Positions 1 through 64,000 of a DNA stretch of 64,000 nucleotides are shown one piece after another. The stretch's first letter is position 1; every line of letters begins with the position of its first letter. The stretch spans positions 62,001 to 126,000 of the forward strand of contig NZ_JAHVIA010000005.1 of the NCBI RefSeq assembly GCF_019801965.1, written 5' to 3'. The stretch comes from Salipiger bermudensis (GTDB lineage Bacteria > Pseudomonadota > Alphaproteobacteria > Rhodobacterales > Rhodobacteraceae). Position numbers and translations under genes: made by a program. Under the pieces are notes generated by a model. It saw only the letters and a list, made by a program, of their open reading frames with translations, made no database searches and had not been told where the DNA came from.

Positions 1-9
1 GCGGCTCAT
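1..9 (-). CDS. Start of a further gene of the left-edge operon (partial)
   Basis: Only the first three codons (Met-Ser-Arg) fall in the window. The ATG at 7-9 overlaps the TGA stop of the CMD-like gene at 6-8 as an ATGA junction, the same coupling used by the other genes of this operon. Nothing can be said about the product; the value of the entry is that the operon does not end at the window edge. Confidence 0.45.
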
Positions 10-488
10 GCGGCGGCCCCTTTCATCAGGCGCAGCCCGGCGACCACGCGCAGCTGGTAGGCCACGAAGGCCACCAGCTCGCAGAGGCGCACGATATCGG
101 CGTCATCGACGCCCGCGGCCTGCAGCTTGGAGATGTCTTCGGCGAGGATATCACGGGTGTGGTTCGCCGCCTTGTCGGCGAAGGCCACCACATGCGCGAG
201 ACCCTCTTCCTCGCCGTCCTGCGAGGGATCGGCCAGACCGGCCATGTCGCCCGCGCCCGCGAGGTAGCGCTCGGCGAGATCGTTCTCGCCCGCCTCGTTG
301 GCGATCCGCGCCGCCAGCGCCGCGCGCAGCGCGTGCGGGAAAGCGCCCGCATCCTTCGGCGTCAGGACGGCGTCCTCGGCGGCCTGCGTGGCCTCGATGA
401 TGTTGGCGCGGGTCTCTGCCGCAGCGCCCGGGGCGCTGCCCGCGGTGATGCCCGCGGCGCTCAGTGTCGTGGTGTCGAAGATGGTCAT
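6..488 (-). CDS. Carboxymuconolactone decarboxylase-like (AhpD-fold) protein
   Basis: A 160-residue protein of the CMD/AhpD-like superfamily. The C-terminal third (about residues 115-155) has the typical helical pattern ending in AFVAYQLRVVAGL. No CxxC redox pair is present, so a peroxidase role like that of AhpD is unlikely. The start is taken at 488 because this ATG overlaps the stop of the upstream flavin monooxygenase gene (ATGA, 485-488); a longer frame to 533 would run far into that gene. It is the fourth gene of a coupled operon (aminotransferase, MFS, monooxygenase, CMD). CMD-like proteins lacking CxxC often sit with flavin monooxygenases, suggesting a shared catabolic or detoxifying step. 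Substrate unknown. Confidence 0.8.
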   Translation of the reverse strand: MTIFDTTTLSAAGITAGSAPGAAAETRANIIEATQAAEDAVLTPKDAGAFPHALRAALAARIANEAGENDLAERYLAGAGDMAGLADPSQDGEEEGLAHVVAFADKAANHTRDILAEDISKLQAAGVDDADIVRLCELVAFVAYQLRVVAGLRLMKGAAA

Positions 489-1948
489 GCCACCTGCCCT
501 TCCTTTGCCGGTGTCAGTTCGCTCGGCTGCCATTCGCTGCCGTCGAGCTCAGGCGTTTCATAGTCCAGCATCGCCTGCCAGTGGGTTTCCAGATCCTCGG
601 CATAGAGCGTGGCCGCCATGGCCTTGGCCAGCCAGGCCGCGCCCTCCGAGACGCCGGGGATGTCGCCGCTCACCTTGCCGAGGCTGGCGGAGGCCCCGTA
701 GTTGAAGCAATAGACCTTGCTGAGCCACGGCACCTCGCCCGGCACCTTCTCGCGGAAGGTGAAATCGGGGTTGAGATAGGGGAAGCGGCCGAGATCGGCC
801 TGCTTCTCGTCCTCGGGCGGGGTGTAGACGTCTTCCCAGAGCAGGATCTTGCCCGCCACCTCGCCAAACTCGGTGCGCGCCATCGGGTCGATGGTGAAGC
901 CGGTGCCGAGGATGACGAAGTCGGCAACGTAGGAGGTGCCGTCGGCAAACATCACCTCGACCTCGTCGCCGCGCTCCTCGATGCGGGTGGTGGCCTTGCC
1001 GAAGTGGAAATAAGCGTTCGGATGGCGGCTCACCCGCAGGGTCGAGCCATGCGGCGGCGGCGTCTGGGTGGTGAAGCTGTATTGCATGAAGCGCCAGCGC
1101 CATTCGTCGGGCAGTTCGGAGAAGCCGGCGGTGAAGCCGTAGCTGCCGATGCCCATCATCTTGTTGATCGTCGGCATCTCCTTGCGCCGGATCAGGTGGC
1201 GGACCTCGCCCGCGCCGTGCTCGAGCGCCTCGGCGGCGTTGTCGACCGCCGACGCGCCAACGCCGATCACCGCCACGCGCTTGCCCTTGAGGGCGTCGAA
1301 ATCGATCTCGTCGGCGCTGTGCGCCCAGAAGCGGCGCGGCAGATCCTTGATGAAGCCCGGGATGTTGGGCCCGCCGGTGCCGTCACGGCCCGTGGCAAAG
1401 ACCAGCTTGCGGGTCAGGATCGTGCCCTCCGCCGCGCCCGACACGGTGAGCCGCAGCAGATCGCCCTCGGGCTCGACCTTGTCGACCGAGACGCCGTTTT
1501 CCACCGGCACGTTCAGTGCCTTGCGATACCAGCGCAGGTACTCCATCCACATCGGCCGCGGGATCTTGTCCATCGCCTCCCAGGCCTCGCGGCCGTGCTG
1601 GGCGCGATACCACGCCTGGAAGGTCAGCGCGCCGTGGCCGAAAGCCGGGCCGGTCAGCGTCTTGGGCGAGCGCAGTGTCTCCATGCGGGCATAGTTGAGC
1701 CACGGCCCCTCGAGCCCCGCCGGGTTGCGGTCGAGCACGCGGATGTTCTGCACGCCGCCGGTGGTCAGGCCGAGCCAGGCCACCATGCCGCACATGCCGC
1801 CGCCGATGATCACGACATCGCTCACGCCCTCCTGCGCCGGCACCCAGTCCTTGCCGGGGTAACACAGGAATTCGAGATCCTCGCGGAGACGGGCTTCCAG
1901 CACATCCAGGCCCTGAGCGTCGATCGGAGAGCGGTCATTCGTTTGCAT
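485..1948 (-). CDS. FAD/NAD(P)-binding monooxygenase-like oxidoreductase
   Basis: A 487-residue flavoprotein. Residues about 45-60 give a dinucleotide-binding glycine motif (VVIIGGGMCGMVAW, FAD), and a second (VAVIGVGASAVDNA) lies near residue 220 for NAD(P)H, the two-Rossmann layout of flavin-containing and Baeyer-Villiger monooxygenases. I do not see a clear FxGxxxHxxxY/F fingerprint, so the reaction type is open. The start at 1948 is preferred over ATG 1957: an AGGA Shine-Dalgarno lies 8 nt before it and the earlier ATG overlaps that site. It follows the MFS gene by 39 bp and overlaps the CMD-like gene by 4 bp, so it should be co-transcribed with both. Confidence 0.85.
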   Translation of the reverse strand: MQTNDRSPIDAQGLDVLEARLREDLEFLCYPGKDWVPAQEGVSDVVIIGGGMCGMVAWLGLTTGGVQNIRVLDRNPAGLEGPWLNYARMETLRSPKTLTGPAFGHGALTFQAWYRAQHGREAWEAMDKIPRPMWMEYLRWYRKALNVPVENGVSVDKVEPEGDLLRLTVSGAAEGTILTRKLVFATGRDGTGGPNIPGFIKDLPRRFWAHSADEIDFDALKGKRVAVIGVGASAVDNAAEALEHGAGEVRHLIRRKEMPTINKMMGIGSYGFTAGFSELPDEWRWRFMQYSFTTQTPPPHGSTLRVSRHPNAYFHFGKATTRIEERGDEVEVMFADGTSYVADFVILGTGFTIDPMARTEFGEVAGKILLWEDVYTPPEDEKQADLGRFPYLNPDFTFREKVPGEVPWLSKVYCFNYGASASLGKVSGDIPGVSEGAAWLAKAMAATLYAEDLETHWQAMLDYETPELDGSEWQPSELTPAKEGQVA

Positions 1949-1987
1949 ACGAATCATCCTAGTAGAAAAAGGTGTTTCGGTTCAGCA

Positions 1988-3325
1988 TCAATTCGGCGTT
2001 TCGGCCCAATTCGGATGCAGATCGTCGATGTAGTAGGCGTGGGCATGCGCGTGGCCGTTCCCCTGGCCCGGGTGAGAGCGCAGATGCGGGTGATCTGCGG
2101 GAAGCTCGGGATGGCTGTGGGTCCGCTCGAGCGGGTCATGCGCCGGCCAGACGCGGGTCGCGACGAGCGCCACCACGGCCCCCAGCAGCGCCAGCACGAG
2201 CAGCGCGTGCTCGAGCCCGGCGACGCTGGCGAGCCAGCCCGCCAGCGGATAGGCGATGAGCCAGCCGGCATGGCTGAGCGAGAACTGCGCGGCAAAGACC
2301 GCGGCGCGGTCTTCGCGGGCGGCGGAGCGCGTGATGACCAGCCCGCCAGGCGTCAGCACCAGCGACGAGGCCAGCCCGAAGCCCGCCCAGATCGGCAGAA
2401 GCAGCGCCAGCGGCGGCTGCGGCAGCAGCGCGAAGCCCGCCGCCAGCGCCGCGAAGGCGAGCACGCCCGCCAGCATGGCGCTGCGCTCTTCAATGCGGCG
2501 CAGCAGGCGCGGCACGGTGATCGCGCCAAGCGCCGCCCCGAGCCCGTAGCCCGCCATCAGCACCGGGTAGAGCCCGTCGGCATCGCCAAGCCGCGCGCCG
2601 GCATAGACCACGGTGTTGACCAGCACCCAGGCCATCACCAGCGACAGCGCGAGGTTCAGCAGGAACAGCCCGCGCAGCCGCGGCGTGCGGGCGTAGATCT
2701 TCATGCCCCGGAAGGCGCGCTGCAGGAACGGCCCCTTGCGGGTGACGTGTCCGCGCTCGGGAAAGGCGGTTGCGAGCAGAAAGCCCACGGAGCCCACGAA
2801 GGCCAGCGCGGCGCAGAGAAACAGCGCCTCCGGGGCGACGATCTTCAGCACGACGGCGGCGATCACCGGGCTCAGCACCGATTCCAGCGTGTAGGCGATG
2901 CGCGACCAGGCCAGCGCCTTGGTATAGCTCTCTTCCTCGGGCAGCACGTCGGGGATCACCGACTGGAACAGCGGCGTGAAGCCCGAGGCCAGCACGAAGA
3001 AGACGAAGGCCAGCGCCGCGATCTCCCAGGTCTGGGTGACGAAGAACATCGGCAAAAGCAGCAGCATGCGGCCGAAATCCAGCAGCACCATCGCCCGCTT
3101 GCGCGGCAGATGCGCCAGCACGCTCTCGGCGAAGGGCGCGAGCCCGACATAGGCCACCATCTTCAGCGCCAAGAGCAGCCCGAGGATCTTGCCGCCCGCG
3201 TCAAGCCCGCCGATGCGGTAGGCCGCCAGCGACAGCGCCACGGTCAGCAGCCCCACCGCCAGCAGCGAACAGACCTGCGCCGCGAACAGCGTGCGGAAGG
3301 ATCGGTTGGCAAGCGGGCTGGTCAC
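1988..3325 (-). CDS. MFS transporter with histidine-rich C-terminal tail
   Basis: A 445-residue inner-membrane protein with about 12 predicted hydrophobic segments, in the enterobactin-exporter-like (DHA3-type) branch of the major facilitator superfamily by general look. It starts MTSPLANRSF and overlaps the upstream aminotransferase gene by 4 bp (ATGA, 3322-3325), so translation is coupled. The last 45 or so residues are hydrophilic and rich in His (HSHPELPADHPHLRSHP, then GHAHAHAYY), unusual for the family and suggestive of metal binding or of a metal-dependent export role. The substrate is probably the precursor or product of the adjacent enzymes, but that is inference. Confidence 0.85.
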   Translation of the reverse strand: MTSPLANRSFRTLFAAQVCSLLAVGLLTVALSLAAYRIGGLDAGGKILGLLLALKMVAYVGLAPFAESVLAHLPRKRAMVLLDFGRMLLLLPMFFVTQTWEIAALAFVFFVLASGFTPLFQSVIPDVLPEEESYTKALAWSRIAYTLESVLSPVIAAVVLKIVAPEALFLCAALAFVGSVGFLLATAFPERGHVTRKGPFLQRAFRGMKIYARTPRLRGLFLLNLALSLVMAWVLVNTVVYAGARLGDADGLYPVLMAGYGLGAALGAITVPRLLRRIEERSAMLAGVLAFAALAAGFALLPQPPLALLLPIWAGFGLASSLVLTPGGLVITRSAAREDRAAVFAAQFSLSHAGWLIAYPLAGWLASVAGLEHALLVLALLGAVVALVATRVWPAHDPLERTHSHPELPADHPHLRSHPGQGNGHAHAHAYYIDDLHPNWAETPN

Positions 3326-4782
3326 GAGGCGAGGCTCTCCGGTGTTTCGAGAACGGGGGCAAAGCGGGCGGTTGTTTCGTCCGCACGATATTGTGGCAGG
3401 TATTCTGACGCTTTCCGCGCCAGAATGTCCACCGCCTCCACGATCATAGCAGCTTTGTCATCGCTCATCAGCGCCGAGAAATTGAGCCGCACCCAGCCGG
3501 GCTTGGCGAGTTCCTCGCCGCGGTCGATGGCGGCGAACATGGCCTCCGATTCGCCCTCCGAGAGCCGCAGCAGCCGATGCGCGTAGGAGCCGGCGCAGGC
3601 GCAGCCGCCGCGGGCCTGGATGCCGTAGACGTCGCTCAGGAGGCGGGTGAAGAACTGGTGATGCACCAGCCCGCCTTGCCCGTCGCGGATGCGGAAGGAG
3701 AAGATCGGCAGCGCCGCCGGCCCGTCGAGACCGAGGAGCTCGATCTGCGGGTTCTTGCGCCAGACCGCCTCGGCGCGGGCGCGCAACCAGGCTTGGCGCT
3801 GGTCAAGCCAGTCCTGCCCGAGCGCCTCCTTGACCATCAGTGCCAGAGCGGCGCGGATATCACCCACCACGTTGGGCGTGCCGCCCTCTTCGCGGCTCGA
3901 GAGGCTGCCAGAATAGCGGTGTCCCCAAGGGGACACGAAACTCACCGTGCCGCCTCCGGGCAGCGTCGGGGTTTCGCGCCGGGCCACCGCACCGCGCAGC
4001 ACCAGCACGCCGGAGCCGCCGGGGCCGCCCGGAAACTTGTGCGTCGAGAACACGATGGCGTCTTTCTCGGCATCGCTCCCGGCCGCCATGTCCATGCGGA
4101 CATACGGCCCGCCGGCACCGAAATCCCAGAACGCCAGCGCGCCGTGCGCCTTCAGCGTGCGGGTGACCGCGTCGGTGTCGGTGAGGATGCCGGTGACGTT
4201 GGACACCGCCGAAAAGCTGCCGACGATCAGCTCGGCGCCATGCGCCTCCAGCAGCGCGGCGGTGAGCGCGCCCATGTCGGGACCACCCTGCGGCGCTTCC
4301 GGGATCTCGATCACTTCGGCGCCGCTCTCGCGCCACGGCAGCAGGTTGGAATGGTGCTCATACGGTCCGATCAGAACCACGGCGCGGCCGCCCGTGGCCA
4401 GAAGGCCGGGAATGTCGAGCAGGCCCACCAGCCGGTTGATCCCGGCGGTGCTGCCGGAGCCGGTAAACACCACGCTCATATCCTCGCCCGCGCCGGTGAT
4501 GCGGGCGATCTCGGCCCGGGCGGCCTCGCGCAGCTGCGTGGTGAAGGCGCCGCAGAACGAGGCCTGCGTATGGCTGTTGGCGTAATAGGGCAGCACCCGG
4601 TCGCGGATGAAATCCTCGACCTGCGCCAGCGCCCGCCCGGAGGCGACATAATCAGCGTAGATCAAGGGCTTGGGACCATAAGGGCCGTCGATCTCCACGC
4701 CGTCTCCGATCAGGCCGCCACGCAGCCAACTGGCCAGGTCCGGGCGTTTGAGCGAGCGGGCGAAATCGTCGAGGGGGGACAT
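3322..4782 (-). CDS. Class V aminotransferase / cysteine-desulfurase-like PLP enzyme
   Basis: A 486-residue fold-type I PLP enzyme. The Schiff-base lysine lies in the motif FSTHKFPGGPGG; upstream are the substrate and phosphate contacts typical of class V enzymes (FTGSGSTAGINRLVG). A Cys-rich RGGCACAG segment near the C-terminus resembles the active-site loop of NifS/SufS-like desulfurases, so cysteine desulfurase, selenocysteine lyase and epimerase-type reactions are all possible. The start at 4782 has GGATC six bases upstream; the longer frame to 4818 adds 13 residues without a site. First gene of the minus-strand operon, divergent from an Lrp-family regulator 113 bp away, which suggests an amino-acid substrate. 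Confidence 0.85.
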   Translation of the reverse strand: MSPLDDFARSLKRPDLASWLRGGLIGDGVEIDGPYGPKPLIYADYVASGRALAQVEDFIRDRVLPYYANSHTQASFCGAFTTQLREAARAEIARITGAGEDMSVVFTGSGSTAGINRLVGLLDIPGLLATGGRAVVLIGPYEHHSNLLPWRESGAEVIEIPEAPQGGPDMGALTAALLEAHGAELIVGSFSAVSNVTGILTDTDAVTRTLKAHGALAFWDFGAGGPYVRMDMAAGSDAEKDAIVFSTHKFPGGPGGSGVLVLRGAVARRETPTLPGGGTVSFVSPWGHRYSGSLSSREEGGTPNVVGDIRAALALMVKEALGQDWLDQRQAWLRARAEAVWRKNPQIELLGLDGPAALPIFSFRIRDGQGGLVHHQFFTRLLSDVYGIQARGGCACAGSYAHRLLRLSEGESEAMFAAIDRGEELAKPGWVRLNFSALMSDDKAAMIVEAVDILARKASEYLPQYRADETTARFAPVLETPESLAS

Positions 4783-4837
4783 GAAGGATCCGTATCGTTT
4801 CGTGAGGCGTTGATGCAAAGCATGTCACGCATAACGG

Positions 4838-4888
4838 AAAATTCTTCACATATTTACACCTTCCAAACGCCAATATTCTATCATATGA
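4838..4888. promoter_or_regulatory. AT-rich divergent control region of the Lrp gene and its neighbour operon
   Basis: In otherwise GC-rich DNA this 50-bp stretch between the two divergent genes is strongly AT-rich (for example ATTCTTCACATATTTACA and AATATTCTATCATATG). AT-rich, degenerate sites between a divergent lrp-type gene and its target are characteristic of Lrp/AsnC autoregulation. TATTCT or TATCAT just before the Lrp start could be a -10. No exact operator is claimed. Confidence 0.35.
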
Positions 4889-4895
4889 ACGACGA

Positions 4896-5357
4896 ATGGA
4901 CCTTAAACTCGATCATCTTGACTACCGCATCCTAGAAGAGCTCCAGCGTGATGCCTCGCAGTCGCAGCGCGCGCTCAGCGAACGAGTCGGCCTGTCGCAA
5001 AACGCCTGTTGGCGGCGGCTCAAGGCGCTCGATGCCGCAGGCGTCATCCGCAACCACACCGTGGTTCTCGACCGCAACCAGCTCGGCGCTGGGCTGGTGG
5101 TTTTCGTGATGATCAAGACGCGGCACCACTCGGCGAGCTGGCTCAAGCGCTTCCGCACCCATGTCTCCTCGATCCCCGACGTGATCGACTTCTTCCGCAT
5201 CGGCGGCGAGTACGATTACCTGCTCAAGATCATCACCCGCGACATGGCCAGCTATGACGAGGTCTACAAGCGCCTGATCGAGGAGGTCGAGCTCGAGACG
5301 GTGACCTCCTATTTCGCCATGGAGGCGATCGAGGAGCAGCGCCCGATCCCGATGTGA
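4896..5357 (+). CDS. Lrp/AsnC family transcriptional regulator
   Basis: A 153-residue regulator of usual Lrp length. The N-terminal winged HTH occupies residues about 6-60 (LDYRILEELQRDASQSQRAL, then LSQNACWRRLKALDAAGVI); the C-terminal RAM ligand-binding domain follows (IPDVIDFFRIGGEYDYLLKI is its typical core). It is divergent from the aminotransferase-MFS-monooxygenase-CMD operon, so it probably senses an amino acid or derivative and controls that operon and itself. No Shine-Dalgarno is visible: the ATG at 4896 follows ATGAACGACGA, and an out-of-frame ATG lies at 4885, so the message may be leaderless or weakly initiated. Confidence 0.92.
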   Translation: MDLKLDHLDYRILEELQRDASQSQRALSERVGLSQNACWRRLKALDAAGVIRNHTVVLDRNQLGAGLVVFVMIKTRHHSASWLKRFRTHVSSIPDVIDFFRIGGEYDYLLKIITRDMASYDEVYKRLIEEVELETVTSYFAMEAIEEQRPIPM

Positions 5358-5614
5358 CGGGCGGGCAAAGCGGCTCTTCCCTCTCAGAACAGGCCGTTCT
5401 CCCCTCTCAAAACCGGCCGTCAGGGCGCGCGAATACGCCGCCCCGCCCCCGGCGCCCTGCAAAACTCACGCAGGCAAGGCACTGAGATTATTCACCCTTT
5501 CCGGGAAATGTTAAAAACTTTCACATCACCCCTTGATAGCGCCGGTCACAATCCCGATCTGATGTAATGTGAAAGACATTCACATTCCGTAACGAGAGAC
5601 AAAGGACACCGCAC
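5358..5614. other. Intergenic region between the Lrp gene and the DUF2852 gene
   Basis: No ORF seen. It contains an imperfect direct repeat of about 22 bp (5379-5400 and 5402-5423, each CCCTCTCA plus A-rich plus GGCCGT), then a GC-rich stretch, then an AT-rich promoter-like stretch from about 5485 that ends in the inverted repeat at 5567-5585. Confidence 0.5.
5567..5585. promoter_or_regulatory. Inverted repeat ATGTGAA-N5-TTCACAT upstream of DUF2852 gene
   Basis: A perfect 7-bp inverted repeat with a 5-bp spacer ends 29 bp before the DUF2852 start. A further half-site-like TTTCACAT lies at about 5519. Position and symmetry suggest a dimeric regulator acting on the DUF2852 promoter. The half-sites resemble CRP/FNR halves (TGTGA/TCACA), but their spacing is 7 rather than 6, so the identity of the protein is open. 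Confidence 0.5.
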
Positions 5615-6061
5615 ATGAACGCCGCAGCGCAGTATCAAGCCCGCCCCGCCAATCCCGGCTGGCTGAAACGCGCCGAGGCCTGGCTCGACGAGCGCGGCAG
5701 ACCCGCCTGGATCGTGGCCATGGTACTTGGCTTCATCTTCTTCTGGCCCATCGGCCTCGCCCTTCTTGCCTACATGATCTGGAGCAAACGCATGTTTGGA
5801 AAATCCTGCCGTCACCGCAGCAACAGCAGCACCAACGCCTACCGTCAGGGCTTCAACGCCATGCGCCCCTCGGGCAACGCCGCCTTCGATGCCTACAAGA
5901 TGGACACGCTGCGCCGGCTCGAGGACGAGCAGAAGAACTTCGAGGAGTTCCTGCAGCGCCTGCGCGAGGCCCGCGACAAGGCCGAGTTCGACCAGTTCAT
6001 GGACGAGCGCAGCCGCACCGCCCGCGAGGTGGAAGACGAAGACCGCAAAGAGGACGCGTAA
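5615..6061 (+). CDS. DUF2852 domain membrane protein
   Basis: A 148-residue protein with one clear hydrophobic segment (about residues 32-55, IVAMVLGFIFFWPIGLALLA) followed by a charged, helical cytoplasmic tail rich in Glu, Arg and Asp. The length and the WPIGLALLAYMIW signature fit DUF2852, a family of unknown function frequent in alphaproteobacteria. It is preceded by a strong inverted repeat (5567-5585) and followed by a stable hairpin (6071-6095), so it is probably a monocistronic, regulated gene. The tail (about residues 90-145) looks coiled-coil forming. Function unknown; envelope stress has been suggested for relatives, but nothing here proves it. Confidence 0.88.
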   Translation: MNAAAQYQARPANPGWLKRAEAWLDERGRPAWIVAMVLGFIFFWPIGLALLAYMIWSKRMFGKSCRHRSNSSTNAYRQGFNAMRPSGNAAFDAYKMDTLRRLEDEQKNFEEFLQRLREARDKAEFDQFMDERSRTAREVEDEDRKEDA

Positions 6062-6070
6062 GCGCCTCCC

Positions 6071-6229
6071 CCATGGCCCCGAGTTGGGGCCATGGTCTAT
6101 CGTTCCCCAAGGCCGTCCCCCGCAGCGGGGCCATGGTCTATCGTTTCCCAAGGCCGTCCCCGAGCAACGGGAGTATGGTCTGCCATCCGCCGAGAGACCC
6201 GCCCCATCACGGGGCCAAGGTCTGACATC
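6071..6229. repeat. Tandem hairpin-forming repeat, 41-bp period
   Basis: Two nearly identical 35-bp copies (6086-6120 and 6127-6161, one mismatch) start GGGGCCATGGTCTATCG and end AAGGCCGTCCCC, period 41 bp. Degenerate third and fourth copies lie around 6167-6205 and 6211-6229. The first copy pairs with the preceding CCATGGCCCC (6071-6080) to give a perfect 10-bp stem with a 5-nt loop, likely terminating the DUF2852 transcript. Other copies keep a CCCC-N5-GGGG pairing, so each unit can fold. Confidence 0.75.
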
Positions 6230-6261
6230 ATACCAGAGAGACAGTTCCAGAGACCCGATCC

Positions 6262-6720
6262 GTGACCCAGATGTATACCGACGCCCCCTATTCCCAGCTG
6301 CCCGACCCGGTGCGCCAGAGCGCGTTCTACGACAGTGTCGCGATCAAGCGCGGCCTCGCCTGGGTCATCGACACGATCATCGTCGCCTTCTTCGTGCTGC
6401 TGGCGCTGGTCTTCACCGCCTTCCTCGGCGCCTTCGTGTTCTTCGCGCTCTGGATGGTGGTGAGCTTTGCCTACCGCGTGCTGACCATCGCCGGCGGCTC
6501 CGCGACCTGGGGCATGCGCATGATGGCGATCGAGTTCCGCGACTGGCGCGGCCAGCGGCTCGATTTCATGCAGGCGCTGCTGCACACGCTGGGCTATGCC
6601 GTCTCGGTCTCCATCGCGCCGCTGCAGCTGATCTCGATCGTTTGCATGTTTGCCACCGAGCGTGGCCAGGGCCTGACCGACATGGTCCTGGGGACGGTCG
6701 CGCTCAACAAGCGGGCATAA
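6262..6720 (+). CDS. RDD family membrane protein
   Basis: A 152-residue inner-membrane protein. The Arg-Asp-Asp signature appears as KRGLAWVIDTIIVAFFVLL (about residues 30-48), followed by a second membrane segment and a GGSATWGMRMMAIEFRDWRG motif that is typical of the family. Start is GTG at 6262 (or ATG 6271, giving three residues fewer); neither has a strong Shine-Dalgarno. RDD proteins are poorly defined; some act in Na+/H+ transport or membrane assembly. It lies alone between the tandem repeat and a perfect-stem terminator. Confidence 0.88.
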   Translation: MTQMYTDAPYSQLPDPVRQSAFYDSVAIKRGLAWVIDTIIVAFFVLLALVFTAFLGAFVFFALWMVVSFAYRVLTIAGGSATWGMRMMAIEFRDWRGQRLDFMQALLHTLGYAVSVSIAPLQLISIVCMFATERGQGLTDMVLGTVALNKRA

Positions 6721-6740
6721 GGAGCTGCGCTCAACAAGCG
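6700..6740. repeat. 14-bp direct repeat across the RDD stop codon
   Basis: GCGCTCAACAAGCG occurs inside the last codons of the RDD gene (6700-6713) and again just after its stop (6727-6740), 27 bp apart. It looks like a small duplication of the gene end. Confidence 0.6.
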
Positions 6741-6762
6741 CCTGCCCCTGTCCCTTCCGAAG

Positions 6763-6789
6763 CGCCCGGCGGTCTCCGCCGGGCGTCTT
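6763..6789 (+). terminator. Intrinsic terminator after the RDD gene
   Basis: CGCCCGGCGG (6763-6772), loop TCT, CCGCCGGGCG (6776-6785), a perfect 10-bp stem followed by TCTT. The T tract is short, so efficiency is uncertain. Confidence 0.6.
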
Positions 6790-6888
6790 GCGTTGCGGCG
6801 CCTTCCCGCGCGGGACCGACCGTCGCGCCCCGCGTTCGCCCCGGAGCCAGGCGAGATCAAAGCCCCGCGACCCACCTTTTTCGGGGGC

Positions 6889-6917
6889 TTGGCGGGTCGA
6901 GAATTCGTTGCTAGGTT
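6889..6917 (+). promoter_or_regulatory. Candidate sigma-70-type promoter of bpt
   Basis: TTGGCG (6889-6894), a 17-bp spacer and TAGGTT (6912-6917) lie about 30 bp before the bpt start. The boxes are only partial matches. Confidence 0.35.
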
Positions 6918-6944
6918 TTTCGAGGATCTCCAGACAGGACCTTC

Positions 6945-7757
6945 ATGCGCCACTCCCTGCCCCTCGCGCCGCAATTCTATGTGACGGCCCCCCAGCCCTG
7001 CCCGTATCTGCCGGGCCGGATGGAGCGGAAGCTGTTCACCGCGCTGCAGGGAGACAGTGCCGAGAAGCTCAATGACAGCCTGTCGAAGCAGGGCTTCCGG
7101 CGCTCGCAGAACGTGCTCTACCGACCGTCCTGCTCGGATTGCTCGGCCTGTCTTTCCGCCCGCATCGACGTGCGCCGCTTTTCGCCCTCGAAGAGCCAGC
7201 GCCGGGCGCTCAAGCGCAACGCCAACCTGGCGCGGCGCGCCTCGAGCCCCTGGGCCACGGAAGAGCAGTTCTCGCTGTTCCGCCGCTATCTCGACACCCG
7301 CCACGCCGACGGCGGCATGGCGGACATGGACATCTTCGAGTTCGCCGCGATGATCGAGGAAACCCCGATCCGCTCGCGCGTGGTCGAGTATAGCGACATC
7401 GCCAGCGGCGACCTGAAGGCGGTGTGCCTGACGGATGTGCTCGATGACGGGGTGTCGATGGTCTACTCGTTCTACGAGCCCGAGCTGGCGCGCCAGAGCC
7501 TCGGCACGTGGATGATCCTCGACCATGTCGAAATCGCACGCGAGGCCGGGCTTCCTTACGTCTACCTCGGCTACTGGGTGCCCGGCAGCCCCAAGATGGG
7601 CTACAAGGCGCAGTTCGACTCGCTCGAGGTCTATCGCCGCGGCCGCTGGGAGCCGATGCTCGATACCCGCGATTACGACGAGGAGCGCCACCCGCTCTCC
7701 ACCGATCCGATCGCCGAGCAGGTCGCCAATATCTCGCTGCCCGACAGCCGCAGCTGA
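6945..7757 (+). CDS. bpt: Aspartate/glutamate leucyltransferase (N-end rule)
   Basis: A 270-residue member of the arginyl/leucyl-tRNA-protein transferase family. It transfers leucine from Leu-tRNA to proteins beginning with Asp or Glu, creating a ClpS/ClpAP degron in the cytosol. Signatures seen: [13 protein letters not shown] near residue 20, a cysteine-rich [15 protein letters not shown] segment near residues 62-76, and [15 protein letters not shown] near the C-terminus, all diagnostic. Length matches bacterial Bpt (about 240-275). It stands alone, convergent with the pqi operon. The assignment to leucyl rather than arginyl transfer follows what is known of bacterial Bpt, not a residue seen here. 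Confidence 0.93.
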
Positions 7758-7773
7758 TCCTTCCCCCTCAATG

Positions 7774-7805
7774 AAAAACGGCGCCGGGCTGTTTGCCCGA
7801 CGCCG
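7774..7805 (-). terminator. Intrinsic terminator of the pqi operon
   Basis: Arms 7779-7789 and 7795-7805 form an 11-bp stem with one C-A mismatch and a TGTTT loop. On the minus strand it is followed directly by five Ts (7778-7774), a good Rho-independent terminator 26 bp after the pqiC stop. It may also act weakly on bpt from the other side. Confidence 0.8.
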
Positions 7806-7830
7806 CTCCTGTCTGCGGAGGCCCCGCGCC

Positions 7831-8382
7831 TCAGCGCAGGCTCTGGGTGATCTGTCCCGAAAGCTGGCTGATGGCGGCGCCGGTGGCCTGCGCGATGGCC
7901 TGCGGGCCCGTGCCGACCATCGGCACGGTGATGTCGAAGCTCTGGATGCGCTCGCGGATCACCTTGTCATAGGAGGAGAGCGCGTATTGTCCGGTGAGGC
8001 GCAGCGTGCCGTCATTGCGCGCCACGAGGCGCGAGACCGTCACCTGCACCGCCGCCTGGGCGTCATCGGCCAGCGGCCAGGGCTCGGGGGCCACGGTGGC
8101 CGAGGAGGCCGCGCCGATCTGCTCGGCAACGGCCAGCGTCACCGCCCGCGCCGGTTCGTCGGCCCAGAGCGCGTTGTCGACCTGGGTGAGCGCGCCGTCC
8201 TCGTCTTCCAGCAGGATCTCGGAGGCCGCAGCATAGGCCGGCAGAGAGACCTGCCGCACCTCCAGAGTGGCCACCCTCAGCCGCGCGCTGCCCACCTGTG
8301 CCGGCGTGTCGATGAGGAATTGCGGCTCGGCACCGGAACAGGCGGCGAGCATCAGGGCGAGAGGAAGAATGCGCAGGTACAT
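7831..8382 (-). CDS. pqiC: PqiC-type outer-membrane lipoprotein of an MCE transport system
   Basis: A 183-residue lipoprotein: MYLRILPLALMLAACSG gives a signal peptide and lipobox (LAAC, Cys about residue 15). The rest fits the PqiC/YmbA family, which anchors MCE tunnels at the outer membrane. The start at 8382 is chosen because it begins the signal peptide; a longer frame to 8517 would run over the pqiB end. It lies 4 bp after pqiB and is followed by an intrinsic terminator, so it is the last gene of the pqi operon. Confidence 0.85.
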   Translation of the reverse strand: MYLRILPLALMLAACSGAEPQFLIDTPAQVGSARLRVATLEVRQVSLPAYAAASEILLEDEDGALTQVDNALWADEPARAVTLAVAEQIGAASSATVAPEPWPLADDAQAAVQVTVSRLVARNDGTLRLTGQYALSSYDKVIRERIQSFDITVPMVGTGPQAIAQATGAAISQLSGQITQSLR

Positions 8383-8386
8383 GGGC

Positions 8387-10795
8387 TTAACGTCCAAACA
8401 GGAGGGAGTTGGGGTTGCGCTCGATGGAGCGTGCGAGCTTGTTGAGCGCCTCGGCGGCGGCCTGGACCTCGCGCAGGGCCGAGAGCGTCTCGCGGTTGAA
8501 GCGCGAGTTCTCGCCATAGCCCTGAAGCGCCAGCTCGGCCTCGCCGACCATGCTCTGGATCCGGGCCGAGAGGCTCGGCAGGCTTTCCGCCGCCTCCTCG
8601 ATGGCCGCCGCAGCGTCGCGGGCCGAGGCCAGCGTGGCGTTGGTGTTCTCGACCACCCCGCCCGCGCGCAGCTCCTCGAGCGCCGAGCGCGCCTCGTCGA
8701 GCATCCGCGTCAGCGCGCCGGGCAGTGCCCGGGTCTGATCGCTGTCGATCAGGCGGTCGGCGCTCTCGACGAGGCTGGTGGCGCGCTCGACGAAGGCCTC
8801 GAGCGGCAGGTCGTTGGCGGTCTCGACGAGGTTGCGCAGGTCCTCGACCAGCGCCGGCACCTCCGCGGTCGCCCCGGAGAGATCCTGCGCCACGCCGGTC
8901 ACCGTGTCGGCGGCGGCGGAGGCGCTTTCGAGCGTGCTCACGAGACGGCCGATGGCGTCGGCGGCGCGCAGATCCTCGGCCACGCCGCGCAGCTCGGCGA
9001 CGGTGGCGTTGATCTCGCCCGGCAGCGCCTGCGTCGCATCGCTGGCGATCAGCCGGTCGGCGCTGTCGGCCAGCGCGGTGGCGCGGTCGACGAAGGCTTC
9101 GAGTTGCAGGGCGTTGGCCTTGGCCACCAGATCGCGCAGGTCGGCGATCAGGGCCGGCACCTCCTCGGTGGCGGAGGTGATCTCGGTGGCGACGCTGCTG
9201 ACGCTGTCGGTGGCGGCGGTGGCGCCGTCGAGCGCGGCGGCCAGCTTCTCGGCGGTGCCTGCCTCGCGCAGCTCCTCGACGATCTCGCGCAGCGCGGTGA
9301 CCGTGGCGTTGAGTTCGCCCGGAAGCGCCTGCGTCTCCTCGCTGCCGATCAGCCCGCGGGCCTCGTCGATCAGGCCGCTGACCGAGCTCGGCACGGCGCG
9401 CAGGTCGGGATCGCCGGCAAGGTTCTCGACCGAGCGCAGGGTGGCGATCGCCTGCTCCATCAGCTCCTCGACCGGAAGGTCGTCGATGCGCTGGAACAGC
9501 CCCTCGGCGGTGGCCGCCACGTCGGGCACGTTGGACTCGACCGACGGCAGCACCGGCGCCTCGGTGTCGAAGATGCCAAGCGCCGCGGGCTCGGCATCGG
9601 GAATGGTGACCAGTTCGACCATCAGCGACTGGCTGAACAGCCCCTGCGAGGCGAGGCGAGCCCGCAGACCATCCTGCACGGCTTCCGACAGGAAGGTGAT
9701 GATCTCGGCCTCGGCGGCGGTGTCATCCTCGAGACCGAGCGCCCGCGGGTCGATCGAGATCGAGGCCCGCAGCTTGACCCGCTGCTCGCCGCTCACGTCG
9801 TCGATGAAGGCGCCGAGCGCATTGACCGCGCCGATCTTGAGGCCGCGATAGGTGACCGGGGAGCCGGCCTCGAGCCCGCGCACCGACTCGTCGAACTCGA
9901 CGACGAGATCGACGGCGTTGTCGATGCTCTGGCTGAACACGCTGTCGCGCGCCGCGGTCTCGTCATCGAAAAGGTCGAAGACGTAGCGCGAGGGCACCGG
10001 GTTGCCCCCCGACACCACGGTGTCGAAGGCGATGCCGCCGCGGATCAGCGCTGCCACCGAGCCGACCGAGAGGTCGAGACCCTGCGGGCCGAAATTGACG
10101 TTGAAGCCGGAGGTGTCCCAGAACCGTGTCGAGGTGGTGACGCGGCGATCGTGCGGCGCCTCGATGAAGGCGTCTGCGATGACGCCATTGCCGCTGTCGA
10201 GCAGGCGCGGCGTCTCGATGCGGCCGACCTCGATGCCCTGGTGGAAGATCGGGGCGCCGGCGCTGAGCATGGCGCCATCTGGGGCGCGCAGCACGATGCG
10301 GGTGCCCTTCATGCCGGGCCGGACCAGCGGCGCGGTGTCGCGACCCTCGAAGCGGGTCGCCTCGGCGCCCTCCTGCGGGTCGAAGGCGGCCTCGATATAG
10401 ACGCCGGAGAGCACCGTCGACAGGCCCGAGATGCCCGAGGCGCTGACCTCGGGTCGCACCACCCAGAACTCGGCATCCGAGGGCAGCGACTCGGCGACGA
10501 TATTGTCGATCCGCGCGCCGATGCGCACCGAGGAGAGATCGTTGGCAAAGGTCACGTCCTCGACCAGGCCGATGTTCACGTCGCGATAGCGCAGCGCCGT
10601 CTCGCCCGGCACGATGCCGGCGGCGTTCTCGAAGGTGATCTCGATGCGGGTGCCGCGCTCGGCCCAGCTCTGCCAGGCGATCAGCAGGGTGATCGCAAGG
10701 GCTGCGATCGGGATCAGCCAGGTCAGCGACAGGTTGCGCCAGATCGACCGCTTGGGGCCCTCGATCTCCATCTCGGCGGGTCGCGGGTCACTCAT
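8387..10795 (-). CDS. pqiB: PqiB, MCE-domain intermembrane lipid transport protein with 100-residue repeats
   Basis: An 802-residue inner-membrane-anchored periplasmic protein, much longer than the roughly 546 residues of E. coli PqiB. One membrane segment (about residues 21-41, LTWLIPIAALAITLLIAWQS) is followed by three MCE/MlaD domains (about 45-140, 160-265 and 285-390) and then a long helical region. That region holds two 100-residue repeats, residues 485-584 and 585-684 (57 percent identical by my alignment), plus a degenerate third from 685. Each contains QALPGE and LEAFVERATSL-type sequence. PqiB hexamers are known to form a needle-like lipid channel; the repeats could lengthen it. Overlaps the upstream pqiA half by 8 bp. 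Confidence 0.93.
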   Translation of the reverse strand: MSDPRPAEMEIEGPKRSIWRNLSLTWLIPIAALAITLLIAWQSWAERGTRIEITFENAAGIVPGETALRYRDVNIGLVEDVTFANDLSSVRIGARIDNIVAESLPSDAEFWVVRPEVSASGISGLSTVLSGVYIEAAFDPQEGAEATRFEGRDTAPLVRPGMKGTRIVLRAPDGAMLSAGAPIFHQGIEVGRIETPRLLDSGNGVIADAFIEAPHDRRVTTSTRFWDTSGFNVNFGPQGLDLSVGSVAALIRGGIAFDTVVSGGNPVPSRYVFDLFDDETAARDSVFSQSIDNAVDLVVEFDESVRGLEAGSPVTYRGLKIGAVNALGAFIDDVSGEQRVKLRASISIDPRALGLEDDTAAEAEIITFLSEAVQDGLRARLASQGLFSQSLMVELVTIPDAEPAALGIFDTEAPVLPSVESNVPDVAATAEGLFQRIDDLPVEELMEQAIATLRSVENLAGDPDLRAVPSSVSGLIDEARGLIGSEETQALPGELNATVTALREIVEELREAGTAEKLAAALDGATAATDSVSSVATEITSATEEVPALIADLRDLVAKANALQLEAFVDRATALADSADRLIASDATQALPGEINATVAELRGVAEDLRAADAIGRLVSTLESASAAADTVTGVAQDLSGATAEVPALVEDLRNLVETANDLPLEAFVERATSLVESADRLIDSDQTRALPGALTRMLDEARSALEELRAGGVVENTNATLASARDAAAAIEEAAESLPSLSARIQSMVGEAELALQGYGENSRFNRETLSALREVQAAAEALNKLARSIERNPNSLLFGR
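8744..9343 (-). repeat. Two 300-bp in-frame repeats inside pqiB
   Basis: 9044-9343 and 8744-9043 encode two consecutive 100-residue units with exact 100-residue phase. A third, diverged unit continues from 8743 to the end of the gene, and a partial one precedes the first. Confidence 0.8.
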
Positions 10796-11429
10796 TCTCG
10801 TTCACTCCAACGTCTGCGTCCCAGATCAGCCGCGAGTCGAAACTCAGGGCTGAAATCATTGTAAAAGCTACGGAAAGCGCGAAGCTGACCGCCGCGATCC
10901 CGGGGTTGATCGAGGCCGCGAAATCGAGTTGCACCAGAGAGGACAGGATCGCAACCACGAAGACGTCGATCATCGACCAGCGCCCGATGAATTCCACCGC
11001 CTCGTAGAGCAGGTGCCGCCGGTGGGCCGACATCTGCACCCGCCGCTGCACGCTGAGCGCGAGGTAGCCGATGGCGATGAACTTCGAGACCGGGATGATG
11101 ATCGAGGCGATGAAGACGATCGCAGCCACCCCGTAGCTGCCGTGGTGTATGAGATCGACGACGCCGCCGAAGATGGTGCTCTCGGTGGTCTTGCCGAGCA
11201 GCGTGGTGCGCAGCATCGGGTAGAGATTGGCCGGCACGTAGACCACCAGCCCGGCGAAGAGCCAGGCCCAGACCCGCTGCAGGCTGGCGCTGTCACGGCT
11301 CTTCAGCCGGCTGCCGCACCGGCTGCAGCGCGCCACGCCGGGGCGATGGACGCGGCCGCATTCGGTGCAGCCCACCAGCCCCGCCTCCCTGGCGGTCAGG
11401 ATGCGCGGCGCCGTTCCAGCGTTTTCCAT
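10788..11429 (-). CDS. pqiA: PqiA-type membrane protein, second half
   Basis: A 213-residue protein with a zinc-ribbon-like start (CTECGRVHRPGVARCSRCG, about residues 20-40) and four hydrophobic segments, one complete PqiA domain. E. coli PqiA carries two such domains in about 417 residues; here they are encoded by two genes overlapping by 34 bp. This one corresponds to the C-terminal half. The start MENAGTAPRI at 11429 is the first ATG preceding the cysteine ribbon. Downstream it overlaps pqiB by 8 bp. PqiA is thought to energize or feed the PqiB tunnel at the inner membrane. Confidence 0.88.
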   Translation of the reverse strand: MENAGTAPRILTAREAGLVGCTECGRVHRPGVARCSRCGSRLKSRDSASLQRVWAWLFAGLVVYVPANLYPMLRTTLLGKTTESTIFGGVVDLIHHGSYGVAAIVFIASIIIPVSKFIAIGYLALSVQRRVQMSAHRRHLLYEAVEFIGRWSMIDVFVVAILSSLVQLDFAASINPGIAAVSFALSVAFTMISALSFDSRLIWDADVGVNENE

Positions 11430-12040
11430 AGCGTCAGCCTGCTCATGAAATTGTCTTTCAGCACGGTCACGATGACCAGCGCCACGAAGGCCCAGAAGGC
11501 CGGGCCGATGAAGATATGCGCCAGCCCCGCCACCTTCACCAGCGCCACCGCCACGCCGACGATGAACACCTCGGCCATCGCCCAGGGGCGCAGGAGGTCG
11601 GCGAGACGGAAGAAGAATTCGGCATGGCGCGCGGGCTTGTGGCCAAAGGCCATCGGGCCCAGCACGTAGATCAGCGCGAGGAAGCGGATCACCGGCAGGA
11701 TCACGATCAGCGCCGCCATCGCGAAGGTCAGCGGCGCGGTCAGCCCGGAGGAGAAGGCCTGCACCGTGTCCAGCAGCGAGGCGGTCTGGATGCGCCCTGC
11801 CGCCTCGAGCTCGAGGAAGGGAAAGAAGATCGCCGCCACCATCAGGATCAGCGCCGCCAGCGCCAGCATGATGATCCGGGTCATCGCCGTGCGCCGAGGC
11901 GCCTCGAGCACCGCGTGACAGCGCCGGCAACGCGCCGTCTCGCCGGTCGCGACGTCGCGGTCGGTGTAGAGGGCATCGCAGGCGGGACAGGCGATCAGCT
12001 TGGAGGGGTCAAGCGCATCAGCCGGGGATTCGACGGACAT
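11396..12040 (-). CDS. PqiA-type membrane protein, first half
   Basis: A 214-residue protein with an N-terminal ribbon (ACPACDALYTDRD then CRRCHAVLEAP, about residues 18-48) and four membrane segments, equivalent to the first domain of E. coli PqiA. It is the first gene of the pqi operon. Its last 34 bp overlap the start of the second half in another reading frame, so the two halves are separate proteins rather than a frameshifted single gene: both have intact ribbons and proper starts. They probably assemble into a heterodimer equivalent to one PqiA. Confidence 0.88.
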   Translation of the reverse strand: MSVESPADALDPSKLIACPACDALYTDRDVATGETARCRRCHAVLEAPRRTAMTRIIMLALAALILMVAAIFFPFLELEAAGRIQTASLLDTVQAFSSGLTAPLTFAMAALIVILPVIRFLALIYVLGPMAFGHKPARHAEFFFRLADLLRPWAMAEVFIVGVAVALVKVAGLAHIFIGPAFWAFVALVIVTVLKDNFMSRLTLWKTLERRRAS

Positions 12041-12459
12041 GCGCCCAATCTAGGGCGGTGGGCGGCTCACGGAAAGTGGTCGCCGCGCAGCGGGCCGGGA
12101 AGATGCATAGTTGTGACAGGTTTCAGCGGGCGGCGCGGCCGCGATGGCCCGCCGCCCGCTGAGAGCCATGCGGTGTCTGTGCCTGCTCGTTGCCCTCGCT
12201 GAGGCGGGCGCTTGGAACGCCGGATGCTGGCGCGCATCGTCGGTCCGCCGAATGGCGTTCTCTCCGCAGATCCTCTCGATCTATTCCGGCCAAGTCCAAA
12301 GGAGCACGCACCGCGGCGTCTTGCCCAGCCAGATCCTCCGCCCGGGGGGCGGGCCGGCGACGCGCGGCGGCTACGCCTGGGGTCCGCGCGGGGCAGAGGA
12401 CGAGCATCAGACGACTTCGACCGTTTGGCTAAGGGGAAATCTGCCGGTGCAGCCCCCCG
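12041..12459. other. Intergenic region between tdh and the pqi operon
   Basis: About 420 bp without a credible gene: frames present have no family resemblance and poor codon use. It must hold the end of the tdh transcript and the pqi promoter. A stable stem (12124-12135 with 12150-12161, 12 bp, 14-nt loop) lies 84 bp upstream of the first pqi gene, without a T tract on either strand. A sequence of lower GC (GGCTAAGGGGAAATCTG) near 12427 precedes the tdh stop. Confidence 0.5.
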
Positions 12460-13497
12460 TCACCGCCAGTCCAGCACCACCTTGCCGGAAAGCCCGCTGC
12501 GCATGATCTCGAAGCCCTCGCGGAAGTCCTTCGCGGCGAAGCGGTGGGTGATGACCCGGCGCACGTCGAGCCCGTTTTCCAGCATCGCGATCATCTTGTA
12601 CCAGGTCTCGAAGATCTCGCGGCCGTAGATGCCCTTGAGCGTGATCGCCTTGAACACGATGCGCGACCAGTCGACCGGGCTCTTGCCGGGCGGGATGCCA
12701 AGGAGCGCGATGCGTCCGCCCATCACCAGGCTCTCGACCATCTGGTCGAGCGCCGCCTGGTTGCCCGACATCTCGAGCCCCACGTCGAAGCCCTGCTTCA
12801 TCTTCAGCCGCGAAGCCACGTCGCGCAGATCCTCCTGCGCCACGTTGACCGGCACGACGTCCGTGACCTGCGCCGCCAGTTCCAGCCGCGCCGGGTTCAC
12901 GTCGGTGATCACCACGTGGCGCGCGCCCACGTGCCGCGCCACCGCCGCCGCCATGATGCCGATGGGGCCGGCGCCGGTGATCAGCACGTCCTCGCCCACC
13001 AGATCGTAGCTCAGCGCCGTGTGCACCGCGTTGCCCAGCGGATCGAGGATCGCGCCGATCTCGTCATCGACAGCGTCCGGCAGCGGCACCACGTTGAAGG
13101 CCGGCAGGCGCAGATACTCGGCGAAGGCCCCCTGCTCGTTGACGCCGATGCCGCGGGTCTCGGGATCGAGATGGAAGCGCCCGGCGCGGCTCTGACGGCT
13201 CTGGCGGCCGATCAGATGCCCCTCGCCCGAGCAGCGCTGGCCGATCTCGAGCCCGGTCACGTCGCGGCCCAGCTCGACGATCTCGCCGGCGAATTCGTGG
13301 CCGGTGATCAGCGGCACAGGAACGGTGCGCTGCGCCCATTCGTCCCAGTTCCAGATATGGATGTCGGTGCCGCAGATGCCGGTCTTGTTGACCCGGATCA
13401 GCACATCCTCGGGGCCGATCTCGGGCACCGGCGCCTCGACCTGCCAGAGGCCCGGCTCCGGCTTCGATTTCTGCAATGCGATCATCTGGTTGGTCAT
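12460..13497 (-). CDS. tdh: L-threonine 3-dehydrogenase, without the structural zinc cysteines
   Basis: A 345-residue zinc alcohol-dehydrogenase-family enzyme that oxidises threonine to 2-amino-3-ketobutyrate with NAD+. Catalytic zinc ligands are kept (Cys42 in [11 protein letters not shown], His67-Glu68 in GHEFAGE) and the NAD site is [13 protein letters not shown]. The loop that carries four structural-zinc cysteines in E. coli Tdh (after GEGH) is here [20 protein letters not shown], residues 95-114, with no cysteine at all. The gene overlaps kbl by 4 bp (ATGA), so the product is handed to the next enzyme of the pathway. Confidence 0.93.
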
Positions 13498-14681
13498 GTC
13501 AGAACCCCTGTGTCTCGGCCCGCCTGCGCGAATGCCGCCAGCGCCTCGTCGAGATCCGAGCGGGTCAGCGCGGCGTTCATCTGGGTGCGGATGCGGGCGC
13601 GGCCCTTGGGCACCACCGGGAAGAAGAAACCCGAGACGTAGACGCCGAGCTCGTAGAGCCGCTGCGCCATCGCCTGCGCCTTGCGCGCGTCGTAAAGCAT
13701 CACCGGAATGATCGGGTGCTCGCCCTCCAGCAGCTCGAAGCCCGCCTCGGTCAGCCCCTCGCGCCAGTACCGGGCGTTGTCGAAGAGCTGCGCGCGCAGG
13801 TCGTCGCCCTGCTCGACCAGATCGAGCGCCTTGAGCCCCGCGGCCACCACCGCCGGCGGCAGCGCGTTGGAGAACAGGTAGGGCCGCGCGCGCTGGCGCA
13901 GCAGGTCGATGACAGGCTGCGGCCCGGCGATATATCCGCCAAGCGCGCCGCCAAGCGCCTTGCCGAGCGTGCCGGTCAGCAGATCGGCGCTGACGCCGCA
14001 GTGGGCCGGCGTGCCCTGCCCCTTGGGCCCCATGAAGCCGGTGGCGTGGCAGTCATCGACCATCAGCAGCGCGTCATAGCGATCGGCCAGCGCGCGGATC
14101 TCGGGCAGCTTGGCGAGATAGCCATCCATCGAGAACACCCCGTCGGTGGCGATCATGATGTGCCGCGCGCCATCGGCCCGCGCCGCTTTCAGCTGCGCCT
14201 CGAGATCCGCCATGTCGGAATTGGCGTAGCGGTAACGCTTGGCCTTGCACAGCCGGATGCCGTCGATGATCGAGGCGTGGTTGAGCGCATCCGAGATCAC
14301 CGCGTCTTCCGGGCCGAGCAGCGGCTCGAACAGCGCGCCGTTGGCGTCGAAGCAGGCGGCGAAGAGGATGCTGTCCTCGGTCCCGAGGAAGGCGGCCAGC
14401 CGCTGCTCCAGCTCGCGGTGCAGATCCTGCGTGCCGCAGATGAAGCGCACCGAGGCCATGCCGTAGCCGTGATCGCGCATCGCCGAGCTTGCCGCCTCGA
14501 CAAGCGCCGGGTGATCGGCAAGCCCGAGATAGTTGTTGGCGCAGAGATTGATCAGCTCGCGCCCGTCGACGCCCACGCGGGTGCCCTGCGGCGAGGTGAT
14601 CAGACGCTCGGTCTTCATCAGGCCCTCGGCCTCGATCTCCGCGAGCGTGTCGCGCATGTGGCTGAGAAAAGCATCGGACAT
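13494..14681 (-). CDS. kbl: Glycine C-acetyltransferase (2-amino-3-ketobutyrate CoA ligase)
   Basis: A 395-residue PLP enzyme of the alpha-oxoamine synthase family, standard length. It cleaves 2-amino-3-ketobutyrate with CoA to glycine and acetyl-CoA, completing threonine catabolism with Tdh. Seen: [15 protein letters not shown] near residue 45, the substrate/PLP stretch [12 protein letters not shown], and the Schiff-base lysine in [20 protein letters not shown] lies 7 nt before the start. First gene of the kbl-tdh pair; candidate operator repeats lie about 70-96 bp upstream. Confidence 0.95.
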
Positions 14682-14750
14682 AGTGGCGCTCCTTCCGTTG
14701 GACTGCGCCCCTTTTCCGTCATTGCGGATTTCAGGTCAATATAAAAGATA

Positions 14751-14777
14751 CGCTATCACGGATTCCCGTCCGCTATC
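14751..14777 (-). promoter_or_regulatory. Direct repeats upstream of kbl-tdh
   Basis: CGCTATC occurs at 14751-14757 and again at 14771-14777, exactly 20 bp apart (two helical turns), within the 126-bp gap between the XRE-cupin gene and kbl. The first copy is also part of a GATA-CGC-TATC inverted repeat. A nearby AT-rich stretch (TCAATATAAAAG, 14735-14746) could be the promoter. Candidate binding site for the neighbouring regulator. Confidence 0.4.
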
Positions 14778-14807
14778 GCGCCACCCATTGCAGGGCCAGT
14801 CGCGCCG

Positions 14808-15377
14808 TCACGGCGTCTCCACGATCAGGAAGCAGCGGGCGCCCTGCTCGCCTGCGCGGATCGCATGCGCGACATCGGCAGCGTAGCGCGCCGTGTCGCC
14901 CGGCGCGAGCGTCTCCTGCGCCTCGCCCGAAACCACGCTCAGCCCACCCTCGAGCACGGTCAGGTGCTCGCGCGCGCCCTGCCCGTGCGGCTCGCTCTCG
15001 AGCGCGCCGCCGGGATCGAAGCGGATGTCGTAGATCTCGTGAATGCCGACCTTCTCGGGCTCCGAGAGGATGGTAATGTGGCAGCCCTGGCCGTGGCCGG
15101 TGATGGTCGGCGCCTGCGCGGCGCGGATCACCTCGATGCTGCGCTCGGGCTGACCGAGCTCCAGCAGCCCGGCGAAATCCACCTGCAGCGCGCGGGTGAG
15201 GTTCCACAGCGTCGCCACGGTGGGATTGCTCTCGCCGCGCTCGATCTGGCTCACCATCGAGCGGCTGACGCCCGAGAGCTTGGCCACCGCGTCGAGCGAC
15301 AGGCCACGGGCCTGCCGCGCCTCTTTCAGGCGTCCGGGAATGCGGCCGAGCACCGCCTCTGCATCATGATCCGTCAT
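14808..15377 (-). CDS. XRE-family transcriptional regulator with C-terminal cupin
   Basis: A 189-residue regulator. An HTH_3 domain (about residues 10-65, LKEARQARGLSLDAVAKLSG then SRSMVSQIERGESNPTVATL) is joined to a cupin sensor domain (about 110-188, with HLTVLEGGLSVVSGE). The ATG at 15377 is taken; a TTG 36 bp further upstream is possible. It lies just upstream of kbl-tdh in the same direction and may control threonine breakdown, as XRE-cupin regulators often act on adjacent amino-acid or amine catabolic genes. It follows rnj by about 50 bp. Confidence 0.88.
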   Translation of the reverse strand: MTDHDAEAVLGRIPGRLKEARQARGLSLDAVAKLSGVSRSMVSQIERGESNPTVATLWNLTRALQVDFAGLLELGQPERSIEVIRAAQAPTITGHGQGCHITILSEPEKVGIHEIYDIRFDPGGALESEPHGQGAREHLTVLEGGLSVVSGEAQETLAPGDTARYAADVAHAIRAGEQGARCFLIVETP

Positions 15378-15428
15378 GACGGACGGGATGACGCAAGGCG
15401 GCGCCTTCGTCAACGGGGTCTCACCGCC

Positions 15429-17096
15429 TCAGGAGAGGCGGCTGACCACGATGGTGACTTCCGGCTTCTTGCCGATTTCGTTCTGGGCGCTGTTGCGCAC
15501 GATGCGGCGCATGCCCTCCTCGATCTTGTCGTCATCGGTGAGGGTCTTCTCGCCGGCGCGGCCGAGGAACTGGCTGAGGTCCTCCTCCAGAACATCGACC
15601 AGCGGCGCGTTGCTGCGGCCGATCTCGGGCAGGCCCTTAAGCTCGCACCACGGCTCGCCCAGCGGCTCGTCATCCTCGTCGAGGATCACCGTCACGATGA
15701 CATGGCCGTTCAGCGCCATGCGGATGCGGTCGCGCACGATGCCGTCGAGCGCGCCGATCTGCACCGAGCCGTCGAGATAGGTGCGCCCTGCCTCGATCCA
15801 CTCGGCCACGGTCGGCTCGTTGCCGCTGAGGTCCATCATCATGCCGTTGACCGCCAGCACACCGGTGCGCCCCTTCGACTGCGCCAGCTTGACATGCTCG
15901 CGCAGGTGGCGGTGCTCACCGTGCATCGGGATGACGATCTGCGGCGCCACGATCTCGTGCAGACGCGCGAGGTCCGGCCCGTTGGCATGGCCCGAGACGT
16001 GATACTTGCCGGCGCTGTCATCGACCACGTCGACGCCCTTTTCCGACAGGTTGTTCATGATCCGGATCACGTCTTTCTCGTTGCCCGGAATGGTCTTGGA
16101 GGAGAACAGGAAGAGGTCGCCCTCCTTCAGCTCGATGCCGTTGTACTTGCCGCGCGAAAGCTGCGCGCTGGCCGCCCGGCGCTCGCCCTGGCTGCCGGTG
16201 ACGATCAGCATGACGTTCTCGCGCGGGATCTGCACCGCGTCCTCAGGCCCGATCACCTTGGGGAAATCGGTGAGCACGCCGGTCTCGATCGCGGCCTCGA
16301 TCATCCGCCGCATGGCGCGGCCCAGAAGGCAGATCGAGCGGCCCGCCTTGGAGCCCGCCTCGGCCAGCGTCTTCACCCGCGCCACGTTGGAGGCGAAGGT
16401 GGTGGCGACGACCATGTTGGGGGCCGCGGCGACCAGCTCCTCGATATTGGGGCCGACCTCGCTCTCCGAGCGGCCCGGGTTCGGCGAGAACACGTTGGTC
16501 GAGTCGCAGACCAGCGCCTTGACGCCGCCCGAGGAGACCTCGGCCCAGAGCTCGGGATCGAAGGCCTCGCCCACCACCGGGCTGGTGTCGAGCTTGAAGT
16601 CGCCCGAGTGGATCAGCCGGCCGGCGGGCGTGTCGATGACCAGCGCCGAGCTCTCCGGGATCGAGTGCGAGATCGGCAGGAAGCCGACCTTGAACGGCCC
16701 TGCCTCGACGGTCTCGGGCCATTTCGAGCAGGTCTGCACCGTGTCTTCGGAATAGCCGTACTCGGCCAGCTTCTGGCGCGCGAGATTGGCGGTGAAGGCG
16801 CGGGCGTAAATCTTGACGCCGAGGCGCTCGAAGCAATGGCCCACGGCGCCGATATGGTCCTCGTGGGCGTGGGTGATGAACACTGCCTCGATGCGGTCGC
16901 GGTTCTGCTCCAGCCAGGAGATGTCGGCGAAGATGATGTCGACGCCGGGGCTGCTGTCCATGTCGGGGAAGGCGACGCCCAGGTCGACGACGATCAGCCG
17001 CTCCTTGCCCGGTTCGCCATATCCGTAGACATAGCAGTTCATGCCGATCTCGCCGGCGCCCCCGAGGGGGAGATAGATGATACGCTCGTTACTCAT
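15429..17096 (-). CDS. rnj: Ribonuclease J
   Basis: A 555-residue metallo-beta-lactamase/beta-CASP ribonuclease that degrades and matures RNA, with 5'-3' exonuclease and endonuclease activity in its family. The zinc motif HAHEDH is at residues 76-81, preceded by VVDLGVAFPD; SHSIPES and HSGDFKLD follow, and the C-terminal domain is present. Length is normal for alphaproteobacteria. It overlaps coaX by 4 bp (17093-17096), so the order birA-coaX-rnj forms one unit downstream of the nuo terminator, an arrangement I recall from several alphaproteobacteria. Confidence 0.95.
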   Translation of the reverse strand: MSNERIIYLPLGGAGEIGMNCYVYGYGEPGKERLIVVDLGVAFPDMDSSPGVDIIFADISWLEQNRDRIEAVFITHAHEDHIGAVGHCFERLGVKIYARAFTANLARQKLAEYGYSEDTVQTCSKWPETVEAGPFKVGFLPISHSIPESSALVIDTPAGRLIHSGDFKLDTSPVVGEAFDPELWAEVSSGGVKALVCDSTNVFSPNPGRSESEVGPNIEELVAAAPNMVVATTFASNVARVKTLAEAGSKAGRSICLLGRAMRRMIEAAIETGVLTDFPKVIGPEDAVQIPRENVMLIVTGSQGERRAASAQLSRGKYNGIELKEGDLFLFSSKTIPGNEKDVIRIMNNLSEKGVDVVDDSAGKYHVSGHANGPDLARLHEIVAPQIVIPMHGEHRHLREHVKLAQSKGRTGVLAVNGMMMDLSGNEPTVAEWIEAGRTYLDGSVQIGALDGIVRDRIRMALNGHVIVTVILDEDDEPLGEPWCELKGLPEIGRSNAPLVDVLEEDLSQFLGRAGEKTLTDDDKIEEGMRRIVRNSAQNEIGKKPEVTIVVSRLS

Positions 17097-17872
17097 GCAG
17101 TTTCCTGCCTCTTGTTGTAGCTGTGTATGACGGTCAGACCATGCATGGTGAGTTCATCCACCCACTCGTCGAACAGGTCCTCGGATTGCTGGAAAAGAGG
17201 CGCCAGCCCGCCTGTTGAGATGACCCGCATCGGCCGATCGCGTTCGGCCTTGATGCGGTCGCAAATTTCACGGACGAGGCCGACATAGCCCCAGAACACG
17301 CCGGATTGCATGCAGGCCACGGTGTTGGTCCCGACCACACGCTGCGGCTTGGTGATGTCTACATGCGGCAGCGCCGCGGCGGCCTGGTGCAGCGCCTCGA
17401 GGCTGAGGTTCACGCCCGGCGCGATCACGCCGCCGACGTAGGCCCCGTCGCGCGCCACCACGTCGAAGGTGGTGGCGGTGCCGAAATCGACCACGATCAG
17501 GTCGCCACCATAGAGATCGTATCCCGCCACCGTGTTTACAAGACGGTCGGGCCCGACGGCGGTGCCGGCATCGACGCGCACGTCGACCGGCAGCCGGCAA
17601 TCGGGCTTGCCGACCACGTAAGGGCGGGTGTTGAAATAGCGATCTGCCAGGACGCGCAGGTTGAACACCACCCGCGGCACCGTCGACGAGATGATCATGT
17701 CGGTGATGTCGGCCTCGATGCCCTGGAATTCCATCAGGGTCGAGAGCCAGACGTAATACTGGTCGGCGGTGCGCTGATGCTCGGTCGAGGTCCGCCAGGT
17801 GGCGAGGAAGCGCTCTCCGTCCCAGATCGAGAAGACGGTGTTGGTGTTGCCGCAGTCGATGGCCAGAAGCAT
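17093..17872 (-). CDS. coaX: Type III pantothenate kinase
   Basis: A 259-residue kinase for the first step of coenzyme A synthesis (pantothenate to 4'-phosphopantothenate). ASKHA-fold motifs are intact: DCGNTNTVFS at residues 6-15, the pantothenate-binding AGTAVGPDRLVN, and VVDFGTATTFDVV. Type III enzymes need a monovalent cation and are not feedback-inhibited by CoA; that is family knowledge. It is 14 bp after birA and overlaps rnj by 4 bp. Confidence 0.95.
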   Translation of the reverse strand: MLLAIDCGNTNTVFSIWDGERFLATWRTSTEHQRTADQYYVWLSTLMEFQGIEADITDMIISSTVPRVVFNLRVLADRYFNTRPYVVGKPDCRLPVDVRVDAGTAVGPDRLVNTVAGYDLYGGDLIVVDFGTATTFDVVARDGAYVGGVIAPGVNLSLEALHQAAAALPHVDITKPQRVVGTNTVACMQSGVFWGYVGLVREICDRIKAERDRPMRVISTGGLAPLFQQSEDLFDEWVDELTMHGLTVIHSYNKRQETA

Positions 17873-17886
17873 CCAGGCCTCCTCCC

Positions 17887-18633
17887 TCAGAAAAACACGT
17901 CTGCCGCGGCGATCGCCTGACGCCCGGCGCTGGTCTTCAACACCAGATTGCCGGCAAGGTCCACGGTCTCGAAGGTGCCGGTGATCTCGGCGGTGCCTGT
18001 GCGCGCGGTGATCACCTCGCCGAGCCGCGCCGCGCGGGCCAGCCAGGCCTCGCGCAGCGGCGCAAACCCATAGGTCACGAAGCGCGCCTCGTGCTCGGCA
18101 TAGGCGCTGGCCAGCAGTTCGAGAAACGCATCCGGCGCCACCTGCACCCCGGTCTCCGACAAGAGCGACACCGGACGCAGCGCGCCGGGCTCGACCTCCT
18201 CCGCGCCGGGGGCGGACACCAGGTTGACCCCGATGCCGATCGCCAGATGCGCCACGCCGCGGCGCTGGCCGAGGCTCTCGAGCAGGATGCCCGCCACCTT
18301 GCCGCCGTTCAGAAGCACGTCATTCGGCCATTTCAGCGCCAGCCCATCGACCCGCCCGGTGGCGGCGACGAAGGCGTCGAACAGCGCCAGAGAGGCCACG
18401 AAGCTGCGCAGCGCCACCACCTGCGGCGCCTCGCGCGGCATGGTCAGCAGCGTCGCCGCGAAATTGCCCTCGGGGTTGGCCCAGGCCCTGCCCCGTCGCC
18501 CACGCCCGGCACTCTGGCGCAGGGCGCAGATCCATTCCGGCCCCGGCAACGATCCCGCCAGCCGCGCGGCTTCGGCGTTGGTGCTGTCGATCTCCGCCAG
18601 CACCCGGCGGCCATATCCCGCGGGCCAGCTCAC
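17887..18633 (-). CDS. birA: Biotin-[acetyl-CoA-carboxylase] ligase
   Basis: A 248-residue mono-functional biotin protein ligase. The biotinyl-AMP loop GRGRRGRAW lies at residues 43-51, and LKWPNDVLLNGGKVAGIL follows. The N-terminal DNA-binding domain of E. coli BirA is absent, so it is an enzyme only. It must biotinylate carboxylases including the MccA subunit encoded at 41574-43520. The start lies 17 bp after an interspersed repeat (18651-18683) and 71 bp after the nuo terminator, so it needs its own promoter or read-through. Confidence 0.93.
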   Translation of the reverse strand: MSWPAGYGRRVLAEIDSTNAEAARLAGSLPGPEWICALRQSAGRGRRGRAWANPEGNFAATLLTMPREAPQVVALRSFVASLALFDAFVAATGRVDGLALKWPNDVLLNGGKVAGILLESLGQRRGVAHLAIGIGVNLVSAPGAEEVEPGALRPVSLLSETGVQVAPDAFLELLASAYAEHEARFVTYGFAPLREAWLARAARLGEVITARTGTAEITGTFETVDLAGNLVLKTSAGRQAIAAADVFF

Positions 18634-18650
18634 GCCCGCGCCCTCTTGTG

Positions 18651-18683
18651 TTTCTTCTGGCTCAAAATATCCCCGCCGGAGGC
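18651..18683 (+). repeat. Interspersed repeat, copy A
   Basis: TTTCTTCTGGCTC, then AAAATATCCCCGCCGGAGGC. It belongs to a family with copies at 43545, 49751, 59182 (inverted) and 59242. It ends in a GCC-GGA-GGC mini-hairpin. Here it sits between the nuo terminator and birA. Confidence 0.75.
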
Positions 18684-18704
18684 AAACCCGCCGAAGGCGG
18701 CACC

Positions 18705-18731
18705 AAAAAAGCGACGCGCCAATGGCGCGTC
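18705..18731 (-). terminator. Intrinsic terminator of the nuo operon
   Basis: GACGCGCC (18713-18720), loop AAT, GGCGCGTC (18724-18731): perfect 8-bp stem. On the minus strand it is followed two bases later by TTTTTT (18710-18705). It begins 28 bp after the nuoN stop, so the long nuo transcript ends before birA. Confidence 0.85.
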
Positions 18732-18759
18732 ACCGTTTGCAGGCATCTGGCGCAGCGGC

Positions 18760-20202
18760 TCAGTTGACAAGCGTTGCCGCCGCCGCCGCCGCGGCGCCCT
18801 CGACGCCGAAGAGGTTGACCACCCCGGCCACCATCAGGAAGGCCGAGACCATCAGGAAGCCCCAGAGCACCGGCGAGCCGCCGGTATCGAGCGCGTCCTC
18901 GCGATCCTCGCCAAAATACATGAAGTAGACGATGCGCAGGTAGTAGAAGGCGCTGATCACCGAGGCGATCACGCCGGCTACCGCCAGCCAGGCCAGCCCG
19001 CCGCCATAGGCGGCCTGCAGCACGTAAAACTTGCCGAAGAAGCCGACCAGCGGCGGCACGCCGGCGAGGCTGAAGAGCAGCACCAGCATCGCCAGCGCCT
19101 TGCCCGGCTCGCGCTTGGAATACATCCCCAGCGCGCCGATGTCGGTCACCGGCTGGCCGTCGCGGCTCAGCGACAGGATGAAGGCGAAGGTGCCGACATT
19201 CATCGTGACGTAGATCGCCATGTAGACCAGCATCGCCTGCACACCAAACTCGGTGCCCGCCGCGAGGCCCATCAGCGCGAAGCCCATATGGGTGATCGAG
19301 GAATAGGCCATCAGGCGCTTGATGTTGCGCTGGCCGATCGCGGCGATGCCGCCGAGGAACATCGACAACAGCGACAGCAGCGCCACGACCTGGCTCCAGT
19401 CGGCGATGGCGCCGCCGAAGGCGTCGAAGAGCAGCCGGGCAAAGAGGCCCATGGCGGCGACCTTCGGCGCGGTGGCGAAGAACGCGGTGACCGGGGTCGG
19501 CGAGCCCTCGTAGACGTCAGGCGTCCACATGTGGAAGGGCACCGCCGAGACCTTGAAGGCGAGGCCGGAGACCATCAGCACCAGGCCGATGAGCAGCCCC
19601 AGCGACATGTGGCCCTCGGTGGCCGCGGCGATCACGCCCGAGAACAGCGTGGTACCGGCGAAGCCGTAGACCAGCGAGGCGCCGTAGAGCAGCAGGCCCG
19701 AGCTCAGCGCACCGAGCACGAAGTATTTCAGGCCGGCCTCGGTCGAACGCTCGCTGTCGCGGCGCAGCGAGGCCACGACGTAGAGCGCCAGCGATTGCAG
19801 CTCGAGCCCCATGTAGAGCGTCATCAGGTCTCCGGCGGAGACCATGACCATCATGCCCACGACCGAGAGCAGCACCAGCACCGGGTATTCGAAGCGCAGC
19901 AGCCCGTGGCGCGACATGTAGCCCTCGGACATCAGCAGCACCGCCGCCGCCGAGAGCAGGATCGCCACCTTGGCGAAGCGCGAGAAGGCATCGTCGATGA
20001 ACATGCCCCAGAACGCCGTCTGGTCCTGCCCGCCGGTGGTGCCGATCCAGAGCGCCATGACCAGCATCACCGCGGCGCTGGCCCAGACCAGCACCGGGGC
20101 GAGCTTGTCCTTGCCGGTATAGACCGCGCCGATCAGCGCCAGCATGGCAAAGACCGCCAGAACGATCTCCGGGAGGATGATGTTGAGATCAGCCGAGATC
20201 AT
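18760..20202 (-). CDS. nuoN: NADH-quinone oxidoreductase subunit N
   Basis: A 480-residue antiporter-like membrane subunit of complex I with about 14 membrane segments. Seen: the conserved [20 protein letters not shown] stretch and [18 protein letters not shown], both typical of NuoN. It forms one of the proton channels in the membrane arm. Last gene of the operon, 11 bp after nuoM, followed by the terminator at 18705-18731. Normal length. Confidence 0.96.
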
Positions 20203-20213
20203 GCCCCGCCCCC

Positions 20214-21764
20214 TTAGTGGTTCGCTTCGGCCACGGTCGGTCCGCCGAGATCGGCGGCCGCGACGGCCGTGTCATAATTGCCCACGAGCGCCTCGACCGA
20301 GGGCCCGATGATGTCCAGCGCCGCCGCCGGGTAGACCCCGAGCCAGAGCGTCATGACCACCAGCGGCGCGAAGATCCACTTCTCGCGCGCGGTCATGTCC
20401 TGGATGGTGCGCAGGCTCTCCTTGATCAGGTCGCCCAGCACCACGCGGCGGTAGAGCCAGAGCGCGTAGGCGGCGGAGAAGATCACCCCGGTGGCGGCCA
20501 CGGCGGCGACCCAGGTGTTGACCTGGAAGATCCCCATCAGCGTCAGGAATTCGCCGACGAAGCCCGAGGTGCCCGGCAGGCCGACATTGGCCATGGTGAA
20601 GAGCATGAAGATCAGCGCGTAGGCCGGCATCCGGTTCACGAGGCCGCCATAGGCGTCGATCTCGCGGGTGTGCATCCGGTCGTAGATCACGCCGACGCAG
20701 AGGAAGAGCGCGCCGGAGATGAAGCCGTGGCTCAGCATCTGGAAGATGGCGCCGTCGATCCCCTGCTGGTTGGCGGCGAAGATGCCCATGGTCACGTAGC
20801 CCATGTGGGCCACCGACGAATAGGCGATGAGCTTCTTCATGTCCTCCTGCACCAGCGCCACCAGCGAGGTGTAGACGATGGCGATGGCCGACATCCAGAA
20901 CACCAGCGGCGCCATCACCTCGGAGCCCACCGGGAACATCGGCAGGGAGAAGCGCAGGAAGCCGTAGCCGCCCATCTTCAGCAGGATCGCCGCCAGCACG
21001 ACGGAGCCCGCCGTGGGCGCCTGAACGTGCGCGTCGGGCAGCCAGGTATGCACCGGCCACATCGGCATCTTGACCGCGAAGCTTGCGAAGAAGGCCAGCC
21101 AGAGCATGGTCTGCAGGCCGCCGACAATGTGGATGCCCAGAACCTCGAAATCGGCGAAGGCGAACTCGTGCGCCAGCAGCGTCGGGATGTCGGTGGTGCC
21201 GGCATCGGCATACATCGCCACCATCGCCACCAGCATCAGCACCGAGCCGAGGAAGGTGTAGAGGAAGAACTTGAAGCTGGCATAGATGCGGTTCTTGCCG
21301 CCCCAGATGCCGATGATCAGGAACATCGGGATCAGCCCTGCCTCGAAGAACAGGTAGAACAGCACCAGGTCGAGCGCCATGAACACGCCGAGCATCAGGG
21401 TCTCGAGCAGCAGGAAGGCGATCATGTATTCCTTCACCCGCAGCTTGACGTCCCAGCTGGCGAGGATGGTCAGCGGCATCATGAAGGTGGTGAGCATGAC
21501 GAACAGCACCGAGATGCCATCGACGCCCATCTTGTAGTTCATCCCCATGATCCAGCTGCCCTCTTCGACCATCTGGAAGCCGGTGTCGGAGGCGTCGAAC
21601 TGGAACAGGATGAACAGCGAGATCACGAAGGTCGCCGAGGTGGCGATCATCGCCAGCCACTTGGCGTTGCGGTCGGCGGCCGCATCCCCGCCGCGCAGGA
21701 ACAGCGCCAAGATCAGCGCCGCAAGCGCCGGCAGGAAGGTGACGATGGACAGCAGGTTATCCAT
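20214..21764 (-). CDS. nuoM: NADH-quinone oxidoreductase subunit M
   Basis: A 516-residue antiporter-like proton-channel subunit. The lysine/histidine channel motifs [20 protein letters not shown] and [19 protein letters not shown] are present. The start is the ATG at 21764, which shares a base with the TAA of nuoL (TAATG), so translation is coupled; a longer frame reads back into nuoL. Length is typical of the family. Confidence 0.96.
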
Positions 21765-23953
21765 TAGTGGGCCCCTCCGAGGATCGACATCCATGTCACC
21801 AGGATCGCGATCCCGATCACCATGGCGAAGGCGTAGGTGAAGATGTAGCCGGACTGCGCGCGTCCCGCGAGCTTGGTCAGGAAGGGGATGATCCCCATGG
21901 CGACGCCGTTGATGGTGCCGTCGATGACGTTGCCGTCACCGCGCTTCCAGAAGATCCGGCCCACCGCCTTGGCGGGGCGGACGAAGAGGAAATCGTAGGC
22001 TTCGTCGAAATACCACTTGTTGAGCAGGAAGAGATACAGCGGGCGCTGGTTCTCGGCGAGCTTGCGCGGCAGGGTCGGGTTCACGATGTAGAACCAGTAG
22101 GCGACCACGAAGCCCAGCACCATCGCGATGAAGGGCGAGAGCTTGACCCAGACCGGCGCGTGGTGCGCGTCGTCCATCACGGTGTTGTCGGGCGCCATGT
22201 AGATCGCGCCATACTCGAGCCCGGTGGTGGCATGGGCGGCTGCGCCCTCCTCGCCATGCGCCTCGTCCGCGGCGGCGGTCTCTTCGCCGGCTGTGGCTTC
22301 GGCCGTGGCGTCTGCGGTCTGCGTGTCCTCGCCGTGAGCCTCATCGGCCGCGGGCGCGGCCTCCTCGGCATGGCCGGCCTCGGCGGTTTCGGTGCCATGG
22401 CCGCCCTCGGAGGCCTCGGCGTGATGCGCGGGCATTCCGAAGAAGCCCAGCACCTTGTCGTGGTCGCCGAAGAAGGACTTGTAGAACACCATGCCCGAGA
22501 ACACCGCGCCGATGGCGAGAACGCCGAGCGGGATCAGCATGACCTTGGGGCTCTCATGGGCGTGTTCGTGCGTGTGCTTGTCGCCCCGTGCCTTGCCGAA
22601 GAAGGTCAGGAAGATCAGGCGCCAGCTGTAGAAGCTGGTGAACAGCGCCGCAATGACCAGCATCCAGAAGGCGTAGCCCCCTGCCGTGCCGGCCCAGGCG
22701 CTTTCGATGATCGCGTCCTTGGAGACGAAGCCCGCGAAGCCGAACCAGCCGGTCAGCGGGATGCCGACGCCGGTGATTGCAAGCGTGCCGATCATCATCG
22801 CCCAGAAGGTCATCGGGATCTTGTTCTTCAGCGCGCCGTAATTGCGCATGTCCTGCTCGTGATGCATCGCGTGGATCACCGAGCCCGCGCCGAGGAACAG
22901 CATCGCCTTGAAGAAGGCGTGGGTCAGCAGGTGGAACATCGCCACCGAGTAGACGCCGACGCCGGCGGCCACGAACATGTAGCCGAGCTGCGAACAGGTC
23001 GAGTAGGCGATGACGCGCTTGATGTCGTTCTGCACCAGGCCGACGGTGGCCGCGAAGAACGCCGTGGTGGCGCCGAGGAAGGTGATGAAGGCGGTGGCCT
23101 GCGGCGCGAATTCCATCAGCGGCGACATGCGGCAGACCAGGAAGACACCCGCGGTCACCATGGTGGCGGCGTGGATCAGCGCCGAGACCGGGGTCGGGCC
23201 TTCCATCGCGTCGGGCAGCCAGGTGTGCAGCAGCAGCTGCGCCGACTTGCCCATCGCGCCGATGAACAGCAGGAAGGCGATCAGGTTGGCGGCGTTCCAC
23301 TCGCGCCACAGGAAGTGCAGCTGGGTCTCGGCGATCCGCGGCACCTCGTTGAAGATGACGTCGAACTGGATGCTGTCGGTCAGGTAGAACAGCCCGAAGA
23401 TCCCCAGCGCAAAGCCGAAATCGCCGACCCGGTTGACCACGAAGGCCTTCATCGCGGCGGCGTTGGCCGAGGGTTTCTTGTAGTAGAAGCCGATCAGCAG
23501 GTAGGAGGCGAGACCCACGCCCTCCCAGCCGAAGAACATCTGCACGAGGTTGTCGGCGGTCACCAGCGACAGCATCGCGAAGGTGAAGAGCGAGAGATAG
23601 GCGAAGAAGCGCGCCTTGTAGGGGGTGTGCTCGAACTGCGGATCATGCGCCATGTAGCCGAAGCTGTAGAGGTGCACGAGCGCCGAGACCGTGGTCACCA
23701 CGATGAGCATGATCGCGGTGAGGCGGTCGACGCGGATCGCCCACTCGGTCGAGAGCGTGCCGCTCTCGATGAAGCGGAACAGCGACACCGTGTGCGCCTC
23801 GCCCAGCGTCAGGAACACGATCCACGACAGCAGGCAGGCCAGGAACAGCAGGCCGGTGGTGGTCCACATCGCGGCGGTCTCGCCGATGATCTTCCAGCCG
23901 AAGCCACCGATGATGGCGCCCACGAGCGGCGCGAAGAGGATGATCGTCTCCAT
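21764..23953 (-). CDS. nuoL: NADH-quinone oxidoreductase subunit L, with an acidic His/Ala-rich insert
   Basis: A 729-residue subunit at the distal end of the membrane arm, against about 613 residues in E. coli. The antiporter core is intact ([39 protein letters not shown]) and the C-terminal lateral helix region is present. Between about residues 509 and 577 is a low-complexity stretch of Ala, Glu, His and Thr (for example [17 protein letters not shown]), in the loop before the last helices. Enlarged NuoL is known from Rhodobacteraceae, but the composition here is notable. Starts 6 bp after the nuoK stop. Confidence 0.95.
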
Positions 23954-23959
23954 CTCGCT

Positions 23960-24265
23960 TTAGCCTTTCATCACGTTGACGTCTTCCACGGCGATCGAGC
24001 CGCGGTTGCGGAAGAAGCAGACGAGGATCGCGAGGCCGATGGCCGCCTCGGCGGCGGCCACGGTGAGCACGAAGAGCGTGAAGACCTGCCCCGCGAGATC
24101 GCCCAGATGCGCCGAGAAGGCGACGAAGTTGATGTTCACCGAAAGCAGGATCAGCTCGATGCTCATCAGCAGGATGATGACGTTCTTACGGTTCAGGAAG
24201 ATCCCGAAGATGCCGGTGACGAACAGCACCGCTGCCACCGTGAGGTAATGCTCGACTCCGATCAT
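23960..24265 (-). CDS. nuoK: NADH-quinone oxidoreductase subunit K
   Basis: A 101-residue subunit with three membrane helices. The conserved glutamates lie in [17 protein letters not shown] and [14 protein letters not shown]. The start [10 protein letters not shown] at 24265 overlaps the stop of the small ORF at 24262-24363 (ATGA). Standard length. Confidence 0.96.
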
Positions 24266-24363
24266 GTGCGCTCTCCCTTGCCGCGCCGCGACTGGCGCAC
24301 CCCGAGGACGACGGGAACGAAGATCCCCGCAAAAAAGATGGCTATCCAACTGGCTATGCTCAT
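24262..24363 (-). CDS. Small membrane peptide (33 residues) coupled to nuoK
   Basis: A short ORF in the nuoJ-nuoK gap, starting [17 protein letters not shown] and continuing [16 protein letters not shown]. It has one hydrophobic helix (about residues 4-21) and a basic tail, so the tail should face the cytoplasm. AGAGGGA precedes the ATG by 4 nt, and its TGA overlaps the ATG of nuoK exactly as the other couplings in this operon. Composition, site and coupling support a real gene; sequence conservation in relatives would be decisive. Function unknown: possible small subunit or assembly factor of complex I. Confidence 0.6.
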
Positions 24364-24465
24364 CGCTGTCCCTCTTCCTGCTCCTCGCAGGGAGCATTTG
24401 TCTTGCTTCGGGCCCACGGGCCCCGGTTCTTGTCGCCCGCGCGCGGCGCGGGCCGGGCGGCGGCG

Positions 24466-25074
24466 TTAGAGCCCCTGCCCCGGTTTCACGTCCCGCAGCT
24501 CCATCGCCTTCTTCGGATCGCGGTACATCTGCGCCAGCACGTTCTGGCGCTTGACGTCCTGACGGTGGCGCAGGGTCAGCACGATGGCCCCGATCATCGC
24601 CACCAGCAGGATCAGGCCGGCGAGCTGGAACAGCAGGAAATAACGGTCATAGAGCAGCAGGCCGAGCGCCGCGGTGTTCTGGGTCTCGGAGGCCAGCGGC
24701 GTCGGCGCCGAGAGCTGCGAGGCGGCGATCTCGGAGGTTTCCCAGACGCCGAAGGCCATGCCCAGCTGCATCAGCAGGATCACCCCGATCAGCAGCGCCA
24801 GCGGCATGTATTTCGCCATCCCCGCCCGAAGCTCGGCGAAATCGACATCGAGCATCATCACAACGAAGAGGAACAGCACCGCCACCGCGCCGACATAGAC
24901 GATGACCAGCAGCATCGCCACGAATTCCGCCCCCAGGAGCACGAAGAGCCCAGCCGAGCTGAGGAAGGCCAGGATCAGCCAGAGCACCGAGTGCACCGGG
25001 TTGCGGCTGATCACGGTGAACAGCCCGCCGACGATGGTGCAGAGCGCGAACAGGTAGAAGGCGAACACGGTCAT
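24466..25074 (-). CDS. nuoJ: NADH-quinone oxidoreductase subunit J
   Basis: A 202-residue subunit with five membrane helices. [46 protein letters not shown], in parts, matches the family; the pi-bulge helix region is included. It overlaps the upstream CMD-like gene by 4 bp (ATGA, 25071-25074). About 100 bp of GC-rich non-coding DNA separate it from the small ORF before nuoK. Confidence 0.95.
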
Positions 25075-25475
25075 TCTTCGTCATCCTTGTTGTCTTCCAT
25101 CACCTCGCGCGCAAGCTCCATGGCGCGGGTCATGGCGGGTATGCCGGCGAACATCGACATGTGGGCGATGGTCTCGGCGATCTCGTCCTTGGTGGCGCCG
25201 GCCTCGATCAGGTGGCGCACGGTCATCCTGAGCGGCGTATCGGCCTGCGCGCCCTGCATCGTCAAGCCCGCCAGCGTCAGGAGAAGGCGGGTTTTGCTGT
25301 CGAGCCCCTCCTTCGACATGCCGCGACCGAACCAGAACTCCATGAAATCCTTGGGCATGGTCGGCCAGAGCTTTTCGTACTCGCGGGGCGAGAAGCTTTC
25401 GAGCGCCGGGTTGAAGGCCTTCGCCATCTCCTGCGCCTGCTGCATCATCAGCTCGAACGGGGTCTTGTCGGTCAT
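25071..25475 (-). CDS. Carboxymuconolactone-decarboxylase-like protein inside the nuo operon
   Basis: A 134-residue CMD/AhpD-superfamily protein. The core [19 protein letters not shown] (about residues 58-76), [20 protein letters not shown] and the [11 protein letters not shown] end match decarboxylase gamma-subunit-like proteins; no CxxC is present. It is coupled to nuoJ by an ATGA overlap, so it is translated as part of the complex I operon, between nuoI and nuoJ. A role in complex I assembly or quinone/redox protection is possible but unproven. Confidence 0.88.
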
Positions 25476-25577
25476 GCCGCGGCTCCTTGCTCATGGGCAG
25501 CGCCACGCCGCCGCGCGGGGCGGCAGCGGGGTCCGATAGGGGCGATGCGGGTGGCGGTCATGGCGATTTCTCTCGGC

Positions 25578-26075
<498 letters not shown>

Positions 26076-26080
26076 CTAGC

Positions 26081-27118
26081 TTAACCTCCCGTGGTCCAGC
26101 GGGCGAAGATGCCCCAGAACCAGCCGAACTTGGCGGCAAAGGACACGAAGACCACCCACACGAGGCTGAACGGAAGGAACACCTTCCAGCCGAGGCGCAT
26201 GAGCTGGTCGTAGCGATAGCGGGGCGTGATCGCCTTCACCATCGCGAAGATGAAGAAGAAGAAGGCCATCTTGCCGACCATCCACAGCGCGCCGTCGGGC
26301 AGGCCCGGGATCGGCGACAGCCAGCCGCCGAAGAACAGCAGCGAGGTCAGCGCGCACATCAGGAAGATGGCGATGTATTCACCGGCCATGAACAGCAGGA
26401 AGGGCGTGGCCGAGTATTCCACCTGATAGCCGGCGACCAGTTCCGATTCCGCTTCCGGCAGGTCGAAGGGCGGGCGGTTGGTCTCGGCCAACGCCGAGAT
26501 GAAGAACAGGAAGACCATCGGGAAATGCGGCAGCCAGTACCAGCCGAAGAAGCCCCAGCCGGTATCCTGTGCCTCGACGATGTGGCCGAAGTTCATCGAG
26601 CCGGTCGAGATGATCACGCCGATGATGATCAGGCCGATGGAGACCTCGTAGGAGATCATCTGCGCCGCGGAGCGCAGCGAGCCCAGGAACGGGTATTTCG
26701 AGTTCGACGCCCAGCCGCCCATGATCACGCCGTAGACCTCGAGCGAGGAGATCGCGAAGACGTAGAGGATGGCCACGTTGATGTCGGACAGCACCCAGCC
26801 GTCGGAGAACGGGATCACCGCCCAGGCGATCATCGACATGACGAAGGAAATCATCGGCGCAAGGATGAACACGGCCTTGTCGGAGCCGGCGGGGATCACC
26901 ACCTCCTTGACGACGTATTTCAGCGCGTCGGCCACCGATTGCAGGATCCCGAAGGTGCCCACCACGTTGGGCCCGCGCCGCATCTGGACCGCGGCCCAGA
27001 TCTTGCGGTCACCGTAGACCAGGAACAGCAGCGAGATCATCACGAAGCCGAGCACGGCCAGGCACTGGGCCAGGATGATCACGAAGGTTCCGATCGGGGT
27101 TGAGAAGAAGTCTGCCAT
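26081..27118 (-). CDS. nuoH: NADH-quinone oxidoreductase subunit H
   Basis: A 345-residue membrane subunit that with NuoB and NuoD forms the quinone chamber. Seen: the [20 protein letters not shown] loop and the acidic loop [21 protein letters not shown], both diagnostic. The start at 27118 ([10 protein letters not shown]) is preferred over a longer frame that reads into the neighbouring lipoprotein gene. Preceded by that lipoprotein gene with a 10-bp gap. Confidence 0.96.
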
Positions 27119-27128
27119 CAAGTGTCCC

Positions 27129-27530
27129 TCACACCATCGGTATTTCGTTCTCGGCGCAGGCTGATGCGACGACTTCGGCATCGATCGTCTTCAGCCCCGC
27201 GGGCAACGCCGCCGAGATCGTGTAAACAGCATCTCCGCGCCAGAGGCCACCCTCTTGCGCGACATTCGTGCGCAGATGCCGCGCAAATCCGTAGCCGCGG
27301 ATCAGCGCATACTGCGCCGCAGCGCAACGGGCGTAATCCTCGACATCCGCCGCATCGCGGGCGCCGCGCATCTGCACGAAGAAATTCACCAGATCGCCAT
27401 CCAGCAGCCGCGTCTCAACCCCCTCGTAGACCGGCACGAACGGCGCGTCGGGCTCCGGCGCCGTCTCGGCGCAGGAGGCCAGCGCCGTCAGCGCGAGGCA
27501 GGAAAGGGAGAGGCGCGCCCGCATGGTCAT
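27129..27530 (-). CDS. Lipoprotein encoded between nuoG and nuoH
   Basis: A 133-residue protein with a signal peptide and lipobox ([11 protein letters not shown], Cys about residue 20), so it should be lipid-anchored in the envelope. The mature part has a conserved-looking [31 protein letters not shown] segment with a single further cysteine pair candidate. ATGA overlap with nuoG (27527-27530) couples it to the operon. No family recognised. A periplasmic lipoprotein coupled to a cytoplasmic complex I subunit is odd. Confidence 0.78.
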
Positions 27531-29527
27531 TCGGCGGCGAGCGGCTGGTCGCGGCGGGCCTTGGCGTTGGCCGAGAGCTCGGCCATCAGCACGCTCGACC
27601 GCGCGATCGGGTTGGTCAGGTAGAAATCCTTGACCGCGTAGCGGAACGACGCGTCGCCCAGTGAGCCCGGCTCGGTGCTGGCCCAGGTGTTGCCCGGAAC
27701 CTCGTCGATCTGCGCCAGGTGCGGCACCTCGGCCACCAGCTTCTGACGCAGCTGCGGCAGGCTGTCCCACGGCAGCGTCGCGCCGAGCTCGGCGGAGAGC
27801 GCGCGCAGGATCGCCCAGTTCTCCTTGGCCTCGCCCGGCGGGAAGCACGCGCGCATGGCGAGCTGCGGGCGGCCCTCGGTATTGACGAAGAGCCCGTGCT
27901 CCTCGGTATAGGCCGCGCCCGGCAGGATCACGTCGGCGCGGTGCGCGCCGCGGTCACCGTGGCTGCCCTGGTAGATCACCAGCGGGCCCTCGGCGATCTC
28001 GACCTCGTCGGCGCCGAGGTTCCAGATCACGTCGGCGCCGTCGATCGCCGCCTCCATGCCGCCCTCGGTCACCGCGTTCACGTCGAGCGCGCCGACGCGG
28101 GCCGCGGCGGTGTGCAACACCATGAACTTGGCAGAGGCCGCCTCGGCCAGCTTCATCGCGGTCGAGAGCACCGCGGCGCCATCGGCCTCCTGCAGCGCAC
28201 CCTGCCCGACGATGACCACCGCGCCCTCGCCCGCCTCGGCGGCGGAGAGCGCCGCGCGGTCGGCGCCGAGATGCTCGTAGTCATAGGTCAGGTCCACCGC
28301 CTCGCCGATCAGCTTCACGGTGGCGCCGTGCAGCCAGGCCTTGCGGATGCGCGCATTGAGCACCGGCGCTTCCTGCGCCGGGTTGGCGCCGACGAGGATG
28401 ACCTCGCGCGCATGATCCAGATCCTCGATCAGCGCGTTGCCGACATAGGCCGAGCGGTTGCCAGCGGGCAGCTTGGCGCCATCGGTGCGACACTCGACCG
28501 AGCCGCCCTGCCCCTCGATCAGGGTCTTGAGCGAGAACGCCGCCTCCACCGAGGCCAGATCGCCGACGAGGCCCACCGGCTTCTTGGCAGCCTTCAGCGC
28601 CTCGGCGACCTTGCCGAGCGCCTCGGGCCAGCTGGCCGGGCGCAACTTGCCGTTGTCGCGGATATAGGGCTTGTCGAGGCGCTGGCGGCGCAGGCCGTCC
28701 CAGACGAAGCGGGTCTTGTCGGAAATCCACTCCTCGTTCACGCCGTCATGGTTGCGCGGCAGGAAGCGCATCACTTCGCGGCCCTTTGTGTCGACCCGGA
28801 TGTTGGAGCCGAGCGCATCCATCACGTCGATGCTCTCGGTCTTGGTCAGCTCCCAGGGGCGGGCGGTGAAGGCGTAGGGCTTGGAGACCAGCGCGCCCAC
28901 CGGGCAAAGGTCGATGATGTTGCCCTGCAGGTTCGAGTCGAGCGTCTGGTTGAGGTAGCTGGTGATCTCGGCATCCTCGCCGCGCCCGGTCTGGCCCATC
29001 TGAGCGATGCCCGCCACCTCGGTGGTGAAGCGCACGCAGCGCGTGCAGGAGATGCAGCGGGTCATGTGGGTCTCGACCAGCGGGCCGAGATCGAGGTCGT
29101 CGACGGCGCGCTTGGGCTCGCGGAAGCGCGAGAAATCGACACCATAGGCCATCGCCTGGTCCTGCAGATCGCATTCGCCGCCTTGGTCGCAGATCGGGCA
29201 ATCGAGCGGGTGGTTGATGAGCAGGAACTCCATCACCCCCTCGCGCGCCTTCTTAACCATCGGCGAGTTGGTCTTGACCACCGGCGGCTGGCCCTCGGGC
29301 CCGGGGCGCAGATCGCGCACCTGCATGGCGCAGGAGGCCGCGGGCTTGGGCGGACCGCCCACCACCTCGACAAGACACATGCGGCAATTGCCGGCGATCG
29401 ACAGGCGCTCGTGGTAGCAGAAGCGCGGGATCTCGATCCCGGCCTGCTCGCAGGCCTGGATCAGCGTCATGGCCGGATCGACCTCCAGCTCTTTCCCGTC
29501 GATGATGATCTTGCGCAGGTCACTCAT
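27527..29527 (-). CDS. nuoG: NADH-quinone oxidoreductase subunit G
   Basis: A 666-residue iron-sulfur subunit of the peripheral arm. The N-terminal [2Fe-2S] site ([20 protein letters not shown], about residues 34-53), the [15 protein letters not shown] stretch and the [4Fe-4S] ligands in [15 protein letters not shown] are present, followed by a degenerate molybdopterin-oxidoreductase fold. The ATG at 29527 is preferred over that at 29533 because GGGAAG is then six bases away. Confidence 0.96.
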
Positions 29528-29623
29528 TGGCATCTTCCCAGACAGAATTTTGGCTCGGCACGGCGCAAAGGCCGCCCGCGGCGCCAGCGAGGCGCATCGT
29601 GGCGTTCTCTGCGCCGCGCCGCA

Positions 29624-30037
29624 TCACCGGGCCCTCAGGAGCGCGCCGATCTGCGAGCCCCTGCTGATTTCTTCGCGGCCGACGCGGCAATAGCCGGCTT
29701 CCTGGCCCAGCGTCACGCCGCGGGCCTCGAGCCATGCCTCGCCCTCGGCGCGCATCTTCTTCTTCTCTTGTTTCGAGGTGACGTAATCCTCGATCTCGTC
29801 TTCGCTATAGCCCAGCGAGCGGGCGCGCGACTTGAGCTTCGCGAGATAGGCGTAGGCGGTGATCATGCGGGCGTCGATGCTGCCGCAGGTGTTGCGGATC
29901 TCGTCGGCGATGCCCACCGCCAGCAGGCCGTCATGGATCTCCTTGACCTGGCCCAGCGGCGCCTTCGCGGTGGCGGCGGCGGGCAGGCTCGCGAGCGCTG
30001 TCGCGCAGGCCAGGAGAAGCGTCTTGATGATGCGCAT
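29624..30037 (-). CDS. DUF5333 protein (secreted), nuo operon
   Basis: A 137-residue protein with a signal peptide (MRIIKTLLLACATALASLPA, cleavage about AAATA-K). The mature part fits DUF5333, a family I know from Rhodobacteraceae. It ends YCRVGREEISRGSQIGALL. A GGAGG site lies 6 nt before the ATG at 30037, fixing the start. It lies between the lipoprotein gene at 30166 and nuoG. A related C-terminal pattern is found in the lipoprotein encoded at 30528-30968, so they are probably paralogues. Function unknown. Confidence 0.85.
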   Translation of the reverse strand: MRIIKTLLLACATALASLPAAATAKAPLGQVKEIHDGLLAVGIADEIRNTCGSIDARMITAYAYLAKLKSRARSLGYSEDEIEDYVTSKQEKKKMRAEGEAWLEARGVTLGQEAGYCRVGREEISRGSQIGALLRAR

Positions 30038-30165
30038 GTCAGTCCTCCGATGCGGGGTTGCGGAGCGCGCGCGCGAGCGCACGCCTCCATCTCCCGACAT
30101 GGGGGCCGCATGTTCCGTTATGCAATAACATGCGCGGCAAGCCGCTGATATGACGGCGAAACCTC

Positions 30166-30519
30166 TCACTCCGCGCAGCGCCCCCGGAAGGTGACCTTGT
30201 TGTCGCTCAGATCGAGCTGCTGGCGCGGCGTCTCGGGACCGACCTGCCAGTCGATATCGGAGGTGCCGAGATACTCGATGCAGTACTTAATGCCCTCGTA
30301 TTCCGCGCCGCCGACGGCACCATCGAGCGAGGCGCTGGCGGGGCCAGCGGTCGCGACGAAGCTGGCGCGGTCGCCCTTCACCGGCTTGGCCTTGCCCGAG
30401 AAGGTGACGCCGCCGTAGTTATAATCGTTCTTGATGCTGCCGCATCCCGCAACCGCAACCGCAGTCAGCGCCAGCGCCGCCCAGGTTCCGATGCCGTTTC
30501 GCTTGCTCACCTTGCCCAT
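30166..30519 (-). CDS. Small lipoprotein, nuo operon
   Basis: A 117-residue lipoprotein: basic start, hydrophobic core ALALTAVAVAGCGS gives the lipobox (Cys about residue 25). The mature part is hydrophilic with three further cysteines (IKYCIEYLG, then RGRCAE). AAGGA lies 4 nt before the ATG at 30519, overlapping the stop region of the previous gene; a TTG at 30531 would add four residues. No family recognised. Part of the run of envelope genes between nuoF and nuoG. Confidence 0.75.
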   Translation of the reverse strand: MGKVSKRNGIGTWAALALTAVAVAGCGSIKNDYNYGGVTFSGKAKPVKGDRASFVATAGPASASLDGAVGGAEYEGIKYCIEYLGTSDIDWQVGPETPRQQLDLSDNKVTFRGRCAE

Positions 30520-30527
30520 CCCGTCCT

Positions 30528-30968
30528 TCAAAGTCTCGTCAGCACCCGGCCCACATCGGAGCCTTCGGCGATCTCCGCCTCGCCCACCGGGCAGAGCGAC
30601 TGCGGCGCCTCGACGGAGCCGCCGCGCGACGCGAGGTAGCCCTCGACCGCCGCGGTGGTGCCGTTGAAATCATGCGATGCGAACACCGCGTCGAGCGCCG
30701 CGCGATCCTCGCCCGCCGCGACCATCTCCTCGGTGGCGCGGTGCACCGCGCCGCCATAGGGCGACGGCGCCATGGTGATCCCCTGCCCGTAGCAGGCATC
30801 GGCGATGCGCTCGGCCACCAGCAGCGTCACCACGCGGCGCTCCCAGCGATCCTCGAGCGCGCCGCCCGAGGGCAGCGCCGCGCCGCTCGACATGGTGGTG
30901 CCGGCGGCACAGCCCGCGAGCAGCAGCGCCGAAACCGGCACGAGGAGATATGAGGCCCGCCGCGACAT
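30528..30968 (-). CDS. DUF5333-like lipoprotein, nuo operon
   Basis: A 146-residue lipoprotein with lipobox LLLAGCAAG (Cys about residue 20). Its last 25 residues (SLCPVGEAEIAEGSDVGRVL) match the end of the DUF5333 protein at 29624 (YCRVGREEISRGSQIGALL) in C-x-V-G-x-x-E-I and G-S, and both have a C in the first helix, so a duplication is likely. The ATG at 30968 has GGAG upstream; a GTG at 30974 overlaps the nuoF stop. Function unknown. Confidence 0.78.
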   Translation of the reverse strand: MSRRASYLLVPVSALLLAGCAAGTTMSSGAALPSGGALEDRWERRVVTLLVAERIADACYGQGITMAPSPYGGAVHRATEEMVAAGEDRAALDAVFASHDFNGTTAAVEGYLASRGGSVEAPQSLCPVGEAEIAEGSDVGRVLTRL

Positions 30969-30970
30969 GC

Positions 30971-32266
30971 TCACTCCGCCGCCATCGCGCCCATGCGGCC
31001 GGTCTTCTTGGCCTTGATGCGATCCTCGATCTCCTCTCGGAAATGCCGGATCAGGCCCTGGATCGGCCAGGCCGCCGCGTCACCCAGGGCGCAGATGGTG
31101 TGGCCCTCGACCTGCTTGGTCACGTCGAGTAGCATGTCGATCTCCTCGACCTCCGCCTCGCCGCGCACCAGCCGGTCCATCACGCGCATCATCCAGCCGG
31201 TGCCCTCGCGGCACGGGGTGCACTGGCCGCAGCTCTCGTGCTTGAAAAATTTCGACAGCCGCCAGACCGCCTTCACCACGTCGGTGTTCTGGTCCATCAC
31301 GATCATGCAGCCGGTGCCGAAGCTCGACTTGTTCTCGCGCATCCAGTCGAAATCGAAGATCGCGTCCTCGAGCTTGTCCTTGGGCAGGATCGGACAGGAG
31401 GCGCCGCCGGGGATGATGGCCTTGAGATTGTCCCAGCCGCCTCGGATGCCGCCGCCGTGCTTTTCGATGATCTCGCGCACCGAGAGCGACATCTCCTCCT
31501 CGAAGACGCAGGGCGTGTTGACGTGGCCGGTGAGGCCCATGAGCTTGGTGCCCGAGTTGTTCTTGCGGCCGAAGCCCGAGAACCAGCTCGCACCGCGGCG
31601 CAGGATGGTCGGCACCACGGCGATGGACTCGACGTTGTTCACGGTGGTCGGGCAGCCGTAGAGGCCCGCGCCCGCCGGGAACGGCGGCTTCATCCGCGGC
31701 ATGCCCTTCTTGCCCTCGAGGCTCTCCAGCAGCGAGGTCTCCTCGCCGCAGATATAGGCGCCGGCGCCGTGATGCAGGTAGAGGTCGAAATCCCAGCCGG
31801 TGCCGCAGGCGTTCTTGCCGATCATGCCGGCGTCATAGGCCTCGTCGATGGCCGCCTGCAGCGCCTCGCGCTCGCGGATGTATTCGCCGCGGATGTAGAT
31901 GTAGGAGGTGTGCGCCCCCATGGCGAAACTGGCGATCAGCGCGCCCTCGATCAGCGTGTGCGGATCGTGGCGCATGATCTCGCGGTCCTTGCAGGTCGCG
32001 GGCTCGGACTCGTCGGCGTTGATCACCAGGTAGGCCGGGCGACCATCGCTCTCCTTAGGCATGAAGGACCACTTCAGGCCGGTCGGGAAACCCGCCCCGC
32101 CGCGGCCGCGCAGGCCGGAGGCCTTCATCTCATCGATGATCCAGTCGCGGCCCTTGCCGATGATCCCGGCGGTCCCGTCCCAGTGGCCACGCTTCTTCGC
32201 ACCCTGCAGCGTGCGATCATGCATGCCGTAGAGATTGGTGAAAATGCGGTCCTCGTCCTTCAGCAT
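30971..32266 (-). CDS. nuoF: NADH-quinone oxidoreductase subunit F
   Basis: A 431-residue NADH/FMN subunit where electrons enter complex I. Seen: the glycine-rich [16 protein letters not shown] (about residues 60-76), [19 protein letters not shown], and the N3 cluster ligands [12 protein letters not shown] with [13 protein letters not shown]. Normal length. It starts 4 bp after the DUF5337 gene. Confidence 0.97.
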
Positions 32267-32270
32267 CGCA

Positions 32271-32489
32271 TCAGTCCTTGTTCTGCTGGCGCGCGCGCCA
32301 GAGCCCGTAAATCATCCAGATCGCCGTCCCGAACCCGGCGATCGCCGCCAGGTCGAAGAAGGCGCGTGTGCGCTGGGACCATCCCAGCGCCTCGCCGGCC
32401 AGCATGGCGGCGATCCAGGCCAGCCCGGTGCCGGCGATCACGAGCGCGATGATGCGCCCTTGCCGGTTGTGGCGGTCCCGGTCGGTCAT
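32271..32489 (-). CDS. DUF5337 membrane protein, nuo operon
   Basis: A 72-residue protein with two hydrophobic helices ([20 protein letters not shown] and [20 protein letters not shown]) joined by a short loop, and charged ends; it fits DUF5337, which I know from Rhodobacteraceae. A purine-rich AAGGAAAGG lies upstream. It sits 4 bp before nuoF. Two-helix topology and position suggest an accessory membrane protein of complex I; unproven. Confidence 0.82.
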
Positions 32490-32562
32490 GCGGTGGCCCT
32501 TTCCTTGGCCTCGGGGGCGCTGCGACACGCCCATCGCGCCGCGGCCCGTCTTGTCTTTTGCT

Positions 32563-32589
32563 CCCGCCCGGGCGCCTGGCCTGGGCGGG
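32563..32589. repeat. Hairpin in the gap before the DUF5337 gene
   Basis: CCCGCCC (32563-32569) pairs with GGGCGGG (32583-32589) around a 13-nt loop in the 115-bp gap between the HhH membrane-protein gene and the DUF5337 gene. No minus-strand T tract follows, so it is not an intrinsic terminator; it may stabilise processed nuo mRNA ends. Confidence 0.45.
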
Positions 32590-32604
32590 ACGTCCTTGCC
32601 GGCC

Positions 32605-33393
32605 TCAGTAGACCTCGCCCTTGTCGACGCGGGTCGAGAACGCGGTCTCGCCCCCGGCGGCAAGAATCTTCGCCTGGCCGATCCAGTCATCGCGCGACAC
32701 GCGGCCGCGGAAGCCCTTGAGATTGGCGTCCATCCACGCCACCTCAGCGGCGCTCCAGCTGGCGATCTGGTCGAAATGGTAGATCCCCAGATCGTGCAGC
32801 AGCGACTCGAGCTTGGGACCGACGCCCTTGATCTCCTTCAGGTCATCGGCGCCGCTGTCGCGCGGTGCCGAGAGGGCCTCCGGCTGGCTGCCCTCGCCTT
32901 CCGGCGCAGGGGCGGCCCCAGTCTCAGCCCCGGTCTCGGCCTCGCCTTCGTATTTCCATGCGCCCTTGCGCGAGGCCAGTTCGGCCTGGCCGGCAAGCGG
33001 CTTGCTCGGCTTGATCAGCGGCTCTTCGGACGCCTCAGAGGACGCGGACGTGGCGGCGGTCTCCTCGGACGCTGGCGCATCCTCCTCGACCTTGGCCGGA
33101 GCGGGCGCGGCGGCCCGCGCGGGCGAAGGCGCCGGGGCCTCGGCCTTGGATTGCTTCGGCTCGGCGGCCGGCGCGGGCGCGCCGCTCTTGCGGGCGCCGA
33201 GCTTCGGCACCGGGGCACAGGTCAGCCAGACGAACAGGCTCCCCAGCAGCGCCGCCGCCAGGATGCCGAGCAGGATCGCCGCGACGATCCCCTTGTGAGC
33301 GCCGAGCGCAAACAGCGCCACCAGCAGCCCGATCACGGAAGCCGCAATCCAGCAGTTGCGCTTGCAGGTTCCGTTCGTTGCCATGTCCGTCAT
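32605..33393 (-). CDS. Membrane-anchored HhH-domain protein, paralogous to the NuoE C-terminus
   Basis: A 262-residue protein. Two membrane segments lie near the N-terminus (about residues 14-55, WIAASVIGLLVALFALGA then AAILLGILAAALLGSLF). Next comes an Ala/Pro/Glu/Ser-rich linker (about 70-170), and last an 88-residue domain (172-262) with [20 protein letters not shown], a helix-hairpin-helix (DUF4332-like) fold. The last domain is 72 percent identical (65 of 90) to the C-terminal extension of NuoE from the adjacent gene. GGAGG precedes the ATG at 33393. It probably interacts with, or was copied from, NuoE; function unknown. Confidence 0.85.
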   Translation of the reverse strand: MTDMATNGTCKRNCWIAASVIGLLVALFALGAHKGIVAAILLGILAAALLGSLFVWLTCAPVPKLGARKSGAPAPAAEPKQSKAEAPAPSPARAAAPAPAKVEEDAPASEETAATSASSEASEEPLIKPSKPLAGQAELASRKGAWKYEGEAETGAETGAAPAPEGEGSQPEALSAPRDSGADDLKEIKGVGPKLESLLHDLGIYHFDQIASWSAAEVAWMDANLKGFRGRVSRDDWIGQAKILAAGGETAFSTRVDKGEVY

Positions 33394-33428
33394 TCCAGTC
33401 CTCCCCTAAAAGGTCGTGTGGGTCCGCG

Positions 33429-34577
33429 TCAGTCTTCGCTGACGTCCCCCTTCTTAGCACGACCGGAGAATTCCGTCTCTCCACCGGAGGATAGGACTTT
33501 CGCCTGATCCACCCAGCCATCCCGGGTGACCCGGCCCTTGAAGCCCTGCAGGTTCGCGTCGACCCAGGCGACCTCATCCTCGGACCAGTTGGCGATCTGG
33601 TCGAAATGGTAGAAGCCGAGGCTGTGGCACAGCGCCTCGAGCTTCGGCCCGACGCCCTTGATCAGCTTGAGATCGTCGGCGCCACCGTCGCGCGGGGCCT
33701 CGAGCGCCTCGGGGCGGGTGCCGACATCGGCCTCCTCGACCGGGCTTTCGACCTTGGCGGCCGACTCGACCGGCGCTTCGCGCTTGTCCACGCCAGTGTC
33801 ATCGGCCGGAACGCCCTCGGCCAGCTTCGGCGCGTGGGTGTCGGGCTCGGCATCGCCCTTCTCGTCCGAGCGGTCGCGCCACGGGGTGCGCAGCGGCACC
33901 TCGGTGCCGTCGATGCGCTTGACCGTGTCGCCGATCGTGGTGGCGAGCTCGACAGAGGCGTTGTACTCCGCGCGGCCCTCGACGTGCTCGGTCAGAACCA
34001 CCGGCCCGCCCTTGGGCTCGGAAGCATAGCGGCCATTCTGCGGACCCGGCACCGGCACCTTGCCCGCGGCGAGCTCATCGAGGATCTCGGCCAGGCGCTC
34101 GGCGGTGAGATCTTCGTAATAGTCCTTGCCGATCTGGGCCATCGGCGCGTTGGCGCAGGAGCCCAGGCACTCGACCTCTTCCCAGGAGAACTTGCCGTCG
34201 GCGGAGACCTCATGCGGCTTGGGGGCGATCTTGTCCTTGCAGACGCCGATCAGGTCCTCGGCGCCGCAGATCATGCAGGTGGTGGTGCCGCAGATCTGGA
34301 TATGCGCAATGGAGCCAACCGGTTGCAGCTGGAACATGAAGTAGAAGGTCGCGACCTCGAGCACCCGGATATAGGCCATGTCGAGCATCTCGGCCACGGC
34401 CTCGATCGCCGGACGGGTCAGCCAGCCCTCCTGCTCCTGCGCCCGCCACAGCAGCGGGATCACGGCGCTGGCCTGGCGACCGGCGGGATACTTGCTGATC
34501 TGCCCCTCGGCCCAGGCCATGTTGGCTTGGGTGAAGGCGAAACTCTCTGGCTGGTCTGGATGAAGACGGCGAAGCAT
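33429..34577 (-). CDS. nuoE: NADH-quinone oxidoreductase subunit E with C-terminal HhH extension
   Basis: A 382-residue protein. The first 190 residues are a normal NuoE thioredoxin-like [2Fe-2S] subunit (N1a): ligands lie in [17 protein letters not shown] and [16 protein letters not shown]. After a long acidic linker, residues 290-382 add an HhH domain ([20 protein letters not shown]) shared with the membrane protein encoded next. E. coli NuoE has about 166 residues and Paracoccus Nqo2 about 239. A long NuoE is known from Rhodobacter capsulatus, so the fusion is a family trait. Confidence 0.93.
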
Positions 34578-34587
34578 CGGGCAGTTC

Positions 34588-34896
34588 CTATTGGGTCAGC
34601 ACGCAGACGAGCGGGATGTTCGGGACGGTGCGGTCGGGGGACTCCCCCGCCAGTTCCTTGAGCAGCACGGTCTGACGCTGGTTCTGAGTTTCGATGTTGT
34701 CGGCGATGAAACACAGGTACATCTCCGTGTCCTTCATCATGCCGAAGCTCGCATTCCCGGCCGGCGAGGTGGCGAAGGGCGCGAACCCCTCCGCCGCCAG
34801 CTCGGAGACGAAGGCATAGCGGCTTTCCCCCACCTCGATCGCCGCGGCCAGACCCGGCGCGCAGGCAAGCGCTGCAATGAGGGAAACCACACGCAT
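34588..34896 (-). CDS. Small secreted protein, nuo operon
   Basis: A 102-residue protein with a signal peptide ([19 protein letters not shown], likely cut after AAA) and a mature part of about 83 residues with two cysteines (MYLCFIADN and PLVCVLTQ) that may form a disulfide. No family recognised. Its ATG at 34896 shares a base with the stop of the upstream lipoprotein gene (TGATG), and it precedes nuoE by 10 bp, so it is an integral member of the operon. Confidence 0.75.
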
Positions 34897-35213
34897 CAGG
34901 CGGCCGCCTCCGGCGCGGGGGCGTCGACGCTCGGCGTGCAGGCGCCGGTGGTCAGGCGGAAGCCGCCGGCCTCGCTGGCCACGCCGGCGCCGGCCGCGAC
35001 GCGGTAATTGGCGACCTGCTGGATCTGCTCGCGGGTCAGGCCCGTCTGCAGCTCGACCGGCAGGTAATCAGATTCGTAATCGAGCGTGCAGCCGATCGAG
35101 GCGACGGCCTCGTCAAAGGCCCGCAGCTGCGCGTCGTCGATGCCCTGGGGCGGCAGCGCGAGGCAGCCGGCGGTGGCGATGAGCGGCAGCAGCAGCCAGC
35201 TTTTCTTCAGCAT
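34896..35213 (-). CDS. Small lipoprotein, nuo operon
   Basis: A 105-residue lipoprotein. The signal peptide ends in the lipobox ATAGC (Cys about residue 17), starting MLKKSWLLLPLIATAGCLAL. The mature part has the alternating pattern DDAQLRAFDEAVASIGCTLD and a Cys near the end. GAGGGAACGAG lies before the ATG at 35213. No family recognised. It couples to the secreted protein gene by a 1-base overlap. Located 102 bp after nuoD. Confidence 0.75.
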   Translation of the reverse strand: MLKKSWLLLPLIATAGCLALPPQGIDDAQLRAFDEAVASIGCTLDYESDYLPVELQTGLTREQIQQVANYRVAAGAGVASEAGGFRLTTGACTPSVDAPAPEAAA

Positions 35214-35315
35214 CTCGTTCCCTCGTCCTTTTTCTCTGTGCGTCTCTCGGGGTTCCCGGAGACGCCGATTGGCCGGGCACTCCGAGGTGCCCCACCCGTC
35301 ATCACTTTGGTCGCC

Positions 35316-36548
35316 TCAGCGGTCGACCTCGCCGAACACGATGTCGAGCGAGCCGAGGATCGCCGCCACGTCGGCCAGCTGGTGGCCGCGGCAGAGGTAG
35401 TCCATCGACTGCAGGTGCAGGAAGCCCGGCGCGCGCAGCTTAGCGCGGTAGGGCTTGTTGCTGCCATCGGCCACGAGATAGACGCCGAACTCGCCCTTGG
35501 GCGCCTCGACGCAGGCATAGACCTCGCCCTCTGGCACGTGGAAGCCCTCGGTGTAGAGCTTGAAGTGGTGGATGAGCGCCTCCATCGAGGTCTTCATCTC
35601 GGAGCGCTTCGGCGGGGTCACCTTGCCGCGCGCCAGCACGTCGCCCTGATTTTCCGGCAGGCGCAGCTTCTCGAGCGCCTGCTTCATGATCTTCACGCTC
35701 TCGCGCATCTCGGCCATGCGGCAGAGGTAGCGATCGTAGCAATCGCCGTTCTTGCCGACGGGGATCTGGAACTCGAACTCGTCGTAGCACTCGTAGGGCT
35801 GCGCGCGGCGCAGGTCCCAGGCGAGGCCGGAGCCCCGCACCATGACCCCCGAGAAGCCGTATTTCTGGATGTCATCCTCAGTAACGACGCCGATATCGGC
35901 GTTGCGCTGCTTGAAGATCCGGTTCTCGGTCAGCAGGTCATCGATGTCCTGCAGGCGGGCCGGGAACTCGTCGCACCAGGTGTCGATGTCGTCGATCAGC
36001 TCGGGCGGCAGATCCTGGTGCACACCGCCAGGACGGAAATAGGCCGCGTGCAGGCGCGCCCCGCAGGCGCGCTCGTAGAAGATCATCAGCTTCTCGCGCT
36101 CCTCGAAGCCCCAGAGCGGCGGCGTCAGCGCGCCCACGTCCATGGCCTGCGTGGTCACGTTCAGCAGGTGGTTGAGAATGCGCCCGATCTCGCAATAGAG
36201 CACCCGGATGAGCTGCGCCCGGCGCGGCACCTCGGTGCCGGTGAGGCGCTCGATGGCGAGGCACCAGGCGTGCTCCTGGTTCATCGTGCCGACATAGTCG
36301 AGTCGGTCGAAATAGGGCAGGTTCTGCAGGTAGGTGCGGCTCTCCATCAGCTTCTCGGTGCCGCGGTGCAGCAGGCCGATATGCGGATCGCAGCGCTCGA
36401 CGATCTCGCCGTCGAGCTCGAGCACAAGGCGCAGCACGCCGTGCGCCGCCGGGTGCTGCGGCCCAAAGTTGATGTTGAAGTTGCGGATCTTCTGCTCGCC
36501 CGACAGCGCGTCGGTGCTGCCGTCGTCGAATTTCGAGCCGTCCATCAT
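35316..36548 (-). CDS. nuoD: NADH-quinone oxidoreductase subunit D
   Basis: A 410-residue subunit of the quinone-binding module, derived from the hydrogenase large subunit. Seen: [24 protein letters not shown] (in parts; the quinone-site His) and [15 protein letters not shown] near the N-terminus, and the C-terminal DIVFGEVDR. Standard length. Separated from nuoC by 106 bp containing two tandem hairpins, and followed by a 102-bp gap before the lipoprotein gene. Confidence 0.97.
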
Positions 36549-36577
36549 CCCAGCTCTCCTCTCATCGCGGGGGCGCC

Positions 36578-36634
36578 AAAAATCTTCGTCCGAAGATTTT
36601 TCGCGGGGCCAAGATTTTTCGTCCGAAAAATCTT
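36578..36634. repeat. Two tandem AT-rich hairpins between nuoC and nuoD
   Basis: Hairpin 1: AAAAATCTTCG (36578-36588), loop TC, CGAAGATTTTT (36591-36601). Hairpin 2: AAGATTTTTCG (36611-36621), loop TC, CGAAAAATCTT (36624-36634). Both are perfect 11-bp stems separated by GCGGGGCC-like sequence. They are very AT-rich against the surroundings, and each is followed by T-rich sequence, so they could attenuate transcription or protect mRNA ends. Confidence 0.8.
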
Positions 36635-36654
36635 CGGCTCTGACGTTGCACGCA

Positions 36655-37260
36655 TCATTTCGCCTCCGCCTTCTCGTCGCCGGGCAGCACGTATTGCGCG
36701 CCTTCCCATGGCGACATGAAGTCGAACTGGCGGTATTCCTGCACCAGGCTCACCGGCTCGTAGACCACGCGCTTGAGCTCTTCGTCGTAGCGCACCTCGA
36801 CATAGCCGGTGGTCGGGAAATCCTTGCGCAGCGGATGGCCGCGGAAGCCGTAATCGGTGAGGATGCGGCGCAGGTCCGGGTGGCCCGAGAAGATGATGCC
36901 GAACATGTCGAACACCTCGCGCTCGAACCAGTCGGCGCTGGGGTGGGTGCCGGTGATCGACGGCACCACGTCATCCTCGCGCACCGCCACGCGCAGGCGG
37001 ATGCGCTGGTTCTGGTACATCGACAGGAAGTGGTAGACCACGTCGAAGCGCTTGGGGCGCTCGGGATGATCGACCGCGGTGATGTCGACCAGCGACGAGA
37101 ACCGGCAGGACGGATCGGTCTTGAGGAATTCGACGAAGCCCGGGATGTTGGCCGGGGTCACGTCGACGGTCAGCTCGTCGAACGCCACGGACCAGCCGAG
37201 CACGCAATCGGGGCGCCGCAGTTCGAGATGGCCGCCGAGTTCTTTCAGTGCTTGCGTCAT
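36655..37260 (-). CDS. nuoC: NADH-quinone oxidoreductase subunit C
   Basis: A 201-residue peripheral-arm subunit, standard length. The signature [20 protein letters not shown] and [27 protein letters not shown] are diagnostic. Unlike in E. coli, nuoC and nuoD are separate genes, as in other alphaproteobacteria. It starts 20 bp after nuoB. Confidence 0.96.
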
Positions 37261-37279
37261 GTCTCTCTCCCCGCCTCGC

Positions 37280-37900
37280 CTATCGCACGATCGTGCCGGT
37301 GCGGCGGATCTTCTTCTGCAGCGCCATCAGGCCGTAGAGCAGCGCCTCCGCCGTCGGCGGGCAGCCCGGAACGTAGACGTCGACCGGGACGATGCGGTCG
37401 CAGCCGCGCACCACTGAGTAGCTGTAATGATAATAGCCGCCGCCATTGGCGCAGGAGCCCATGGAGATGACGTAGCGCGGCTCCGGCATCTGGTCATAGA
37501 CCTTGCGCAGCGCCGGGGCCATCTTGTTGGTCAGCGTGCCGGCGACGATCATCAGGTCGGACTGGCGCGGGCTGGCGCGCGGCGCGGTGCCGAAGCGCTC
37601 GAGATCGTAGCGCGGCATCGAGGTCTGCATCATCTCGACGGCGCAGCAGGCCAGACCGAAGGTCATCCAGTGCAGGCTGCCGGTGCGCGCCCAGTTGATG
37701 ATGTCGTCGACCGAGGTCAGCAGGAAGCCCTTGTCGGAGAGCTCGCGGTTGAGCGCCTGCGTGGCGACCTCTTTGTCGCCGCCGGCGCGGTAGGCGCCGT
37801 AGGCCGCCGGGGCCGAGGCGCCGGATTTCCGCCGCGGCGCCTGCGCCCCGCTGCCCTGCACGTCGGTCACCAGCGGCGTCTGCCCGTCGCTCACTCCCAT
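37280..37900 (-). CDS. nuoB: NADH-quinone oxidoreductase subunit B
   Basis: A 206-residue subunit holding cluster N2, the last electron carrier before quinone. Ligands: [25 protein letters not shown] and [11 protein letters not shown], all intact. The N-terminal 40 residues are an Ala/Gly-rich extension. The start is taken at 37900 ([10 protein letters not shown]), with AGGGG seven bases upstream; this gives a 10-bp overlap with nuoA. Confidence 0.97.
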
Positions 37901-38256
37901 TCCAGCGCCCCTTTCTTCCATTCATAGGCAAAGCCAGCGGTCAGCACGCCGAGGAACACCATCATCGACCAGAAGCCCACCATGCTCATATCCTTGAAGG
38001 CCACGGCCCAGGGAAACAGGAAGGCGATCTCGAGATCGAAGATGATGAACAGGATCGACACCAGGTAGAACCTGACATCGAATTTCATGCGCGCATCATC
38101 GAACGCGTTGAAGCCGCATTCGTAGGCCGAGACCTTCTCGGGATCGGGATGACGAACGGCGAGCACGACGGCGGCGAGGATCAGGATGGCGCCGAGCGCG
38201 ATCGCGATGCCCAGGAAAACGAGAATAGGGAGGTACTCCCTCAGCATCTCTTCCAC
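37891..38256 (-). CDS. nuoA: NADH-quinone oxidoreductase subunit A
   Basis: A 121-residue membrane subunit with three helices; [21 protein letters not shown] is the conserved Cys-containing loop. The start is GTG at 38256: AAGGAG lies seven bases upstream, whereas the ATG at 38247 has no good site. First gene of the operon, with about 65 nt of leader from the candidate promoter. Confidence 0.96.
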
Positions 38257-38322
38257 TTGCTGGCTCCTTTGCGAGGCGCGCCGAGCGACCGGCGCGGAGA
38301 CCATGGCGATGTTGCCTTGCTA

Positions 38323-38340
38323 TGAGTGACTTATCGCTCA
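38323..38340. promoter_or_regulatory. Imperfect palindrome over the nuoA -10 region
   Basis: TGAGTGA (38323-38329), CTTA, TCGCTCA (38334-38340), one mismatch in 7-4-7 symmetry, covers the proposed -10 box. A dimer bound here would block RNA polymerase, so it is a candidate repressor site. Confidence 0.4.
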
Positions 38341-38356
38341 CACCCGGCGGGGTCAA
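38328..38356 (-). promoter_or_regulatory. Candidate nuo operon promoter
   Basis: On the minus strand TTGACC (38356-38351) and TAAGTC (38333-38328) are separated by 17 bp. The -35 is a good match; the -10 is partial. The region is AT-richer than its surroundings, as expected for a promoter of a long operon. Confidence 0.5.
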
Positions 38357-38492
38357 CAAGCCGCTCAAATATTCAGAATTGGCTAAAACACTGATTTTTT
38401 AGAGGGATAGCTTGGAATTCGGGCCCTCACCGCAAGGTCGCGACATTTTTATCGTCGACTCCTGCATACAATTGCCGCGCCCTCGGGGGCGC

Positions 38493-38936
38493 TCAGGCGG
38501 TGACGACCACCAGCGCCAGCGCCGCCAGCACCGCCTGCACCGGCGCCCAGCCGGCGCGCTCGGCCGGCTTGCGAGACATCAGGCTCAGCCCGGCCGAGGC
38601 GGCGTGCAGCAGGACGGTGACCCAGCCGGTCCAGCGCGGCCAGACCAGCCCCGGAAAGCCCGCCGCCGCGATGATCGACAGCGCGGCAAACAGCATCAGG
38701 AAGGCGGTGAGCCCGGCAAAGAGCCGGCCGCGATAGGGCAAGGCGCCGGTCTCGGCCGCCCCTGGCGCGACGGCGGCGAGCGGCGCGCCGAAGATCAGCG
38801 CGATCTGGAAGAAGATCACGGCCAGGCAAAGCGTTGCGTGGAAATGGGCGATCTGGATCAGGGCGCGGTCTCCTTGCAGCTCAGCCCAGCCTGACCGCCT
38901 CGGCGCCGCGGCGCAAGGGCCGGTGCCGCGATCCAT
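38493..38936 (-). CDS. Predicted four-helix membrane protein
   Basis: Up to 147 residues with four hydrophobic segments (LCLAVIFFQIALIFGAPLAA, LFAGLTAFLMLFAALSIIAA, TVLLHAASAGLSLM, VQAVLAALALVVVTA). The start is uncertain: the ATG at 38936 gives a Pro/Gly-rich, poorly convincing first 25 residues and has only a close AGGGG; a non-ATG start around IQIAHFH is possible. It lies 26 bp after the enoyl-CoA hydratase gene and may be the last gene of the liu cluster, or its own unit. No family recognised. Confidence 0.6.
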   Translation of the reverse strand: MDRGTGPCAAAPRRSGWAELQGDRALIQIAHFHATLCLAVIFFQIALIFGAPLAAVAPGAAETGALPYRGRLFAGLTAFLMLFAALSIIAAAGFPGLVWPRWTGWVTVLLHAASAGLSLMSRKPAERAGWAPVQAVLAALALVVVTA

Positions 38937-38962
38937 CGCCCCTGCCCGCTTTCAGGCCGCCT

Positions 38963-39739
38963 TTAGCCCCATGGCGCCTTGCGCTTGTCGAGAAACGCGC
39001 CGATGCCCTCGCGGGCCTCCTCGGTCTCCCAGCGCTTGGCCAGCGCCTCGATGGCGAAGTCGAGATCGGCGGCACTCACCTGCCCCGCCAGCGCGTTGAG
39101 CAGCGCCTTGGCGTCGCGCACCGCGAAGGGCGCGCAGGAGAGATAGGGCGCGATCTCCGCCTCGACGGCGTCGTCGAGCGCCTCCGGCGCCACCACCCGG
39201 GACAACAGGTTGAGCCGCACCGCCTCCTCGGCGCCGAAGACACGGCCCGACATGAAGACCTCGCGGGCCCGCGTCGCGCCCATGCGGGCGATGGCATAGG
39301 GGCCGATATTGGCCGGGATCAGCCCCAGCCGGGTCTCGGTGAACCCCATCTTCACCCCCTGCGCCCCGATGGCCACGTCGCAGACTGAGACCAGACCGAC
39401 CCCGCCGCCCAGCGCATTGCCCTGCACCTTGCCGATCAGCGGCTGCGGCAGCGCCGCCAGCGCCGCCAGCGCGGTGGCGATGCGCCGCGACTCGGCCTTG
39501 CGCGTCGCCGCGTCCATACCGAACTGCGCGCGCATCCACGCAAGATCGCCGCCGGCGCAGAACGAGCGCCCCTCGGCGGTCAGCACCACCACGCGCACGT
39601 CGTCCTCGCCCGCCAGTTGCTTCGCCGCCGCCTCGAGCTCGGTCATCATCTGCGCCGAGAGCGCGTTGTGCTTCTCGGCCCGCGCCAGCGTAAGCACCGC
39701 CACCCCGCGCCCGTCGCGCGCCACCTTGATCAGTTCCAT
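38963..39739 (-). CDS. liuC: Enoyl-CoA hydratase, probably methylglutaconyl-CoA hydratase
   Basis: A 258-residue crotonase-fold protein. Seen: AEGRSFCAGGDLAWMRAQFG (oxyanion-hole loop, about residues 55-74), and GGGVGLVSVCDVAIGAQGVKMGFTETRLGLIPANIGPY. Context in a complete leucine-degradation cluster points to hydration of 3-methylglutaconyl-CoA to HMG-CoA; the fold alone would not distinguish this from other enoyl-CoA hydratases. Located 32 bp after the HMG-CoA lyase gene. Confidence 0.88.
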   Translation of the reverse strand: MELIKVARDGRGVAVLTLARAEKHNALSAQMMTELEAAAKQLAGEDDVRVVVLTAEGRSFCAGGDLAWMRAQFGMDAATRKAESRRIATALAALAALPQPLIGKVQGNALGGGVGLVSVCDVAIGAQGVKMGFTETRLGLIPANIGPYAIARMGATRAREVFMSGRVFGAEEAVRLNLLSRVVAPEALDDAVEAEIAPYLSCAPFAVRDAKALLNALAGQVSAADLDFAIEALAKRWETEEAREGIGAFLDKRKAPWG

Positions 39740-39771
39740 CGCCGCGTCTCCCTTGTTCCGTTCCGTCTCGC

Positions 39772-40623
<852 letters not shown>

Positions 40624-40914
40624 TCCGCGCCACTCCCAACGTCTCTACGTCCCAAATACTCAATTCCGCCCTCACACCGCTCGCAGCGCCGGGCCACCGA
40701 TCACCACGCCGGCCACCAAGACCTGACAGCCCGAACCGGCCTCTCCACGCCTTCCCGGCGCCCCATCTTCTCTACGTCCCAAATACTCGAATCCCGCCCG
40801 CGCCACCAACCGACCGCCGGGCGAACCGCGCAAGCCCGCCACCAGCCCCAACCCGAGCCGCCGCCACGGCGGCGAGACGACCAGCGCGCGCCGGCACGGC
40901 GCGCTCCGCCAGCC
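40624..40914. repeat. Intergenic region with two exact 20-bp direct repeats
   Basis: TCTCTACGTCCCAAATACTC occurs at 40642-40661 and again at 40769-40788, 127 bp apart, each followed by a CCGCC-containing stretch. The sequence resembles the TTCTTCTGGC..AAAATATCCC family in layout (pyrimidine tract, GT/GG, AAA.TA). I see no gene in this 291-bp gap between GST and liuE. Confidence 0.7.
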
Positions 40915-41577
40915 TCACTCCCAGGCCGGGTAGAAGTCCTGCCCGTAGAGCCGCTCCTCCGCCCCCGGCAGCGCCTTGACAAAGCCCTCGCGCGCGGTGA
41001 TCCGCCCGTACCAGGCGCTCAGCTCGTCAAACCCCTCGATCCTGGCGAAATGCCGCGCCATGTAGACCGCCTGCCCGACCGCGATATCGACCGCGGAGAA
41101 CCCCGAGGTCAGCAGGTAATCGCGCTTCTCCACCGGCGGCGACAAGCGCGCCTCGAGCGCGGCGTAGCATTTCTCCAGCCGTTTCGCCTCGAGCTGCATG
41201 ATGATCGGCGAGCGCATGGAATCCTCGCGCAGCATGATGTGCTGCTGGGTCAGCGCCGCCGCGTGCTGGCTGATGGTCTCAGCAAACTGCAACCAGCTCA
41301 GCCAGCCCATGCGGTCGGGGCTGCCCGGCGCCCGGCCCAGGCCCGCCTCCGGGAAGCGCTCGCAGAGATACTCCATCATCGCGAGGCTCTCGAACATGCG
41401 TTCGCCTTCGATCTCCAGCGCCGGCACCCGGCCCGCGGGCGAGAGCGACAGATACTCCGGCCCGCGCAGGCTCTTGTCGAAGGGCCGCAGCACCAGCTCG
41501 AAGGGCACGTCCAGCTCATGGAGCAGCCACAGCACCCGCATCGACCGCGATTGCGGCACGTGATGCAGCCGGATCAC
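40915..41577 (-). CDS. Glutathione S-transferase family protein
   Basis: A 220-residue cytosolic GST. The thioredoxin-fold half (residues 1-78, MIRLHHVPQSRSMRVLWLL) and the glutathione-contact GRVPALEIEGERMFESLAMMEYL (in parts) are followed by an all-helical C-terminal half. Overlaps the stop of mccA by 4 bp (ATGA), so it is translated with the leucine-degradation enzymes. Perhaps it deals with reactive enoyl-CoA-type by-products such as methylcrotonyl thioesters; that is inference only. Confidence 0.9.
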   Translation of the reverse strand: MIRLHHVPQSRSMRVLWLLHELDVPFELVLRPFDKSLRGPEYLSLSPAGRVPALEIEGERMFESLAMMEYLCERFPEAGLGRAPGSPDRMGWLSWLQFAETISQHAAALTQQHIMLREDSMRSPIIMQLEAKRLEKCYAALEARLSPPVEKRDYLLTSGFSAVDIAVGQAVYMARHFARIEGFDELSAWYGRITAREGFVKALPGAEERLYGQDFYPAWE

Positions 41578-43520
41578 GCCGCGTCCTCCGCCTCGTCCTC
41601 GAGCCGCATCAACGCCGCCCCGGCCTCGACCTGCGCGCCAGCGGTGACCAGCACCTCGGCCACCACGCCGTCGCGCCAGGCGGTCAGGGTGTGCTCCATC
41701 TTCATCGCCTCGAGCACCGCCAGCCGGTCACCGGCGCTGACCGCCTGCCCCGCCTCGGCATGGACCGACACCACGCGCCCGGGCATCGGCGCCTCGATCA
41801 GGTTGCCGCCCGAGGCCTCCGCCGCCCGCTCCAGCGGATCGACCAGTTCGAAGACCTGCCCGCCATCGACAAAGACGGTGATCTCCGCCCCCTCGCGGAA
41901 CAGCGCTGCCGCCGGCCGCCCGTCGAGACGCCAGTCGCCGCCCGTGCGCTCGGCCAGCACGGTGGTCTCGCCGAATGAAACCTCCACGCGATCCGCGCCT
42001 GTCACCCGCAGCGTCACCGCGAGATCCTCGCCACCGCGGCGCAGCAGCACCTGCCGCGCCAGCGGCGCCCAGAGCGCGAAGCCCTGGTGCGGCGCGCGCC
42101 CCTCCCAGAGCCCGGCCCCGGCAAGCGCCGCCTGCGCCACCACCGCCGGCGACAGCGCCGGCGCCTCGGTCAGCGCCGCGAGATCACGTCCGATCAGCCC
42201 GGTATCGACCTCGCCGCGCGCGAAGCCCTCGTGCCGCGCCAGCGCGCCGAGGAAGGCAAGGTTGGTGACCGTCCCCGCAACCTGCGTGTGCGCCAGCCCG
42301 CGCGCCAGCTTGCGCAGCGCGATCTCGCGGGTCGGCCCGTGCACGATCAGCTTCGAGATCATCGGGTCGTAATGCGGCGCGATGACATCGCCCGAGCGCA
42401 CGCCGCTATCGGCCCGCACATCGCCCGGAAAGGCCAGCTGCGCCAGCCGCCCGGTGGCCGGCAGAAAGCCCGCCGGCACGTCCTCGGCATAGAGCCGCGC
42501 CTCGAAGGCGTGGCCGGTGATGCTCAGCTGCTCCTGCGCCAGCGGCAGCGGCTCGCCGGCGGCCACCCGCAGCTGCCACTCGACCAGATCGACCCCGGTG
42601 ATCGCCTCGGTCACCGGATGCTCGACCTGCAGGCGGGTGTTCATCTCCATGAACCAGAACCCGTCGGGGCGCAGCCCGCGCGAGCCGTCGACGATGAACT
42701 CGATGGTGCCCGCGCCCTTGTAGCCGATGGCCTCCGCGGCGCGCACCGCCGCCGCCCCCATGGCCTGGCGCATCTCGGCGGTCATGCCCGGCGCCGGCGC
42801 CTCCTCGATGACCTTCTGGTGCCGGCGCTGCAGCGAGCAGTCGCGCTCGAAGAGATGCACCGCGCGCGTGCCGTCGCCGAAGACCTGCACCTCGATATGG
42901 CGCGGCTTGGAGACGAATTTCTCGATCAGCACCGCCTCGTTGCCGAAGGCGCCGCGCGCCTCCGCCTGCGCGCTCTTCAGCGCCTCGGCAAAATCCTCCG
43001 CCCGCTCGACCAGCCGCATGCCCTTGCCACCGCCGCCCGCCACTGCCTTGATCAGCACCGGGTAGCCGATGGCCTCGGCCTCGCCGGCGAGGAAGCGCGC
43101 GTCCTGCTCCTCGCCGTGATAGCCCGGCACAACGGGCACCCCGGCCTCGTGCATCAGCCGCTTGGCCGCGTCCTTGAGCCCCATCGCGCGAATGGCCTCG
43201 GCGCCGGGCCCGACGAAGACCAGCCCCGCCGCCTCCACCGCCTCGACGAAATCCGGGTTCTCCGACAGGAAGCCGTAACCCGGGTGGATCGCCCCCGCGC
43301 CGGTGGCCAGCGCCGCCTCGATGATGCGCGCGCCGCGCAGGTAGCTCTCCGAGGGCGCCGCGCCGCCGATGCAGACCGCCTCGTCCGCCATCGCGACATG
43401 CTTCGCCCCCGCATCGGCCTCGGAATAGACCGCGACGCAGCGCAGCCCCATGGCCCGCGCCGTCTCCATCACCCGGCAGGCGATCTCGCCCCGGTTGGCG
43501 ATCAGTACCGTGTCAAACAT
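41574..43520 (-). CDS. liuD: Methylcrotonyl-CoA carboxylase, biotin-carrying alpha subunit
   Basis: A 648-residue protein: biotin carboxylase (residues 1-450; LIANRGEIACRVMETARAMG, ATP-grasp KAVAGGGGKGMRLV), a BT domain, and a biotinyl domain with the biotin Lys607 in EAMKMEHTL. It carboxylates biotin with ATP and bicarbonate for the beta subunit encoded at 44115. The alternative 3-carboxyl-type acyl-CoA carboxylases are less likely given the gene context. BirA at 17887 should biotinylate it. Confidence 0.95.
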   Translation of the reverse strand: MFDTVLIANRGEIACRVMETARAMGLRCVAVYSEADAGAKHVAMADEAVCIGGAAPSESYLRGARIIEAALATGAGAIHPGYGFLSENPDFVEAVEAAGLVFVGPGAEAIRAMGLKDAAKRLMHEAGVPVVPGYHGEEQDARFLAGEAEAIGYPVLIKAVAGGGGKGMRLVERAEDFAEALKSAQAEARGAFGNEAVLIEKFVSKPRHIEVQVFGDGTRAVHLFERDCSLQRRHQKVIEEAPAPGMTAEMRQAMGAAAVRAAEAIGYKGAGTIEFIVDGSRGLRPDGFWFMEMNTRLQVEHPVTEAITGVDLVEWQLRVAAGEPLPLAQEQLSITGHAFEARLYAEDVPAGFLPATGRLAQLAFPGDVRADSGVRSGDVIAPHYDPMISKLIVHGPTREIALRKLARGLAHTQVAGTVTNLAFLGALARHEGFARGEVDTGLIGRDLAALTEAPALSPAVVAQAALAGAGLWEGRAPHQGFALWAPLARQVLLRRGGEDLAVTLRVTGADRVEVSFGETTVLAERTGGDWRLDGRPAAALFREGAEITVFVDGGQVFELVDPLERAAEASGGNLIEAPMPGRVVSVHAEAGQAVSAGDRLAVLEAMKMEHTLTAWRDGVVAEVLVTAGAQVEAGAALMRLEDEAEDAA

Positions 43521-43544
43521 CTCCGTCCTCCCGAACGCCCTTGG

Positions 43545-43603
43545 TTTCTTCTGGCCTAAAATATCCCGGGGAGTCCGCGCTCGCGCGGACGGGGCAGAGC
43601 CCC
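43545..43603 (+). repeat. Composite structured interspersed repeat, copy B
   Basis: Box TTTCTTCTGGCC, then TAAAATATCCCGGGG (43545-43571), is followed by hairpin GTCCGCG-CTCG-CGCGGAC (43573-43590) and hairpin GGGGC-AGA-GCCCC (43591-43603). The same order with different stem sequence occurs at 59242-59303. Located between liuD and the ASCH gene. Confidence 0.75.
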
Positions 43604-43613
43604 AAAACCTTGC

Positions 43614-44036
43614 TCACCATCCCGCGAGATCCTCCACCAGCTCGAACCGCTCAAACATCATCTCCACCTCCGGCTCGAACCGTCCGGCCCGCGTCAGATA
43701 CGCCTCGTAGCCGCGCCGCCAGTCGGCGAGATCCGCGAACTCGCCCTGCTCGGCCACCATCGCTTCGCCCATCTCCCCGAAGCGCAGCCGCAGCACCTCG
43801 GTGGTGCGCAGCGCCAGCGCCGGGCGGCCCTGCCAGTCGAGCGCCAGATCCACCCGCCCGACCTCGGGCAACGCCTCCGTGCCCTCCTCGAAGACCGACC
43901 ACGCCTCGCAGCTCGCGCGCTTCTTCCCCGACCGCATCAGCCCGAGGATCTCGGCGTTCAGCGCCGCACTGTCGCCGGGCCGGTAGCTCTGCGCCCCCGG
44001 CCAGCGCGCCAGTGCCGCCTCGAGCACCGCGCTCAT
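43614..44036 (-). CDS. ASCH domain protein
   Basis: A 140-residue protein. The core fits the ASCH fold: LMRSGKKRASCEAWSVFEEG (about residues 33-52, the conserved G-K-K-[RT] motif), VGRVDLALDWQGRPALALRTTEV and FGEMGEAMVAEQGEFADLADW. ASCH proteins bind RNA or nucleosides; some are amidohydrolases acting on acetylcytidine. The start MSAVLEAALA at 44036 avoids an Arg-rich frame extension through a tandem repeat. Interrupts the order of liuB and liuD but is in the same direction. Confidence 0.85.
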   Translation of the reverse strand: MSAVLEAALARWPGAQSYRPGDSAALNAEILGLMRSGKKRASCEAWSVFEEGTEALPEVGRVDLALDWQGRPALALRTTEVLRLRFGEMGEAMVAEQGEFADLADWRRGYEAYLTRAGRFEPEVEMMFERFELVEDLAGW

Positions 44037-44044
44037 CGCCCAGC

Positions 44045-44080
44045 CCCGGCGGCGCTGCACCCGGCGGCGCTGCACCCGGC
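44045..44080. repeat. 15-bp tandem repeat before the ASCH gene
   Basis: CCCGGCGGCGCTGCA is repeated at 44045-44059 and 44060-44074, with a partial third copy to 44080. Simple tandem duplication in the short gap between liuB and the ASCH gene. Confidence 0.7.
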
Positions 44081-44114
44081 TCCGCCACCGGGCCGGCGCG
44101 ACGCCCGCAGCAGA

Positions 44115-45715
<1,601 letters not shown>

Positions 45716-45719
<4 letters not shown>

Positions 45720-47290
45720 GAAACCTCCCCGGCCGTCTCGGCCTCACATTCGGCGGCCGCGAGGGCCTTGAGTTCCTTGCGGATCACCTTGCCCGTCACC
45801 GTCATCGGCAGGGCGTCCAGAAATCCGATTTCCCTTGGATAGGAATAGCTTGCGAGCCGCTCCTTGACCCAGGACTGAAGCTCCTCGGCGCTCGGATCAT
45901 GGCCCGGTTTGCGCACCACGTAGGCCTTGACCAGCTCGGTGCGCAGCGCATCGGGCTTGCCGACCACGCCCACCGTGGCAACGCCCGGATGGGTCAGCAG
46001 GCAATCCTCGATCTCCGCCGGACCGATACGATAGCCGGCCGAGGTGATGACGTCATCCTCGCGCCCGACGAAGCGCAGGTAGCCCGCTTCCCAGATGCCC
46101 CGGTCGCCGGTCACCAGCCAGTCGCCGCGGAACTTCTCCGCGGTGGCCCCGGGGTTCTGCCAATATTCCAGCATCATCGAACCCGCGCCGCGATGGATCG
46201 CCACGTCGCCTTCGCCCTCGGTCTCGCATCCCTGTTCGTCGATCACCCCGATGCGGAACCCCGGCGCCGGCTTGCCGATGCAGCCGGGCCGCGCCGCAAA
46301 CAGCGCCGCGCAGGACGAGGCCACCATGTTGCACTCGGTCTGGCCGTAGAACTCGTTGATCTCCACACCGAAGGCCTCGCGCCCCCAGCCCAGCATCTCT
46401 GCCCCGAGCGGCTCGCCGCCGCTGGCCACCGAGCGCAGCCCGGGGATCTTCGCGCCTTCGGCCTTCAGCATGCGCAGCGCGGTGGGCGGGAAGAACACGT
46501 TGCGGACAGAGGCCTCCCGGCAGATCCTCAGGCATTCCTCGACGCCGAAGCGCGGCATCCGTGCCGCCACCACCGGCACGCCAAGCGCCAGCCCCGGCAT
46601 CAGCACGTCGAAGAGCCCGCCGATCCACGCCCAGTCCGCCGGGGTCCAGAGCACGTCGCCCGGCTGGCCCAGCAGGTCGTGGCTCATCTCGACCCCCGGC
46701 AGGTGGCCGGTCAGCAACCGGTGCCCGTGCAGCGCACCCTTGGGTTTGCCGGTGGTGCCCGAGGTGTAGATCAGCACCGCCGGATCCTCCGGCCCGGTCT
46801 CCGCCGCGGGCCAGTCGCCGGGCCCGGGCAGCGCGTCTTCGGTGACGGTGGCGAGGCCGAAGGGCGCGACCATCCCGGCCCCCTCCGCATCGGTCACCAC
46901 CACGCGCGCACCGCTGTCGCCCAGCCGCGAGGCCAGCGCATCGTGCTTGAAGAGCTTGAACAGCGGCACCGAGATCGCCCCCATGCGCCAGCCGGCGATA
47001 TGGGCGGCAGCGCAGAGCGGGCTCTGGCTCAGAAGCACGCCCACGCGGTCGCCCTGCACGACACCCTGCCCGCGCAGCCACGCCTCGACCCGGCGCGACA
47101 GGCGCTGCAGCGCGCCATAGGTGCAGAGCTGCATGTCGCCGGCGCGCATGTCGAGGATCGCGCCGCGCTCAGGCTCGCGCGCGGCCCAGTCATCGCAGAC
47201 CTGCGCGGCCATGTTGAGCCGCGACGGAAAGCGCCACGCGAAGCCCTCGCAAAGCGCGGCATAATCTGTGCCCGTCAGGGTCGGTTGCAT
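45716..47290 (-). CDS. AMP-dependent acyl-CoA synthetase of the liu cluster
   Basis: A 524-residue ANL-superfamily ligase: [16 protein letters not shown] (P-loop-like A3), [19 protein letters not shown] (A8 hinge) and the catalytic lysine in [13 protein letters not shown]. It most resembles medium/branched-chain acyl-CoA synthetases. Position between liuB and ivd suggests activation of isovalerate or acetoacetate, linking the pathway to free acids. Which one cannot be told from sequence alone. Confidence 0.9.
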
Positions 47291-47324
47291 TCTCTCCTCC
47301 CTCGACTGCCATTGCGGCGCAGGT

Positions 47325-47354
47325 GGCCAAGAATTTTAGCTAAAATTCTTGGCC
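47325..47354. repeat. 30-bp perfect palindrome between ivd and the acyl-CoA synthetase gene
   Basis: GGCCAAGAATTTTAG (47325-47339) and its exact complement CTAAAATTCTTGGCC (47340-47354) meet with no spacer. The outer GGCCAAGA and AT-rich core resemble the nuoC-nuoD hairpins (GGCCAAGATTTTT). As RNA it would fold as a stem; as DNA it is a strong inverted repeat. Confidence 0.8.
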
Positions 47355-47392
47355 CGGCGAAACTCCCGGTCTCGGAACCTTCGCCGCCCCGC

Positions 47393-48556
47393 TCACCCCA
47401 TGGCGGCCATCAGTTCCCGGCCCACCAGCATGCGGCGGATCTCGGAGGTTCCGGCGCCGATCTCCATCAGCTTGGCATCGCGGAACAGCCGCGCCACCGG
47501 CGCATCGGCGAGGAAGCCCGCGCCGCCCATCGCCTGCACCGCCTGATGCGCCTGCACCATCGCCTGCTCGGAGGCGTAGAGGCAGCAGGCCGCGGCGTCC
47601 TGCCGGGTCACGTCGCCCCGGTCGCAGGCCTTGGCGACCTCGTAGACATAGGCCCGGGCCGAGTTCATCGCCGTATACATGTCGGCGATCTTGCCCTGCA
47701 TCAGCTGGAAGCTCCCGATCGGCTGGCCGAACTGCTTGCGCTCGGCCATGTAGGGCATGATCTCGTCGAGACAGGCGGCCATGATGCCGGTGCCGATGCC
47801 CGCGAGCACCACGCGCTCGTAATCGAGCCCCGACATCAGCACCCGCACGCCCTTGCCCTCCTCGCCGAGCACGTTCTCGAACGGCACCTCGACATCGTCG
47901 AAGATCAGCTCGGCGGTGTTCGAGCCGCGCATCCCGAGCTTGTCGAAATGCGGGCTGGTCGAGAAGCCGGTCATGCTCTTCTCGATCAGGAAGGCGGTGA
48001 TGCCCTTCGAGCCGGCCTCCGGGTCGGTCTTGGCATAGACCACCAGCGTGTCGGCATCGGGGCCGTTGGTGATCCAGTACTTGTTGCCGTTCAGAACGAA
48101 GCGGTCGTTCTTCTTCTCGGCGCGCAGCTTCATGCTGACCACGTCCGACCCGGCGCCGGGCTCCGACATCGCCAGCGCGCCGACATGCTGCCCCGAGACC
48201 AGCCCGGGCAGGTATTTCGCCTTCTGCTCGGGCGAGCCGTTCAGCTTGATCTGGTTGACGCAGAGGTTGGAATGCGCGCCATAGGACAGCGACACCGAGG
48301 CCGAGGCCCGGGCGATCTCCTCGACCGCGATGACATGGGCAAGATAGCCCATGCCGGCGCCGCCGAATTCCTCGGGCACGGTGATGCCCAGGAGCCCGAG
48401 CTCGCCCATCTCGGTCCACAGCTCGTTTGGAAAGGCGTTCGAGGCATCGACCTCACCCGCCATCGGCTTCACCCGATCCTGGGCCCAGCGATGCACCATC
48501 TCGCGCAGCGCATTCACATCCTCGCCCAGATCAAAGCTCATGACCGCGTTGAACAT
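47393..48556 (-). CDS. ivd: Isovaleryl-CoA dehydrogenase
   Basis: A 387-residue acyl-CoA dehydrogenase, the first committed step after leucine transamination and decarboxylation. Seen: [33 protein letters not shown] (FAD site), [18 protein letters not shown], and the catalytic-glutamate region [17 protein letters not shown]; the C-terminus ends with the typical [24 protein letters not shown] lies seven bases before the ATG at 48556. A perfect palindrome (48580-48595) lies 24 bp upstream. First gene of the liu cluster. Confidence 0.95.
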
Positions 48557-48579
48557 TCCAGCCCTCCTCCCGGCGGTTA

Positions 48580-48595
48580 TTGAACGCTTGTTCAA
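48580..48595. promoter_or_regulatory. Palindromic operator upstream of ivd
   Basis: TTGAAC-GCTT-GTTCAA is a perfect 16-bp palindrome 24 bp before the ivd start. The form is typical of TetR- or MerR-family operators of branched-chain acyl-CoA catabolism (LiuR, LiuQ, and PsrA-type regulators). The cognate regulator is not in the window. Confidence 0.6.
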
Positions 48596-48712
48596 ATCTA
48601 TGCCTCCGATCACGCAGCCGTCAAGCCCCGTCATCGGCTGCCGACGCGACGGCACGGAACGCGCCCCACCCGGGCGGCGTTGAGACGGTGAACAACGCAA
48701 TAGGAGGACAGC

Positions 48713-49183
48713 ATGTCCAAGGATCTCAAAGCCGAATTCTGGAGCCAACTGAAAGACGTGCGCGCCGGCCTGCTGGCTGCGGACGGCGAGCGCCCGGTGC
48801 CGATGTCGCCGCAGGGCGATGCCGAGGAGAAGGCGATCTGGTTCATCACCGCCAAGGGCAGCGCCGCCGACCGCGCCGCCGTGAGCGGCGGCGAAGCGTC
48901 TTTCCACGTCGCCGATTCGAAGGCCCATCTCTACGCCAACGTGTTCGGCAAGCTGGCCGTGGTGAATGACAGCGACAAGCTCGACGAGCTCTGGAACGCC
49001 TTCGCCGCCGCCTGGTTCGAGGATGGCCGCGACGACAGCGCCGTGCAGCTGGTGAAGTTCACCCCGCACGAGGCGGAGGTCTGGTCCGGTGATGGCGGCG
49101 CGAGCTTCCTCTACGAGATCGCCAAGGCCAATCTGACGGGTGACACGCCCGACGTTGGCGAGCATGGTCGCGTGGTCTTCTGA
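48713..49183 (+). CDS. PNPOx-like general stress protein
   Basis: A 156-residue split-barrel, FMN-binding protein of the pyridoxamine-5'-phosphate-oxidase-like (general stress protein 26) family. Seen: [20 protein letters not shown], the [20 protein letters not shown] stretch and the [18 protein letters not shown] end. AGGAGG lies before the ATG. It is divergent from ivd. Physiological substrate of this family is generally not known. Confidence 0.87.
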
Positions 49184-49203
49184 ATCACTGCCAAGGAACG
49201 CCC

Positions 49204-49662
49204 ATGAAACAGCTCTGCCTCGCCGCCCTGCTCAGCCTGTCGCCCCTGATGACCCAAGCCGAGCAGGTCGGCGAGGTCGGGGTCGACTGGACCGGCAACG
49301 ATATCCTGATCGAAGCGGTCTCCGACCCCAAGGTCGAGGGCGTGACCTGCCACGTCGCCTATTTCGACCGCGGGCTGCTCGACCGGCTCTCCAAGGGCAA
49401 CTGGTTCGAGGACCCGTCGAACGCCTCGATCGCCTGCCGCCAGACCGGGCCGATCACGATCGGTGACATCGACCGCGGCGAGGATGGCGAGGACGTGTTC
49501 AGCGCCTCGCGCTCGATCATCTTCAAGAGCCTGCGGGTGAAGCGGATCTTCGATGAGGCCAACCAGACCCTGATCTACCTTGTGCATGCCAACGAACTGG
49601 TCGACGGCTCCGCCAAGCTCGCGATCTCGACCGTGCCGCTATACGGCTCTGGCGGCGAATAA
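49204..49662 (+). CDS. creA: CreA family periplasmic protein
   Basis: A 152-residue protein with a signal peptide ([19 protein letters not shown], cut before EQVGEVG). The mature sequence is a standard CreA protein: [17 protein letters not shown] and [14 protein letters not shown] hold the conserved cysteines, and [23 protein letters not shown] follows. Function unknown. Located 20 bp after the PNPOx-like gene, so likely in one transcript; a double hairpin follows at 49663. Confidence 0.92.
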
Positions 49663-49697
49663 GGGGGCGCTGCCCCCTCTTGGCGCTCTTGCGCCAA
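49663..49697 (+). terminator. Double hairpin after creA
   Basis: GGGGGC (49663-49668), loop GCT, GCCCCC (49672-49677), then TTGGCGC (49680-49686), loop TCTT, GCGCCAA (49691-49697). Both stems are perfect; the T tracts (TCTT, TTC) are weak. Confidence 0.55.
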
Positions 49698-49750
49698 TTC
49701 ATCCCGAGGAATTTGGAAACCAGAGAAGGCAGGAGCGCCGCGCCCCTGGC

Positions 49751-49782
49751 TTCTCTTCGTCAAAAATACTCCCGCCGGAGGC
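49751..49782 (+). repeat. Interspersed repeat, copy C
   Basis: TTCTCTTCGTC, then AAAAATACTCCCGCCGGAGGC: same layout as copy A with a GCC-GGA-GGC end, more diverged in the box. Lies in the gap between creA and the monooxygenase gene. Confidence 0.65.
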
Positions 49783-49830
49783 AGGCCGAAGATCGCGGCC
49801 GGGCGCCTCGCGGGAGCTATGCGGGGCAGC

Positions 49831-51009
49831 TCAGCCAGCCATGGTGGTAACGTCGTGGCCATAGATCCAGTCGAACTGGTGGATCAGGCGGTCGGGCGCG
49901 AGACGGCCGGCGAGCCCCAGCCCCAGATGCGCGGCGCCACGGACGAGCGGATTGCGCAGGTGGTATTTCCACGCGTTTCCATTCGCCGCCGCGACAATCC
50001 GCTCGCAGCGCGGCCGGCGCCGCTCCTGGTAGCGGTGAAGGGCAGCACCCAGGTCGGGCCCGGCGTCGAGCAGTGCCGCGAGCGACCACGCATCTTCGAG
50101 CGCCATGTTGGCGCCCTGCGCCATGAAGGGCAGCGTCGGGTGCGCCGCATCGCCGAGCAGCGCCAGACCCTCGCCGTGCCAGGCCCGCGCCACGGGGTGC
50201 CGGAACAGTCCCCAGAGCCCGACCCGCTCGACCGCGTTCAGCATCACCGGAACATCGCCGCCGAAGTCCGCGAAGGCGGCGCGGAGATTGGCGGGGGCGT
50301 CCTCGTGGGCCCAGCCCTCCTCGGCCCAGGCGTCACGCTCCTGCGCGGCGACGAGATTGACCTGCGATCCATCGCGCAAGGGGTAGCTCACCAGGTGCTG
50401 CCCCGGCCCCATGTGGACCTGCGCCTCGGGCGGGTGTCCGGTCAGGTTGGGGATCACCGCGCGCCAGGCCACTTGCCGGGTAAAGAACGGCGCCGCATCG
50501 CCGCTGAGCGCGCCGCGGATCACCGAGTGCAGTCCGTCGGCGCCGATGACGAGATCGGCGTTTACCGTATCGCCATTGGCCAGCGACAGCTCCGGGCGGG
50601 TTCCGGGTGTGACGCCCGTAACCTTCTGCAGTAGGCGGATCGTCACCCCGGCGGCGCGCGCCGCCTCGGCGAGCAGCTCGATCAGGTCGGCGCGGTGCAC
50701 AAAGTAATAGCCCTGCGAGGCGGGCAACCGGTCGAGATCGAGCCGCGTCACCTCGGCCCCGGCGCGGTAATCGCGCAGGCTCACGGCGCGGGCCCGGCAG
50801 GAGCGCGCGCGCAGTGCGTCGCCGAGCCCCAGCGCCTCGATCACCCGCAGCCCGTTCGGGCTTACCTGGATGCCCGCGCCGACCTCGGTGATCGCGCCGG
50901 CCTGCTCCAGCACCCGCACCTCGGCGCCGCGCTGGCGCAGCGCCAGCGCGGCTGCCAGCCCGCCGATGCCGCCACCCGCGACGATGATCTGCCGCCCGTT
51001 CAGCCCCAT
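49831..51009 (-). CDS. FAD-dependent aromatic hydroxylase-like monooxygenase
   Basis: A 392-residue class A flavoprotein monooxygenase, most like salicylate/6-hydroxynicotinate-type hydroxylases. FAD motif VAGGGIGGLAAALALRQRG (about residues 9-27), the DG motif VIGADGLHSVIRGAL, and GDAAHPTLPFMAQGANMALED (GD motif) are all intact. The ATG at 51009 (MGLNGRQII) is the start; an upstream Arg-rich frame is not convincing. Not obviously in an aromatic catabolic cluster here. Substrate unknown. Confidence 0.9.
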   Translation of the reverse strand: MGLNGRQIIVAGGGIGGLAAALALRQRGAEVRVLEQAGAITEVGAGIQVSPNGLRVIEALGLGDALRARSCRARAVSLRDYRAGAEVTRLDLDRLPASQGYYFVHRADLIELLAEAARAAGVTIRLLQKVTGVTPGTRPELSLANGDTVNADLVIGADGLHSVIRGALSGDAAPFFTRQVAWRAVIPNLTGHPPEAQVHMGPGQHLVSYPLRDGSQVNLVAAQERDAWAEEGWAHEDAPANLRAAFADFGGDVPVMLNAVERVGLWGLFRHPVARAWHGEGLALLGDAAHPTLPFMAQGANMALEDAWSLAALLDAGPDLGAALHRYQERRRPRCERIVAAANGNAWKYHLRNPLVRGAAHLGLGLAGRLAPDRLIHQFDWIYGHDVTTMAG

Positions 51010-51135
51010 GCCGTGTCTCCCCTGGCGCCGCCGGACCCGCGGTCCGGGGCGTAGACGCAAAACGCCGAGGCAATCGCCCCGGCGCCCTGTGTGTCATGTC
51101 GGTCGTGGCGGCCGACAATTGGCCGCCCGCCGGTC

Positions 51136-51558
51136 TCAGTCGTCGCGATGCACCTTCTCGCGGCGCTCGTGACGTTCCTGAGCCTCGAGGCTCATGGTCG
51201 CGATCGGGCGTGCGTCGAGGCGCTTGAGCGAGATGGGCTCGCCGGTGACCTCGCAATAGCCGTATTCCCCCTCGTCGATGCGGCGCAGGGCCGAGTCGAT
51301 CTTCGACACCAGCTTGCGCTGACGATCGCGGGTGCGCAGCTCGAGCGCACGGTCGGTCTCTTCGCTGGCGCGGTCGGTGACGTCGGGGATGTTTCGCGTG
51401 GCTTCCTGCAGGGCCTCGATGGTGTCGCGGCTTTCGGCAAGAATGTCGTTCTTCCAGGCAATCAACTTGCGGCGGAAATATTCGAGCTGACGCTCGTTCA
51501 TGAACGGCTCGTCCTCGGCGGGACGGTAATCGTCCGGTAGGAAGGTTTCGGGCTTCAT
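51136..51558 (-). CDS. dksA: DksA-family protein without the four-cysteine zinc finger
   Basis: A 140-residue DksA: coiled-coil (about residues 24-95) with the functional tip IPDVTDRASEETD (the conserved DxxDxA), then a globular end. It binds the secondary channel of RNA polymerase and works with ppGpp at promoters. The canonical C-x2-C...C-x2-C site is YCEVTGEP...TMSLEA, with only Cys102 left, so no zinc finger can form. One-cysteine DksA paralogues are known in Pseudomonas (DksA2). The start at 51558 is fixed by MKPETFLPDDYRP. Confidence 0.9.
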   Translation of the reverse strand: MKPETFLPDDYRPAEDEPFMNERQLEYFRRKLIAWKNDILAESRDTIEALQEATRNIPDVTDRASEETDRALELRTRDRQRKLVSKIDSALRRIDEGEYGYCEVTGEPISLKRLDARPIATMSLEAQERHERREKVHRDD

Positions 51559-52018
51559 TTCTGCTCCCTCTGAAAAGCCGGCCCACCGATCCGGTTGACC
51601 CTGAACAGCGCCGGCACCCCTTGCGAGGCTGGAACTATCCCAAGGCCGACAGGTTGTCACTACACAATCATGCGCTGCGGGGTTGAATCGCGGCATTCGC
51701 ACACCAAGTAATCGCTGCTTTGACCGCGCCCTCGTGACAGTCCCTGCGGCCGATAGCGATTGTCCTGATTTCTCAGGTAAAATCAAAACTCTCCCGTTGA
51801 TACTTTCAGCCCGCAATGCGGCCCTTGGCTGCCCAGGCCGGCCACGGCCGCGCCCGCCATCCGGGCCGGCGAGACGCTGGAAACACCCCCGTGGGAGCGC
51901 TTCCCCAAGGGCAACGATGCCCGCACCACGCGCAGGAGGCCTGCCGCCATCCGCTGCGCGCTTGCATGGCTGCATCACGGTCTTTATCCCCGGTGGAGAA
52001 ACCTTTTCGGAGACCACG
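51559..52018. other. Divergent gap between dksA and the MoxR-type gene
   Basis: 460 bp with no convincing gene; the MoxR frame stays open into it but with no ATG that has a ribosome binding site before 52019. Relatively AT-rich stretches at 51640-51720 and 51775-51810 (for example CAGGTAAAATCAAAAC) are the probable promoters of dksA and moxR. I see no clear -35/-10 pairs. Confidence 0.5.
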
Positions 52019-52861
<843 letters not shown>

Positions 52862-52867
52862 GGCGGC

Positions 52868-53476
52868 TCACGCGTCGAGCAGTTCGCGCAGTGCGCGGCG
52901 CTGGCTGCGGCGACGGATCTGCCGGGTGAGCACGTCCGAGGGCCGGAAGCGTAGGTCTTCGCCCTCGCCGCCTTCGATCTCGTATCGCTTGTAGCCTCCC
53001 GACAGGCGATGCGCCTGTTGCGAGGCCACCATCACCGTGATCGTCACCGCTCGGCACTGCTCGAGTGTCAGCTCTTCGCCGGTCCGGCGGGCGGCGCGCT
53101 CGACGATCCGGCGCAGCGAGCCGATATCGAGCGCCTCGCCGCCAGCCAATGGACCTTCGCTGGTCATGTCGCGGAAATCGCCCCCCAGCGGATCGTCGTC
53201 CTCGACACGATCGGTGACCAGAGCCGAGCGGCTCTCCTCGCCGAAATCGAGGTCAATCTTGACCGCAAGCACATAGGCGGTGTCAGAGCCCATGTTGGTC
53301 ACAAGACAGCGGGCATCTCCGCCCTGCGCCGCGGCCATGCCGATATGGATCACCGTGCGGTTCGAGCGTCGGAAGCTGACGAAGAAGAGCTGCAGGTAGG
53401 CGATCCAGATCACCAGCATCGCGGCGTTCAGCACGGCGCTCAAAGCGCCCGAGTTCTGCGTGATCCAGCCCCACAT
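52868..53476 (-). CDS. Single-helix membrane protein of unknown function
   Basis: A 202-residue protein with one N-terminal membrane segment (AVLNAAMLVIWIAYLQLFFVSF, in parts, about residues 11-32) and a soluble domain with GGDARCLVTNMGSDTAYVLAV (beta-rich), then a very basic C-terminus (TRQIRRRSQRRALREL). The start MWGWITQNSG at 53476 is chosen because it begins the membrane segment. Convergent with the MoxR gene (7 bp apart). No family recognised. Confidence 0.75.
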   Translation of the reverse strand: MWGWITQNSGALSAVLNAAMLVIWIAYLQLFFVSFRRSNRTVIHIGMAAAQGGDARCLVTNMGSDTAYVLAVKIDLDFGEESRSALVTDRVEDDDPLGGDFRDMTSEGPLAGGEALDIGSLRRIVERAARRTGEELTLEQCRAVTITVMVASQQAHRLSGGYKRYEIEGGEGEDLRFRPSDVLTRQIRRRSQRRALRELLDA

Positions 53477-53606
53477 CCGGACGCCTCCATGTGCCGTTCG
53501 CCAGCGTTCACCCGCCCAACGCGGACTTGGCGCTGGCGTTCCTGACGCGGACCCGGGGTCTTCGGCACTTGCGAGCTGACGCATCGCGCGGGAGCTGCCG
53601 CGCGGC

Positions 53607-54065
53607 TCAGTCGAGATCGCGCCGCATCGTCGCCATGCCGTTCTTCTCGCTCAGGATCTCGTATCCCGCGGCCTCGTAGATGCGCATCGCGGGCGCGTTG
53701 TCGGTCTCGCATTTGAGCGTGATGGTGAGCGCGCCGAGATCGCGCGCCGCCGCTTCGATCCAGCTGGCCAGCAGATGGCCGGTGCCGCCGCGCATCTCCT
53801 CTGCAACGAAGACGTAGGTCAGGTGCCGGACCTCGGGGCCGATGCCCACGCGCAGGGCGAAGAAGCCGACCTCGGTGCCGTCGGCATCGACAAGGTAGAA
53901 GCTCTCGTCATCCATTTCGCCCAGCCATTTCTCCTGCCATTCGGCCGGGTCGAAGGGCTGCTTGGCATTGGGGTTCACCAGCGTCAGCGCCTCGGGCTCG
54001 GCCAGCAGCCGGGCTAGCGGCGCGAGGTCGGTCTCGACATTTCGTCGTATCGTCAGATCGGTCAT
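53607..54065 (-). CDS. GNAT family acetyltransferase
   Basis: A 152-residue N-acetyltransferase. The acetyl-CoA motif A is modified (RHLTYVFVAEEMRGGTGHLLASW; the usual Q/RxxGxG/A is RGGTGH), and CETDNAPAMRIYEAAGYE closes the fold. AGAGG lies before the ATG at 54065. Substrate unknown. Standalone gene. Confidence 0.85.
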   Translation of the reverse strand: MTDLTIRRNVETDLAPLARLLAEPEALTLVNPNAKQPFDPAEWQEKWLGEMDDESFYLVDADGTEVGFFALRVGIGPEVRHLTYVFVAEEMRGGTGHLLASWIEAAARDLGALTITLKCETDNAPAMRIYEAAGYEILSEKNGMATMRRDLD

Positions 54066-54179
54066 CGGCATCCTCTCGGGCGGTTCGAACGAGTCACGGA
54101 CGCGTGCCGAACATGCCGGGAGGGGCGAGATCAACCCTGTCGGGGACGGAAATTGCGCGGGCAGCGGCCTGCCGCCGGC

Positions 54180-55259
54180 TCAGCTCTTCACCGGGAAGAC
54201 AAAGCAGCGGTTGCGCCGCACCGTCAGCCACATCGGCGTGCCGGGCTTGGGGATGAAGACGTTGGGCACCGTCACCTTCAGCACCTCGTCGTTGAAATCC
54301 ATGCGGAACTCGACAAGGCTCTCCGAGCCCATGAAGCGCGCCCGCTCGACGACGCCGCGCGCCGGGGTGCCGGCAAGCTCGGTCGGGTGCGGGCCGCGGC
54401 CGTTGCGGTCGAAATCGATGCTGACATGCTGGGGGCGGAAGACGATGTCGACCTGCCCGCCATCGGGCACCCCCGGCGCGAGGAAGGCGCCGAAGGGCGT
54501 CTGCGTGAGCGCGCCCTGAACTTCGCCGCGCAGCACGTTGATATCGCTGAAGAACGCAACCGCGGCCTTGTCGGCGGGGTTGTTGTAGATGTTGTAGGGC
54601 GCGCCGCGCTGGACGATGCGCCCGTCGCGCATCAGGGCGATCTCGTCGGCCATGCGCATCGCCTCTTCCGGCTCGTGGGTGACCAGCAAAACCGAGGCGC
54701 CTTCCTCTTTCAGCAGCGCCAGCGTCTCGTCGCGGATGCCGTCGCGCAGGCGGTTGTCGAGCCCCGAGAAGGGCTCGTCCATCAGCATGATCTTGGGCCG
54801 CGGCGCCAGCGCGCGGGCCAGCGCCACGCGCTGCTGCTCGCCGCCCGAAAGCTGGTGCGGGAACTCGTCGATGTAATGCGACAGCCCCACCCGCTCGAGC
54901 AGCTCACCGGCGCGCTTGCGCTTGTCGGCCTTGCCGCCCTTGAGCCCGAAGGCCACGTTGTCACCCACCGACAGATGCGGGAACAGCGCGAAATCCTGAA
55001 ACATCAGCCCGATCTGCCGCCGCTCCGGCGGCACCCGGAAGACGGTGTCGCAGATTAGCTTGCCGTCGACATGGATCTCGCCCTCGTCCTGCATGTCGAC
55101 ACCGGCGATCATCCGCAGCGTCGTCGACTTGCCGCAGCCCGAAGGACCGAGCAGGCAGGTGACATGGCCGGGCTGGATGGTCAGAGAAACGTCGTCCACC
55201 ACCCGGCGCCCCTCGAAGCGACGCACGAGATTTCGGATTTCCAGCCGGGGTGTCTGCAA
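54180..55259 (-). CDS. Orphan ABC transporter ATPase (FbpC/PotA type)
   Basis: A 359-residue ATPase: Walker A GPSGCGKST (38-46), Q-loop MFQDFALFPH, signature LSGGEQ (137-142), Walker B IMLMDEP (157-163), and a C-terminal TOBE-type domain (about 285-355). Such ATPases power ferric iron, polyamine or sugar importers. The start is a TTG at 55259 with AAGGCAGG upstream, since no ATG fits; the ATG-containing longer frame has no site. No permease or binding-protein gene adjoins, so partners must be elsewhere. Confidence 0.88.
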   Translation of the reverse strand: MQTPRLEIRNLVRRFEGRRVVDDVSLTIQPGHVTCLLGPSGCGKSTTLRMIAGVDMQDEGEIHVDGKLICDTVFRVPPERRQIGLMFQDFALFPHLSVGDNVAFGLKGGKADKRKRAGELLERVGLSHYIDEFPHQLSGGEQQRVALARALAPRPKIMLMDEPFSGLDNRLRDGIRDETLALLKEEGASVLLVTHEPEEAMRMADEIALMRDGRIVQRGAPYNIYNNPADKAAVAFFSDINVLRGEVQGALTQTPFGAFLAPGVPDGGQVDIVFRPQHVSIDFDRNGRGPHPTELAGTPARGVVERARFMGSESLVEFRMDFNDEVLKVTVPNVFIPKPGTPMWLTVRRNRCFVFPVKS

Positions 55260-55349
55260 GGTGCCTGCCTTCCGTCTTTTCCGAGCGAAGATATCGGAAT
55301 TCCGGCAGCGATTACCAGCGCCATCCGGTCGCGGCAAGCGCGCGCCGCG

Positions 55350-55907
55350 TCAACCGGCCTCGGCCGCCTTCTCCAGAGCCTTGGCAAGCCGCGGCAGCCG
55401 CGCCTTCTTGAGCAGCGCGCGCATCGTCCAGTCCTCGCCCGAGAGACGGCGCGCCTCGGCCAGAACGCCTTCGCAAGCCTCGCGCACGAGCCCCGGCTGG
55501 GCCTCGAAGAGCCCGCGCAGAAAGCCATCCGCATCGACGCGGGAGACGCCCTCTTCGGCCAGCACGCCACGCGGGAAGTCCTTGGCGTTCTCGGTGACGA
55601 TGACATCGGCGCTGCCCGCCACCGCGGCGGCGAGCACGTGGATGTCGTTCGCGTCGGGCAGCCAGAGGCGCTGCTCGAGCGACGGCTTCCAGCGCACCTC
55701 GGCCTTGGGCCAAGCCGCCCGGACCTGCGCGATCTCGCCGCGCGCCTGCACCTCGCCCAAGGGGCCTAGCTTGCGCGACGCCAGCGCCCATTCCTCGAGG
55801 ATGCGCGCCGACCAGAGCGGCTCGAACACGCCTTGCGCGGCGACGCCCAGAAGCACCTCGCGCATCACCGTGGGGTAGATCACGCAGGTGTCGAGCAGCA
55901 CCTTCAC
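55350..55907 (-). CDS. PIN-domain protein
   Basis: A 185-residue PIN-domain protein: LLDTCVIYP (first Asp, residue 6), ARILEEWALASRKLG (conserved Glu) and LPDANDIHVLAAAVAGSADVIVTENAKDFP (further acidic residues) form the nuclease site. PIN proteins are usually toxins or RNases. No antitoxin gene is adjacent: upstream is the RlmI-type gene (overlap 4 bp). The extended C-terminus (about 50 residues) is also found in chromosomal PIN proteins of alphaproteobacteria. Activity unproven. Confidence 0.82.
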   Translation of the reverse strand: MKVLLDTCVIYPTVMREVLLGVAAQGVFEPLWSARILEEWALASRKLGPLGEVQARGEIAQVRAAWPKAEVRWKPSLEQRLWLPDANDIHVLAAAVAGSADVIVTENAKDFPRGVLAEEGVSRVDADGFLRGLFEAQPGLVREACEGVLAEARRLSGEDWTMRALLKKARLPRLAKALEKAAEAG

Positions 55908-57100
55908 AGGCGGAAGACCAGCGCCTTGAGATAGCCGCTCTCGGCGAGCTGCGGCATCAGCGGGTGATCCGGCCCGGCAAAGCCGGTGTGGATCAGCTGA
56001 GCGCGCCGCCCGGCCCGGCCGATGCCGCGCAGGCAGGCGCCGGTGAAGCTCGACAGGTCCGCCGCGTGCGAGCAGGAGCAGAGCACAAGGTAGCCGCCCT
56101 CCTCGACCAGCGGCGCCGAGAGCCGCGCGACCTTCTCATAGGCGCGCAGGCCGGCGTCGAGCGCGGGCTTGGCCGGCGCGAAGGCGGGCGGGTCGCAGAT
56201 CACCAGACCGAAGCTCTCGCCCTCCTCACCAAGCGCGGTGAGCGTGTTGAATGCATCGCCCTGACGCGTCGAGAAGCGCTCACCCGCGCCCATGCGGCTG
56301 GCGCCCTCCTCGGCCAGCGCCAGTGCCGGGGCCGATCCGTCGACCGAGAGCGCCTCTGTCGCGCCACCTGCCAGCGCCGCCAGCGCGAAGCCGCCCACGT
56401 GGCTAAACACGTCAAGCACGCGCTGGCCATGTGCCAGCCGCGCCGCGAAGGCATGGTTCGGGCGCTGGTCGTAGAACAGGCCGGTCTTCTGGCCGCCGGT
56501 GAGGTCGGCCATGTAGGTGGCGCCGTTCATCTCCACCGGCAGCGGCGCCTCGGGCGCGGCGCCCAGCAGCACCGCGTCGGCATCGTCGAGCCCTTCGAGC
56601 TGGCGCCCGCGCGAGCCGGCATTCTTGAGGATGTTGACCACGCCGGTGACCTCGGCCAGCGCCTCGGTCAGCTCCGGCAGCAGCGCCTCGGCCCAGGCGG
56701 CGTTCGGCTGCAGCACGCAGGTGTCGCCGAAGCGGTCGATGATGACGCCGGGCAGACCGTCGGCCTCGGCATGGACAACCCGGTAGAACGGCGCGGCAAA
56801 CAACCGCTCGCGCAGTTCGAGCGCGCGGCTCAGCTTGGCCCTCAGCCAGTCGCGGCCGATCTCGATCTCGGTGTCGCGCTCGAGCATGCGCCCGGCGATC
56901 TTCGAGGCCGGCGTGACGCCGACCAGCCCCACGGGCTTGCGCTCGCCATCCTCGAGCACCGCGATGGTGCCGGGGGCAAGCCCCTTGGTGCGCCGGTCGA
57001 GCACCAGCTCGTTGGCATAGATCCACGGAAACCCGCGACGGATGGCGCGGGCGTTGGCTTTGGGCGTCAGACGGACGACAGGCAAGGTATCAGAGCTCAT
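55904..57100 (-). CDS. rlmI: RlmI-type class I rRNA methyltransferase
   Basis: A 398-residue SAM-dependent methyltransferase of the 23S rRNA m5C1962 family. PUA domain at residues 1-80 (FPWIYANELVLDRRTKGLAPG), a central domain, and a Rossmann core: VLDVFSHVGGFALAALAGGA (SAM site), VICDPPAFAPAKP and CSCSHAADL (catalytic cysteines). Start MSSDTLPVVR at 57100. Overlaps the PIN gene by 4 bp; divergent from edd. Confidence 0.9.
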   Translation of the reverse strand: MSSDTLPVVRLTPKANARAIRRGFPWIYANELVLDRRTKGLAPGTIAVLEDGERKPVGLVGVTPASKIAGRMLERDTEIEIGRDWLRAKLSRALELRERLFAAPFYRVVHAEADGLPGVIIDRFGDTCVLQPNAAWAEALLPELTEALAEVTGVVNILKNAGSRGRQLEGLDDADAVLLGAAPEAPLPVEMNGATYMADLTGGQKTGLFYDQRPNHAFAARLAHGQRVLDVFSHVGGFALAALAGGATEALSVDGSAPALALAEEGASRMGAGERFSTRQGDAFNTLTALGEEGESFGLVICDPPAFAPAKPALDAGLRAYEKVARLSAPLVEEGGYLVLCSCSHAADLSSFTGACLRGIGRAGRRAQLIHTGFAGPDHPLMPQLAESGYLKALVFRL

Positions 57101-57247
57101 GCCGCCCCTATAGCGCGGGCGCATGGGCGCGGGAAGCGGGGAAATCGGCGCGGCCCCCGCGCCTCCCGGGGAACAGCGCGGCATTTTGCGGCGTTTTGCT
57201 CCCGTACCGGCCCCGGCGCCCGCGCGCAGCCACACGCGCGCTTTACT

Positions 57248-57273
57248 GATAGCGCTAACCGCGTTAAACGCGG
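57248..57273. promoter_or_regulatory. Candidate LacI-type operator and second palindrome upstream of edd
   Basis: GATAGCGCTAAC (57248-57259) contains the perfect palindrome TAGCGCTA, the centre typical of LacI/GalR-family operators (e.g. GntR-like gluconate regulators). Next to it is CCGCGTT-A-AACGCGG (57259-57273), a 7-1-7 palindrome. Both lie 55-80 bp before the edd start. Confidence 0.5.
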
Positions 57274-57327
57274 GGCCAGCGATGTCTCGCCATCCGGGCG
57301 GGACGGCCAGTCAAAGGGAGAGCTTCC

Positions 57328-59133
57328 ATGCCGCTCGACGCCACGATCGCGAAGGTTACCGAGGCCATCGAGGCCCGCTCCGAGAGCCGCCGCGCCACCT
57401 ATCTCGACCGCATGCGCCGCGCCGCCGACGAGGGCCCGCGCCGGGCCCACCTGACCTGCGGCAACCAGGCCCACGCCTATGCCGCGATGGGCCAGGATCA
57501 GGGCGCGCTGGCCGAGGGCCGGGCGCCGAACCTCGGCATCGTGACCTCCTACAACGATATGCTCTCCGCGCATCAGCCTTTCGAGCGCTTCCCCCAGATC
57601 ATCCGCGACGCCGCCCGCGCCGGCGGCGGCACCGCGCAGGTAGCAGGCGGCGTGCCCGCCATGTGCGACGGGGTCACCCAGGGCCAGGTCGGCATGGAGC
57701 TGTCGCTGTTCTCGCGCGACGTGATCGCGCTGGCCACCGGCGTGTCGCTGTCGCACAACACCTATGACGCGGCGATCTATCTCGGCGTCTGCGACAAGAT
57801 CGTGCCGGGTCTGGTGATCGGCGCCGCCACCTTCGGCTACATCCCCGGCATCTTCCTCCCCGCCGGCCCGATGACCTCGGGCCTGCCGAACGACGAGAAA
57901 TCCAAGGTGCGCCAGCAATACGCCACCGGCGAGGTCGGGCGCGACGAGCTGATGAAGGCCGAAATGGCGTCCTATCACGGGCCGGGCACCTGCACCTTCT
58001 ACGGCACCGCCAATTCCAACCAGATGCTGATGGAGTTCATGGGGCTGCACCTGCCCGGCGCGTCCTTCGTCAACCCCAACACGCCGCTGCGCGACGCGCT
58101 GACCGTCGCCGGCGCCGCCCGCGCCCTCGAGATCACCAGGCTCGGTAATGACTATCGCCCGGTCTGCGACATCCTCGATGCCAAGGCCTTCGTCAACGGC
58201 ATGGTCGGGCTGATGGCGACCGGCGGGTCGACCAACCTGGTGCTGCACCTGCCCGCCATGGCGCGGGCGGCGGGCATCGAGCTCGAGCTCGAGGATTTCG
58301 AGGCGATCTCCTCGGTCACGCCGTTGATGGCCAAGGTCTATCCGAACGGTCTGGCCGACGTGAACCACTTCCACGCCGCCGGTGGCCTGCAATACCTGAT
58401 CGGCGAGCTGCTCGACGCGGGCCTGCTGCACGAGGATGTCTGCACCGTCGCCGGCGACGGCCTGTCGCGCTACACCCAGGAGCCCAAGCTGAAGGACGGC
58501 GCGGTGGTCTACGAGGACGCCCCGCGCGAGACCCAGAACGACAAGATCCTGCGCCCGGCCTCGGACGCGTTCCAGAAGACCGGCGGGCTGAAGCAGCTGA
58601 CCGGCAATCTCGGCCACGGCATGATGAAGATCTCCGCAGTCGACCCCTCGCGCCACGTGATCGAGGCCAAGGCGCGGATCTTCCACGACCAGGAGTCGGT
58701 GAAGACGGCGTTCAAGGCCGGCGAGTTCACCGAGGACACCATCGTGGTGGTCCGTTTCCAGGGCCCTTCGGCCAACGGCATGCCCGAGCTGCATGGCCTC
58801 ACGCCGACGCTCGCGGTGCTGCAGGACCGCGGCCTCAAGGTGGCGCTGGTCACCGACGGGCGCATGTCCGGCGCTTCGGGCAAGGTGCCCTCGGCGATCC
58901 ACATCTCGCCCGAGGCCGCCAAGGGCGGCCCGCTGGCGCGGCTGCGCGACGGTGACCTGGTGCGGGTCGACGCGGTGGCGGGCGAGATCACCTGCCTCGC
59001 CGAGGATTTCGACGCCCGCGAGCCGGTGGTGGCTGACCTGACCGGCAATGGCCACGGCGTCGGGCGCGAGCTCTTCGAGGCTTTCCGCCAGAATGTCGGC
59101 CTCGCCTCGAACGGCGCCGCCGTGGTGGTCTGA
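57328..59133 (+). CDS. edd: Phosphogluconate dehydratase (Entner-Doudoroff)
   Basis: A 601-residue [4Fe-4S] dehydratase converting 6-phosphogluconate to KDPG, standard length. Iron-sulfur cysteines lie in ACLT-like [24 protein letters not shown] and the [14 protein letters not shown] region; [23 protein letters not shown] is the substrate site. AAGGGAG precedes the ATG at 57328. The partner eda gene is not next to it on this side; a terminator follows after two interspersed repeats. Confidence 0.96.
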
Positions 59134-59181
59134 GCCGCGCCGCCCTTTCGCGGAGGCGCGCCCGGCCGCGATCTCGGGCCT

Positions 59182-59214
59182 GCCTCCGGCGGGGATATTT
59201 AGAGCCAGAAGAAG
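59182..59214 (-). repeat. Interspersed repeat, copy D (inverted)
   Basis: GCCTCCGGCGGGGATATTT, then AGAGCCAGAAGAAG: reverse complement of the TTCTTCTGGCTC...CCGCCGGAGGC subtype seen in copy A. It forms a head-to-head pair with copy E. Confidence 0.75.
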
Positions 59215-59241
59215 ACCTGCCGGAGCCAGATGGCGCCCGTG

Positions 59242-59303
59242 TTTCTTCTGGCCAAAAATATCCCGGGGGGAGTCGCGGCACGCGACGGGGGGCAGCGCCC
59301 CCC
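59242..59303 (+). repeat. Composite structured interspersed repeat, copy E
   Basis: Box TTTCTTCTGGCC, then AAAAATATCCCGGGGGG, is followed by hairpin GTCGCG-GCA-CGCGAC (about 59272-59286) and hairpin GGGGGGC-AGC-GCCCCCC (59287-59303). Same layout as copy B (43545-43603), but with different stem bases that still pair. Confidence 0.75.
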
Positions 59304-59337
59304 CTGCCCGACCGGGACACAAGCGGCAGATACGAGA

Positions 59338-59370
59338 AGAGCGGACCCGGAGGCCCGCTCTTTTTCTTTT
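59338..59370 (+). terminator. Intrinsic terminator of edd
   Basis: AGAGCGG (59338-59344) pairs with CCGCTCT (59355-59361), with an inner CC/GG pair and CGGA loop, followed by TTTTTCTTTT. Strong Rho-independent terminator on the plus strand; it lies between the convergent edd and TRAP genes. Confidence 0.85.
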
Positions 59371-59389
59371 GCGCAGTGCTGTCGCGCGA

Positions 59390-61744
59390 TCAGTTCGGGA
59401 TCAGGTCCGGAACGATGGTCACGATGCCCGGCAGGAACCACAGGAGCGCCAGCCCCGCCACCTGGATCAACACGAAGGGCAGCACCCCGCGGTAGATGTG
59501 GCCGGTGGTCACGCTCGCCGGGGCCACGCCGCGCAGGTAGAACAGCGCGAAGCCGAAGGGCGGGGTCAGGAACGAGGTCTGCAGGTTCACCGCGATCATG
59601 ATCGTCACCCACTTGGGATCGAAGGAGCCGCCATAGATCACCGGGCCCACGATCGGCACCACGATGTAGATGATCTCGAGGAAGTCCAGCACGAAGCCCA
59701 GGATGAACAGCACCAGCATCACCACGAGGAACACCTTGTGCTCGTTGTCGAAGCTCTGCAGGAACTGCTGGATGTAGTGCTCGCCCCCGAAGGAGATCAC
59801 CACCAGGTTGAGCAGCTGCGAGGCCACGAGGATGGTGAACACCATCGAGGTGACCTTCGCGGTCTCGCGCACCGCCGGTCCGAGCACGCCCGCCTTGAAC
59901 AGCACCCAGCAGGCGAAGAACAGCCCGAAGAGCGCGTAGAGATAGGCGGCCTGTGCCACGAGGAAGGCGATCCAGCTCTCGACGCTGACCTCTTCCGCGT
60001 TCACCCGCAGGTCGAAATTCGTGCCCACGAGGATCATGATGATCACCGCGAAGGTCGACCACAGGATCACCTTCGGCGAGCGGTCGTCCTCGCGCAGCTT
60101 GCGGTAGGCGGCGAGCATGATGGCACCGGCCGCGCCGAGCGCCGCGGCGGGCGTCGGGTTGGTGATGCCGCCCAGGATCGAGCCGAGCACCGCCACGATC
60201 AGAACCAGCGGCGGGAACACCACCCGGATCAGCTCGTTCTGCGAAAGACGCTGCGCGGCGTGCTTGCAGCCGTAGAGCGCCAGCAGCCACGGCACCGCCA
60301 TCAGCACCACCGTGGTGCCCGCCGAGGTGGTCGGCGAGATGAACAGCGCGTCGACCACGAGCCCCAGCGCCAGGCCGGCAGCGCCGATCTGCAGCGGCAG
60401 CGGCTCGGAGCTGGGCGACACCGCCCGGCCCCAGGCCAGGGTGATGCCGAGCAGCACGGTCAGGATCGCGATGCCGGTGCCGATCGGGGCTGCGCCCGCG
60501 ATCTTCGCGGCGGTGGCAGCGACCAGTTCCTCTTCCGAGAGACGGTGACCGGTGTCGACACCGCCCGCGGCATCGATCTCGGCCTGCTGGGCGACGGCAT
60601 CGTCCCAGGCGCTCTGGCCGTGCAGCTCGATCATCGCCGCTTGGCACTGCTCACCGACATTGGTACGCAGGCTGGCGGTCTCGCCGGCCTCGGAGAAGCT
60701 CGACACGATGGTCGACTGGCTGCCCACCACGTTGATCTGGCTGAAGCCGATGGTTGCCACGATGAGCAGCAAGGGCACGCCGAGATACCAGGTGAAGGCC
60801 TCGCCGCGGGTCACCGGCTCGCCGAGGTTGGCCTCGCCATGCACCGGCGGCGCCTTGGACGGGTTCAGCATCGCGAAGCCGAAGGCGTAGAGCGCGTAGA
60901 GCCCGGCCAGCAGGATGCCCGGCAGCAGCGCCGCTTGGAACAGCGTGCCGACCGAGACCACGGCGGGCTCGCCGAGATAGGTCAGCGCGTCGGTGCAGCC
61001 CATCGATTGCGCGCGGGCTTCCTGGGCGGTCGAGTAGAGATCGCCCGCCAGGGTGCCCAGAAGCACGATGACGATCGAGGGCGGGATGATCTGCCCCAGC
61101 GTGCCGGAGGCGGCGATGACGCCGGTGGCGAGCTCGGGCGAGTAGTTGTTGCGCAGCATGGTCGGCAGGGCCAGCAGGCCCATGGTGACCACGGTGGCCC
61201 CGACGATGCCGGTGGAGGCGGCCAGGAAGGCCCCCACCACGACGATCGACACCGCGAGGCCGCCGGGCAGTGGGCCGAAGACGCGCGCCATGGTCTTGAG
61301 CAGGTCGTCGGCGATCTTCGAGCGCTCGAGCACGATGCCCATCATCACGAACATCAGCACCGCGAGCAGCGTCTCGATGCTGGCGCCGGCGATGACGCGC
61401 TCGTTGATCCGGTTGACGATGAACGACACGTTGCGGTCGAGCGCGACCTCCCAGCCCCGGTCGAAGACCGGCGCCGCATAGCGCGGCAGGTCCGGGTATC
61501 GGAAGATCGAGATCGTGTCCTCGCGCACGCCGGAGGCGACCAGCGCCCGGTAGGCATCGGAGCCGCTGTCGATGGCCTGGTGCACGAGCAGGCCGGCGCT
61601 GTCGAGCGCCGCGATGATGAAGAACGAGATCACCCCGGCCCCGCCGATGGCAAAGGCCACCGGGAAGCCCGAGAGGATCGCGGAGAAGAGCGTGAGAAAG
61701 ACGATGATCAGGCCGATCTCGACGCCATCGAGTCCGAATAGCAT
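59390..61744 (-). CDS. dctM: TRAP transporter large permease (DctM), unusually long
   Basis: A 784-residue membrane protein, nearly twice the usual DctM (about 425-450). Start and end match DctM (VFLTLFSAILSGFPVAFAIGG; FLTPPFGFALFYLRGVAP). Extra material lies in two places: residues 55-125 (soluble, with NVSFIVNRINERVIAGASIE) and residues about 290-530, which hold extra membrane segments plus a hydrophilic stretch (QCQAAMIELHGQSAWDDAVA, SEEELVAATAAKIAGAAP). Last gene of the TRAP unit, 14 bp after dctQ. Long DctM proteins occur in some TRAP families. Confidence 0.9.
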   Translation of the reverse strand: MLFGLDGVEIGLIIVFLTLFSAILSGFPVAFAIGGAGVISFFIIAALDSAGLLVHQAIDSGSDAYRALVASGVREDTISIFRYPDLPRYAAPVFDRGWEVALDRNVSFIVNRINERVIAGASIETLLAVLMFVMMGIVLERSKIADDLLKTMARVFGPLPGGLAVSIVVVGAFLAASTGIVGATVVTMGLLALPTMLRNNYSPELATGVIAASGTLGQIIPPSIVIVLLGTLAGDLYSTAQEARAQSMGCTDALTYLGEPAVVSVGTLFQAALLPGILLAGLYALYAFGFAMLNPSKAPPVHGEANLGEPVTRGEAFTWYLGVPLLLIVATIGFSQINVVGSQSTIVSSFSEAGETASLRTNVGEQCQAAMIELHGQSAWDDAVAQQAEIDAAGGVDTGHRLSEEELVAATAAKIAGAAPIGTGIAILTVLLGITLAWGRAVSPSSEPLPLQIGAAGLALGLVVDALFISPTTSAGTTVVLMAVPWLLALYGCKHAAQRLSQNELIRVVFPPLVLIVAVLGSILGGITNPTPAAALGAAGAIMLAAYRKLREDDRSPKVILWSTFAVIIMILVGTNFDLRVNAEEVSVESWIAFLVAQAAYLYALFGLFFACWVLFKAGVLGPAVRETAKVTSMVFTILVASQLLNLVVISFGGEHYIQQFLQSFDNEHKVFLVVMLVLFILGFVLDFLEIIYIVVPIVGPVIYGGSFDPKWVTIMIAVNLQTSFLTPPFGFALFYLRGVAPASVTTGHIYRGVLPFVLIQVAGLALLWFLPGIVTIVPDLIPN

Positions 61745-61758
61745 TTACTGTGTCCCTC

Positions 61759-62688
61759 TCAGAATTCGGCGTGGTCGTAGGCTTCTTCGCCTGGCTCGAC
61801 CCGGTCGTGATCGTGGTACTTGCCCTCGCTTTCCGGGCCTTCCTTCCACTCGAGGTAGGAGCGCCAGAAGAACGTCGCGGCCTGCAGGAAGATGAAGGCG
61901 CACATCGCAACGATGAGGATCTTGAAGAGGAAATAGGCCGAGAAGCCGTTGGGGCTGAAGGCGATGGTCTCGACGTTCCAGCGCAGGGCGCGGGCCTTGT
62001 TGACCAGACGCTCGAGATCTTCCGAGGCCGAGGGCTTCGGCACGATCAGGTGGCGCCACAGGAAGAACCACGAGTAGAGCCACATCAGCGTCGCCATCGG
62101 CATCATGAAGAACAGGCTGCCGAACATGTCGATGATCTTCTTGGTGCGGTACTTAACCGGCGAGTAGATCAGATCGACCCGCACGTGCCCGCCCTGGATG
62201 AAGGTGTAGGCGAGGCAGAGCGTCACCACGATGGCGTTGTAGAGCTTCAGCTCTTCCGACCACCAGCTGACGTCGAAGGTGACCGGCACGCCGAAGCCGA
62301 AGCTGATGTCGGGCCGGGCGAAGATGCGCTGCACGAAGATGATGATCACCTGCTGCAGCACCATGATCAGGCCCGCCCATGCGGCAATGCGGCCGACGCT
62401 GTTGCCGAAGGCCTCGCAGCCGCGCACGAGGCCCCACATGAAGCTGTGGCGCCAGATGCCGATCGCGGTCAGCACGAGGAATGTGGTGAGAATGACGAAG
62501 AAGAACTCGACCGATGCGCCGTAATAGACGAACCGCATGATCGCTTCGTTGTCCGACCAGCCCAGCCAGCTCGACGGGTGCGTCAGAGCGTAGCCGAGGT
62601 TGTAGAAGGACATGGCTATATTGCCGAAAAACCAGCCCAAGCCGTTCAGGATTGCACTGAACGCTCCGCCGGTGGCCGCCTCTTCCAT
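61759..62688 (-). CDS. dctQ: TRAP transporter small permease (DctQ), extended
   Basis: A 309-residue protein with about six or seven hydrophobic segments; usual DctQ has about 160-180 residues and four. The DctQ core is at about residues 150-245 (EELKLYNAIVVTLCLAYTFI, GGHVRVDLIYSPV), with an extra membrane region before (GASVEFFFVILTTFLVLTAI) and after. It sits between dctP and dctM. Long DctQ with long DctM suggests a distinct TRAP subfamily. Confidence 0.88.
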   Translation of the reverse strand: MEEAATGGAFSAILNGLGWFFGNIAMSFYNLGYALTHPSSWLGWSDNEAIMRFVYYGASVEFFFVILTTFLVLTAIGIWRHSFMWGLVRGCEAFGNSVGRIAAWAGLIMVLQQVIIIFVQRIFARPDISFGFGVPVTFDVSWWSEELKLYNAIVVTLCLAYTFIQGGHVRVDLIYSPVKYRTKKIIDMFGSLFFMMPMATLMWLYSWFFLWRHLIVPKPSASEDLERLVNKARALRWNVETIAFSPNGFSAYFLFKILIVAMCAFIFLQAATFFWRSYLEWKEGPESEGKYHDHDRVEPGEEAYDHAEF

Positions 62689-62780
62689 GACCTGTGCCCC
62701 TGTTTATCTGCGGTGTGTCTTGCGGTGTGTTCCGTCCTGCGGGCCGCGGCTCCGTCCCGGGGGAGCGCTGCGGCGCAGGT

Positions 62781-62823
62781 GCTTTGCTAAAAAGCGATGA
62801 CGCCCCCGCCGGAAGCGGGAGCG
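62781..62823 (-). terminator. Hairpins after dctP
   Basis: CGC-C-CCCGC (62801-62809) pairs with GCGGG-A-GCG (62815-62823) around CGGAA. On the minus strand it is followed by TCATCGCTTTTT, and then by a second stem GCTTT-GCTAA-AAAGC (62781-62795). It may reduce transcription of dctQM relative to dctP, as seen in other binding-protein operons. Confidence 0.45.
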
Positions 62824-62845
62824 CCGATCATGCCTAAGCGTGGTC

Positions 62846-63931
62846 TCAGAGACCCATGACGCGGTTACGCTGGGCCGAGAACGCGCCTTCGGAGCGGCTG
62901 CCCCAGTTGGCCGAGCTCTGCAGCGACGCCATGTAGCTGTCGTAGGTCTGCTTGTAGAGCTCGTCGCCCATCGGCTCTTCCATGACCTCTTTCGCGGCGG
63001 CGCCGAAGGCATCCCAGACGCTGTCGGGGAATTCCATCAGCTTCACGCCGCCGGACTGCAGGCGCTGCAGTGCGGCCGAGTTGTTGGCCATGAACAGCGA
63101 CATGCTCCAGAGGTTGGACGCGCGTGCGACCTGGCTCACGATGTTCTGCTGACCCGGAGTCAGGCTCTCGAAGACCTCGAGGTTCATCGTCAGGTTCAGG
63201 TTCGGACCCGGCTCGTGGAAGCCCGCGGTGTAGTAGATCTTGGTGATCTCCTGGAAGCCGGCCTTCTCGTCGGCCCACGGACCGATCCACTCGGTGCCGT
63301 CGATCGCGCCGGAGGACAGCGCCTGGTACACTTCCGCGCCCGGCAGGTTCTGCACCGAGGCGCCGAGCTTGCCCAGCACCTGGCCGCCCTGGCCCGGCAT
63401 GCGGAACTTGAGGCCCTGGAAATCTTCCGGTGAGCCGATCTCCTTGGAGAACCAGCCACCCGACTGCGGGCCGGTGTTGCCGGCCGGGAAGGCCTTGAGG
63501 CCGAAGATCGAGTAGAGCTCGTCGCAGAGCTCGCGGCCGCCATCGTGGTAGAACCAGTTGGCGTATTCCATGAAGTTCATGCCGAAGGGCACCTGGCTGA
63601 AGAAGCTCAGAGCCGGGTGCTGGCCGAGGAAGTAGTAGTCCACGCCGTGGTACATGTCGGCCTGACCGGCGGAGACCGCATCGAACACCTCGAAGGCGCC
63701 CACGAGTTCACCGGCGGCCTTCAGCTCGACGGTCAGCTCGCCATCGGTGGCGGCGGTGATCTGGTCGGCACAGTACTGTGCGCTGTCGTGAACACCGGCG
63801 AGGCCGCGGCCCCAGGTGGTCACGAGGGTGAGGGTGCGCTTGCCCTGGGCAACGGCCGGAGCGGCAAGTGCGGTCGCGGCAGCGGCAGCGCCACCGGCAG
63901 TGGTGGCCCTCAGAAAGGAACGACGATCCAT
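62846..63931 (-). CDS. TRAP substrate-binding protein, TakP/2-oxoacid type
   Basis: A 361-residue periplasmic protein. A Tat signal is present (DRRSFLRAT, then TAGGAAAAATALAAPAVA). The mature part resembles Rhodobacter TakP: AGELVGAFEVFDAVSAGQAD, FPAGNTGPQSGGWFSKEI, LKFRMPGQGGQVLGKLG and IDGTEWIGPWADEKAGF, where the TEW region contacts the carboxylate and cation. A 2-oxoacid, lactate or similar monocarboxylate is the likely substrate. GGAGG lies six bases before the ATG at 63931. First gene of the TRAP unit. Confidence 0.9.
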   Translation of the reverse strand: MDRRSFLRATTAGGAAAAATALAAPAVAQGKRTLTLVTTWGRGLAGVHDSAQYCADQITAATDGELTVELKAAGELVGAFEVFDAVSAGQADMYHGVDYYFLGQHPALSFFSQVPFGMNFMEYANWFYHDGGRELCDELYSIFGLKAFPAGNTGPQSGGWFSKEIGSPEDFQGLKFRMPGQGGQVLGKLGASVQNLPGAEVYQALSSGAIDGTEWIGPWADEKAGFQEITKIYYTAGFHEPGPNLNLTMNLEVFESLTPGQQNIVSQVARASNLWSMSLFMANNSAALQRLQSGGVKLMEFPDSVWDAFGAAAKEVMEEPMGDELYKQTYDSYMASLQSSANWGSRSEGAFSAQRNRVMGL

Positions 63932-64000
63932 GAATATCCTCCCATGGTATTGTTGCGCGCACCGCTCCTCCGGCACGCGCGGATCGTTTGAGTGGCGCCA

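Follow-up and report, generated by a model that had tools for sequence, protein, structure and literature searches.

The closest described relative of the protein discussed here is protein-O of Dinoroseobacter shibae (ABV93056.1; PDB 8YY9 and 9LTS), which is chain O of the RC-LH1 complex and was traced as residues 8 to 59 between RC-L and LH1, the rest being invisible (PMC12079452). According to passages of the same paper, its two-helix hairpin carries a C10-C59 disulfide, has both ends on the cytoplasmic side, and contacts RC-L with its periplasmic end; its gene lies between nuoE and nuoF, NuoE and other proteins share its C-terminal tail, and its function is termed unknown and its origin unclear. 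A similar hairpin and tail are found in chain a of the LH1-RC complex of Rhodovulum sulfidophilum (9WQV), deposited as “NADH:ubiquinone oxidoreductase 41 kd complex I subunit”; our literature search found no paper on this structure. In complex I of Paracoccus denitrificans, NDUFV2 (NuoE) is 29 residues longer than its mammalian counterpart and partly overlays NDUFV3 (PMC11522691), and the purified complex contained further proteins of varying confidence (PMC8115037); passages of the two papers name no protein-O-like subunit. The sharing of the tail is thus already in print; new here is the wide occurrence of protein-O, under constraint, in organisms where no reaction center was found.

A protein-O orthologue in the nuo locus of Salipiger bermudensis

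The window analyzed is a stretch of 64,000 nucleotides from Salipiger bermudensis (contig NZ_JAHVIA010000005.1, positions 62,001 to 126,000). The order on its minus strand is nuoE, the gene for the second tailed protein, a DUF5337 gene, and nuoF (Table 1), so that this protein is encoded between nuoE and nuoF, as in D. shibae. A gap of 35 bases, which by eye includes a stretch resembling a ribosome-binding site, separates the nuoE stop codon from the start of the next gene, suggesting that the two are likely to be transcribed together; a promoter scan found none, which carries little weight at a chance expectation of 0.1. In the survey described below, 151 of 160 rows have DUF5337 in the nuoE-nuoF interval, where it is steadier than protein-O. 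Two DUF5333 proteins (29624-30067 and 30528-30974, minus strand; E values of 1e-41 and 4e-8), separated by a small protein with no Pfam match (30166-30531), are encoded between nuoF and a nuoG-like gene (27527-29533). Two other small proteins, whose N-termini look signal-like by eye (34588-34896 and 34896-35213, minus strand), lie between nuoE and a nuoD-like gene, and a Pfam scan gave no match for them at E ≤ 0.01.

Table 1. Features of the nuoE-nuoF region, in coordinates of the window
Feature	Position	Strand	Remarks
nuoE, long form, 382 aa	33429..34577	-	Thioredoxin-like [2Fe-2S] core at residues 25-169, then extension and tail
HhH-like tail of NuoE, residues 290-382	33432..33710	-	
Protein-O orthologue, 262 aa	32605..33393	-	8yy9_O match, E 3.7e-49
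Two-helix membrane hairpin of protein-O	33217..33387	-	Model helices 3-30 and 36-59
Linker motif of protein-O, residues 126-149	32947..33018	-	KPS..L.G..EL..RKG.W.Y; short helix predicted
HhH-like tail of protein-O, residues 172-262	32608..32880	-	
DUF5337 gene, 72 aa	32271..32489	-	By eye, apparently a small membrane protein
nuoF	30971..32266	-	Named by sequence and as the query that found the downstream gene in relatives

An earlier note, made from the sequence alone, had reported that a domain it called HhH is duplicated between NuoE and the next-encoded protein and that the latter consists of two membrane helices, a linker, and the tail. Both statements were borne out: the last ∼90 residues are 72% identical (over 90 residues; 61% over 123), and an AlphaFold2 model of the second protein gave a two-helix hairpin, a disordered linker, and an HhH-like tail. 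Absent from that note was the relation of the second protein to a subunit known from the reaction centers of other species. Searches with the NuoE tail and with the whole second protein gave two strong PDB matches, 8yy9_O and 9wqv_a, the remaining rows having E values of 0.0059 or worse. The match to D. shibae protein-O spans the full length, with the same hairpin, linker motif, tail, and C-terminus, and the cysteines at positions 10 and 59 are those of the reported disulfide. Chain a of 9WQV (E value of 7.2e-34), unlike the window protein, stops just past the tail core and comes from a reaction center complex; its length in Foldseek is 110 residues. In Foldseek comparisons, the predicted hairpin matched 8yy9_O with an rmsd of 0.9 Å over 46 columns (probability 1.00), 9lts_A with 1.0 Å, and 9wqv_a with 1.2 Å; the probabilities of these matches were 0.99 to 1.00, yet their E values were 0.7 to 1.1 (0.85 for 8yy9_O, because the hairpin is short). 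Foldseek rows to trypanosome mitoribosome chains were set aside for rmsd values above 7 Å. The second protein is therefore orthologous to protein-O, and we refer to it by that name.

The window's NuoE belongs to the long form described by NCBIfam NF009040 (PRK12373), scoring 584.9 bits against a cut-off of 514, with residues 1 to 378 aligned to positions 1 to 399 of 400. NuoE of P. denitrificans (8QBY) has 239 amino acids without the tail and matches this family with residues 1 to 234 alone; given the overlay on NDUFV3 described above, the tail of the window's NuoE would hang off the periphery of the NADH module. No paper plainly on a NuoE extension in Rhodobacter was found in our literature search.

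An RC-LH1 subunit presupposes an organism that encodes a reaction center. A PF00124 profile search of the window's genome, given as 99.97% complete, gave no match, nor did the same search in two genomes of the same genus in our sample. Unlike in D. shibae, a place in RC-LH1 is thus excluded here unless genes were missed, and the hairpin must sit elsewhere in this organism; the role of protein-O is probably a different one here, perhaps respiratory.

Relationship of the NuoE and protein-O tails

The 72% identity of the two tails is not the result of a recent duplication, which is ruled out by the synonymous divergence between them (dS of 1.09). Among the 14 genomes examined for the same value, which apart from the window's had been chosen for high tail identity, dS was saturated in 4. 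An explanation mainly by continuing gene conversion found only partial support. In 14 of the 109 rows with both tails, a genome's own NuoE tail ranked first or almost first in closeness to its own protein-O tail, some NuoE/protein-O sister pairs were present in the tail tree, and dS between the two tails was 0.59 to 0.80 in 3 of the 14 examined genomes. Mean identity between NuoE and protein-O tails over these 109 rows was 65.7% within one genome and 62.5% between genomes; within a kind, it was 64.8% for NuoE tails and 63.6% for those of protein-O.

Even so, 87 of the 109 NuoE tails and 96 of the 109 from protein-O had a tail of their own kind as nearest neighbor, so the two kinds are partly distinct. 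In a tree of 46 pairs, the kind labels needed 15 changes, 3 of them forced by starred branches, versus ∼31 after shuffling (none of 500 shuffles was as low), which shows the kinds to be clustered yet mixed; with 88 columns and 92 rows, this tree holds little data and its single branches are not trustworthy. A topology with all NuoE tails in a single clade apart from the protein-O tails was rejected (AU test, P = 0.00096). Twenty columns carried one residue at ≥95% in both kinds when gaps were ignored and named loci were combined with survey loci; the two outermost of these columns lie at ragged alignment ends. The tails thus share much constraint, and the earlier proposal that they bind the same partner finds indirect support in the shared columns, the identity across kinds, and the rejected single clade; the nearest tail being mostly of the same kind speaks the other way. 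A single partner common to both tails is probable, and given the clustering of kinds the jobs of the tails may not be exactly the same.

Protein-O with and without a reaction center

We surveyed 195 genomes of the order, 81 with a reaction center and 114 nonphototrophs, and NuoE was detected at E ≤ 1e-60 in all of them. The nuoE regions came from 160 genomes, those of the 81 phototrophs and of 79 of the 114 nonphototrophs; the other 35 nonphototrophs, for which no region was fetched, include the window's own genome. One locus interrupted by a contig end (L176) was left out of the tree and the counts, and the window was entered from its own sequence, giving 160 rows. A tailed protein-O was located between nuoE and nuoF in 75/81 phototrophs and 44/79 nonphototrophs, and the NuoE tail was present in 76/81 and 69/79, respectively. 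Protein-O is thus widely retained in nonphototrophs. Its enrichment in phototrophs had a Fisher P value of 6e-8 before allowing for kinship. Among 14 independent pairs contrasting in phototrophy across supported branches, protein-O differed in the same direction in 2.7, in the opposite direction in 1.0, and not at all in 10.3 (averages; median P = 0.625). As protein-O is commoner in phototrophs, if not significantly so in the independent pairs, ancestral phototrophy with slow loss may still be the explanation.

The ratios of nonsynonymous to synonymous change point to purifying selection on protein-O. Between the window and a same-genus relative, dN/dS was 0.18 for the hairpin and 0.08 for the tail; over the pairs with measurable divergence, it was 0.03 to 0.31 and 0.02 to 0.17, respectively, and for the tail between nonphototrophs 0.03 to 0.14 (8 distinct pairs with measurable divergence). 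Of the 13 pairs tried, one is nearly identical and two share a relative genome (L188 and L006); the ratios are rough because some dS values are near saturation. Cysteines flanking the hairpin on both sides occurred in 34/44 nonphototrophs and 39/75 phototrophs (32 and 39 by an alternative rule), so that this pair is not tied to photosynthesis. By a strict pattern, the linker motif was found in the protein-O linker of 9/44 nonphototrophs and 18/75 phototrophs; of the 160 NuoE reading frames, 3 had it.

A glutamine at hairpin column 36, between the helices, was present in 32/75 phototrophs, spanning 16 genera, and in 0/44 nonphototrophs. The column was chosen after inspection of all columns. In independent pairs, the residue always went with phototrophy (4.3 versus 0.0), the pairs being few (median P = 0.125). 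In a second, nonoverlapping sample (genomes L005 to L084 minus L075, 5 without a NuoE match, and 9 overlapping the survey), it was found in 5/18 phototrophs versus 1/44 nonphototrophs (L073; P = 0.006). The glutamine was missing in 43/75 phototrophs, and by eye 9wqv_a apparently lacks it as well; it therefore seems to be an added constraint in some reaction center-bearing lineages and no requirement. A W-x(2,3)-Q loop motif was considered as a phototroph signature and dropped (28/75 versus 9/44; P = 0.07), the single glutamine column alone having held up.

These data bear on the idea that protein-O is a dedicated RC-LH1 subunit whose copies in nonphototrophs are relics of lost photosynthesis. 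Its presence in RC-LH1 structures of two species, the higher frequency in phototrophs, and a loop glutamine confined to phototrophs within the survey fit this idea, but the low tail dN/dS between nonphototrophs, the cysteine pair retained in most of them, and the persistence of the gene in the nuo operon argue against it, and we regard it as quite doubtful. As 44 of 79 nonphototroph rows carry a selectively maintained protein-O in the nuo operon, a purely photosynthetic role is unlikely.

The reading we prefer, with a probability of roughly one half, is that protein-O is a membrane protein of the nuo operon that phototrophs additionally use in RC-LH1, and that its tail and that of NuoE hook one common partner. 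Protein-O, encoded among complex I genes, combines a membrane hairpin with an extended, flexible linker and an HhH-like tail for docking. The hairpin plugs the gap between the reaction center and LH1 in phototrophic relatives; in the window's genome it would sit elsewhere, most likely beside complex I or its assembly intermediates, because the gene is kept between nuoE and nuoF. The two tails would act as mobile hooks for a common partner, either an assembly or scaffold factor or a nucleic acid, which would bring the NADH module and a membrane site together. The hairpin glutamine, which seems responsive to the reaction center, is consistent with an added role there. We infer the complex I link, the nonphotosynthetic role, the common tail partner, and the hook mechanism from gene position, conservation, and tail likeness; on this argument, the other partner of protein-O is to be sought at complex I, and nonphototrophs such as Salipiger are a good place for finding its other function. 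Protein-O might instead be a shared membrane adaptor of quinone-reducing complexes: seated in RC-LH1 in phototrophs, with its tail and that of NuoE on one scaffold, it would help to hold complex I beside the reaction center in a joint photosynthetic-respiratory assembly, and it would have stayed with complex I after photosynthesis was lost. We consider this improbable. The tail copy on NuoE offers a direct handle on any physical connection of respiration with photosynthesis.

Co-occurrence of the tails and their other hosts

Across the 160 rows, both tails were present in 109, the NuoE tail only in 36, the tailed protein-O only in 10, and neither in 5. The expectation in the earlier note that the two genes co-occur across relatives therefore holds as a common, not an obligatory, association. 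Among the 41 rows without a tailed protein-O, 7 have a tail-less hairpin-like gene, one of them weak (L243, E value of 0.7). In two of these rows (G102 and G127) the gene stops just past the linker motif, so that motif and tail are separable, and in three rows (L179, L181, and L228) a hairpin-like gene is present and both tails are absent.

The same note had suggested that the pair could tether the NADH module to the membrane, which could be achieved if the two tails bound each other. Such a contact would suit adjacent genes, near-identical tails that are both cytoplasmic (protein-O by the D. shibae structure), the joint presence in most rows, and the three rows that keep a hairpin-like gene without either tail. 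Each tail nevertheless occurs without the other, and independent pairs showed no coupling between them. Moreover, in 12 of the 36 genomes with the NuoE tail only, a search with P0002 as query at E ≤ 0.001 matched that tail and nothing else (in some genomes, part of the candidates went unscored, and these or degenerate L21 tails may have been missed), which argues against tail-to-tail tethering as a general function. Tethering by the pair is thus not required, and we consider mutual binding of the tails unlikely.

The tail extends beyond the nuo locus. In a class-wide draw of 106 genomes, 9 had a tail match at E ≤ 0.001, and by sequence reading the hosts included NuoE, L21, S2, and membrane anchors that contain coiled-coil-like segments. 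The families of L21 (NF008915 and NF008916), S2 (NF008966), and PhaH (NF045508), whose host proteins differ from NuoE and protein-O, contain the same C-terminal tail family, with matches below the whole-protein cut-offs, as expected. The G-x-G of the HhH-like hairpin of the tail is invariant, and the nearest folds belong to DNA-handling proteins. The last two observations and the related tails on ribosomal proteins and other membrane anchors would fit a tail that binds nucleic acid or ribosomes and marks proteins for the nucleoid or for membrane-near ribosomes, a function that we hold to be possible but unlikely. Its occurrence on several unrelated proteins, any copy of which can be missing, might also be expected of a passenger domain spread by duplication and lacking a definite function; the low dN/dS of the protein-O tail where divergence is measurable and the 20 columns conserved in both kinds make this very improbable.

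Ribosomal protein L21 of the window's own genome (contig 10; L261, 1054-1683) has a degenerate HhH-like tail. Four genomes with no protein-O at the locus (G015, G019, G062, and G113) encode a different membrane-anchored tailed protein outside it. Membrane-anchored proteins made of one helix, a coiled-coil-like stretch, and the tail were seen outside the nuo locus in genomes lacking protein-O there (L268, 886-1800; L269, 892-1794; L270, 1459-2124; reading-strand coordinates). Some nuo loci encode, after protein-O, a third tailed protein in which no membrane helix is predicted (L009, 5832-6623; L024, 5941-6804; L049, 5693-6760; and others). It was found in 14 of 80 named loci with both other tails and in 1 more without the NuoE tail, and in 7/81 phototroph and 0/79 nonphototroph loci. 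This gene was at first read by eye as a phasin, which was discarded: the PhaH profile covers mainly linker and tail, and Pfam showed no phasin domain in the three scanned. A distant alphaproteobacterium encodes a membrane protein with two consecutive tails (L250, 177-1697).
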